DNA of 48,874 nt, from NCBI GenBank assembly GCA_002687015.1, contig NYZB01000231.1, positions 1-48,874 of the forward strand, in the 5' to 3' direction. Under the pieces are notes generated by a model. It did no database searches. It was given only the letters and a program-made list of their open reading frames with translations, and was not told the origin of the DNA. The DNA comes from Deltaproteobacteria bacterium. GTDB lineage: Bacteria; Myxococcota_A; UBA9160; UBA6930. This document shows, in pieces, positions 1 through 48,874 of this stretch (position 1 is the first letter of the stretch; the number at the start of each line of letters is the position of its first letter). Both the position numbers and the translations under genes were made by a program.

Positions 1-176
1 CACTGCGTCCACGCAACGCCGGAAGTAATGCGTCCCGGCCGAGCCATGAGCGTAGGGTGCCCGCCGCCCCGCGATCCCAAGAGGAGGAGCGAAGCGGCCC
101 CGACCCCAAGACCCCGGACCGGCGCGCTGCACACCACCTGGCGTATCCTCGCCGGTCCCGAAGGCGGAGAGCTGTC

Positions 177-1376
177 ATGGTCGATTCTGGATTGCTGGCC
201 GAGACCCCGGAGAGTGTGGGCATCGACCCCGAGAAGCTCGAAGCGCTCTTCGAGAGGGCGGAGCGCGAGGTGCGCGAGGGTCTCCTGCCCTCGGTGCAGA
301 TTGCGGTGGCGCGGCGGGGCCGGGTCGCGGGCCTGCGCAGCTTCGGCACGGTGGAGCGCCAGGGCCGAACCGGGCCGGTTACCGACGACACCCTCTACTG
401 CATCTTCTCCTGCACCAAGGCGATCACGTCGGCTGCGGGCTGGCTTCTCGTCCAGGCGGGGGAGCTCGACCTGGACGCCTGCGTCGCGGATCTCGTTCCG
501 GAGTTCGGGACCAACGGAAAGGAGGGAATCCGCGTGGAGCAGCTCTTCATGCACACGGCCGGCTTCCCCCAGGCGCCCTTTCGACCGGCCGAGTTTCTCG
601 ACCCGGAGGCGCGCCGCGAGCGCTTCGCCCGCTGGCGCTTGAACTGGGAGCCGGGCTCCCGCCTCGAGTACCACCCCTCGTCCAGCATGTACGTGATCGC
701 GGACATCATCGAGCGGCAGAGCGGCCAGAGCTATGGCGAGTTCGTCAGGGAGCGCATCGCCCAGCCCCTGGGCCTGCGCGACCTCTGGTGCGGGCTGCCC
801 GACGCTGAGCAGCCGCGCATGGCCGACCTCTGCTATCGCGGCGAGGAGATGACCGATCGGGAGTTCGAGGAGCTCGGCATCCCGAGGCCGCCGGTCACCG
901 AGGTGACCGAGGAGGCAGTGCTGGGCTTCAACCGTCCGGAGGTACGCCGCGCTGGAATACCCGGCGGAGGCGGAACGACCACCGCTGCGGACCTGGCCCT
1001 CTTCTACCAGGGCCTGCTCGGCGACGCGGCCGGCCAGGGTGCAGGGATCTGGAAGCCCGAGACCCTCGAGATGGCCCTGCAGGTGCGCAGTGGCGACCTG
1101 GTCGACCCCCTGGTCGGCGTCCCGGCGAACCGGGGCCTGGGCGTGGTCATCGCGGGGAGCGACCGGGCCGTGATGCGCGGCTTCGGCCACACCTGCTCCC
1201 CGCAGGCCTTTGGTCATGGGGGCGCGGGGGGCCAGATCGGCTGGGCCGACCCCGCCACCGGCATCTCGCTCGGATACTGCACCAACGGCTTCGATCGCCA
1301 CTTCGTGCGCCAGGCCAGGCGGGGAATCGGCATCTCCAGCCGTGCCGCAGCGCTCGCGCAGGGCGGGGAAGCCTAG
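177..1376 (+). CDS. Serine hydrolase, beta-lactamase class C / esterase family
   Basis: ORF 57..1376; ATG at 177 chosen. SxxK motif in YCIFSCTKAITSAAG, PLGLRDLW and GHGGAGGQIGWADP motifs typical of the family. Confidence 0.85.
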   Translation: MVDSGLLAETPESVGIDPEKLEALFERAEREVREGLLPSVQIAVARRGRVAGLRSFGTVERQGRTGPVTDDTLYCIFSCTKAITSAAGWLLVQAGELDLDACVADLVPEFGTNGKEGIRVEQLFMHTAGFPQAPFRPAEFLDPEARRERFARWRLNWEPGSRLEYHPSSSMYVIADIIERQSGQSYGEFVRERIAQPLGLRDLWCGLPDAEQPRMADLCYRGEEMTDREFEELGIPRPPVTEVTEEAVLGFNRPEVRRAGIPGGGGTTTAADLALFYQGLLGDAAGQGAGIWKPETLEMALQVRSGDLVDPLVGVPANRGLGVVIAGSDRAVMRGFGHTCSPQAFGHGGAGGQIGWADPATGISLGYCTNGFDRHFVRQARRGIGISSRAAALAQGGEA

Positions 1377-1421
1377 GCTACAGGCGCACGCCTCCCCCTG
1401 GGCTACAGGCGCACGCCTCCC
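1372..1421. repeat. 25-bp tandem duplication (24/25 identical) spanning the convergent stop codons
   Basis: CCTAGGCTACAGGCGCACGCCTCCC (1372-1396) followed directly by CCTGGGCTACAGGCGCACGCCTCCC (1397-1421). Confidence 0.9.
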
Positions 1422-3190
1422 GACTGGATGCGCTCGTGGAGGCCTGCGTCGAGGGGAACGTAGCTTCGCTTCTCGGGATCCAGGAAGTACAAGGGGTCGG
1501 CGACCAGGGCCGGGTCGAAGCCCTCCTTCACGGACTCGACCTTGCGGTGCTTGAAGGTCCCCGTGATCTCGATCTCCGGGAGGATGCGCAGGAAGAGCGG
1601 GCGCGCATAGCTCGCCAGATTCGCCTCCACCTGCTGCCGCAGGATGTCGAGGTCGAAGTCGTCGTCCACCACGAGCGAGGCCATGCCGGCGCGACCGTCG
1701 GCACCGGCCACCTCGACCCCGTAGACGTTCGCCTCCCGTACGCCCGGGCAGCCTCCGATCACCTCGGCCACCTCGCCCGTGGAGACGTTCTCGCCCTTCC
1801 ACCGGAAGGTGTCGCCGATCCGGTCCACGAAATAGAAGTAGTCGTCCTCGTCCCGGCGCAGCAGGTCACCGGTGCGGAAGTACGCGTCTCCCTTGCGGAA
1901 CACGTCTCGTAGGATCTTCTTCTCCGTCGCCTCGGCGTCGGAGTAGCCCTCGAAGCGGGTCGTGTTCGTGATCCGGCCGATCGCTTCGCCGGCCTCGCCC
2001 GTGGCGGCCTCGATGCACAGGCCATCGGCTCCCCGCACCGGCTCCTCCTTCTGGACGTCGAAGCGCACGAGGTGGATGCCGGCAGCCCAACGCATGAGAC
2101 CCGGCATCCGCCCGATCGAGCCGACCTTGTTGTCGACATTGAAGAACACCACGTTGCCCTCGGTGGCGCCGTAGAACTCCACGATCTCGGGGATGCCGAA
2201 GCGATCCTGGAAGGGCTTCCAGATCTCCGGTCGCAGGCCGTTGCCGACACACATCCGTAGCTGGTGACGCCGCTCGTCCGGGTGCGGCGGGCTGTTGAGC
2301 AGGTAGCGACAGAGCTCGCCGATGTATTGGAAGGTGGTGACCCGATGGCGGACGCAGTCCTCCCAGAAGCGACTGGCCGAGAACCTCCGCGCCAGGACCG
2401 CCGTCGTGCCCGAGAGCAGGGCGGTGCCCAGGGCCATCACCCCACCGGCCGAGTGGTAGAGGGGCAGGACGATGTAGACCCTGTCCTGCGGGCCGAGGCG
2501 CGCCATGGCCTTGCCACCGGCAGCGGTTGCCAGGAAGCGCACGTGGCTGAAGTTCGCCGCCTTCGGAAGCCCCGTCGTGCCGCTGGTGTAGATGTAGAAG
2601 AGCTTGTCCGTCGAAGTCATGCCGCGCCGCACGGTGGCGCCGAGGCTCCCCGAAGCTCGGCTCGCCACCTCTGCGTCCAGGTCTTCCGCGCCCGCTACGG
2701 GTCCACCACTTGCCCAGAGCCTGGGCCGATCCTCGAGCAGCTCCTCCGCACTGGCCCAGCTCTCGGCGAGCGCGGCGTCGAGGATGAGATGACGGGCCCC
2801 GGACACCGTCAGCGAGTGGGCGAGGGGCCGCCCGCTGAGGTTGGTGTTGATGAGCGCGGTGACGGCACCCAGCTTCGCCAGCCCGAGCCAGTGGGCGACG
2901 AAGGCGGGGCGGTTCTCCATCAGGAGTGCGACGACGTCGCCCTGCCCCACGCCCTGGGACTGTGCCCAACGAGCGATCTGGTTGGCCTGCCGGTCGAGCT
3001 CACCGTAGGTCTGCGACTGGTCCTCGAACACCAGCGCCAGCTGATCGGGGTTGCGTGCCGCGACCTCCTCGAATGCGTCGGCCACGGTACGGGACGCGCC
3101 CGGACGGGCCTTCAAGAGCTCGGGAATCGTTCGCCCGAAGGCTCCGGCGAGCCGGAGGTTGCGCGCGATGCGTTCGTGGGGCCAGGCCAT
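1403..3190 (-). CDS. Long-chain fatty-acid-CoA ligase / FadD6-like AMP-binding enzyme
   Basis: AMP-binding motif YIYTSGTTGLPKAANFSH, EFYGATEGNV, FRTGDLLRRDEDDYFYFVDRIGDTFRWKGENVSTGEV. ATG at 3190 (MAWPHERIARN); the 1087-aa ORF upstream of it is a fortuitous extension. Confidence 0.92.
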   Translation of the reverse strand: MAWPHERIARNLRLAGAFGRTIPELLKARPGASRTVADAFEEVAARNPDQLALVFEDQSQTYGELDRQANQIARWAQSQGVGQGDVVALLMENRPAFVAHWLGLAKLGAVTALINTNLSGRPLAHSLTVSGARHLILDAALAESWASAEELLEDRPRLWASGGPVAGAEDLDAEVASRASGSLGATVRRGMTSTDKLFYIYTSGTTGLPKAANFSHVRFLATAAGGKAMARLGPQDRVYIVLPLYHSAGGVMALGTALLSGTTAVLARRFSASRFWEDCVRHRVTTFQYIGELCRYLLNSPPHPDERRHQLRMCVGNGLRPEIWKPFQDRFGIPEIVEFYGATEGNVVFFNVDNKVGSIGRMPGLMRWAAGIHLVRFDVQKEEPVRGADGLCIEAATGEAGEAIGRITNTTRFEGYSDAEATEKKILRDVFRKGDAYFRTGDLLRRDEDDYFYFVDRIGDTFRWKGENVSTGEVAEVIGGCPGVREANVYGVEVAGADGRAGMASLVVDDDFDLDILRQQVEANLASYARPLFLRILPEIEITGTFKHRKVESVKEGFDPALVADPLYFLDPEKRSYVPLDAGLHERIQSGGVRL

Positions 3191-3207
3191 GGCAGGTCTC
3201 CCTTTGG

Positions 3208-3225
3208 GCCGGGCGGTCGCCCGGC
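3208..3225. other. GC-rich hairpin GCCGGGCG-GT-CGCCCGGC in the leader of the CoA ligase
   Basis: 8-bp perfect inverted repeat between the lpd-remnant stop (3232) and the ligase start (3190); an AGGGAG ribosome-binding-like site follows it on the minus strand. Confidence 0.5.
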
Positions 3226-3231
3226 GAACAC

Positions 3232-4585
3232 TCAGGTATGCAACGATCGCCCATCCACCGCAAGCGCGGCTTCCTTGACCGCCTCGGACACCGAGGGATG
3301 AGCATGGCAGGTACGCGCGATGTCCTCGGCCGAGGCACCGAACTCGAGCGCCAGCACCGCCTCGGCGATCAGGTCGCCCGCCATCGGCCCGAGGATGTGG
3401 ACACCGAGCACGCGGTCGCTGGAGCCATCCGCCAGGATCTTCACCATCCCATCGGCATCGCCCGTGATGCGAGCCCGACTGTTCGCGGCGAAGGGAAACT
3501 TGCCGACCTGGTACTCGACGCCCTCGCGATCGAGCTCTTCCTGGGTGCGCCCGACGGAAGCCACTTCCGGCCAGGTATACACCACGCTGGGTATCCGCCC
3601 GTGGTCGACGTGGCCTTGTTGGCCGGCGAGGATCTCGACGCAGGCCACGCCTTCCTCTTCCGCCTTGTGGGCGAGCATCGGCCCCGGCACGCAATCGCCG
3701 ATCGCGAGGATCCCGGCTACCGAGGTCTGGAAGGCTCCGTCGACCTGGATGAAGCCGCCTTCGGCCCGCGCGATTCCGAGCTCGTCGAGCCCGAGGCCCT
3801 CCGTGAAGGGGCGTCGGCCCACGGCGACCAGGACCACCTCCGCCTCGAGCTCGCGGGCTTCCCCGCCCGCGGCCGGCTCGATGCGGAGCCCGACGCCCGC
3901 GGTCCCGGGTTCGGCACCGGTGACGCGGCTGCCCAGCTCGAAGCGAAGACCCTGCTTGCGCAGGATGCGCTGCGCCGCCCCGGCGATCTCGCGGTCCATG
4001 CCCGGCAGGATGTGATCCAGGATCTCCACGACGGTGACCTCGGCTCCGAGCCGGGACCACACGGAGCCCTGCTCCAGGCCGATCGCGCCCGCACCGATCA
4101 CGACGAGCCGTTCGGGCACGCGCTCCAGTTCGAGGGCTCCGGTCGAGGTGACGATGCGACGCTCGTCGATGGGCAGCCCCGGGATCGGAATCGACTCCGA
4201 GCCGGTGGCGATCAGGATGTAGCGCCCCGCCAGGGTCTCGATCGCCCCCGAGGCCTTCCTTACCTCGACCCGGCCAGGTGCGGGGATGCGGCCCGTGCCG
4301 ACGACCCGCCGGATCCCACCCTTCTATCAGGAGCGAGGCGACACCGCCCGCCAGCTTCGAGACCACCTGCTCCTTGCGAGCCAACATCGCGGGGAGGTCG
4401 AGCAGGACCTCGCCCACCTTCACCCCGTGCTCCGCCAGGCCCTGCCGGGCCTCGGCGTAGAGCTCGGAAGATTGCAGCAGGGCCTTCGAGGGAATGCAGC
4501 CCACGTTCAGGCAGGTGCCCCCCAGCGTCTCGCGTTTCTCGACGCACGCGACCTTCATGCCCAGCTCGCCGGCGAGTGCATCGAG
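3232..4585 (-). pseudogene. lpd: Dihydrolipoamide dehydrogenase remnant (5'-truncated, frameshifted)
   Basis: Frame A (about 4330-4580): LGMKVACVEKRETLGGTCLNVGCIPSKALLQSSELYAEA. Frame B (3232-about 4325): GGIRRVVGTGRIPAPGRVEV...RLVVIGAGAIGLEQGSVWSRLGAEVTVVE...AHPSVSEAVKEAA. The frame change is near 4318-4328; the N-terminal FAD-binding GxGxxG segment is absent. Confidence 0.88.
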
Positions 4586-5536
4586 CATCCCTGCACGCAG
4601 GCCCTCTACCGCGCCTACTTCCCGGAGCGCTTCCTCGATCGCTTCCCCGAGGCCGTGAGCCAGCACGCGCTTCGACGTGAAATCGCGGCCATGAGCGTCA
4701 CCAACCGATTGATCGACCTCGGCGGCGTGACCCTGATTCCCTCGTTGATGCGCGAGCTCGACGTGGAAGCCGACGAGGCGGGTCTGATCGCACTACTGGC
4801 CTCGGAGGCACTGGGCGGCTTCGACTACCGGGATGAGTTGCTCGCGAACCCCAACCTCGAGCGGGAGGAGATCTACCGCGCCTTCATCGACCTCGACACG
4901 GCAGTTCGCAGCGTCGCCCGTCTCCTCGCGCGGCGCAGTCGCGGCCACCTGGGCCCTGCCGACCTGGCGCGCTGGCGGGACTCGCTGGCCCAGGTGCGAG
5001 CGATGCGCGGCGAGCTGCCGAAGGACAACCCCTTTGCACGAGGCGAGGAGCGCGGCGCCGAGCTGCGCGCCAAGGGCTTCCCCGAGGAGCTGGCGGCCGA
5101 CGCCGCCAGCGCGCCCCTCGCCGACCTCGGGTTGAGCCTGATCGGCGTCGCCGAGCGCTCGGGTGTCTCCATCCGCGACGCGGCCTTCGCCTACGCCCAC
5201 GTGGGCGAGCACTCCGGCCTCAACTGGGTCTACGTCCGGCTCGACCGCATGCCGGTGGCCGACGCCTGGGATCGCATCGGCCTGATCCAGCTGCGCAGCT
5301 CGCTCATCGACCTCCACGATGCCCTCGCGGAGGAGATCCTCGCGGACCATCCCCGCGATCCCGAGGCGGCGGCCGCCCGCTTCCTGGCCGAGCGCTCGGT
5401 CCACGTGGAGCGGATCCGTCGTCTACAGCAACGGGCCGCCGGGGTCGATCGCCCCTCGTCGCTGTCGGTCGTGGCGCGAGCCATCGAGCGCCTCCGAGAG
5501 GAGGCGCCGGGTAGATCCGGGATCGACCTGGCCTAG
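4586..5536 (+). pseudogene. C-terminal fragment of large NAD-specific glutamate dehydrogenase (Bac_GDH family)
   Basis: LYRAYFPERFLDRFPEAVSQHALRREIAAMSVTNRLIDLGGVTLI and SLIGVAERSGVSIRDAAFAYAHVGEHSGLNWV resemble the C-terminal region of large NAD-GDHs. Upstream sequence in this frame is antisense lpd, so the 5' part is missing. Confidence 0.8.
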
Positions 5537-5553
5537 ACGCGCTGAAGCGAAAC

Positions 5554-6753
5554 TCAGGAGCGAGCCGGCTTCGGCTCGCGGGGCAGGCCGAGGCCGCGCT
5601 CGGAGATGATGTTCTTCTGGATCTGGGCCGTGCCTCCGCCAATGATCAGGCCCAGGGAGAACATCGAGTGGGCCTGCCACCAGCCCTTCTCGCGCTCGTA
5701 CTTCGTGTGGTCGTAGAGCGCACCGAGCTCTCCCATCACGTCGATGGCCAGCGCAGCCATGTCGAAGTTGAGCTGGCAGTTCTGCAGCTTCGTGACGAGC
5801 CCCGCGACCCCGGGGCTCTCGCCCTTGAGGCTGCAGGTCAGCATTCGCATGCCGTGGTGCTTCATGCCGAGCACGCGGGCCTGGAGCCTCATCAAGCGGT
5901 CGCGGTAGACCGGGCTCGCCATGATGGACGATCCGTTCACGGTCTCCTTCTGCATCAAGGTCGTCAACCGGAGCAGGGTGGCCTCTCCGTTGGCGTTCAG
6001 GCTGTTGCGCTCGTGCTTGAGCGTGGTATTCGCGATGCGCCAGCCCTCACCGCGCTTGCCGACCACGTTGGCCTGGGGCACGCGCACGTCCGTGAAGAAG
6101 ACCTGGTTGAAGGAGTTCTCTCCGATCTCTCCCGACATCGTGCGCAGGGGCTGCACCTCGATCCCCGGAGTGTCCATGGGGAGCAGGAGGTAGCTGATGC
6201 CGGCATGCTTCGGCGCGTCGCGTTCCGTGCGCACCAGGACGAACATCATCTGGCTCTTGTCCGCCGTGCTGGTCCAGATCTTCTGGCCGTTGATCAGGAA
6301 GTCGTCGCCGTCTTCGGTGGCATGGGTCTGGAGGCTGGCCAGGTCGCTTCCCGAGCCGGGTTCGGAGTAGCCCTGGCACCAGATCACCTCTCCGCGCAGG
6401 GTCGGCCCGATCCAACGCTGGCGCTGCTCCTCGCTGCCATGCTCGAGCAGGGTCGGCACCAGCATCGAGGGACCCTGGGCGGCCGTCCCCCGCGTCACGC
6501 CCGCGCGATTGAACTCCTCGTCCATGATCACGGTCTCGAGCAGGTCCGGCTGGGCGCCGTAGCCACCGTACTCCCTGGGGATCGTGCGCGCCCAGTAGCC
6601 GTGCTCGATCTGCTGGGTGAGCCAGCGGGAGAAGCGCTCAGGATCCTCGTCCGGATACTGGCTCGGGCTGCCCCCCTTCGGCCCGTGCTCTTCGAGGAAG
6701 GCGCGAACCTCCTTGCGGAAGGCCTCGTAGGGCTCGCCGTACTCCAGGTCCAT
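5554..6753 (-). CDS. Acyl-CoA dehydrogenase
   Basis: CQGYSEPGSGSDLASLQTHA, INGQKIWTSTADKSQMMFVLVRT, IIGGGTAQIQKNIISERGLGLPRE; 399 aa. Confidence 0.93.
   Translation of the reverse strand: MDLEYGEPYEAFRKEVRAFLEEHGPKGGSPSQYPDEDPERFSRWLTQQIEHGYWARTIPREYGGYGAQPDLLETVIMDEEFNRAGVTRGTAAQGPSMLVPTLLEHGSEEQRQRWIGPTLRGEVIWCQGYSEPGSGSDLASLQTHATEDGDDFLINGQKIWTSTADKSQMMFVLVRTERDAPKHAGISYLLLPMDTPGIEVQPLRTMSGEIGENSFNQVFFTDVRVPQANVVGKRGEGWRIANTTLKHERNSLNANGEATLLRLTTLMQKETVNGSSIMASPVYRDRLMRLQARVLGMKHHGMRMLTCSLKGESPGVAGLVTKLQNCQLNFDMAALAIDVMGELGALYDHTKYEREKGWWQAHSMFSLGLIIGGGTAQIQKNIISERGLGLPREPKPARS
5560..5579. other. Hairpin GCGAGCCG-GCTT-CGGCTCGC inside the last codons of the acyl-CoA dehydrogenase
   Basis: 8-bp perfect inverted repeat with 4-nt loop at a convergent gene junction; no T-tract. 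Confidence 0.5.
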
Positions 6754-6768
6754 GGAAGAAGTACCCCC

Positions 6769-7929
6769 TCAGACCGAGGCCTGGACCCGTTCGGCCAGCC
6801 CCCGGGAGAGGATCTCGGCGGCGTCGCCCACCATCTCCTCGAGGATCTCGGCGGCGGGGCGCCTCTGGGTGAGCATTCCCGAAGTCTGTCCGGCCGCATT
6901 CATGAGCAGCTCGGGACGTCCGGCCTCGCGGATCGAATGCACCAGGTCCTCGATGAGCACGGTCTGGACGCCCATCGGGAGCGCCATCAGCCCCTGCCGC
7001 TCCCAGGCCTCGATGAGCGGGTTTCGGATGTTGCGCATCGTCTTGCCGCTGAAGAGCCGGGTGACGATCGTGTCTTCGGCTGCGGCCTCGACGATGCGCT
7101 GCTTCTGGAGATCGGGCTGATCGGCCTCGTCCGCAACGAGGAAGGCGGTCCCGCACCAGGCCGCCTCCGCACCGGTCGCGATCACGCCGGCCAGGGCGCG
7201 ACCGCTCGCGATGCCGCCCGCCGCGATGACGGGCGTCGGGGCCACGGCGTCCATCACCTGGGGGAGGAGAGCGAGCGTGCCGATGCGACCGGTGTGCCCG
7301 CCCGCCTCGGTGCCCTGGGCCACCACGTAGTCCGCGCCGTCGGCCGCGACCTGACGCGCGGCCCGCACCGTACCCACCAGGGAGAGGATCGTCGTGCCAT
7401 TGGCGCGCAGACCCTCGGCGAAGGGTGCGGGTGTGCCGAGACCCGAAGCCAGGACCGGTACGGCCTCTTCGAGGATCACCTCCATCTGCGAGCCGGCCCA
7501 GCTCTTGCCTTCCGGAACCCAGCTCCCCATCTCCCCGGGGTCGGGCGGCGCCTCCTCGAGCTCGATCTCCAGCTCCCGGGCGATGCGCTCGATCGCCTCC
7601 TTGTGCTCCGCGGGCAGCGGCACGCGAGAGCGGGAGGGAGCCGATGCCGAGCCGCGGGGGATGAGGAAGTTCGGCGACAGCAGCAGATCGACGCCGAAGG
7701 GCTTGTCCGTCGCGGCCCGGATCTTGCGGATCTCCTCGCGGAGCACGTCGGGCGAGTAGGCGACGCCACCCAGCACGCCGAGCCCGCCCGCGTTGGACAC
7801 CGCGGCGACCAGCTCTGCGTTCGCCGTCGGCGCACCCGTGCCCGCGACGGGCCCCATGCCGGCGAGGACGACCGGGTACTCGATGCCGATGCGGTCGCAG
7901 AACTCGGTTCGGAGAATGGGCCTGGCCAT
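6769..7929 (-). CDS. Nitronate monooxygenase / 2-nitropropane dioxygenase-like flavoprotein
   Basis: PVVLAGMGPVAGTGAP, AADGADYVVAQGTEAGGHTGRIGTLALLPQV, PVIAAGGIASGRALAGVIATGAEAAWCGTAFL. ATG at 7929 chosen. Confidence 0.9.
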   Translation of the reverse strand: MARPILRTEFCDRIGIEYPVVLAGMGPVAGTGAPTANAELVAAVSNAGGLGVLGGVAYSPDVLREEIRKIRAATDKPFGVDLLLSPNFLIPRGSASAPSRSRVPLPAEHKEAIERIARELEIELEEAPPDPGEMGSWVPEGKSWAGSQMEVILEEAVPVLASGLGTPAPFAEGLRANGTTILSLVGTVRAARQVAADGADYVVAQGTEAGGHTGRIGTLALLPQVMDAVAPTPVIAAGGIASGRALAGVIATGAEAAWCGTAFLVADEADQPDLQKQRIVEAAAEDTIVTRLFSGKTMRNIRNPLIEAWERQGLMALPMGVQTVLIEDLVHSIREAGRPELLMNAAGQTSGMLTQRRPAAEILEEMVGDAAEILSRGLAERVQASV

Positions 7930-8036
7930 GGGAAGGCTCCTTTCGACGAGGGCGTCGCCTATTGTTACCTGACCCACACTGGTCCATCGAGTGCGACCCT
8001 TCACTCCGCGCCCGATGATCGCCGACGAGGGAGCCC

Positions 8037-9515
8037 GTGACCGCAAACTCGCCCCAGGCCGAGCGCGAAGACCAGCAGCTTCGCTTCCAGAGAATGGAGG
8101 CCAAGCTGGTGAGCGGCCTCTTCGATCATCCGGGTGTCGTGCGTCGGCGGTCGGAGCACCAGCTGCGCTACGCGATCGCGCTGGCTTCCCTCGACCGCTT
8201 CCAGCCCGGCGCCGCCGCCAGGGGCGGACGCAATGACCGCCGAGACGTGCGGGTCCGCTCGCCACAGCTCGGGCGCTGGCGCCAACGCCTGCTCGACGGA
8301 ATGGGTGGGATCCTGCTCGGAACACCGGACAGCAAGGAGAGGGTGGAGGCGGCTGCACAGTTCCTGGAGAGCCGGCTGCCGCAGCTCGCGCAGACCCGGG
8401 ACGAGATCCTCGAGAAGTACGCCGGTGATTTCTCGGCGCGGGAGCTGGACCAGGAGCTGGGGATCAAGACCCTGGTCAGCGTGGCCGGAGGTGGAGGCGG
8501 CTCGGGCTACGTCTACATCGGAGCCTGGGAGGTGCTGCAGCACGCCGGCCTCGTGCCCGGCTACGTGATCGGGGCCTCGATGGGCTCGGTGCTCGGCCTC
8601 TTCCGAGCCCTCCGCAAGGACGGGGACTGGGACGACTACGCCGCCCTGGCGAAGAGCATGCGAGGGGAGGAGGTCTTCCGATTCGTCAGTCTTCGCGCGC
8701 GCTACGGGCTCCCGGGGGTCATGCGACTCTTCCTGCATGCCGCGATCGGTTCCGCCTTCCGCGACGACTCGGGCGAGGAGCTCCTCCTTCCGGATCTCGA
8801 GATCCCCTTCGAAACCGTCGTGGCCGGGCTCCGGCGGGACGCCACGGACGAGACCCCGGACGAGTACGCCCAGAGCCACCTCCTGCCCGAGGACAAGCGA
8901 CCGGGCCCTCTCCAGCTGCGGGCGCAGATCGCGGCCCAGCTCGTGCGCATGGTCGGCTTCGTCAACCCGCGCGTGGTTCGCGAGATCGTCGTGGGAGGAG
9001 ATGAGCTCACACGGGACTTCAACGCCATCGACGCCGCGGGCTTCTCGGCCGCGATCCCGGGCATCCTCCACTACGACGTCACTCGAGACGATCCCCACAT
9101 GAACGCCGTCCTGCCCAAGCTGATGGAGCGCGAGGACGTGACGGCACTGGTCGATGGCGGCGTGGCGAACAACGTGCCCGCCCGCACCGCCTGGCGACAG
9201 GTCCGGGATGGCAAGATCGGGACGCGCAACACCTACATCCTGGCCTTCGACTGCTTCCACCCCCAGCTGAGCCTCGGCCACCTGTGGATGCAGCCCTTGA
9301 CCCGGGTCGTCGGCTACCAGGTGGCCCTGAACGAGCGCTATGCGTCGCGCCGCATGGAATTCAGGCCCACCCTCTCGCCGATCAACCTGCTTCCGCCTGC
9401 CGACCAGCTCGACCGGGCGGTGGCCTGGGGGCGCCGACAGATGTCCGAGGAGCTGCCCCGCATCCAGAAGTTCTTCGAGCGGGTCCGTTGGGTGGCACCG
9501 AACGAGGGGGCTTGA
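8037..9515 (+). CDS. Patatin-like phospholipase
   Basis: Gly-rich loop VAGGGGGSGYVYIGAWEVL, nucleophile elbow GASMGS, DGGVANNVPA (Asp of the Ser-Asp dyad). GTG start. Confidence 0.88.
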   Translation: MTANSPQAEREDQQLRFQRMEAKLVSGLFDHPGVVRRRSEHQLRYAIALASLDRFQPGAAARGGRNDRRDVRVRSPQLGRWRQRLLDGMGGILLGTPDSKERVEAAAQFLESRLPQLAQTRDEILEKYAGDFSARELDQELGIKTLVSVAGGGGGSGYVYIGAWEVLQHAGLVPGYVIGASMGSVLGLFRALRKDGDWDDYAALAKSMRGEEVFRFVSLRARYGLPGVMRLFLHAAIGSAFRDDSGEELLLPDLEIPFETVVAGLRRDATDETPDEYAQSHLLPEDKRPGPLQLRAQIAAQLVRMVGFVNPRVVREIVVGGDELTRDFNAIDAAGFSAAIPGILHYDVTRDDPHMNAVLPKLMEREDVTALVDGGVANNVPARTAWRQVRDGKIGTRNTYILAFDCFHPQLSLGHLWMQPLTRVVGYQVALNERYASRRMEFRPTLSPINLLPPADQLDRAVAWGRRQMSEELPRIQKFFERVRWVAPNEGA

Positions 9516-9715
9516 GAGGAGCCGACGTCCTCGGCGGCCGGGTTCGGGAGCCCGCGAGGTGGAGCCAGCAGCGCTCCGGAGGGCCTCGATCGGGCTCTCG
9601 GGGAGACGAACGAGCGCGGTCGGGGTTTCCCCTGGGGGTCGATCGGACAGAGTGGGGACTGCGGCGGTGCCGAGGCCTCCCTACGCTCCGTTCCACACCT
9701 TCTTTGGGGGGGCGG

Positions 9716-11599
<1,884 letters not shown>

Positions 11600-11648
11600 G
11601 CGGCGGGACCGTGGTTCGGCTGCCGGGCATCCCGTGTATCCTGGAGCC

Positions 11649-12350
11649 ATGAAGCACTCCCTCCTCATCGGCCTCGTCGTCTCCACCCTTGCGGCCCTGG
11701 CGCTGGCGGAGGAGCCCAGCGCCTCGTGGGAGCCGATCCGCCAGGATCAGGGCATCACGGTGAGTCGACTGAACGGAGGCGCGGAGAGGCCCACCTTCCG
11801 CGGGACCGTGGTCCTCGAGGCCGAGCTCCTCGAGCTCCTGGCCGTGCTCAATGACGATGCGCGACGCCCCGAGTGGATGAGCCGGTGCCTCGAGTCGCGG
11901 GTGCTGGAAGAGCGGCCCGACGGCAGCTCGGTCGTCTACACGCTCACGGAGGGGAGCTGGCCCGTCTCCGATCGGGACGCGGTGACGGAGACGAGGCTCG
12001 ACCTCGATCTCGAGCGGGGACGCGCCCTGATCGAGCTTCGGGCGATCGAAAGCGACTTGATGCCGCCCGTGCGAGGCACGGTGCGCATGCCGCAGATGGA
12101 GGGCCACTACCTCCTCGAGACCGTGTCCCCGGGGCGCACCCGCGTGGAGTACCAGCTCTCCCTCGAGCTCGGCGGTCGGGTGCCGGGCTTCGTCGCCTCC
12201 TTCGTCGAAGAGGAGATGCCCTTCGACACCCTTCGGGCCCTGCGGAAGCAGGTGCTGGAGACACGCGGGCAGTACGCGACGAAGATGGAGACGATTCGCC
12301 TGCGACTGCCGAGCGTGGCGACGCCCCCGCCCGAGGGCTCAGGGTCGTAG
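11649..12350 (+). CDS. Secreted START/SRPBCC-like lipid-binding domain protein
   Basis: Signal peptide MKHSLLIGLVVSTLAALALA; START-like WEPIRQDQGITVSR, RDAVTETRLDLD, HYLLETVSPGRTRVEYQLSLELGG. Confidence 0.7.
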   Translation: MKHSLLIGLVVSTLAALALAEEPSASWEPIRQDQGITVSRLNGGAERPTFRGTVVLEAELLELLAVLNDDARRPEWMSRCLESRVLEERPDGSSVVYTLTEGSWPVSDRDAVTETRLDLDLERGRALIELRAIESDLMPPVRGTVRMPQMEGHYLLETVSPGRTRVEYQLSLELGGRVPGFVASFVEEEMPFDTLRALRKQVLETRGQYATKMETIRLRLPSVATPPPEGSGS

Positions 12351-12402
12351 CACCGGCCAGGCGCCACTGCCGCGGCGCCGACCCCGCCCTACCCTGACGT
12401 TC

Positions 12403-12972
12403 ATGTCGCAGGCCACGGTCGGGCGTCCGCGGGTTCCCAGGGAGCTGCACACGAGGCGTCTGGTCCTGAAGGGCCCGGACCCGAAGCTGGCCGAGCCCCT
12501 CCGGGCCGGCGTCCGGGACTCCTTCGAAGCCCTGCACCGCTGGATGGAGTGGGCTCGGGAGGTGCCGACCCTCGAAGAACAACGCGCGCATCTCGAGCTG
12601 ACGCGTGCCCAGAACGAGACAGGGGAGTCGGTCTCCTACTACTTCTTCCTGAAGGACGACGACACCTTCGTCGGTGCGGGCGGCTTCCCTCGCATCGATT
12701 GGGACGAGCTCTGCTTCGAGATCGGCTATTGGTGCCACACCGCTCACGAGGGCTGCGGCTATGTCTCCGAGGCCGTGCATGCCCTGACCGGACTCGCCTT
12801 CGAGCACCTGGGTGCGCGGCGGGTCGAGATCCGCATGAGCGAGGCCAACCAGAAGAGCTGGCGGGTCGCGGAGCGCTGCGGCTTCTCGTTCGAGCGGAGC
12901 TTCGACGACGAGATCACCGACCCCGACGGCACTCCCCGCCGGACACGGGTCTACGTGCGCAGCTCGCCCTGA
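12403..12972 (+). CDS. GNAT family N-acetyltransferase (RimJ/RimL-like)
   Basis: FEIGYWCHTAHEGCGYVSEAVHALTGLAFEHLGARRVEIRMSEANQKSWRVAERCGF. Confidence 0.9.
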   Translation: MSQATVGRPRVPRELHTRRLVLKGPDPKLAEPLRAGVRDSFEALHRWMEWAREVPTLEEQRAHLELTRAQNETGESVSYYFFLKDDDTFVGAGGFPRIDWDELCFEIGYWCHTAHEGCGYVSEAVHALTGLAFEHLGARRVEIRMSEANQKSWRVAERCGFSFERSFDDEITDPDGTPRRTRVYVRSSP

Positions 12973-13102
12973 GTGGGGCATCCGCCGCAGGCCCGAAACA
13001 GCCCGTCCCGGGCGCCCGCAGGGGCAGGAGCTGGCCCGCGCTACGCTCGCCCGGCTTCCGCTTCAGGAGTTCGTCCCCTGGGTGGGGCGCCGGGGAGATG
13101 AC

Positions 13103-14119
13103 ATGCGCGTGATGCTCACGGGCGCGACGGGGCTGACGGGCTTCCACACGGCGGTCGCCCTGATGCGGGCCGGGCACGAGCCCCGTTGCCTGGTGCGCAG
13201 TGAGGAGAAGCTGCGCCGCGCCTTCGCCGAGATGCCGGTGCCCGACTTCGTGGTGGGCGACATGACCGATCCTGCCTCGGTCGAGAAGGCCCTCACGGGT
13301 TGCGAGGCCGCCGTCCATGCGGCTGGCCTGGTCACGATCGAGGCCCGGCGTGGCGACGAGGTGATGGAAACGAACCTGCGCGGCACCGACCTCGTGGTGG
13401 GAGGCGCGATCGAACGAGGACTGCGCCACGTGGTCTACGTCTCCAGCCTGGGCGCGATCTTCGATCCCTGGGGCGGGAAGACCCGGGGAGACGGACCGAT
13501 CGTGCCCGCCTCGAACCCCTACAGCCTGTCGAAGGCGCGCTGCGAGGAAAGGGTGCGCGCGCTGCAGGATGGAGGAGCGCCGATCTCGATCGTCTACCCC
13601 AGCGCCATCCAGGGACCCGACGATCCGGGCCTCTCGGAGGCGAACCAGGGCATGGCCACCCTGCTCAAGACCGTCGTGCCGGTGACATCGGGCGGCTACG
13701 TCGTCGTCGATGCGCGGGACCTGGCCCAGGCCCTTGTGGCGCTACTCGACGCAGGGAGCGTGGGGCGTTTCATCGCGGCGGGCCATTTTCTCACCTGGCG
13801 GGAGCAGTGCGACCTGCTGGGCGAGCTCACGGGCAGGTCACCGAGGACACTGCCACTCCCCGGTTGGCTCTATCGGCTGCTCGGGCGAGCCGGAGACCTG
13901 CTCCGCCACGCGGTCTCCTTCGACTTCCCGATGACGCTGGAAGCGATGACCTTCATGACCCGCTTCCGCCCGATCGCGAGCTCGCCGGAGCTCTCCGAGC
14001 TGGGTGTCGGGTGGCGCCCCACGCGAGGGACCTATGAGGACACCCTCCGCTGGCTGCTGCGCGAGGGGCATCTGGACCCACAGCTCGCGCCCCGCCTCGC
14101 CGACCCTGCTTCCGGGTGA
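13103..14119 (+). CDS. NAD-dependent epimerase / dihydroflavonol reductase-like extended SDR
   Basis: MRVMLTGATGLTGFHTAVALMRAGHEPRCLVRS, VYVSSLGAI, NPYSLSKARCEERV. ATG at 13103. Confidence 0.87.
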   Translation: MRVMLTGATGLTGFHTAVALMRAGHEPRCLVRSEEKLRRAFAEMPVPDFVVGDMTDPASVEKALTGCEAAVHAAGLVTIEARRGDEVMETNLRGTDLVVGGAIERGLRHVVYVSSLGAIFDPWGGKTRGDGPIVPASNPYSLSKARCEERVRALQDGGAPISIVYPSAIQGPDDPGLSEANQGMATLLKTVVPVTSGGYVVVDARDLAQALVALLDAGSVGRFIAAGHFLTWREQCDLLGELTGRSPRTLPLPGWLYRLLGRAGDLLRHAVSFDFPMTLEAMTFMTRFRPIASSPELSELGVGWRPTRGTYEDTLRWLLREGHLDPQLAPRLADPASG

Positions 14120-14203
14120 AGCCGAGAAGCTGGATGGCGATGCACGAGGCCATCCGGGCCCTCGTCGACGGCTTCTGGGAGAGGCGATAGGATCCCCCGG
14201 TCC

Positions 14204-14221
14204 GCGGCCCTGGAGGGCCGC
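14204..14221. other. Hairpin GCGGCCC-TGGA-GGGCCGC between SDR and alcohol dehydrogenase
   Basis: 7-bp perfect inverted repeat in the intergenic space 14120-14253. Confidence 0.45.
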
Positions 14222-14253
14222 CCCTCCCCACTTATCGCGTCCACGGAGACACC

Positions 14254-15327
14254 ATGAAGGCCGCCATTCTCACCGCACTCAACGAACCCCTGCAGATCCG
14301 CGACGATGTCGGCCTGGCCGACCTCGGCCCCGGCGAGGTGCACCTCAAGATCGTGTCGAGCGGCGTGTGTCACTCGGACCTCTCCGCGCAGAACGGCACG
14401 ATTCCGGTCGCCACTCCCTGTGTTCTCGGTCACGAGGGCGCTGGCGTCATCCAGGAAGTCGGCCCGGGCGTGACCCAGGTCAAGGCTGGCGATCCCGTGA
14501 TCCTCTCCTTCACCCCGGCGTGCCGCGAGTGCAAGAACTGCCTGCGCGGTCAGTCCTACCTCTGCGACGCCATGGTCCCCATGATGATGACCCCGCACTT
14601 CGTGATCGATGGCAACCCGGTCAGCGGCATGACGGGATGCGGCACCTTCGCCGAGGAGATGATCGTCCCGGAGTCGGCCGTCGTGAAGGTGGACGACGAC
14701 ATCCCCCTCGACATCGTGAGCCTGATCGGCTGCGGTGTGACGACGGGCGTGGGCGCCTCGATCAACACCGCCAAGGTCACCCCCGGCAGCTCGGTGGTGG
14801 TCTTCGGCGCAGGCGGCGTCGGCATCTCTGCCATCCAGGGCGCGCGCATCGCCGGCGCGGCCGAGATCCTGGCGGTCGACCTCGTGGACTCGAAGCTGAA
14901 CATGGCCAAGCAGTTCGGCGCCACCCACGTCTGCAAGCCCGACGACTTCGAGGGCATGAACCTGCAGATCACGGGCGGCGAGGGCTTCGACTACGCGCTC
15001 GAGTGCATCGGCAATCCGGTCACGATCCGGGCCACCTACGACGCCGCCCGCCGCGGCGGAACGGCGGTGGTCGTCGGCGTCGGCCGCATGGACCAGAACA
15101 TCGAGTTCACGGCCTTCGAGCTCTTCTACGCCGACAAGAACCTGCGCGGCTCGATGTACGGCAGCTCCAACGTGCGGACCTTCATGCCCAAGCTGCTGCG
15201 CCTCTGGAAGGCCGGCAAGCTCGATCTCGAGAACATGATCAGCCGCCGCATCAAGATCGACGAGGTCAACGACGCCTTCCGCGCCATGCAGGAAGGCGAA
15301 GTGATCCGCTCCGTCATCAACTTCTAG
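14254..15327 (+). CDS. Zn-dependent alcohol dehydrogenase (MDR superfamily)
   Basis: GVCHSDLSAQNGTIPVATPCVLGHEGAGVI, structural Zn cysteines CRECKNCLRGQSYLC, VVFGAGGVGISAIQGA. Confidence 0.93.
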   Translation: MKAAILTALNEPLQIRDDVGLADLGPGEVHLKIVSSGVCHSDLSAQNGTIPVATPCVLGHEGAGVIQEVGPGVTQVKAGDPVILSFTPACRECKNCLRGQSYLCDAMVPMMMTPHFVIDGNPVSGMTGCGTFAEEMIVPESAVVKVDDDIPLDIVSLIGCGVTTGVGASINTAKVTPGSSVVVFGAGGVGISAIQGARIAGAAEILAVDLVDSKLNMAKQFGATHVCKPDDFEGMNLQITGGEGFDYALECIGNPVTIRATYDAARRGGTAVVVGVGRMDQNIEFTAFELFYADKNLRGSMYGSSNVRTFMPKLLRLWKAGKLDLENMISRRIKIDEVNDAFRAMQEGEVIRSVINF

Positions 15328-15339
15328 AACCCCACCCAC

Positions 15340-15380
15340 CGAACGCTGACAAAGGGGTCCGACCCCTTTGTCAGCGTTCG
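15340..15380. repeat. 41-bp perfect palindrome, family element 1
   Basis: CGAACGCTGACAAAGGGGTC-c-GACCCCTTTGTCAGCGTTCG: 20-bp perfect arms, 1-nt spacer; right arm contains the stop codon (15371-15373) of the minus-strand CoA ligase. Confidence 0.97.
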
Positions 15381-16975
15381 ACCTTGAAGCCGGCGGCAAT
15401 GCCGTCCCAGGTCTCGGGGGTCACGCCGCGTTCGCGGAGCTTGTACTTCTGGACCCGGTTGGTCGGCGTCTGGGGAAGCTCGTCCAGGAACTCGACGTAG
15501 CGCGGCACCATGAAGTAGGGCGCGTTGTCGTTGACGAAACGGCACAGCTCTTCGGGTGTGGCCTTCTCGCCGGGCTTGAGCACGACGCAGACCTTCATCT
15601 CCGCCTCGGCTTCGAGCTCGGCCGAGACCACCCCGTGAGCGGCCGATTGCTGCACCGCCGGATGCGCGTTGATCATCGCCTCCACGTGGAAGGAGGAGAT
15701 GTTCCGGCCCTTGTAGCGGATGAAGTCCTTCTTCCGGTCGACGAAGAAGTACTCGCCGTCTTCGTCCTTCCGCATGAGGTCGCCGGCGTGGTACCAGAGG
15801 TTGCGCCAGGCAGCGACGGTGGCCTCGGGGTTCTGCCAGTAGCCGTTGAAGAGCGCGAAGGGCTCGGTGGGCCGCAGGCAGAACTCCCCCGTCTCCCCGA
15901 TCGGAACCTCCTGATCCTGGTCGTCGAGGAGCTTGATCTCGAGGCCCGGGGCGGGTTCACCCAGGGAGTTGGGCTTGTAGGTGCCGCCCGGCCGCCGGGC
16001 CAGGGCGCTCATCGCCTCGCTCTGCCCGTAGCCCTGTGAGATCTCCTCGATCCCGAAGCGCTCCTTGAACTTCGGGATGATGTCCTCGGGCATCGGCACC
16101 ATGCCCGCCAGGCGCACGGGGTTGTCCTTGTCGTCGTCCCGCTCGGGCGCGTTCCACAGGAACATGTGCATGGCGCCCAGGGTGAAGACCATGGTCGCGC
16201 CGTAGTAGCGGGTCCGGTTCCAGAAATCGCTGGCCGAGAAGTGCGGGTCCATCGCGCAGGGTACGCCGGTGACCAGGGCCCGGAACACGTTCGCCACCCA
16301 GGCCGCCGTGTGATACATGGGCAGACAGCTGTAGATCACCTCACCCTCGCGCAGGCCCGAATTCATCGCCCCGTCCAGGGCCGCGCGGATCCACACGTTG
16401 TGGTTCTGGAGCACTCCCTTCGAGCGACCGGTGGTGCCCGAAGTCCACAGGATGCAGGTCGAATCGCCGTAGTGGAGATCGGTGTCATCGGGCTCCTCGC
16501 CCTCGAGCTCGAGAAAGGCCTCGAGAGGCTCGACGGGAACGGGAAGCTCCACCTCGGGCTTGCCGCGCACCAGGACCCGCTCGAAGGGCAGCTCCCCCAG
16601 CTCGGCCACGCGCGGCAGCAGGTCGGCGTCCGCTACCAGCACCCGGGCCTTGCCGTCCTCGAAGGTCTCGCGCAGCCACGGGCCTTTGTAGTCCGTATTG
16701 GTCGGTGTCCACAGGGCACCGAGCTTGTTGACGCCCAGAGCAGAGAACACGACGTCCGAGCCGCTGCCCATGAAGAAGCTGACTGTGTCGCCTCTCTTGA
16801 TTCCCATCTCGCGGAAGCCGCGGGCGAAGCCGTTGGCCAGCTCGTTGACGCGCCCGTAGCTGTAGTGGGTCTCCCCTTCGACCAGGTAGTCGTCGTCGGG
16901 GATCGCTTCTGCCTGCCGGCGAAGGGTGCGACCCAGGAGGCGATCGGCGTTGTCGTCGAGGTCGATCCAGTGCAT
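15371..16975 (-). CDS. Acyl-CoA synthetase (AMP-binding)
   Basis: CILWTSGTTGRSKGVLQNHN, QGYGQSEAMSAL, WYHAGDLMRKDEDGEYFFVDRKKDFIRYKGRNISSFHVE. ATG at 16975 (MHWIDLDD). Confidence 0.93.
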   Translation of the reverse strand: MHWIDLDDNADRLLGRTLRRQAEAIPDDDYLVEGETHYSYGRVNELANGFARGFREMGIKRGDTVSFFMGSGSDVVFSALGVNKLGALWTPTNTDYKGPWLRETFEDGKARVLVADADLLPRVAELGELPFERVLVRGKPEVELPVPVEPLEAFLELEGEEPDDTDLHYGDSTCILWTSGTTGRSKGVLQNHNVWIRAALDGAMNSGLREGEVIYSCLPMYHTAAWVANVFRALVTGVPCAMDPHFSASDFWNRTRYYGATMVFTLGAMHMFLWNAPERDDDKDNPVRLAGMVPMPEDIIPKFKERFGIEEISQGYGQSEAMSALARRPGGTYKPNSLGEPAPGLEIKLLDDQDQEVPIGETGEFCLRPTEPFALFNGYWQNPEATVAAWRNLWYHAGDLMRKDEDGEYFFVDRKKDFIRYKGRNISSFHVEAMINAHPAVQQSAAHGVVSAELEAEAEMKVCVVLKPGEKATPEELCRFVNDNAPYFMVPRYVEFLDELPQTPTNRVQKYKLRERGVTPETWDGIAAGFKVER

Positions 16976-17055
16976 CGGGTCTCCGCTAAATGAGGGGAGC
17001 CGAGACTCTATCTGAGGCACCATCGGTCCGCTGGAGCAGCAGGGGAGGCGGCCAG

Positions 17056-18552
17056 ATGCGTTTGATGCGGGGCTTGGCGACCGGGCTGGGCGGGCTCCTG
17101 CTGATTCTGGTGGCCCTGGCCGTGATCGGCCTGGGGCTTCGCTGGCTGCAGGTCCGCTTCTTCTACGAGCCCCTCGGCGGAGAGCGCAGTGAGCAGAAGC
17201 GGGCCTACCTGGACAGCCTCGCGCCCGTGGATCCCGAGCGCGCGCCCAACTTCGTGGTCGTGTTCTTCGACGATCTCGGCTGGGGCGATCTGTCGAGCTA
17301 CGGAAGCCAGCTGATCCGAACGCCGCGCATCGACCGGGCCGCCGCGGAAGGGCTGCGGATGACGGATTTCTACTCGGGCTCGCCGGTCTGCACCCCCTCG
17401 AGAGCCGCGCTCCTGACGGGGCGATACCCGGTTCGCTCCCACACGCACAACCACGTCTTCTTCGGCGAGTCCTCTCCGATCGCCACGCTTCGCAGGATCT
17501 TCGGCCTCGGCAACGAGCTCCCGAGGGACGAGGTCCTGCTGCCGGAGGTGCTGGGCGCCGCGGGCTACGCCACGGGCATGATCGGCAAGTGGCACCTGGG
17601 CGGTATCCCGGGGCACCTGCCCAATGACTTCGGCTTCGACAGCTACTACGGCGTACACACGAGCAACGACATGCAGCCTCTCCACGTCTACCGCAACGAC
17701 GGGATCGAGCTGCGCGACGAGACCCCTCGAATCAACATGGGCGCCTTCCGCGACGAGGACAGCGACGTGGAGATGAAGGGCGTCGACCAGCGCACCCTCA
17801 CCCGGCGCTACACCGACGAGGCCATCCGCTTCGTGGAGGAGAACCGGGATCGCCCCTTCTTCCTGTACTTCGCCCACACCTTTCCCCACGTGCCCCACTT
17901 CGCCGACCCCGAGCATGTGGGCGAATCGCCGGGTGGGATCTACGGCGACGTGGTCGAGGACCTGGACCGCAGCACCGGAGCCCTGCTCGACGCCATCGAG
18001 CGCCTGGGCCTGGCGGGGGACACCCTGGTGCTGATCACCAGCGACAACGGTGCGGACTACAACGGCAGCCCGGGCTTCCTGCGGGGCCGCAAGGGAAAGG
18101 TGCTCGAGGGAGGGCAGAAGGTCCCGATGATCGCGCACTGGCCCGGTCACGTGACTCCGGGGCGGGTGAGCGATGCGATGGCGATGAACATCGATCTCTT
18201 CCCGACCTTGCTCTCCTTGGCGGGTGTACCCCTACCGACGGATCGCGTGGTCGATGGACGGGACCTGAGCCGCCTCCTGACGGCTCCGGGTGAGGAGGCG
18301 AGCCCGCACGAGCTGCTCTTCTACTTCCCCGTGATCGGCGGGAGCGTCCCCGCCGCGGTGCGGAGCGCGCGCTTCAAGCTCCTGGCATCGACGGGAGACA
18401 CCGGGCGCGACAAGGCGTCTCTCACGGACGTGCATCGCGACCAGGAGAACCACAACCTGATCCGACGCTTCCCGGAGGAGGGCGCGCGGCTCTCCGAGGC
18501 CCTGGCCGCCTTCAGCGCGGAGCTGGTCGACAATCCCAGGGGTTGGCGCTGA
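17056..18552 (+). CDS. Sulfatase (formylglycine-dependent type), membrane-anchored
   Basis: N-terminal TM segment, PNFVVVFFDDLGWGDLSSYG, sulfatase signature CTPSRAALLTGRYP, GKWHLGG, SDNGADY. Confidence 0.93.
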   Translation: MRLMRGLATGLGGLLLILVALAVIGLGLRWLQVRFFYEPLGGERSEQKRAYLDSLAPVDPERAPNFVVVFFDDLGWGDLSSYGSQLIRTPRIDRAAAEGLRMTDFYSGSPVCTPSRAALLTGRYPVRSHTHNHVFFGESSPIATLRRIFGLGNELPRDEVLLPEVLGAAGYATGMIGKWHLGGIPGHLPNDFGFDSYYGVHTSNDMQPLHVYRNDGIELRDETPRINMGAFRDEDSDVEMKGVDQRTLTRRYTDEAIRFVEENRDRPFFLYFAHTFPHVPHFADPEHVGESPGGIYGDVVEDLDRSTGALLDAIERLGLAGDTLVLITSDNGADYNGSPGFLRGRKGKVLEGGQKVPMIAHWPGHVTPGRVSDAMAMNIDLFPTLLSLAGVPLPTDRVVDGRDLSRLLTAPGEEASPHELLFYFPVIGGSVPAAVRSARFKLLASTGDTGRDKASLTDVHRDQENHNLIRRFPEEGARLSEALAAFSAELVDNPRGWR

Positions 18553-19539
18553 TCAGCCGCGGGTGGCGGGAAGCACCTTCTCGGCCACGAGCTCGAGGCT
18601 GCGCCACGCGAGCTCCGGAGGAAGACCCCCCACCAGCGGCTGGAGCATCAGGGGCATGCCGCCCTTCACATGGGCAACCGCCTCGTCGACACCGAAGATG
18701 CGGTAGTTGCCGTTCTCCGCGCGAAGTTGGTCCACCGTCCGGGCTTCGGAGCCACTGGCAGTGCTCGCGTGGTCGCTGCCACTGTCCATCCACCCGCCGT
18801 AGGTCGCGGCGTCGTGCAGCATGTAGGGGCCGATCTCCTGCCATGCAGCGTCGACATCCTCGGCGACGTAGACACTGGTCGCCGTGTCCGGTGCCGGATT
18901 GATGAAGAACCCGGGTGTGGTGCCGAACTCCTTGCAGGCGTCCCGGTAGATCTGCTCGAGCTCGGGCGGACCACCCTGTCCGATCATCCCCATTCCGAGA
19001 CGGGCCGCTCGGCGGACCGCCGCGGTGGAGCCGCCGCCCATGAACAGGTTCGGCCCTGCCGGTGTCAGGGGCGTCGGCGTCACCTTGACGGGACGCCCCT
19101 CGTATTCGAAGGGCTCGCCCGTCCAGGCCCGCTTGATCGCCTCGAGACAGGCGTCCATGCGCTTGCCCCGCGTCTTCATCTCGCGACCGAACATCGCGTA
19201 CTCCTCGGCCCGGTAGCCGATCGCGCAGACGTAGGAGACGCGACCCCCCGACATGACGTCGAGCACGGCCATCTGCTCCGCGAGATCGATGGGGTCGTGC
19301 AGGGGAACCAGCAAGGCCGCGACCTGGATCCCCAGCGTGGTCGTCCGGCCCGCGATCCCCGAGGCCAACACGAAGGGTGCCGAGAGGTAGCCGTCCGGGG
19401 AGCCGTGGTGCTCGGATACGATCGCCATCAAGCAGCCCTGGGCTTCGCCCCAGGCCGCCATGTCGAGGGCGGCCGGGTAGAGATCTCGCGTGGGCGCACC
19501 ACTCTTCGGGGCCCGCATGTCGAAGCGCAACGTGAACAT
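18553..19539 (-). CDS. LLM class (luciferase-like) flavin-dependent oxidoreductase
   Basis: AIVSEHHGSPDGYLSAPFVLASGIAGRTTTLGI, LDVMSGGRVSYVCAIGYRAEEYAMFG. ATG at 19539. Confidence 0.9.
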   Translation of the reverse strand: MFTLRFDMRAPKSGAPTRDLYPAALDMAAWGEAQGCLMAIVSEHHGSPDGYLSAPFVLASGIAGRTTTLGIQVAALLVPLHDPIDLAEQMAVLDVMSGGRVSYVCAIGYRAEEYAMFGREMKTRGKRMDACLEAIKRAWTGEPFEYEGRPVKVTPTPLTPAGPNLFMGGGSTAAVRRAARLGMGMIGQGGPPELEQIYRDACKEFGTTPGFFINPAPDTATSVYVAEDVDAAWQEIGPYMLHDAATYGGWMDSGSDHASTASGSEARTVDQLRAENGNYRIFGVDEAVAHVKGGMPLMLQPLVGGLPPELAWRSLELVAEKVLPATRG

Positions 19540-19588
19540 GGTTCCTCGCTGGGAAATGGATCCGAAGTGGATACCACGAAAGACCATC

Positions 19589-19621
19589 GGCTCACAAAGG
19601 GGTCTGACCCCATGATGAGCC
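19589..19621. repeat. Palindromic family element 2 (imperfect)
   Basis: GGCTCAcaaaGGGGTC-t-GACCCCatgaTGAGCC: inner and outer stems pair, 4-nt internal mismatch; shares ACAAAGGGGTCnGACCCC with the other two elements and ends 1 nt from a stop codon (19623-19625). Confidence 0.85.
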
Positions 19622-19622
19622 A

Positions 19623-20123
19623 CTAGCGGTGGCGACCCGGGCGGCGCTTGCGTCGGCTCATGAGCTCGTCGATCACGCGAAGGCCCATGGGCTCCCAACG
19701 CCGGGCGAAGAGCGCGTCGGGCCGCGCATCCCGGATTCGCGCCAGCGCGAAGTCGGCATCCAGATCGTCGCGACAGGCCACGAAGTAGGCGAGCACCAGG
19801 GCGGTTCGGTCCCGGCCCATGCTGCAGTGGACCACGGTGGCTCGGCCCGCCTCGACCTGGGTTTCGAGAAAGGCCTGCGCCCCGGGGAGACGCTCGAGGC
19901 AGGTGGCCTCGGTGGCTTCGTTGGCTTCGTCGTCGGCCGGCAGCTCGACGAAGGCATGCTCGAGGCCGGCCGCCTCCAGGGCCTTTGCATCCACCTCTCG
20001 CGAGTCGAGCGAGAGCACCGCTCCGATGCCCGCCGCGGCCAGGGCCCCCGGATCCCAGGGTGCGCGATTGGGGCCGGGCCGTCCGGCGAGGAGGTCGGGG
20101 AGAATCCAGTAGAGGTGCCGCAC
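19623..20123 (-). CDS. Dual-specificity / tyrosine protein phosphatase
   Basis: Cx5R signature VVHCSMGRDRTALVLAYFVA. Confidence 0.85.
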   Translation of the reverse strand: MRHLYWILPDLLAGRPGPNRAPWDPGALAAAGIGAVLSLDSREVDAKALEAAGLEHAFVELPADDEANEATEATCLERLPGAQAFLETQVEAGRATVVHCSMGRDRTALVLAYFVACRDDLDADFALARIRDARPDALFARRWEPMGLRVIDELMSRRKRRPGRHR

Positions 20124-20153
20124 GGCTGCTCCGCTCGAGGGTTGGGCGCGAAG

Positions 20154-21231
20154 CTAGAGGACGCGGGCCACCACGGGTACGTGGAAGTCTCCTGGGACGG
20201 ATGGGGCACCACACCGCTGCGGGAACGAGACCCTCGAGGACCCGAATCACCAGGTCTTCCGCGAGCGGCGGATCCTCCACCGCACACAGGGCCGCCACCG
20301 TCACGGGACCCGCCGGGTGAGCGGGCGCGCGGAAGGCGCTCGCGGAGTAGCCGGGGCCTCCCCCGTTGTGACCCCAGACGAGGCCGAAGGGCGAGGCGGG
20401 ATCCCCCATCAGGCCCAGGCCGTAGCTCGGCTCCCGCCAGGGCGGCTGCGCCGAGCCGGCGGGCAGGAGCGCGGTCATCTCCGAGAGCGCCGCCGGCGAT
20501 ACCAGACGCCCGCCGGCGAGAGGATCGAAGAAGATCACCAGCTCGCCCGCCGTCGACCCGGCCGTGCCGTGGAGCACCCAGCCCGGCGCCATCGTGGCGC
20601 CGACGTCCCGCTCGGCGCCCTCCACCGAGAGTCGCCAGGAGCGGCCGGGCTCGAGCCCGGCATGGTCCGTTGGGCGGGTCAGCGCGTGCGTGTGCGACAG
20701 GCCGAGAGGCTGCGCGATCCGTTCTTCCACGAGCTGGGCAAAGCTGCGCCCGGTGACCGCTTCGGCGACCTCCCGTGCCAGGAGGAAGCCCGGGTTCGAG
20801 TAGGCGAACCGGCGGCCCGGCTCGCCGAGAAGCCCCCGCGTCCAGGTGTGCTGCCCGTATTCCTCGCGGGTCCAGGCGACACCCGGGTGACGCCTCAAGG
20901 CCTCGTGATAGGCCGGCAGGGGCCCGTAGTCCCGGAGCCCCGCGCGATGCTGGAGCACCTGGCGGAGCGTGCATCTTCCCGCGCCGGGAACCTCCGGATG
21001 CCACTGCTCGAGCTTCGAGTCCAGGGAGAGCCGATCCTCCTGGGCCAGCTGCAGGACGAGGGTCGCAATGAGGGACTTGGCGATGCTGTAGATCGGGAAG
21101 CGCCCGGGCTCTGCAAGAACGCCGAGCTCGACCTTTCGCTCCTCTGCGCCGACGCGCACGCACAGGGCGCCCGCTCCGCGGCCGGCGAGCGTGGCCTCCA
21201 GCAGCCCAGCGAGATCGATCCCTGCAAGCAA
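20154..21231 (-). CDS. Serine hydrolase (beta-lactamase class C family); 3' end uncertain, probable frameshift
   Basis: SxxK in FPIYSIAKSLIATLVLQL, YSNPGFLLAREVAEAVTG, GHNGGGPGYSASAF. The frame has no stop until 18553; a stop in another frame at 20154 is the plausible native end. Confidence 0.75.
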
Positions 21232-21246
21232 AGGGCGTGATCCGGT

Positions 21247-22077
21247 TCAGCGGCCGCGCACCAACCAGTCGCCCGGCTTCTCGCGGCCCTCGAAGAGGCG
21301 GTCCTGGAAGCGCATCATGCCTCCGATCCAGCGATCGACGTCGCCCGCCTTGCGCTTCGCGTACACCGCCACCTCCGGATGGGGCAGCACCCAGAAGCGC
21401 TCCTCTGCCACGGCCTCGATCACGCATCCCGCGACCTCGTCGGCTTGCAGGACACCGTCCTGGCTGGCAACGCCCACGTCGTTCTGCTGTCGCAGCTCCT
21501 TGGAAGGGCTGTTGGCTCCGATCTTCGTCTCGACCGCCTGGGGACACAGCACCGACACGCGGATGCCCTGGGGACCGTGGGTCACCGCCAGCCATTCGGC
21601 CAGGGCGATGGCCGCGTGCTTCGTGACCGAGTAGTGCAGGGAACCGAGCTGCGTGAGCAGTCCTGCCGCCGAAGCCGTATTCAGAAGATAGCCCTCGCCG
21701 CGCTCGATCATCCCGGGCAGGACCGCCCGGGCCGCGTGGAGGTGGGCGAGCACGTGCACTTCCCACATGCGCTGAAGGTCTTCGGTCGGAGCCTCCACGC
21801 CGCCTACCGTCACGTAGCCCGCGTTCGAGACGAAGAGATCGATGGGGCCCTGGCTGCGCTCGGTCTCGGCGACCAGCTCCTCGATGGCCCCCTCGTCGGC
21901 CACGTCGATGCCGACCCCGGTCCCCCCGATCCGGCCCGCCACGGCCTTGGCGCCCGCCTCGTCGCGGTCCGCGACGACCACGTGGCGGGCGCCTTCGGCC
22001 TTGAAGCGCAGGGCCAGGCCCTCGCCGATTCCGCTCGCTCCCCCGGTGACCACCGCGATTCGATCTCGTAGCTCCAT
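21247..22077 (-). CDS. Short-chain dehydrogenase/reductase
   Basis: VVTGGASGIGEGLALRF, NAGYVTVGGVEAP, LHYSVTKHAAIALAEWLA. Confidence 0.93.
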   Translation of the reverse strand: MELRDRIAVVTGGASGIGEGLALRFKAEGARHVVVADRDEAGAKAVAGRIGGTGVGIDVADEGAIEELVAETERSQGPIDLFVSNAGYVTVGGVEAPTEDLQRMWEVHVLAHLHAARAVLPGMIERGEGYLLNTASAAGLLTQLGSLHYSVTKHAAIALAEWLAVTHGPQGIRVSVLCPQAVETKIGANSPSKELRQQNDVGVASQDGVLQADEVAGCVIEAVAEERFWVLPHPEVAVYAKRKAGDVDRWIGGMMRFQDRLFEGREKPGDWLVRGR

Positions 22078-22117
22078 GGGGTGATGCTAGCCCGAAGAAT
22101 CCATACCCTGTGCGCCT

Positions 22118-22624
22118 TTGGGGAGGCCGTTCGTGGGCGGAGCCATCGACGAGCTGGTGAAGCGCAACCTGGACCACAGGGCCGACTCCGAGAGCGCCCG
22201 TGCGGCCCGACCCGGCCTGCGGGTGGCGGTTCTCACCTGCATGGACGCCCGGATCCGACCCGGTGTCGCGATGGGCCTCGAGCTGGGCGAGGCCCACGTG
22301 ATCCGCAACGCCGGCGGCCTCGTGACCGAGGACGCCCTCCGATCCCTGGCGATCTCCCAGGGGGCGCTGGGCACTCGCGAGGTCATGGTGGTCATGCACA
22401 CCCGCTGCGGCCTGGAGGGCGACGAGCACGAGCTCCGGAAGGAGCTCGCGCGGGCTGCGGGGCTCGCTCCTCCCTTCCCCCTCGGCCGCTTCGCTTCCCT
22501 GGAGCGGGCCCTCCGCGAAGGGGTCCAGCGGATCCGGACCACACCCTGGCTCCCCCACCGCGATCAGGTGCGCGGCTTCGTGTACGACGTGGATGAGGGC
22601 CGGCTTCGCGAGGTCGAGATCTGA
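22118..22624 (+). CDS. Beta-class carbonic anhydrase
   Basis: Zn ligands CMDARIRP and HTRCG, VIRNAGGLVTEDALRSL. Confidence 0.88.
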   Translation: MGRPFVGGAIDELVKRNLDHRADSESARAARPGLRVAVLTCMDARIRPGVAMGLELGEAHVIRNAGGLVTEDALRSLAISQGALGTREVMVVMHTRCGLEGDEHELRKELARAAGLAPPFPLGRFASLERALREGVQRIRTTPWLPHRDQVRGFVYDVDEGRLREVEI

Positions 22625-22681
22625 GCGGGGGGCTCGGGCGCCCGGCTCAAGCCCGACGGCGTGGTGGTCGATGCATCCTCC

Positions 22682-23221
22682 ATGCGCAACTTCCTCGCCA
22701 TCCTCGCCCTTTCGTTGGTGATCGGTCTTCCGGCCCTGGCCGGGATGGTGAAGTACCGGACCCAGGACGGGAAGACGGGCTACGCCTCGCCGGATCGGGT
22801 GCCGGCCGGCGCCGTCGTGCTGTCCCAGGACTACGAGCCGGTGGGCTCGCTCACCAAGGGCAACCTCCACTACGCGCCCAAGCCCGCCAGGGCCGCGACG
22901 CCCACCCGGGTGGCCACGCCAGACAAAAGCGCAGAGGAGCGCCGCCAGGAGCTGGCCCGCGACCGGTGGGCCAGGCGCGCGGAGAAGGCCAACAAGGAGC
23001 TCGCCGACGCCGAGCGCGACCACGAGCGCTGGCGCATCCGTTGCCGAGGCGAGGTGGAACGCCGCTCCCTCTACGAGCGTCCCGCCGGCTGCAGCAGCTA
23101 CGAGCAGGGCCAGCTCGACACCGCCGAGAAGAAGCTCGAAGAAGCGCGCGCCTGGGCCGAAGACGGCCTCTACGACTCCTGCCGGAAGGCCAGCGACTGC
23201 CTGCCGGGGTACATCCGCTAG
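22682..23221 (+). CDS. Secreted hypothetical protein (DUF4124-like N-terminus)
   Basis: Signal peptide MRNFLAILALSLVIGLPALA then VKYRTQDGKTGYASPDRVPAGAVVL; charged helical C-terminus. Confidence 0.65.
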   Translation: MRNFLAILALSLVIGLPALAGMVKYRTQDGKTGYASPDRVPAGAVVLSQDYEPVGSLTKGNLHYAPKPARAATPTRVATPDKSAEERRQELARDRWARRAEKANKELADAERDHERWRIRCRGEVERRSLYERPAGCSSYEQGQLDTAEKKLEEARAWAEDGLYDSCRKASDCLPGYIR

Positions 23222-23256
23222 GGGGTCGAGGAGGGCCGAGCGGTGTAGGATTCGCC

Positions 23257-24069
23257 ATGCCCTTCGCCACGATCCGCGGGATCCGGATGTACTACGAGCG
23301 GGCCGGAAGCGGCCGCCCCGTGCTCTTCCTCAATGGGAGCCAGGGCGATCTGCGGATGCGGCCCGGGCCCTTCGAGGGCCCGGTCGGCCAGCACTTCGAC
23401 CTGCTGGCCCACGACCAACGCGGCCTCGGGCAAACGGAGAAGCCCGAGCACGCCTACAGCATGGCCGACTACGCAGAGGACGCGGCCGCACTCCTCGACC
23501 ACGTGGGCTGGGAGAGCTGCGCGGTGATGGGCGTCTCCTTCGGCGGCATGGTCGCCCAGGAGCTCGCCGTGCGGCACCCGAAGCGGATCGAACGCCTGGT
23601 GCTCTGCTGCACCTCTTCAGGCGGCAGGGGTTCGCCCTCCTATCCCTTGCACGAGCTGCAAGAGCTATCCGACGAGGAGCGGTTGCTGCGCTCCCTCGAG
23701 CTCTCCGATCGGCGCATGGACGCCGACTGGCGAAAGTCCAACCCCGAGGCCTTTGCCCGGGTCCGCGAGATGATGGCGAAGAGGGGTGCCGTGGGCGCCG
23801 GGGAGCCCGGGCGCGAGATGGGTGCGCGCCACCAGCTCGAGGCGCGCCGGCACCACGACGTGTACGATCGGCTGCCCAAAGCCACGATGCCGACCCTGGT
23901 CTGCGCGGGGCGCTACGACGGCATTGCGCCGCTGGCGAACAGCGAAGCGATCGCGAGCCAGCTTCCGGACGCCACCCTCGAGGTCTTCGAAGGGGGCCAC
24001 CTCTTCCTGGTCCAGGATCCACGCGCCCACGAGTGCATCGTCGGCTTCCTGGGCGAGGATGGCGCCTGA
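23257..24069 (+). CDS. Alpha/beta hydrolase
   Basis: GVSFGGMVAQELAVRHPKRIERLVLCCTSSGG, PTLVCAGRYDGIAP, EGGHLFLVQDP. ATG at 23257. Confidence 0.9.
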   Translation: MPFATIRGIRMYYERAGSGRPVLFLNGSQGDLRMRPGPFEGPVGQHFDLLAHDQRGLGQTEKPEHAYSMADYAEDAAALLDHVGWESCAVMGVSFGGMVAQELAVRHPKRIERLVLCCTSSGGRGSPSYPLHELQELSDEERLLRSLELSDRRMDADWRKSNPEAFARVREMMAKRGAVGAGEPGREMGARHQLEARRHHDVYDRLPKATMPTLVCAGRYDGIAPLANSEAIASQLPDATLEVFEGGHLFLVQDPRAHECIVGFLGEDGA

Positions 24070-24078
24070 AGCGAAGGG

Positions 24079-24885
24079 CTACTTCCCCGTGAAGCGGGGC
24101 GTCTCCTTCTTCTGCATCGCCTTCACGGCCGCACGGTGGTCTTCGCTGTACGTCGAGATCGTCTCGTTCGCCATGCCGAGGTCCATCGTGGCGTGGGCCG
24201 CCTGGCGAAGGGGCAGGTTCATCACGTTCTTGGTGAGCCGGATGGCCTGGGGCGCCCCCGACAGGATCTTCCGTGCCAGCTCGTCGACCTTGGCGTCGAG
24301 CTCCTCGCGGGGCACCGCATGGTTGATCAGGCCGATCTCCGCCGCCTCCCTGGCGGTGAGCAGATCGCCCGTGAACAGGAACTCCTTGGCCTTCGCGTAG
24401 CCCACGTGCTGAGCCCAGAGGAGGGCGCCTCCATCACCGCAGGCCAGACCCGCCTGGACGTGGGGGTCGCCGAACTTCGCCGTCTCGACCGCCACGATCA
24501 GGTCCGCACACAGGGCCAGGGTGGCCCCGAAGCCCACGGCATGCCCCTGCACCCGGGCGATGATGGGCTTCTCGCACTCGAGCATGCGGAACACGATGCG
24601 CCTCGCCTCGGGCACCGTCTGCCACCAGTGCTCCTTCTCCTCGATCATCCGCTCCATCATCACGGGATCGCCACCCGCACTGAAGGCGCGCTCGCCCGCG
24701 GCCGTCAGGATCACGAGCTGCACCTCCGGGTCGTCGTTGATCTCGTCCCAGACCGTCGAGAGCGCAGCGTGCATCTCGGGTGTGTTGGCGTTCATGCGCT
24801 CCGGGTTGTGGAGCGTCACGGTGAGGATCCGGTCCTCGTAGCCGATGCGCAGGTTCGCTTCGTAGGCGGTGTAGTTGCGGGGCAT
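24079..24885 (-). CDS. Enoyl-CoA hydratase/isomerase family protein
   Basis: GERAFSAGGDPVMMER, KPIIARVQGHAVGFGATLALCADLIVAVETAKFGDPHVQAGLACGDGGALLW. Confidence 0.92.
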   Translation of the reverse strand: MPRNYTAYEANLRIGYEDRILTVTLHNPERMNANTPEMHAALSTVWDEINDDPEVQLVILTAAGERAFSAGGDPVMMERMIEEKEHWWQTVPEARRIVFRMLECEKPIIARVQGHAVGFGATLALCADLIVAVETAKFGDPHVQAGLACGDGGALLWAQHVGYAKAKEFLFTGDLLTAREAAEIGLINHAVPREELDAKVDELARKILSGAPQAIRLTKNVMNLPLRQAAHATMDLGMANETISTYSEDHRAAVKAMQKKETPRFTGK

Positions 24886-24911
24886 GGAGGAAGCCTATCC
24901 CAACCTGGACC

Positions 24912-25856
24912 TCAGGCGCGGAGGCGCCGGGCGAGCACCTGCATCACCTCCTCGCTGCCACGGCGCGAGACCTCGGCGGTGGGCACGAGGGCCGAGCCGT
25001 GGAAGGTGCCGGGGTAGGAGTGCAGCTCCACGGCCACGCCGGCCTCCAGCATCCCCTGGGCGTAGCGGATGCCCTCGTCGCGGAGGGGATCGAACTGCAT
25101 CGTGGAGACGTAGGCCGGCGGCAGACCCGCCAGGTCCTTCGCACGGGAGGGTGCGGCGTAGGCAGAGACTTCGCCCTCGTGATCCGGGCCCAGGTAGTGA
25201 CGCCAGCTCCACTCGGCATTGGGGCGGTTCCAGAGCGGGGTGTCGGTGAACTGCCGCATCGACGGGGTCTCCAGACGATCGTCCAGCTCGGGGATCTCGA
25301 GCAGCTGGAAGCAGAGCTTCGGGCCGCCGCGATCGCGAGCCATGAGGGCCGTGCCCGCGGCGAGGCCGCCCCCCGCGCTCTGGCCCGCGATGGCGAGGCG
25401 ATCCGGGTCGATGTCGAGCTCCTTCGCGTTCGCCGCCGTCCAGCAGAGCGCGGCGTAGCAATCCTCGATGCCGGCGGGAAAGGGGGGTTCGGGCGCCAGG
25501 CGATACTCGACGGAAACCACGACGGTGTCGATCTCGGCGGCCACGCGTTGGCACCACGGATCCATCATCTCGATGCTGCCCATCAGAAACCCGCCACCGT
25601 GGATCTCGAACACGCAGGCGCGCGCGCCGCCGTCGCCCACGGGTCGGTAGATGCGGATGGGGACTTCGGGGGCGCCCTCGGGCCCGGGCACCTTGCGGTC
25701 CTCCATCGCGACGTCGTCGCGATCGGCGGGAGGCGCGGCGAAGGAGAGCGCGCCCTCGCGGCTCTCCTGGACCTTCGCAACGGTCGAGAAGTCCATGACC
25801 GTGGGGAGCAAGGGAAGGATCTGCTCGAATTCGGGGTCGTAGTCATGCTGGGCCAT
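24912..25856 (-). CDS. Alpha/beta hydrolase, HSL-like esterase
   Basis: Oxyanion motif EIHGGGFLMGS, nucleophile elbow IAGQSAGGGLAAGTALMARD. ATG at 25856 (MAQHDYDPEF). Confidence 0.88.
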   Translation of the reverse strand: MAQHDYDPEFEQILPLLPTVMDFSTVAKVQESREGALSFAAPPADRDDVAMEDRKVPGPEGAPEVPIRIYRPVGDGGARACVFEIHGGGFLMGSIEMMDPWCQRVAAEIDTVVVSVEYRLAPEPPFPAGIEDCYAALCWTAANAKELDIDPDRLAIAGQSAGGGLAAGTALMARDRGGPKLCFQLLEIPELDDRLETPSMRQFTDTPLWNRPNAEWSWRHYLGPDHEGEVSAYAAPSRAKDLAGLPPAYVSTMQFDPLRDEGIRYAQGMLEAGVAVELHSYPGTFHGSALVPTAEVSRRGSEEVMQVLARRLRA

Positions 25857-25914
25857 CGCGGCATGGTACTTCGCCTCCCGGCGGCCGCCGCCGGGATGGG
25901 CTACGGATGGGCCC

Positions 25915-26919
25915 ATGCGCGCCGTCGTTTTCCATCGCCACGGAGGCACCGAGGAGTTGTCCGTCGAGGAGTTCCCGGAGCCCGAAGCGCGAGCGGGCGA
26001 CGCCATCCTGGAGGTGGGCGCGACCTCGATCAACGGCTTCGATCCAATGATCGTCGCGGGCAGCACCGGGCTGAAGACGCCGCTCCCCATGGTCCCCTGC
26101 GGAGACATCGCGGGCCGCATCGTCTCCTTCGGCCCCGAGACCGACCCGGGGCCCTGGAAGATCGGCGATCGCGTCTGTCCCCATCCCTTCGTCGTCGGCG
26201 AGGGCATGACCGGCGAGACCCGGCTGGGCGCGGCCTGCGAACGGGTGCGCATCCCCGTAGCCACCCTGCTTCCGATTCCGGACGGCGTGTCCGATGCCCA
26301 GGCGGCCAGCCTGCCGATCGCCTACGGCACCGCACACCGCCTGATGCAGACCCGCGGTCGGATCCAGGCGGGCGAGAAGGTGCTCGTGCTGGGGGCGACC
26401 GGCGGCGTGGGTGTGGCCTGCCTACAGCTCGGCAAGCGGGTGGGCGCCGAGCTCATCGTCGCCGGCAGCGCCGAGTGGAAGCTCGAGCGGCTCCTCGCCC
26501 TCGGTGCCGACCACGCGATCGACACCTCGAAGGAGGAGGTGGTCGCAGCCGTCCACGAACGCTTCGGCAAGCCCCACATGCTCGGCGGCGGAGGCGTCGA
26601 CGTCGTCGTCAACTTCATCGGCGGTGAGAGCTGGGTTGCCGGCTTGCGCTGCCTCGGCTCCCACGGCCGCATGATCACCTGTGGAGCGACGGCGGGCTAC
26701 CAGCCCCCGACCGACATCCGCTTCATCTGGACCTACGAGCAGACCATTCTCGGCTCGAACGGCTGGTTGCCCGCCGACCAGAGCGCCGTGCTCGAGATGG
26801 TGGCCTCGGGGGAGCTCGCTCCGGAGATCCACGCGGTGCGCCCTCTGGGCGAGACCGCCGCCTCGATCCAGGAGCTCGCCGACCGCAAGGTGGTCGGCAA
26901 GTTCGTGATCACCCCCTGA
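25915..26919 (+). CDS. NADPH:quinone oxidoreductase / zinc-less MDR
   Basis: PCGDIAGRIVSFGPETDPGPWKIGDRV, VLVLGATGGVGVACLQLGKRVGAELIVAG. Confidence 0.9.
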   Translation: MRAVVFHRHGGTEELSVEEFPEPEARAGDAILEVGATSINGFDPMIVAGSTGLKTPLPMVPCGDIAGRIVSFGPETDPGPWKIGDRVCPHPFVVGEGMTGETRLGAACERVRIPVATLLPIPDGVSDAQAASLPIAYGTAHRLMQTRGRIQAGEKVLVLGATGGVGVACLQLGKRVGAELIVAGSAEWKLERLLALGADHAIDTSKEEVVAAVHERFGKPHMLGGGGVDVVVNFIGGESWVAGLRCLGSHGRMITCGATAGYQPPTDIRFIWTYEQTILGSNGWLPADQSAVLEMVASGELAPEIHAVRPLGETAASIQELADRKVVGKFVITP

Positions 26920-26922
26920 ACC

Positions 26923-27957
26923 TCACGCGGCGATCCGACGCAGGGCCCGCTGGAAGAGGCCCACCGTCGTCGCGTGCAGCAGATCGCCGGTCTCCTTCGC
27001 GGCCTTGCCCGCGAAGGCGCGCGCATGGGTGCCCTCGAGGATGATGCCGAGCTTGTAGCAGGCCAGCACTTCGTACCAGGCGATCGACGCGAGGTCGCGA
27101 GTCGAGCGCTCGCCGTAACGGGCGAGCAGCTCCTCCGGTCTCGGAAAGCCCGGCCACGCCGAGGGGCCGACGCCGTGGCCCGTCTCGTCGGGGCAGGTGG
27201 CCAGCAGCCAGCCCAGATCGAGGAGCGGATCTCCCACCGTCGAGAGCTCCCAGTCGACCAGGGCCGCCAGCTCGGGGCCGTCCAGAGAGAACATCACGTT
27301 GGCGGCGTGGAAGTCACCGTGGATGACGCCGGCACGGAAATCCGTCGGCCGATGCTCGTCGAGCCAACGCGCGACTTCGGCCAGCCCCGGGATGTCGGGT
27401 CCCGGATAGCCTTCGAGGGCGGAGTAGCCGTCCAGCTGGGCTTGCCAGCGGGGAACCTGGCGCTCGAGGTATCCCTCTGGCTTTCCGAAGCCCTCGAGGC
27501 CGATCGCCCGGTAGTCGAACTCCCCCAGCTCGGCGATCGCCCTCGCCATCGAGAGCCCCATCTCGTGGCGGATCCCGGCGTCGCCCTCGTGGAGGGGCGG
27601 AAGGCCGGTCGTCGGGTTGAAGCCACGCACGGGCTCCATCAGGTAGAAGGCCGCTCCGAGGACGGCCTCGTCCCCACAGCCCGCAATGAACCCGGGGTGG
27701 GGCACCGGCGAGCCGGCAAGGGCGCGGAGCACCCGCGCCTCGCGGCGCATCGTCTCGTCGCTGTTGCGCCTCTTGTGGGGAGGTGGCCTCCGCAATACGT
27801 AGCTGCGTCCGCCCCGGGAGAAACGGAGGAGGATGTTCTGGGTGCCTCCGGAGAGCAGCTCGATCTCTTCCAGGGGGCCCGGCGGCAGCCCCTCGCCATC
27901 CATCCAATCGGCCAGGATCGCGAGATCGACCCCCTCGACGCTGCGGACCCTGCTCAT
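26923..27957 (-). CDS. Phosphotransferase family protein (APH/ACAD10-type)
   Basis: Brenner-like GVIHGDFHAANVMFSLDGPELAALVDWELSTVGDPLLDLGWLLA. Confidence 0.9.
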   Translation of the reverse strand: MSRVRSVEGVDLAILADWMDGEGLPPGPLEEIELLSGGTQNILLRFSRGGRSYVLRRPPPHKRRNSDETMRREARVLRALAGSPVPHPGFIAGCGDEAVLGAAFYLMEPVRGFNPTTGLPPLHEGDAGIRHEMGLSMARAIAELGEFDYRAIGLEGFGKPEGYLERQVPRWQAQLDGYSALEGYPGPDIPGLAEVARWLDEHRPTDFRAGVIHGDFHAANVMFSLDGPELAALVDWELSTVGDPLLDLGWLLATCPDETGHGVGPSAWPGFPRPEELLARYGERSTRDLASIAWYEVLACYKLGIILEGTHARAFAGKAAKETGDLLHATTVGLFQRALRRIAA

Positions 27958-28049
27958 GCGAACCGTGGGCTCCCTTCCCGGGGGCGATCAGCGTACCCCA
28001 GCCGTCGGCCGATTCGCGTATGCTCCCACCGGGGGGCAAGGAGTCAGCC

Positions 28050-28469
28050 GTGACGATCCTGGACCGCTACAACGAGTACGCCGACGCCTTCGAAGAGAGC
28101 TACGAGGACGACGATTGGTCGCGGATCGAGCCCTACTTCACCGAAGATGCCGTCTACGAGGGCGACCCGGACGCCGAGGGCCGCGACGCGGTGCTCGCCA
28201 AGCTGAAGGCCGGCGTCGATGCCTTCGACCGGCGCATGGACAGCCGCACCCCGGACTTCGAGACGCCAACCGTCGATGGCGACACGCTCAAGATGAAGTG
28301 GACCGTGACCTACACCAAGGAGGGTTGCCCCAGCCTCGTGATCTCAGGGGTGGAGATCGCCCTCTTCGAGGGCGACCGCATCAAGCGGCTTCGCGACGAC
28401 TTCGATCCCGAAGCGCAGAAGGCGATGGGCGAGTGGATGGCCCAGCACGCATCGGCGCTGCAAGGCTGA
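28050..28469 (+). CDS. NTF2/SnoaL-like nuclear-transport-factor-fold protein
   Basis: YNEYADAFEESYEDDDWSRIEPYFTEDAVYEGDPDAEGRDAVLAKLKAGVDAFDRRM. GTG at 28050 preceded by AAGGAG; an upstream ATG at 28020 is also possible. Confidence 0.7.
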   Translation: MTILDRYNEYADAFEESYEDDDWSRIEPYFTEDAVYEGDPDAEGRDAVLAKLKAGVDAFDRRMDSRTPDFETPTVDGDTLKMKWTVTYTKEGCPSLVISGVEIALFEGDRIKRLRDDFDPEAQKAMGEWMAQHASALQG

Positions 28470-28477
28470 CGCCAGCT

Positions 28478-29953
28478 CTACTCCGGACCCGGCCCTTGCT
28501 GGCGCTTCCGATCGGCAAGCGCGGCCGAGATCTCGGCGTAGCGCGCGCGGGTGAGCCGTAGCCTCGTCAGGAACCAGACCGAGCACAGATAGAAGACGAC
28601 CAGGCCCGGGCCGGCGACCAGGCCCAGCTTGAAGATGGCCTCGGCCGGAACCTGCCCCACGCTCGCCGCCTCGGGGCCCGTCGGGAAGCGGATCACATCG
28701 AGGACCACTCCGCCGAGGAAGTTGCCAAACCCCGAGACGGCCTTCCCCGTGAACGAGATGACCGAGACGAAGACCCCTTCCTGCCGGAGACCGGTCGCGA
28801 GCTCTCCCTCGTCCACCGCATCCATGATCATCGAGCTGTTCAGGATGCCGATCTGGATGGCCGCGATGACGAGCAGGCCGCCGTGGACCACGATCATCAC
28901 GAGCAGCCAGGGGCTCCCGTTCTCCGGCGCGAGCCCTGCGAAGCGCAGCAGCACGGGAAGGGGCCCCCATAGGATCGCGAAGAGCGCCAGGCGGATCGCC
29001 GCGCTGCGCTTGTCCATGGCCTGGCTGAAGGGCCGGGCCATCATCACTCCCGCGAGGATCGCGAAGAGCTGCAGGGCCGAGAGGAGGCCCAGGTCGTCGG
29101 AGTGGAACTCCCAGAACCAGGTGCCCATGTAGCTGCGCAGCACTTCCTCCACGCCGAGCGCGGTGGCGCCGAAGAGGGAGCTGGCGAGCAGCAGGCGAAG
29201 GGAGTGGCTGCTGAGTGCCGAGCGAACCTCGCGGAAGAAGCGCGACAAGGAGAAGGCCGGCCCGACGTTGGTGGACTGACGCAGTCGGGGAATCACACTG
29301 TGGGTGCCCACCGACGAGATCAGGATCGCGACCAGGACGATCGCACCCGCGCAGAGGCCGAGCGCCGGGTAGTTCTCCGCAGCGAGGCGTCCCTCGCCGA
29401 CCTGCTCGCCCGAGTCGGCCAGGAAGACGAGCCAGCCCGCGGTGGTGATGGCGATGGAGCCGGTCCACCCGATCAGCCAACGGAACGAAACGAGCGTGGT
29501 TCGCTCGTCGTAGTGGGTGGTCATCTCCGGGCCCATGGCGTTGCTGGGCACCATGTAGAAGGTGAGGAAGAGCCGCACGCCGATCGAGAAGCTCAGCAGC
29601 CACGCGAAGAGGCCGGCGTTTCCGAGACCCTCGGGCGGCGCAAAGAGACCGTAGAGGCAGGCCGCCATCGGCAGCGCAGCGGAGTACATGAAGGGGTGGC
29701 GGCGGCCCCAACGGCTGCGCAGGTTGTCCGAGATGGAGCCGACCAGGGGATCGGTGATCGCATCCACGCACAGGGCGATGAAGATCGCGAGACCCGAGAG
29801 CGTGCCCGGAAGCCCGAGCACGGTCGTGTAGTAGAGCACGAGGAAGGCGTTGAAGACCGCGTTCTTGACGCCATCGGCGGCGGAGCCCGTGCCGTAGGCG
29901 ACGCGGACGCCCCAGGAGACCTGGCGATCGTCGCGAATCGGGGGTGCGCTCAA
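28478..29953 (-). CDS. MFS transporter (GPH cation symporter-like)
   Basis: YGTGSAADGVKNAVFNAFLVLYYTTVLGLPGTLSG, DAITDPLVGSISDNLRSRWGRRHPFMY; multiple TM segments; probable TTG start. Confidence 0.9.
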   Translation of the reverse strand: MSAPPIRDDRQVSWGVRVAYGTGSAADGVKNAVFNAFLVLYYTTVLGLPGTLSGLAIFIALCVDAITDPLVGSISDNLRSRWGRRHPFMYSAALPMAACLYGLFAPPEGLGNAGLFAWLLSFSIGVRLFLTFYMVPSNAMGPEMTTHYDERTTLVSFRWLIGWTGSIAITTAGWLVFLADSGEQVGEGRLAAENYPALGLCAGAIVLVAILISSVGTHSVIPRLRQSTNVGPAFSLSRFFREVRSALSSHSLRLLLASSLFGATALGVEEVLRSYMGTWFWEFHSDDLGLLSALQLFAILAGVMMARPFSQAMDKRSAAIRLALFAILWGPLPVLLRFAGLAPENGSPWLLVMIVVHGGLLVIAAIQIGILNSSMIMDAVDEGELATGLRQEGVFVSVISFTGKAVSGFGNFLGGVVLDVIRFPTGPEAASVGQVPAEAIFKLGLVAGPGLVVFYLCSVWFLTRLRLTRARYAEISAALADRKRQQGPGPE

Positions 29954-30068
29954 GACGACACGCGATGAGGTCTTGCAGGTGTGGCGTCAAGAACTGACAT
30001 GCGGCGTGACATTATTGGACGGGTCGCCCCGCTTCGCCACCTGCGCCGGCGCGCGCCCCTTGGAGCGC

Positions 30069-30797
30069 TCACGCGTGCTGCTGCGCGCTCGCTCTGCCGC
30101 CCGGCGCGAGAAACGCAGCGCCCATGCCAGCGGCGGCCACCAGACCCAGCCCGCTCTGGAGGAGCATCCAGGCGAGATCGGGGCCGGCGTGGGGAAGCAG
30201 CAGCCACCGGTTCAGGAGCGGAATGGCCGACATGCAGGCCGGACCCGCCATGGCGACGCCCCACAGCAGGTAGCGCCGCGCGACGTCTGGGAAGACCAGG
30301 CCGAGCGCCGCGCGCCGGCGAGCCAGGGAGGCTTGACGCAGCGACTCGGCGGCGGCCCAGAGGAAGGCCAGGGAGCGGACGACGGCGGTCACCACCGACC
30401 AGGTCCACTCGGCATCGGTCTGGGCTCGCGCCCAGGGTCCGGGGAACCCGACGAACGAGACCCCGAGGAGAACACCCAGGACGACGAGGATGGCGAGTGC
30501 CCATGGATCTGCCCGTCGGAACACGTGCCAGGTGAATACCGCGCAGAGCATCGCCGTGGTCCGAACGGCGAGGTTCGACATCACCAGCACGGGCCCGTCC
30601 CAGGGCGAAGCGATGACGCCGCGCAGGACCAGATGCTCGGGCACGAACCCGACCACTCCACCGATCAGGAAGCCCAGACCCACGAGCAGCTCGGGCAGCC
30701 CGCGCGTGCGGCGCCAGAGCCAGACCAATCGCCCGCCGACACCGATACTGGTCAGCAGGAACGCGACCAGGCCCAGGCTTGCCGCTGCTTCGATCAC
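30069..30797 (-). CDS. Integral membrane protein of unknown function (several TM helices)
   Basis: 243-codon ORF with repeated hydrophobic segments (LGLVAFLLTSIGVGG, ELLVGLGFLIGGVVGFV, LAILVVLGVLLGVSFVG). Confidence 0.75.
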   Translation of the reverse strand: MIEAAASLGLVAFLLTSIGVGGRLVWLWRRTRGLPELLVGLGFLIGGVVGFVPEHLVLRGVIASPWDGPVLVMSNLAVRTTAMLCAVFTWHVFRRADPWALAILVVLGVLLGVSFVGFPGPWARAQTDAEWTWSVVTAVVRSLAFLWAAAESLRQASLARRRAALGLVFPDVARRYLLWGVAMAGPACMSAIPLLNRWLLLPHAGPDLAWMLLQSGLGLVAAAGMGAAFLAPGGRASAQQHA

Positions 30798-30860
30798 GCC
30801 ATTCGCCTCCAGGCTCCCAATCGGTCGATCGGAGGTCGGAATTGAACGGCGGAGGGCGGG

Positions 30861-31658
30861 CTACTCCCCGGTGAAGACGGGGCGGCGCTTCTCCAGGAAG
30901 GCCCGCATCCCCTCTTGCTGGTCCTTCGTGCCCATCGTCTGCATCACGGCGCGGCGCTCTTCGGCCAGACCCTCCGCGAGGGAGCGCTCTCCGGCCGTGA
31001 CGACGCAGCGCAGGACGCCGGCGACGGCGATCGGCGGCATGGCAGCGAGCTCCTGGGCCAGCGCCTGGGCGCGGTCCTTGAGCTCGGCCATCGGCCAGAC
31101 CTCGTTGACGAGACCGATGCGAAGGGCCTCTGGACCCGAGATCTTCTTGGCGCGCAGGATCATGTCCAGCGCCTGGTCGCGCCCCACGCATCGGGTCAGG
31201 CGGGCCGAGCCGCCCCAGGCCGGCACGGAGCCCAGGTCCATCTCGGGGAGCCCGATCTTCGCGCCCTCTTCCGCGGCCAACCGGAAGTGACAGGCCAGCG
31301 GCAGCTCCAGCCCGCCTCCCAGGCAGTAGCCGAACAGGGTCGCGATGACCGGCTTCTCCATCCGCTCGATCCGGTCGAGGACGCGCAGGCGCTGGTCGAA
31401 GACCGCCTCGGCGCTGCCCATCTTGGCAATGCCCTGGGGAAGCTGCTTCAGGTCCATGCCGACGGAGAAGTGCTCGTCCCCAGCGGCGGTGATCACGACG
31501 GCACGAACCGATCGGTCCTCCGCGAGCGCGCCCACCTCCCGCTCCAGCGCATCCATGTAGCCGAGGCTCATCCGGTTGCGCGGCGCGTCGTTGTTGATCA
31601 GCGTGACCACGGCGCCATCGCGCTCGACGATGAGGGGTGTCTCGTCCGTCTGACTCAT
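30861..31658 (-). CDS. Enoyl-CoA hydratase/isomerase family protein
   Basis: DEHFSVGMDLKQL, KPVIATLFGYCLGGGLELPLACHFRLAAEEGAKIGLPEMDLGSVPAWGGSARL. Confidence 0.92.
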   Translation of the reverse strand: MSQTDETPLIVERDGAVVTLINNDAPRNRMSLGYMDALEREVGALAEDRSVRAVVITAAGDEHFSVGMDLKQLPQGIAKMGSAEAVFDQRLRVLDRIERMEKPVIATLFGYCLGGGLELPLACHFRLAAEEGAKIGLPEMDLGSVPAWGGSARLTRCVGRDQALDMILRAKKISGPEALRIGLVNEVWPMAELKDRAQALAQELAAMPPIAVAGVLRCVVTAGERSLAEGLAEERRAVMQTMGTKDQQEGMRAFLEKRRPVFTGE

Positions 31659-31757
31659 CTCGTACCTCTCTCGATCAGCTCGTCGCGCAAGGGATCGGAC
31701 ACGAATTCGAAGCTCCTGATGGCCACAACCGAGTCAGTCAACACACCGAAGTCTCCC

Positions 31758-31798
31758 AAGCAGTTGACAAAGGGGGCAGACCCCTTTGTCAACTGCTT
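31758..31798. repeat. 41-bp palindrome, family element 3 (19/20 arm pairs)
   Basis: AAGCAGTTGACAAAGGGGGC-a-GACCCCTTTGTCAACTGCTT; overlaps the stop codon (31798-31800) of the minus-strand CaiB gene by 1 nt. Confidence 0.95.
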
Positions 31799-33015
31799 CA
31801 GAGGACAGCGCCGCTCTCCTTGTGGCGGGCGATCTCTTCCCACTCGAGGCCCAGGTCGAGGAGCACCTCCTCGGTGTGCTGCCCGTGCTCGGGTGCGGGC
31901 TGCAGGGTGGGCGGGGTCTCGTCGAACTGCACGGGGTTCGCGACCAGCTGGAAGCTGCCGCCATCGGCTGCTTCGACCGTGGGCATGTAGCCGTTGGCTT
32001 CGACCTGGGGATCCTCGGTGGTCTCCTTCGGCGTCTGCCAGGGGGCCCAGGCGCCCTCCATCGTGTCGAGCTTCAGCTTCCACTCCTCGTAGGTGCGGCT
32101 GCGGAAGACCTCGTCGAGGATCGCGACGCAGGCCTCGCGGTTCTCGAAGCGGGCCTTCATGTCGACGAAGCGCGGGTCCTCGATCAGCTCCGGCTTGTCG
32201 ATGTGGCGACAGAAGTCGGGCCACCAGCGATCCGCCTGGAGCAGGTTGAGCATGATCCAACGCTCGTCCTTGGTCTGGTAGGAGTTCACCACCGGATTGG
32301 GCGGCGCGCCGCGTCCGCCGCCCACGAACATCTTGTCGATGCCCATCAGCTTGCTGACGACCAGGTCGGGGCCCAGGGTCCACATTGCCGTCGAGAGCAG
32401 CGAGATGTCGACCACCGAGGTCTCGCCGTGCTGGGCGCGCCGGAAGAGCGCGGCGGCGATCCCGCCCGCGATTGTCATCGCACCGATCGAATCGCCGAAG
32501 GCCGCCCGAGGGCCGACGGGCACCTCGTCACTGGGCCGGGTCAGAGCATCGCCGATGCCGCCACGCGCCCAGAAGGAGACGGCGTCGTAGCCGGCCTTCT
32601 CGGCGTGGGGGCCGCGAACACCCTGGCCGCTGCCGCGCACGTAGATGATCTCCGGGTTTCGGGCACGGATGTCCTCGAGATCGATCTGCAGCTTCTTGCG
32701 CGCCGGCGGAAGGAAGTTCGTGAGGAAGACGTCGGCGGTCTCGGCAAGGCGGTAGATGAGCTCGCGACCCTCCGGATGGGCGATGTCGATTCCAACGCTC
32801 CGCTTGCCCCGGTTCGACTGCTCCATCATGAAGTTCACACCGCCTGTGTTGGCGACCAGTCCGGAGGTCATGAGCCCGCGCTGTCCGTCGCCGGTATCGG
32901 GGTGCTCGACCTTGATGACGTCGGCGCCCCAATCGGCGAGCAGCGCGCCCGCCGCAGGCACGAACCACCACTGAGCCACCTCGAGAATCCGGACGCCACG
33001 CATGAGATCGGTCAT
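31798..33015 (-). CDS. CaiB/BaiF family CoA-transferase
   Basis: GVRILEVAQWWFVPAAGALLADWGADVIKVEHPDTGDGQR, RGKRSVGIDIAHPEGRELIYRLAETADVFLTNF, SVVDISLLSTAMW. Confidence 0.93.
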   Translation of the reverse strand: MTDLMRGVRILEVAQWWFVPAAGALLADWGADVIKVEHPDTGDGQRGLMTSGLVANTGGVNFMMEQSNRGKRSVGIDIAHPEGRELIYRLAETADVFLTNFLPPARKKLQIDLEDIRARNPEIIYVRGSGQGVRGPHAEKAGYDAVSFWARGGIGDALTRPSDEVPVGPRAAFGDSIGAMTIAGGIAAALFRRAQHGETSVVDISLLSTAMWTLGPDLVVSKLMGIDKMFVGGGRGAPPNPVVNSYQTKDERWIMLNLLQADRWWPDFCRHIDKPELIEDPRFVDMKARFENREACVAILDEVFRSRTYEEWKLKLDTMEGAWAPWQTPKETTEDPQVEANGYMPTVEAADGGSFQLVANPVQFDETPPTLQPAPEHGQHTEEVLLDLGLEWEEIARHKESGAVL

Positions 33016-33110
33016 GAGCTCTCCCTTCGACGACTGGCGAGTATGGCACAGACCCGATCGCGGACCGCGCTCCCGGGTGCGCGCGATGCACTACCCTCGT
33101 GGCGCAGCCG

Positions 33111-33581
33111 ATGGCCGACCGAAGCCCCGACGCCCTCGCCATTCAGGCCCTGTGCGCGGCCTACGCCCGCGCCGTCGATGCGCGCGACTACGCCGCCCTC
33201 GGAGAGCTCTTCAGCGACGACGCGCTGCTCTCGGCCCACCGCGGCGAGCCGGGCCGGGGCCCGAAGCTCTTCGAGCTCCGCGGCCGCGCGCGCATCCTGA
33301 AGGCGCTGCCTTCGATCGAGCGATTCCGGGCGACCACCCACCTGGTGAGCCTCCCCGTCACCCACATCGACGGCGACATCGCCCGCAACGAGGTGAGCTG
33401 TCTGGCTCACCATCTCTACGACCGGCAGAGCCAGGCCCGCCTCTACGTGATGGCGATCCGCTACCGGGATCGGTGCCGACGGGAGGCCGGTACCTGGAGG
33501 TTCAGCGAGCGCTGCCTGGTCGTGGATTGGGAGGAAGACCGCGCCTTCCACGCCGGCGCGCCTCCGCCCGAGGGCAGCTGA
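33111..33581 (+). CDS. SnoaL/NTF2-like protein
   Basis: LAIQALCAAYARAVDARDYAALGELFSDDALLSAHRGEPG; GTG at 33099 is an alternative start. Confidence 0.78.
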   Translation: MADRSPDALAIQALCAAYARAVDARDYAALGELFSDDALLSAHRGEPGRGPKLFELRGRARILKALPSIERFRATTHLVSLPVTHIDGDIARNEVSCLAHHLYDRQSQARLYVMAIRYRDRCRREAGTWRFSERCLVVDWEEDRAFHAGAPPPEGS

Positions 33582-33667
33582 CCTCGAGTCACGGATCGCC
33601 TACGCTCGCTGCCCCCGATTCGCCGAACCCCCTCCGGTCCGCCTTCGAGTCGGCCCAAGGAGACCCC

Positions 33668-35233
33668 ATGAGCGACGACTCCCCCACCACCGGATTCTGG
33701 GCCATCGCCCAGGAAACCCCCGACCGCCTGGCCGTCGCCGACCCGGACTTCAACGAAGCCACCTTCGGCGAGCTCTACGCGCTGGTGAACCGGATTTCCC
33801 ACGGCTTCCAGGCGCTGGGCCTGAAACGCGGCGACCACGTGGCGACCTCCCTCCCCAACTCGATCGAGCAGGTCGCCATCGGCCTCGCCGCATTCCAGTC
33901 GGGCCTCTACATCACGACCGTCAACTGGCACCTGGTCGGCCCGGAGATCGCCTACATCCTGCAGGACGCGGAGACGAAGATCTTCATCACCCACGAGCGC
34001 TTCGTGGACGAGGCCAGGCGCGCGCTCGACGAAGCCGGCCTCGACCCGAAGCGCGCCTTCGGCATCGGAGACACGCCGGGCTTCCGCCCCTGGAAGGAGC
34101 TGATCGAGGGCCAGCCCGAGCCCCGCCCCGAGAAGCTCTCCGCGGGCTCCTTCATGTTTTACACCTCGGGCACGACGGGCCGCCCCAAGGGCGTGCGGCG
34201 CGACCTGCCCGAGGCGCACCCCGACGACATGGCCAAGATGGCTGGCATGCTCTTCCTGCTCTTCGGCATCAAGCCCCACGACGGCCACGTCGAGATCACC
34301 CAGGCACCTCTCTACCACACGGCCGTCAACAACTGGACCATCACCGCGCTTCACTGGGGCCATCCGGTCATCCTGATGGACCGCTGGAGCCCCGAAGCCG
34401 CGCTCGAGCGCATCGAGAAGTACAAGGTCACCTACTCCCACATGGTGCCGACCATGTTCAACCGCATGCTCAAGATGCCGGAGGAGGAGCGACGCAAGTA
34501 CGACGTGTCCTCCCTGCGCACCATGATCCATGCAGCGGCTCCCTGCCCCGTCGAGACCAAGTGGAAGATGTTCGATTGGTGGGGCGACGTGATCTGGGAG
34601 TACTACGCCGCCACCGAGGGCGGCGGCACGATCGCCTCACCCCAAGACTGGCGGGCCAACCCGGGAACGGTCGGCAAGGCCTGGCCGAACTCGGAGGTGG
34701 TCATCTTCGACGACGAGGGCAACGAGGTTCCCACCGGCGCGAGCGGCACGATCTACATGCGCATGGGTGGAAACGAGTTCAAGTACTACAAGGACGAGGA
34801 GAAGACGAACAAGGCCCGGATGAAGGGCTTCTTCACCGTCGGCGACATCGGCTACTTCAACGAAGAGGGCTTCCTCTTCCTGAACGACCGGGCCAACGAC
34901 ATGATCATCGCGGGCGGTGTGAACATCTACCCGGCCGAGATCGAGGGAGCGATCCAGCAGCACGACAGGGTGCAGGACGTGGCGGTCTTCGGTGTGCCGA
35001 ACGAGGACATGGGAGAGGAGATCAAGGCCGTCATCCAGCCGATGCCCGGCCACGAGCCCGGCGACGCCCTGCGAGAGGAGGTCATGGCCTTCCTCAGGGA
35101 GAAGGTGGCCAAACAGAAATGGCCCCACTCGATCGACTTCACCGACGAGATGCCCCGCGATCCGAACGGCAAGCTCTACAAGCGAAAGCTCCGCGACCCC
35201 TACTGGGAGGGGCGCGAGCGCAAGATCCTCTAG
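33668..35233 (+). CDS. Acyl-CoA synthetase (AMP-binding)
   Basis: FMFYTSGTTGRPKGVRRDLPE, EYYAATEGGGTIA, GDIGYFNEEGFLFLNDRANDMIIAGGVNIYPAEIE, PRDPNGKLYKRKLRDPYW. Confidence 0.94.
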   Translation: MSDDSPTTGFWAIAQETPDRLAVADPDFNEATFGELYALVNRISHGFQALGLKRGDHVATSLPNSIEQVAIGLAAFQSGLYITTVNWHLVGPEIAYILQDAETKIFITHERFVDEARRALDEAGLDPKRAFGIGDTPGFRPWKELIEGQPEPRPEKLSAGSFMFYTSGTTGRPKGVRRDLPEAHPDDMAKMAGMLFLLFGIKPHDGHVEITQAPLYHTAVNNWTITALHWGHPVILMDRWSPEAALERIEKYKVTYSHMVPTMFNRMLKMPEEERRKYDVSSLRTMIHAAAPCPVETKWKMFDWWGDVIWEYYAATEGGGTIASPQDWRANPGTVGKAWPNSEVVIFDDEGNEVPTGASGTIYMRMGGNEFKYYKDEEKTNKARMKGFFTVGDIGYFNEEGFLFLNDRANDMIIAGGVNIYPAEIEGAIQQHDRVQDVAVFGVPNEDMGEEIKAVIQPMPGHEPGDALREEVMAFLREKVAKQKWPHSIDFTDEMPRDPNGKLYKRKLRDPYWEGRERKIL

Positions 35234-35245
35234 GGAGGCGGTGTC

Positions 35246-35986
35246 GTGGGACAGCTGGATGGCAAGGTGGTGCTGCTCACCGGGGCGGCACGGGGCATGG
35301 GCGCCAGCCATGCGCGAAGGCTCGTCGCCGAAGGGGCGAAGGTGGTCATGGGGGACGTGCTCGAAGGAGAGGGCAAGGCCCTGGCCGAGGAGCTGGGCGA
35401 GGCGGCGCGTTTCGTCCGCCACGACGTGGGCTCGGAAGAAGACTGGGACGGTGCCATTGCAGCGGCCCGGGGCTTCGGCCGGCTCGACGGTCTGGTGAAC
35501 AACGCCGGCGTCCTGCAGAACGCCAGGCTCAAGGACGAGACCCACGAGGCCTTCGAGCGTCTGCTCCGGATCAACCTGCACGGCACCTGGTGGGGCCTGC
35601 GCAAGGCACTGCCCCTGCTGCGCGAGGCGGGCGGCGGCTCCATCGTCAACGTGTCGTCCCAGGCCGCCATGAAGAGCTACCCGGGGCTCAGCTCCTACAG
35701 CACCAGCAAGTGGGCGGTGCGCGGGCTCACCAAGGTCGCGGCCCAGGAGTTCGGGCCGGACGGGATTCGCGTGAACTCGATCCACCCCGGAGGCATCGAG
35801 GAGACCGGAATGTTCGGCAGCAGCGGCGCCAGCGAGGAGATCATCGCGCAGCGCAAGGCACTGATCCCGCTGCGCCGCTTCGGCAGCAAGAAGGACGTCT
35901 CGGACGTGGTCGTCTTCCTGCTCTCCGACGCGTCTTCGTACCTGAGCGGCGTCGAGCTGCCCATCGACGGCGGCTCGATCGTCTAG
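35246..35986 (+). CDS. Short-chain dehydrogenase (glucose/hydroxysteroid dehydrogenase-like)
   Basis: LLTGAARGMGASHARRLVAEGAKVV, NNAGVLQ, YSTSKWAVRG, LSGVELPIDGGSIV. GTG start. Confidence 0.93.
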   Translation: MGQLDGKVVLLTGAARGMGASHARRLVAEGAKVVMGDVLEGEGKALAEELGEAARFVRHDVGSEEDWDGAIAAARGFGRLDGLVNNAGVLQNARLKDETHEAFERLLRINLHGTWWGLRKALPLLREAGGGSIVNVSSQAAMKSYPGLSSYSTSKWAVRGLTKVAAQEFGPDGIRVNSIHPGGIEETGMFGSSGASEEIIAQRKALIPLRRFGSKKDVSDVVVFLLSDASSYLSGVELPIDGGSIV

Positions 35987-36028
35987 GCTGGTTCGAGGCG
36001 CAAGGCGCCTGTGGCACACTCCGACGCC

Positions 36029-37183
36029 ATGCGAAGCCCCTATCGCGGCGTGGCCATCGTGGGCGCCTACAACACCCAGCAGGCCAAGAAGCTGGTCGGC
36101 ATGCGCGAGTCGACGCTGCTCCTCGATGCCGTGCGGGGTACCCTCTCGGCCGCCGGCCTCGAGCCAGCGGACGTCGACGGCCTCAACGTCACGAGCTGGG
36201 TCACGCGGGTGAACTCCCGCGACGTCGCCCAGTGGTTCGGCGCCCGGCCCGTCTGGAACGGAAACTCACCTGCGGGCATCGAAGCCGTGCTGGAGGCGGC
36301 CGCCGCGATCGCGACCGGCCAATGCCACACCGCCCTGGTCGCCTCCGCACAGTGCGGCGAGTACACCGATCACAGCGCCACGATCTCCTGGACACGACCC
36401 AGCAACGAGTTCGTCGAGTGCTTTGGGCTCTACACCGCCGCCGAGTTCGCGTTGATGGCCCAGCGGCACATGCACGTCTACGGCACCAGGCGGGAAGCGC
36501 TCTCGGAGGTCGCGGCTGCCATCCGCATGAACGGCGCGCGGAACCCCGAGGCCGTGATGTACGGCAAGGAGGTCAGCCCGAACGACGTCGTCGCCTCGCG
36601 GATGGTGGCCGACCCCTTCCACCTGCTCGACTGCTGCATCAACTCCGAGGGCGGCGCCGGGCTGGTCTTGACGACCCAGGAGCGGGCCCGCGATCTGGAC
36701 GTGGAGCCGATCTACATCCTGGGTGGCGGGATGGACCGGCAGGGCATGGCCTACACCACGGCGCCCGTCTGGGATCGCTACGGCTGGGTGGGACGCAGGG
36801 CGGCGGAGATGGCCTTCGGGCAATGCGGCCTGCGGACGGCCGAGGTGGACGTCGCCGAGCTCTACGACCCCTTCTCCTTCGAGATCATCCGCCAGCTCGA
36901 GGCCTTCGGCTTCTGCAAGGAGGGCGAGGGAGGAGACTTCGTGATGGACGGGCGCATCCGCACGGGGGGCGAGCTACCCGTGGCCACCAACGGGGGCCTG
37001 CTCTCCTACAGCCACGCCGGTCTCGTCCAGATGCTGCAGAAGGCCGTGAACGCGGCCCTCCAGCTCCAGGGCAAGCTCCCGGCCGAGCTGACCGTGCCCG
37101 GAGCCAGGGTGGCCCTCGCCAGCAACGGCGGCTCGGGCGCCCTCTTCAGCGACGTGATGCTGGTCGGCAAGGAGCCCCTGTGA
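36029..37183 (+). CDS. Thiolase-superfamily protein (SCP2 / lipid-transfer type)
   Basis: VAIVGAYNTQQAKKLVGMRESTLLLDAVRGTLSAAGLEPADVDGL, ATGQCHTALVASAQCGEY, NGGLLSYSHAGLVQMLQKAV. Followed immediately by a DUF35 partner. Confidence 0.87.
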   Translation: MRSPYRGVAIVGAYNTQQAKKLVGMRESTLLLDAVRGTLSAAGLEPADVDGLNVTSWVTRVNSRDVAQWFGARPVWNGNSPAGIEAVLEAAAAIATGQCHTALVASAQCGEYTDHSATISWTRPSNEFVECFGLYTAAEFALMAQRHMHVYGTRREALSEVAAAIRMNGARNPEAVMYGKEVSPNDVVASRMVADPFHLLDCCINSEGGAGLVLTTQERARDLDVEPIYILGGGMDRQGMAYTTAPVWDRYGWVGRRAAEMAFGQCGLRTAEVDVAELYDPFSFEIIRQLEAFGFCKEGEGGDFVMDGRIRTGGELPVATNGGLLSYSHAGLVQMLQKAVNAALQLQGKLPAELTVPGARVALASNGGSGALFSDVMLVGKEPL

Positions 37184-37599
37184 GCGACGAGACGCCGATG
37201 ATCCCCTTGCCGCAGCCGACCGATCTCTCGAAGCCCCACTGGGAGGGCTGCCGCGAAGGCAAGCTGCGGGTCCAGCGCTGTGGAGAGTGCGGGCACTTCA
37301 TCTTCATCCCGCGCCCGACCTGCACGCGCTGTCTCTCGGAGGATCTCGAGTGGGTGGAGAGCACCGGCCGCGGCGTTCTCTACAGCCACACGACGGTGCA
37401 CCGGCCCCAGCGCCCCGAGTTCCAGGTGCCCTACGTGGTCGCGATCGTCGAGCTCGAAGAGGGCTGGCACATGCTCTCCAACCTGGTCGACGTGCCCCCG
37501 GGCAAAATCGCGATCGGAATGCCGGTCGAAGTGACCTTCCGGGAGATGACGGACGAGATCACCCTCCCCTTCTTCCGACCGGCCCCGCCCGATCGCTAG
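37180..37599 (+). CDS. Zn-ribbon / OB-fold DUF35 protein (thiolase partner)
   Basis: CGECGHFIFIPRPTCTRC ribbon, GVLYSHTTVHRPQRPEFQVPYVVAIVELEEG. GTG overlaps the thiolase TGA (GTGA). Confidence 0.88.
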   Translation: MSDETPMIPLPQPTDLSKPHWEGCREGKLRVQRCGECGHFIFIPRPTCTRCLSEDLEWVESTGRGVLYSHTTVHRPQRPEFQVPYVVAIVELEEGWHMLSNLVDVPPGKIAIGMPVEVTFREMTDEITLPFFRPAPPDR

Positions 37600-39557
37600 G
37601 ACGCGAGCTCGCCGACCGCGCGCCACGCCTGGTCGATCGCACAATCGAGATAGGCGCGAGCCCCGGAATCGGAGTTGGCGATGGCGATGCGGCCGAAGCG
37701 CTGGCGGCCAATCTCGTGAGGGGCCTCGCCAGGGCCGTGGTCGGGGTCGAAGAGCGGATTGGACGTGAAAGCGTAGCCATGGGGCCAGCGGTTCACGGCG
37801 ATCGCCTCGATGTCGCGGGCCGAGTCGAAGCCCCCCGCACCGAGCATGCCCGCCAGGTGGCCACGGATTTCGCGCTCGATCATCTCGAAGGGGGTGCCGA
37901 GCAACAGGTGGCGACCGAGCCGAGACTGCTCCTGGGGCGGCAGCCCGGGGTGGGTCACGGCCTTGATCATGTGGAGCACGATGGGATCGTCGGGCTCGGT
38001 GCTGAAATGGTAGGCCCCGAGCTGGACCGGGAAATCCAGCATCGCCACGGGGTGCCAGCTCCCGGGACAGTGCGCGAAGGCGAGGCCGAGCTCCTTGAAG
38101 GCGTTCCAGCTTCGCAGCAGCACGTTGGTGGAGACCAGGGGGATCTTCACCAGGGAGGCGAGCGCTTCCTTCTGCGCGGCGGGAAGCTCCGGGCAAAGGT
38201 AAGGGATCGCCATGTTGTAGCAGGCGAGGACCACCCGCCGGGCACGCACCTGCTCCGTCCGGCCTTCGCGCACGTAGGTCACGTCCACCCGCTCAGCGCT
38301 CCTTGCGTCGCCGTCGTGCTGGACCCGCACGACCGTACTCCCGAGGCGCAGCCGGACCTCGGCGTCACTCCGATCGAGAGCCGCGTAGTCGAAGGGGGCG
38401 GTGACCGTGTCTTCCATGGTCGTAGCCTCGGCCACGGCCGGAATGAGACCGCGCACGAGCAGGCGTGCAACCGACGCGTTGCCGTCGGGGAAGTGGTAGT
38501 GGTAGGGCTCGAGAGAGAGCGAGAGCGCCCCGCGGATCAGACCTTCGAGACTCCCCAGACTGGTAGAGCCGAGCCCGGGCAGGCCCACGGCCAGGGCGTC
38601 GAGGGCTGGCGCGACCTCGATCCCGTGGCCGAAGTAGGAGCTGGGGATGTCCTGCAGCAGCGCGAGCACCTCGGGCTCCTCGATCCCGAGATGGCGGGTC
38701 AGGAAGTCGCGGTAGGAGATCTTCTGGAGGAAGCCGGGCTCGGAAAAGATGGAGTGGTCGGGGAGCCTGTCTTCCGAGGCGAAGCAGAGGCGCTGCAGCT
38801 CGCGCCTGGCCGGCTCGGAGAGCGGCATCTGCTCGATCGCGTCGGCGATCGCCACGCCGGAGGGCGCGACGGGCAGGAAGAGCGAGGGATCGACGAACTC
38901 CGACCGGACGACGCGATCCACACCGTAGTGGGCACGGTCGAAGTAGATGCCCGCCGCCAGCCCGTTGCGGCGGAAGAAATCCACGTCGTAGGCGTCGCGC
39001 AGGCGCTTCCGGTCGGCACCGATCCGATCGAGGAGCCCCTTCGCCTCGTCGCTGTAGGAGGATGGGGCCTCCAACGATTGACTTCCGCCGTAGCCGAGGA
39101 TCGTGCGGCCCTTCCACTCGAACTCGTTGCGCTTCGCATGGCCACCGAAGTCGTCGTGGTTCTCGAGCAGGAGCACGCGTGCGCCGGGGTGTTGCTCGCG
39201 AAAGAAGAAGGCCGCCGCCAGGCCGCTGACTCCTGCGCCGACCACCACCAGGTCGTACTCCTCGGTGTCGGGCTGCGTCGGCAGCCCCCAGTCCCTTCGC
39301 TTGGCGAGCGCCATCTCGTGGGCGACCTCGAAGGAGCCCGGGTGACTCCCGCGCAGGCCCAGCCGGGAGGGCGGATGGCCGGACGGGTCGAGGGGCCTGC
39401 CCGAAGAGCCGACCGGGCCGGCGGGAGGCGCGCCGGGTGAGGGCGCGCACCCGGGCGCGAGCCCGGCCCCGGCCACGAGGCCGCCGACGGCGCCATGCAG
39501 GAAGTCGCGCCGGGAGATCCTCCGGCCCATTCCCAGCTCCCGGTCCCTGCCTTCCAT
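37596..39557 (-). CDS. FAD/NAD(P)-binding oxidoreductase with Tat signal
   Basis: Twin-arginine leader RRISRRDFLHGAVGG; EYDLVVVGAGVSGLAAAFFFREQHPGARVLLLENHDDFGGHAKRNEF. Confidence 0.88.
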   Translation of the reverse strand: MEGRDRELGMGRRISRRDFLHGAVGGLVAGAGLAPGCAPSPGAPPAGPVGSSGRPLDPSGHPPSRLGLRGSHPGSFEVAHEMALAKRRDWGLPTQPDTEEYDLVVVGAGVSGLAAAFFFREQHPGARVLLLENHDDFGGHAKRNEFEWKGRTILGYGGSQSLEAPSSYSDEAKGLLDRIGADRKRLRDAYDVDFFRRNGLAAGIYFDRAHYGVDRVVRSEFVDPSLFLPVAPSGVAIADAIEQMPLSEPARRELQRLCFASEDRLPDHSIFSEPGFLQKISYRDFLTRHLGIEEPEVLALLQDIPSSYFGHGIEVAPALDALAVGLPGLGSTSLGSLEGLIRGALSLSLEPYHYHFPDGNASVARLLVRGLIPAVAEATTMEDTVTAPFDYAALDRSDAEVRLRLGSTVVRVQHDGDARSAERVDVTYVREGRTEQVRARRVVLACYNMAIPYLCPELPAAQKEALASLVKIPLVSTNVLLRSWNAFKELGLAFAHCPGSWHPVAMLDFPVQLGAYHFSTEPDDPIVLHMIKAVTHPGLPPQEQSRLGRHLLLGTPFEMIEREIRGHLAGMLGAGGFDSARDIEAIAVNRWPHGYAFTSNPLFDPDHGPGEAPHEIGRQRFGRIAIANSDSGARAYLDCAIDQAWRAVGELAS

Positions 39558-39567
39558 GCGGACAATA

Positions 39568-39583
39568 TATCATCAATATGATA
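39568..39583. promoter_or_regulatory. Candidate TetR operator TATCAT-CAAT-ATGATA
   Basis: Perfect 6+4+6 inverted repeat in an AT-rich 36-bp gap between divergent start codons of the FAD oxidoreductase and the TetR gene. Confidence 0.75.
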
Positions 39584-39593
39584 AAAAAGGCGA

Positions 39594-40187
39594 ATGGGAC
39601 GCCCGAGCCTCGGAGCCCAACGCCGCGAGCAGATCCTGGAGGCCTTCGAGCGTTGCCTGGTCGCCCAGGGCCTGGAGGCCACGACCCTCGAAGCGGTGGC
39701 GAAGGAGGCGGGGGTCCAGCGCGCCGCCATCCGGCACTTCGTCGGCAACCGGGACGAGCTGATCGCGGCCCTGGTCGACCATCTCACGGAGAAGTACCGC
39801 TCCGCGTACCAGGCGGAGCTCCGCCCGCGGCTCGTGGCCGGCGAGGGCGCAGAGGCGGCTCTCGACTACCTCTTCCTGGGTGGCTTCGTCTCCGACCTCG
39901 ACCGGGAAGGCCGAGCGACCGAGGCGCTGCGCGCGGCGGCCGCCTCCGAAGAGGGCACCAGGAAGTCACTGAGGAAGATGTACGACGCCTTCGAGAGGGA
40001 GATCTTCGGCCTGCTCCAGGCCGTCCATCCGCACGCCGATCCGGGGCGCGCCCGGGGCGTCGCCTACGCGGTCATGTGCCTCGCGGAGGAGAGCGCCTTC
40101 ATGCAGGCACTGGGCTTCCCGGGCAGGCGCAGACGCGCCGCGCGAAACGCCGCCGCCCTGCTCGTCGACTCGCTCCGAAAGGGCTGA
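39594..40187 (+). CDS. TetR family transcriptional regulator
   Basis: RREQILEAFERCLVAQGLEATTLEAVAKEAGVQRAAIRHFVGNRDELIAALVDH helix-turn-helix. Confidence 0.92.
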   Translation: MGRPSLGAQRREQILEAFERCLVAQGLEATTLEAVAKEAGVQRAAIRHFVGNRDELIAALVDHLTEKYRSAYQAELRPRLVAGEGAEAALDYLFLGGFVSDLDREGRATEALRAAAASEEGTRKSLRKMYDAFEREIFGLLQAVHPHADPGRARGVAYAVMCLAEESAFMQALGFPGRRRRAARNAAALLVDSLRKG

Positions 40188-40234
40188 CCCGCCGCCGGTG
40201 TTCGCGGCCCGGCGAGGAAGCTCGGCCGGGTCAG
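40184..40234. other. Nested inverted repeat spanning two convergent stop codons
   Basis: Outer arms CTGACCCG (40184-40191) and CGGGTCAG (40227-40234), inner arms CGCCGG and CCGGCG; TGA of TetR and TGA of the MBL gene sit in opposite outer arms. Confidence 0.6.
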
Positions 40235-41187
40235 GGCGCCTCCCGTTCCCAGCGATGCGCCATCGGAAGATCGGTGAGCAGGCTGATTCGCTCGTTCACG
40301 CGGTACTCCACGGGAAGGAGCCCCTCGCCTTCGGCCTCGCCAGCACGAATCGACAGGAGAGTGCGCTGGAGATCCCGCACGTCACCGAAGCCGGTTCGCG
40401 GAGCGCCGGGGGGCGCAGCGCGATGGCCAGCCCAGATGACGGCGTCCTCGGCCAGGATCTCCAGGAGGCGATCGGCCGTCCACAGGTAGTCGCCCAGCGA
40501 CGAGTTCGGAAGGAACGCGAAGAGTGGAGCAGGGTAGAGGTAGTCACCGCTGAAGAGCTGATGCCGCTCGGCGTCGTGGAGCGCCATCGAGTCGCGGGTG
40601 TGACCCGGTGCGTGGAGCAAACGCAGGCTTCGGCCGCCGAGATCGACCTCCTCGCCCGGTGCCCACCAGTGGGTCACGTGGAGGGGCCGTAGCGGCCGCC
40701 CTTCGAGGTAGCCCAGGTGCTCGGTCTCGGTGGGAAGGAGAACGCCGTCCGGAGCGCGGGCCCGCAAGTATGGGAGATCGATCATTCCGACCTGCTCGAA
40801 GCGGTGGACGTTGCCCACGTGGTCGTAGTGCAGGTGGGAGGGAAGCGCGATCACCGGCAATGCCGTCAGCGAGTCGACGACGGGCCGGATGTCGCGTTCA
40901 CCGGGACCGGAATCGAAGAGCAGGGCGCGCTCGCTCCCCAGGATCAGGTAGCTCCAGGTCTGCTGGAAGTAGCGCGGCTCCCCGATGGCGACGGTCGCGT
41001 CGTCGATCCACTCCACGGTGAAGTAGTCGTCGAACCACTCGACTCCCGGCCCCTCCTCGGAGGCGGGCTCGAGGGCCGGCGGCTCGCCTTCCTGGAGCCA
41101 TCCGAAGAGCCGCAAGTAGAGGTTCCGGTGGTCGCCGCAGCCCGTGAGCAGGACCGCGATCGTCAGGAGAAGAGCCGCGCGACCCAT
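40231..41187 (-). CDS. MBL-fold metallo-hydrolase, predicted lipoprotein
   Basis: Lipobox MGRAALLLTIAVLLTGC; metal motif SHLHYDHVGN, APGHTRDSM, FSGDYLY. ATG at 41187 overlaps the upstream gene's stop. Confidence 0.88.
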   Translation of the reverse strand: MGRAALLLTIAVLLTGCGDHRNLYLRLFGWLQEGEPPALEPASEEGPGVEWFDDYFTVEWIDDATVAIGEPRYFQQTWSYLILGSERALLFDSGPGERDIRPVVDSLTALPVIALPSHLHYDHVGNVHRFEQVGMIDLPYLRARAPDGVLLPTETEHLGYLEGRPLRPLHVTHWWAPGEEVDLGGRSLRLLHAPGHTRDSMALHDAERHQLFSGDYLYPAPLFAFLPNSSLGDYLWTADRLLEILAEDAVIWAGHRAAPPGAPRTGFGDVRDLQRTLLSIRAGEAEGEGLLPVEYRVNERISLLTDLPMAHRWEREAP

Positions 41188-43583
41188 CAGAAGCGCGGCG
41201 CGCTTCCGATCACGCCCTCCTCCTCGAGACGGGCGAGCGCCTCGTCGTCCACTCCGAGAAGCCCACCCAGGATCTCCCGATTGTGTTCGCCCAGGGTGGG
41301 TGTGGGCCGGCGGATCCAGGGCTCTCCGGCCTCGTCTCGCGAGACGTAGCGGAAGGGCACGATCGGGATCGGGTGCTGGCCGACCTCGGAGTGGTGCAGC
41401 TCCTCGAAGAAGCCGTGTGCCACGAGCTGCGGGTGGAGATAGGCCGCACGCCCGTCGAAGACGGGCGCGGCGGGGATGCCCTCGGCGAGCAGCTCCTTCA
41501 AGGTGCGGTCGAGATCGCGCTCGGCGGTCCAGGCCGAGAGCTGGTCGTCGATGCGGTCGTGGGCGGCGCGCCGCCCGCGCAGGGTCTCGAGATCTTGCGC
41601 CTGCATCCACTCGGGATCGCCGACCACCCGGCACAGGGCGGCCCATTGCTCGTCGTCCTCGATCGAGAGGGCCAGCCACTGCTCTTCGCCGCGGCAGCGG
41701 TAGAGACCCTGGGGCGCAGCGCCGAAGAAGCGGTTGCCGTCACGCTCCATGCGGAAGCCCTCGGCGCCGAACTCGACGATCTGCTCGGCCGCCGCGTTGA
41801 GCGCGCCCTCCACCATGGCGCACTCGACGAGCGAGCCCCGCCCGGTGCGCTCCCGCTCCTGCAACGCCACCAGGGTGGCGAAGGCGGCGTGCATCCCGGC
41901 CAGGGGGTCGCAGGGCCCGCGCTGGATGCGCGGCTGGTCGTGCTCGTGACCCGTGAGCCAGGCCAGCCCGGTGATCTGCTCCATGGTCTGGGCAAAGCCC
42001 ACGTGGTCGCGCCAGGGGCCGCTGAGGCCGAAGGCGGGCATCCGCACCATGACGGTTCGGGGGCTCCGCGCGTGCACCGCCTCCCAGTCGAGACCGAACT
42101 GCTCCACCACGCGAGGCGAGTAGTTCTCGACGAACACATCGCACTGCTCGATGAGCCGCATGCAGATGTCGCGGCCCCGCTCGTCTGCCAGGTTCAGCGT
42201 GAGGCCCCGCTTGTTGAGGTTCGCTCCCAGGAAGAGACCCGAATACTCCCACCAGCGTTCGTGCTGGCCGAAGAACATGCCGCCGACCATGCGCATGCCG
42301 TCGGGCCGGTGGGCGGCCTCGAGGTGGATCACGTCGGCGCCCAGCGTCGCGAGCATCTGTGTCGACGAGGGCCCGGCCCACCAGGCCGTGGCGTCCAGTA
42401 CGCGCACGCCGGCCAGCGGAAGCTCGCGCTCCCCACCCTCGGAGGCAGGAGCAGCGCGATCGCGGGCTTCGATGGCGCCGGTGTGCTGCCCCAGGGTCGG
42501 TGCCGGAGCCAGTGCTCGCGCACCGGTGCCGTCGATCAGATAGGGGGATCGCGGCTGGAGGAAGCCCCCGCGCGGGTTCTTCACGAAGACGCCGCGCGCC
42601 CGGAAGTGCTCGTGCTGAAGGACCGTCGCCCCGTCGTGCACGGGCGCCACGGGGATCCGCAGGAGGGACGCACGCTCCACGATCTCGGCCGTCGTGTGTC
42701 GAGTGGTCCACTCGCGAACGCCCGCGTTCCACTCGTCACGCCGCTCCCAGCGGGTCGCGATCGCTGCCAACCCCTCGTCGCCACGCCACGCCGTCTTCTC
42801 GATCAGCAGGAGGAAGTCCTCGAACTGCTGCCGGGAGTTGGTGTTGAAGCCGACCCAGCCATCGAGAGTCGGCTCGATCGAGGGAATCTCGACCGTGCGG
42901 GCAGGTTGGGTCAGCTCTGGACGCCCGGCCAGGCTCGTCATCAGGTCGCCGTAGAGTCCGGCGGCGATGTTCATCACCTCGAGCAGCGAGAAGTCGATCC
43001 ACTCCCCGTGCCCGGTGCGGCGGGCCCGCTGGGTTGCCGCCAGCGCGGCCACGGCCGCGAAGGTGCCGCCGATCCAGAAGGTGGTCTGGCCGCCGGCCAT
43101 GATCGGCGGATCTTCGGGAAGGCCACGACCCGCGATCGACCCGCATTCGGCCTGGATCGTGAACTCGCTCCAGGGTCGGCCGACGTAGGGGCCGGTCTGG
43201 CCGTAGGGGCTGATCGAGAGGACCACCAGCCGGGGGTCGGCGGCCCGAAGGGCTCGACCCTCCGGACCGCCGTCGTCCATTCCAGGCACCGTGGACTCGA
43301 CGACCAGGTCGGCGCCCGCCACGAGGGCCCGCACCTCTTCGTCGCCGGACCCTCCGACGACGCCCCGTTTCGACGCGTGCAGGAAGCGAAACAGCGCACC
43401 GTCCTCGCCTTCGGGGAGGGGACCGCGGGCCGCGGAGCGCCGCCGAAGTGGGTCGCCCCCGGGCGGCTCCACCTTGATGACGTCCGCGCCGGCGTCGGCG
43501 AGGAGCTTCGTGGCGTACCCACCGGCGATCCCGGTGGAGAAGTCGACCACGCGGATAGCCGCCAGGCGGCCGGGTTCGCTCAA
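41187..43583 (-). CDS. Tandem di-domain CaiB/BaiF CoA-transferase
   Basis: Two consecutive modules: VVDFSTGIAGGYATKLLADAGADVIKVEPPGGDPLRR..WIDFSLLEVMN and VRVLDATAWWAGPSSTQMLATLGADVIHLEAAHRPDGMRM..GSLVECAMVEGALN. Likely TTG start at 43583 with GGAGGA upstream. Confidence 0.88.
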   Translation of the reverse strand: MSEPGRLAAIRVVDFSTGIAGGYATKLLADAGADVIKVEPPGGDPLRRRSAARGPLPEGEDGALFRFLHASKRGVVGGSGDEEVRALVAGADLVVESTVPGMDDGGPEGRALRAADPRLVVLSISPYGQTGPYVGRPWSEFTIQAECGSIAGRGLPEDPPIMAGGQTTFWIGGTFAAVAALAATQRARRTGHGEWIDFSLLEVMNIAAGLYGDLMTSLAGRPELTQPARTVEIPSIEPTLDGWVGFNTNSRQQFEDFLLLIEKTAWRGDEGLAAIATRWERRDEWNAGVREWTTRHTTAEIVERASLLRIPVAPVHDGATVLQHEHFRARGVFVKNPRGGFLQPRSPYLIDGTGARALAPAPTLGQHTGAIEARDRAAPASEGGERELPLAGVRVLDATAWWAGPSSTQMLATLGADVIHLEAAHRPDGMRMVGGMFFGQHERWWEYSGLFLGANLNKRGLTLNLADERGRDICMRLIEQCDVFVENYSPRVVEQFGLDWEAVHARSPRTVMVRMPAFGLSGPWRDHVGFAQTMEQITGLAWLTGHEHDQPRIQRGPCDPLAGMHAAFATLVALQERERTGRGSLVECAMVEGALNAAAEQIVEFGAEGFRMERDGNRFFGAAPQGLYRCRGEEQWLALSIEDDEQWAALCRVVGDPEWMQAQDLETLRGRRAAHDRIDDQLSAWTAERDLDRTLKELLAEGIPAAPVFDGRAAYLHPQLVAHGFFEELHHSEVGQHPIPIVPFRYVSRDEAGEPWIRRPTPTLGEHNREILGGLLGVDDEALARLEEEGVIGSAPRF

Positions 43584-43734
43584 TGCAATCTCCTCCGGGT
43601 CGCGATGCCCCGCGACCGCAGAGGGTGCCACAGCGGAGCGTCCGGCAGGGTAGGAGTTGCTCCGGGGAGGGCCCATCCGATGGGAAGGAGGCAGCACCTC
43701 CGCGAGCCGGCCATCCGGGGAGCTTGGGTGGAAG

Positions 43735-44421
43735 CTAGGAAGCCTCCGGGGCGAAGAGACCGCGGGCTTCGAGGTGCGCGACCACTCGCTGACCGAGGGC
43801 GCTGTGCATGGCGAGGCAACGGCGGGCGGCCTCCTCCGCCTCGCCCGCCCGCATCGCCTTGGCGATTTCGAGGAAGCCCTCCCGAGCGATCCCCGACGAG
43901 CCGGGGATCACGGCGAAGAAGTTGCCGGGGACGAGTCCGGACAGCGCCCTGACCAGTTCGCGCAGACGCGGCGACCCGCCCACCTCCTGCAACCGGGCGT
44001 GGAAACGCGTGACCCGGTCGCAGAGGAGGGCGGCGTCCTCGGCAGCCTCGATCGAAGCCGCCAGCCCCGCGAGCTCGGTGAGCGCTTCCCCGCCTGCCCG
44101 TTCCACCGCACGCCGGATCGCCTGGCCGTAGATCAGACCGTAGAGCTCGTAGTGGTCTTCGATCGCAGCGGAATCGAAGGCGTTCACGTAGGCGCCGCGA
44201 TGAGGCTCGATGCGGACGACCCCCTCTCGCGCCAGGCCGGCCAGCGCCTCGCGTACCGGGATGCGGCTCACACCGAGTGCGTCCGCGATCTGCTGCTGGG
44301 GCACCTTCTCGCCCGGGCGCAGCTCCCCGTCGAAGACCAGACGGCGCACGTGCGCCGCGACGGCCTCGCTGGCGTTCGGCCGAACCAGTCGATCGGCGCT
44401 GCGGCCGGCGCCCTCAGCCAT
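43735..44421 (-). CDS. GntR family transcriptional regulator with FCD domain
   Basis: [49 protein letters not shown]-terminal FCD-type helical region. Confidence 0.92.
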
Positions 44422-44803
44422 GGCTCGGCAGCTTGCGGGTGAGCAGGAGGTAGTCCTCGACGGGCTCACCTCCGATGAGGTGCTCCTGGATGATCCGCTC
44501 GAGCACGTCGAGCGAGCAGGAGTGGTACCAGGTGCCCTCGGGGTACACGACGGCGACCGGTCCCTTCGCGCAGACCTGCAGGCAGTTGGCCTTGGTGCGA
44601 AACACCCCTCCCTCGCCGACCAATCCGAGCTCGATCAGACGGGCCTTCAGGAAGTCCCAGGAGGCCAGGCTCGCCTCCTTGGTGGAGCACTTCGGCTTGG
44701 TCTGATCCGCGCACAGCAGGATGTGTCGGCGAATCGCGGGAACCCCGACCTCTCGAGCCTTGTCGAGGGCCTTGCGGGTCATCAGGTCGTCGCGAACGGA
44801 CAT
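44414..44803 (-). CDS. Thioredoxin-like (2Fe-2S) ferredoxin domain protein
   Basis: [70 protein letters not shown]. Confidence 0.87.
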
Positions 44804-44828
44804 GGCGGGCTCCAGGGGCTTCAGATGG

Positions 44829-44847
44829 TTTGTATATTCTATACAAA
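44829..44847. promoter_or_regulatory. Candidate GntR/FadR-type operator TTTGTATA-TTC-TATACAAA
   Basis: Perfect 8+3+8 palindrome 26 bp upstream of the ferredoxin-GntR start and about 100 bp upstream of the divergent protease gene; resembles the TnGTnnnACnA half-site pattern of FadR-type regulators. Confidence 0.78.
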
Positions 44848-44946
44848 TCTCTGCACCCATGGGCGGTTCACCGCGCGCGGGGCGACTCGTGTAGCGTGGA
44901 GGCCCCCCCTTCCGGGCCGGACCCCGGCCCGAGGAAAGTGCTCCCC

Positions 44947-47900
44947 ATGCCCCTGCTGCTCGTGCTCCTCCTCCTGGCCTTCGCATCGACTCCCGCCCTG
45001 GCCGACGTCCCCTACCCCACCTGCGCCGACGCGGGTTGCTCGGATCCCGGTGACTTCGGCAGCTATCTCTTCCTGCCACCGGCCCAGCTCCCGAACGACT
45101 TCAACCCGACGGCGGGGAGCTCGTGGAAGTACAACCCGGGTACGGGCATGGACGTCCCCGGAGCGTGGCGCCTGTCGACCGGGCGGCCCGACGTGGTCGT
45201 GGCGGTGCTCGACAGCGGCATCCGCTGGAGCGCGGTCGACCTGGCGCGCAAGGTGGCGCTGAACCGCCGCGAGCTTCCGCCCCCCGCCGGCTGCGAGCAG
45301 CACGACTGCAACGGTGACGGCTTCGTGAGCGTGGACGACTACGCCGGTCTTGCCGATGCCAACGGCAACGGGCGGCTCGACGGCCAGGACCTGATCCTCG
45401 CCTTCTCGGACGGCGTGGACGACGACCGCAACGGCTACGTCGACGACATCGCGGGCTGGGACTTCGCAGACGACGACAACGACCCCGAGGATCGGGTCGA
45501 CTACGGCCATGGCACGGGCGAAGCCGAGGACAGCACGGGCGAGGCCAACAACGGCGGCGGCATGCCGGGTGTCGCGCCGAGCGCGATGTTCATGCCGCTC
45601 AAGGTCGCCGACAGCTTCGTGGCGGCCGGGAGCGACTTCGCCCAGGCCGTGGTCTACGCGGTCGAGAACGGCGCCGCGGTGGTGCAGGAAGCCCTGGGCA
45701 CGATCGGCGCCTCGCCGACCAGCCAGGCCGCCATCGACCTGGCCTACCGCCGCGGAGTCCCCGTGATCGCCAGCGCGGCCGACGAGTCGAGCCGGCACCA
45801 CAACTTCCCCGCGGTGCTCGAGCACACGATCTGGGTCAACTCGATCGTCCACGGCGACGGCACCTTCACCGAGCAGGAGGATGAGTACGACCTGCTGAAC
45901 GGCTGCACCAACTACGGCGGACGCGCCTGGGTCGCGATCTCGTCGAACTCCTGCAGCTCCGAGGCGACCGGGCGCGGGGCCGGACTCGCCGCGCTGCTGG
46001 TCTCCCACGGGCGCAACCTGCTCGAAGCGGGCGCATTGCGGCCCTACCCGGGCCAGACCGACGGCCGGCCCTTCTCGGCGGAGGAGATCCGCCAGATCTT
46101 CCGGCGCTCGGCGCAGGACGTGGACCACGCGGCAGACCTCTTCGATCTCACGATGAACCCCCTCCTCCAGGGCGTGCTCTCCGCTCCCGGGCTCGGGCTC
46201 CTGTTCGGCTCCGAGCGCTGGCCCACCGGACCGGGCTGGGACGAGTTCACCGGCTACGGCCGACCCGACGCGGTGCGCCTGCTCGATATCGAGACGGCGG
46301 GCATCCCGCCGGAGGCGGATCTCTCGGGGAGCATCGCCTGGTTCGACACGATCGATCCCCTCGTCCGACCGGAAGTGCCGATCCTGGGCTCTGCGGCGGC
46401 CGTTCGGGCGGGTGGCCGCTTCGAGGCCATCCTCGAGGTCGGCTGCGGCGTACAGCCCGATGCCTTCCAGGAGATCGCGCGCCAGGAGGCGGATGCCCCC
46501 CTGCGCGACGCCCTGCTGGGCGCGTGGAAGCCCGCCGACACGGCTCTCGCCTGCGGCTTCGACCCGTCGGAAGCCATCGACGACCCGGTCGCACACAGCG
46601 TCACCCTCCGACTGCGCGTCCTCGATCGCCTGGGCCGGCTGGGCGAAGACCGCAGGACCGTGGCCCTGCACAGCGATCCGACCCTGGCTCGCCCTCCCCT
46701 CGTGCTGAACAGCTCGGCGGAAGGCTCGATGGCCCTGGCGGACGTGAACCGCGATGGAGTGCTGGACATCGTCTACGGGCTCGCCGACGGCAGCGTCCAT
46801 GCGTGGCGGGGCGACACGGGCGAGGAGCTCCCGGGCTTCCCGGTCCGTACGCGGCGCCTCCCGGTCCATTCTTCAGCGGCCTACCGGAGCGGCGAGGTGC
46901 CGGTGCCGCACGAGATGATCCTCGGCGCCACGGCCGCCGACGACCTCGACGGCGATGGACGGGTCGAGGTGGTCGTGGCCTCCGTCGAGGGACGCGTCTA
47001 CGTCTTCGACGACCACGGCGACCTGCGCCGCGGCTTCCCGGTCTCGACGGACCCGGCCTTGTCCGACCCGGCACAGCGCGATCCCCTGAACGACACCGAC
47101 CCGGGCATCATCGCAGCGCCGACCCTGGTCGACCTCGACCCGCCCACCGCCGAGCCGGACCTCGAGATCGTCGCGGCCGCGCTGGACGGCCACCTCTACG
47201 CGTGGCGTGCCAACGGTACCCCCGTAGCCGGCTACCCGGTGCGGATCGCCGACCGCACGAGAGTCGACATCGATCCGGCGACGGGCCGCGCCACGGCCCG
47301 CGCGGCCGGCGTCCGCGAGCGCGGCGCCAAGCTGCTGGGCTCACCTGCCGTCGGAGATCTCGACGGCGACGGGCGCAACGACGTCGTGCTGCCGAGCAAC
47401 GAGGAGTACGACGGGGAGCCGAACGGCTTCGCCATCGAGAGCCCGATCCTGAGCCTGCTCAAGGCCTTTGGCGACCAGCTGGGCGGCGCCTTCGAGTTCG
47501 AGACGGCGGGGCGCCTCTACGCCGTGCACTCGGACGGCAACCTGGCGGCGGGCGGGCCCTTCCTGCCGGGCTGGCCGGTCGGTGTCCCGCTTTTGACGCC
47601 TGGGCTGCTTCCGACGGTGGGCACGGGCACGCCGGGCGCTCCCGCCCTGGCGGACCTCGACGGTCAGGGCTCGCTCCGCGCGGCGATCTTCTCATCGGCG
47701 GGTCCGGCGATGCTCTTCGCGGCGGACGGCAGCCCGGCTCTCGGCTTGTTGGCGGGGGCCCCGCGCAGCTTCGCCCTCGACTTCCCGGGAGGAGGCTTTC
47801 CGAACGTCCCGCCGACGGCGGGCTCCGCCGATGCGCCCTTCATCCCGGCCCTCGGCGCGGGCGCCTTCGGCGACCTGACCGGCGACGGGCACCCCGAGTA

Positions 47901-48732
47901 CGTCGCGGCGAGCGTCGGCCTGCGCAAGCTGCTCGACGCCGCCGCACCCGGGCGACAGCGTTTCGGCGATCACCAGATCGCCGCCTACGACACCGCGAGC
48001 GGTGCCCTGCTGCCCGCCTACCCGGCCGTCATGGACGATCTCCAGTTCCTCACCTCGCCTTCGATCGCCGACGTCGACGGCGACGGGATACCCGAGGTGC
48101 TGCAGGGGAGCGGTGCCTACCTGCTGCGCGCCTACCGCGGCGACGGCGGCGTGCCCCAGGGCTTCCCGAAGTTCACCCACGGCTGGCTGATCAGCTCCCC
48201 GACCCCGGGCGACGTCGACGGCGATGGGAAGATCGAGCTGGTCGCCGCGACACGGGAGGGGCGCCTCTACGTCTGGGATACCCCCGCTCCCGCGAGCGAG
48301 ACAGCCATCCCATGGCAGGGCTTTGGCCGCGATCGCCGCAACACCCAGAACCTGGCCTCGGGCGTCTCGCCACTGGCCGCCGCACGAACCTCGAGTGAGA
48401 GCCTGGCCTGGGAGGTCGAAGCGACCCAGCGGCGCATCCACATCTGGAAGGGGAGCCCCGAGCAGAAGTGGCTCAAGCGGATGGCGCGCTGGGGCCTGCG
48501 AACGGTACTCCGGAAGCTCGAGGCCGAACGACTCGAAGGAGCGATCTTCCTGCTGACCAGGGTCGCGGAATGGGTGGCAGCCCACATGCACGCCGCGGAG
48601 CTGCCCGATCTCGTGGACGACCTCACCGCCCTGGTCGCCAAGGCGCAGGAGCTCGCCGATCCGCCGGGAGACGAGTGCCATCCCCCGACCACACCCCCTC
48701 TTCTCCCGACCGACCCCCCCGACTGCCGCTGA
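44947..48732 (+). CDS. Secreted subtilase-family (S8-like) protein with EF-hand/dockerin-like and FG-GAP-like propeller repeats
   Basis: Signal peptide [31 protein letters not shown] (Asp), [11 protein letters not shown] (His), [17 protein letters not shown] (Ser); [13 protein letters not shown] and [13 protein letters not shown]; repeated DxDGDG motifs in the C-terminal half. Confidence 0.87.
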
Positions 48733-48874
48733 GCCCTGGGCGAAGGCGCGAGTGAGAGGCCGCTTCGCTCCTTTCTTTGACGCGCGGCGGGGCGGTGTTC
48801 ATTCCTCAGAATGGCTCGGCCGGGACAGGGTGGCCCGCGCAGCGCGTGGACAGCGTGTCGCCTACGCGGCTCTC

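Follow-up and report, generated by a model that had tools for sequence, protein, structure and literature searches.

The DNA analysed here (the window) is a stretch of 48,874 nucleotides, positions 1 to 48,874 of contig NYZB01000231.1 in the Deltaproteobacteria bacterium assembly GCA_002687015.1. It carries three inverted repeats, elements 1 to 3, each located at the 3′ end of a minus-strand gene:

14254–15327, plus strand: Zn-dependent alcohol dehydrogenase gene, convergent with the ligase gene, its stop 12 nt from the left arm of element 1
15340–15380, no strand: element 1, a 41-nt perfect palindrome (arms 15340–15359 and 15361–15380, centre 15360)
15351–15369, no strand: family core of element 1, AAAGGGGTCCGACCCCTTT
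15371–15380, minus strand: overlap of the right arm with the ligase 3′ end (C GAA CGC TGA)
15371–17023, minus strand: AMP-forming acyl-CoA ligase gene (best NCBIfam match PRK06155, below its cut-off), with an ancestral stop
19589–19621, no strand: element 2, a degenerate copy, GGCTCACAAAGGGGTCTGACCCCATGATGAGCC
19623–20123, minus strand: gene next to element 2, its native TAG stop 1 nt outside the element
31753–31803, no strand: element 3 (arms 31753–31775 and 31781–31803, 23 nt, 91% complementary)
31798–33015, minus strand: CaiB/BaiF-type CoA-transferase gene, its native TGA directly outside the family part of element 3

An inverted-repeat check of the window found the arms of element 1 to be 100% complementary over 20 nt with a 1-nt spacer, in agreement with a preliminary description of this DNA in which the left arm, outside the gene, was called an exact inverted copy. 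Folded as single-stranded DNA, the stem has a predicted energy of −24.7 kcal/mol (z = −10.9 relative to shuffled sequences). The ligase reading frame ends in ...GFKVER*, with its stop at 15371, and its last ten nucleotides on the minus strand lie inside the right arm. This arm had been described as encoding V-E-R-stop; E, R and the stop are indeed inside it, but since the arm spans just the final 10 nt of the ligase gene the V codon is merely touched. We place the start at an ATG at 17023, while the earlier start at 16975 corresponds to Met17 and is a plausible alternative. The convergent alcohol dehydrogenase gene terminates with a stop codon at 15325–15327. Elements 2 and 3 had been said to end at, or within 1–2 nt of, a minus-strand stop, and the measured distances are 1 nt from TAG 19623–19625 for element 2 and 0 nt from TGA 31798–31800 for element 3. 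The orthologue of the gene beside element 2 in the congener G003 ends at the same alignment column, as does the CoA-transferase orthologue in the sister species G001 (SGAIL*).

All three elements are members of a dispersed family, whose 19-nt core AAAGGGGTCNGACCCCTTT has three matches in the window against 0.08 expected; allowing up to three mismatches it occurs at 25 places genome-wide whereas a reversed-pattern control yielded 0; two of the 25 matches are intragenic and may not be true family members. The outer arms around this core read approximately CRRCGYTRAC, and alignment of the copies in this genome gives an arm consensus of about CRRCGYTRACRAAGGGGTC. Four congeners have only 0–1 core matches each at up to two mismatches, and this near-absence is consistent with a recent, lineage-specific spread. 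At least 116 stretches from other genomes in many phyla, isolate genomes among them, also contain the exact core; there the outer arms around the shared core are genome-specific and the highest copy number is 96, in one 3.5-Mb genome. A search of Rfam with the repeat returned no match, and a literature search for the core sequence found no paper.

Family copies lie preferentially beside stop codons. Using approximate gene calls from a simple codon-usage caller run on the fetched stretches, we found 15 of the 25 copies within 12 nt of a gene 3′ end, compared with 5.3% of random intergenic positions (P ~1e-13), and 18 of the 25 within 25 nt, compared with 10.3%. The systematic stop-codon placement proposed earlier from the window is therefore seen genome-wide. 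In seven copies (ligase, L187, L192, L193, L195, L201 and L203) the stop, which may be TGA, TAA or TAG and is followed by C, occupies the identical arm position one base before the core. Other genomes display the same tendency, with 51% of cores within 25 nt of a 3′ end versus 23% of random non-genic positions, and in these genomes there is no enrichment of cores at gene 5′ ends.

Comparison with orthologues in congeners revealed two routes by which gene ends and repeats are joined. Either the native stop is kept with the repeat just behind it, as at elements 2 and 3 and at L191, L205, L185 and L194 (we take the L205 gene to be Lon-like and the L194 gene to be ribosomal protein L3-like), or the stop and the final residues come from the repeat, as at L187, L195, L192, L193, L196, L199 and L189. 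L187 ends in YERAKR* where its orthologue ends in FERLP* (the repeat giving AKR*), L195 ends in HRTS* where orthologues have HRTP* or HRT* (the repeat giving S*), and repeat-encoded ends are AKL* in L192, QAS* in L193 and EGV* in L196 and L199. The stops of L196, L199 and L189 are located in or beyond the core. Taken together, these loci constitute an orthologue-checked case of what appears to be a mobile hairpin that has settled at stop codons and altered the C-terminal residues of several genes. At L196 (4056–4074), L199 (3060–3078) and L189 (3044–3062) the repeat itself encodes the C-termini, either as EGV* or by read-through of the whole core.

The ligase is a mixed case, its end being ancestral and yet CGCTGAC also being the family arm consensus. 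The 81% identical ligase orthologue in G001 ends in EIER* (GAG CGC TGA C) without a palindrome after it, and the family-level orthologues in G005 (VRR*), G008 (VKR*) and G010 (VRR*) likewise lack this palindrome downstream. The alignment of orthologous ligases suggested in the preliminary description thus identifies the terminal xER-stop as ancestral, since all four orthologues end at the same column. We found no full syntenic empty site for element 1; the G001 sequence downstream of the ligase differs and so offers no clean one.

Linkage of the repeat to tyrosine transposases is observed in both related and distant genomes. In G001, a repeat with a half-site shared with element 3 (GTTGACRAAGGGGTC) flanks a RAYT-type transposase in inverted pairs, with two GTTGACGAAGGGGTCGGGTCTCTCGGTCAAC copies upstream and three inverted copies downstream, the first copy lying directly after the TGA of the upstream gene. 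The transposase frame is 265 aa long and, judged by eye, of the Y1 type, with NHVH and YVHRNP motifs. This locus (G001:C541, L253; 858–930 and 1777–1887) resembles a REPtron, having 31-nt repeats with a 37-nt period. A Y1 transposase is present in 19 of 20 other core-bearing genomes, but 5 of 14 control genomes also match, so the presence of Y1 alone is weak evidence. Exact cores occur in 6 of the 30 Y1_Tnp loci of these other core-bearing genomes compared with 0.92 expected (P = 4e-4), and at L159 (Jeotgalibacillus), L172 (Acidimicrobiales) and L179 (Planctomycetota) they lie close on both sides of the transposase gene. One short palindrome core is linked in this way to tyrosine transposases in several phyla. 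The transposases at these loci score below the cut-off of the NCBIfam REP-associated tyrosine transposase model and above that of Pfam Y1_Tnp, and the L179 protein has an additional weak match to Bac_DnaA_C (E=9.5e-4, below the Pfam cut-off), a domain described for TnpAY1 subclass 2.1.

In our 82%-complete bin a cognate transposase was not found. The three Y1 genes of this genome carry a different inverted repeat, of the GCGGCAGAG type, and the cognate enzyme is therefore not seen among them. All three proteins share the N-terminal motif GWGG(K/R)RPGAGRK; their GCGGCAGAG-type repeats are at L206 3525–3543 / 4827–4845, L207 3029–3059 / 4193–4223 and L196 about 4090, and the C256 copy stands beside a GGGGTC palindrome. 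One copy of the family palindrome, at C256:15055, is found upstream of a Y1 gene, which made that gene a candidate for the cognate enzyme. We treated the neighbourhood as coincidental because the Y1 gene's own repeat looks to be of the GCGGCAGAG type and because a HAD-type gene ends at this palindrome.

The nearest described relatives are the TIR elements of TIRYT transposases, and the palindrome is a well-preserved but essentially ordinary representative of an already known type of bacterial repeat. TIRs are partly self-complementary, occur as inverted repeats and contain a GGGGWSAS motif (Di Nocera et al. 2013, PMC3733652), and TIRYTs fall mostly in TnpAY1 subclass 2.1, with a possible C-terminal HTH (Quentin et al. 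2018, PMC6006769). Both systems have inverted repeats around Y1 transposases, as in G001, L159, L172 and L179, and moderately abundant copies dispersed beyond the transposase locus (here 25 places, control 0). On one strand of core copies with an A/T centre, GGGGTCAG fits GGGGWSAS, and element 1, with its C/G centre, is one base off the motif. The family differs from TIRs in that its palindrome is compact and almost perfect and has outer arms specific to each genome, and in having no cognate transposase visible in the bin. GTAG REPs and REPINs with their RAYTs (Nunvar et al. 2010, PMC2817692; Bertels and Rainey 2011, PMC3116915) are similar in comprising small dispersed hairpins positioned at 3′ ends and linked to a tyrosine transposase; indeed, it has been reported before that REPs lie close to gene 3′ ends, and GTAG REPs in many cases provide flanking genes with a TAG stop (PMC3733652). 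In the present family, by contrast, the stop comes from the arm TRA or the central TGA, copies number in the tens rather than hundreds, and GT[AG]G is absent from the hairpin foot, the arm consensus containing neither GTAG nor GTGG. CGTC REPs (PMC3733652) are likewise small extragenic palindromes near stops, but our family has a linked transposase in other genomes, and no CGTC tag is conserved at either end in the arm columns.

We consider it highly probable that a REP-associated tyrosine transposase of the TIRYT type spread a small, non-autonomous, REP-like hairpin of which element 1 is one copy, and that the copies persist almost only at gene 3′ ends. Such an enzyme would act on single-stranded DNA, and the copies it spread would persist almost only where they are harmless, directly at or after gene 3′ ends; we infer both that a transposase moved the present copies and that purifying selection caused their placement. 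Both hairpin arms carry TRA trinucleotides (CGYTRAC) and the centre often carries TGA (GGGGTCTGACC), so a copy landing at a gene end either lies after the native stop or supplies a new in-frame stop and last residues. At the ligase site the native end ...GAR CGC TGA C matches the arm, so that gene end and repeat share 10 nt; on this reading the whole hairpin would have been gained after ...GAGCGCTGAC. The cognate transposase of this family would be flanked by CGYTRACRAAGGGGTC repeats.

The preliminary description instead regarded the left arm as a copy of the gene end, a view that the wider family does not support: across some 25 copies, which mostly lie beside other genes, the element 1 arm CGCTGACAAAGGGGTC is the consensus, and with CGCTGAC as family consensus the ligase overlap needs no copying of gene sequence. 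Within the core, agreement between copies is as good as that between the two arms of a single copy. At arm positions 15–20 from the centre, matches within copies exceed those between copies (71 vs 53.6, p = 0.001), with elements 1 and 3, L187 and L199 contributing most, while the excess is not significant at positions 10–14 (p = 0.12) and absent at positions 21–30 (p = 0.64), all in permutation tests that ignore the relatedness of copies. The 15–20 excess fits whole-hairpin insertion, selection on pairing or occasional template-switch correction alike. Judged from these comparisons, copying of the left arm from the gene is mostly unnecessary, although the weak excess would allow for a degree of copying, or for selection acting on pairing. 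An explicit version has the ligase 3′ end template the left arm: a shorter core would have inserted after CGCTGAC, and hairpin (quasi-palindrome) template switching would then have produced the perfect 20-bp stem. Such an origin would account for the ancestral ligase end, for the 15–20 excess and for a match that runs on through CGAA, past the strongest consensus, but we regard it as improbable given the lack of a significant excess at positions 10–14 and the occurrence of CGYTRAC as consensus beside many unrelated genes; moreover, pairing selection or insertion of pre-matched hairpins yields the same excess.

Improbable as well is the proposal that C-termini are recoded and repeats come to lie at gene ends through insertion itself, and not only through later selection, with the transposase recognizing a stop-like target (approximately GYTRAC, or a site just after TAG/TGA). 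The overlap of the ligase end with the repeat could reflect a preference for such sites, and targeting of this kind, if real, would account for the tight association of REP-like repeats with gene 3′ ends. That element 1 is a bidirectional intrinsic terminator common to the alcohol dehydrogenase and ligase genes is very unlikely: a stable hairpin does stand between their convergent stops, and seven family copies lie between convergent gene ends, but a scan of element 1 found no terminator-like site and no T-run directly after the stem, only TTT after the inner stem, and it is the sequence, not just the stem, that is conserved across phyla. To chance or an assembly artefact we assign a negligible probability. 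The source is a metagenome-like draft bin (279 contigs, 82% complete, 4.47% contamination), but the reversed-pattern control (0 vs 25), the same core in many isolate genomes and the orthologous gene context in congeners all argue against it.

Related palindromes were also noted elsewhere. The congener G004 carries a related but different family, AAGGGGCCAGGCACTTT, at 25 places (e.g. L278–L287), many of its copies being less than 80 nt from contig ends; one follows a HAD-type gene whose orthologue in the present genome (L196) also ends in a repeat. In the uncultured genome CALJYC (L048, L050, L120 and L128), cores are paired at a distance of about 41 nt, each pair enclosing a GGGTTAACCC palindrome.
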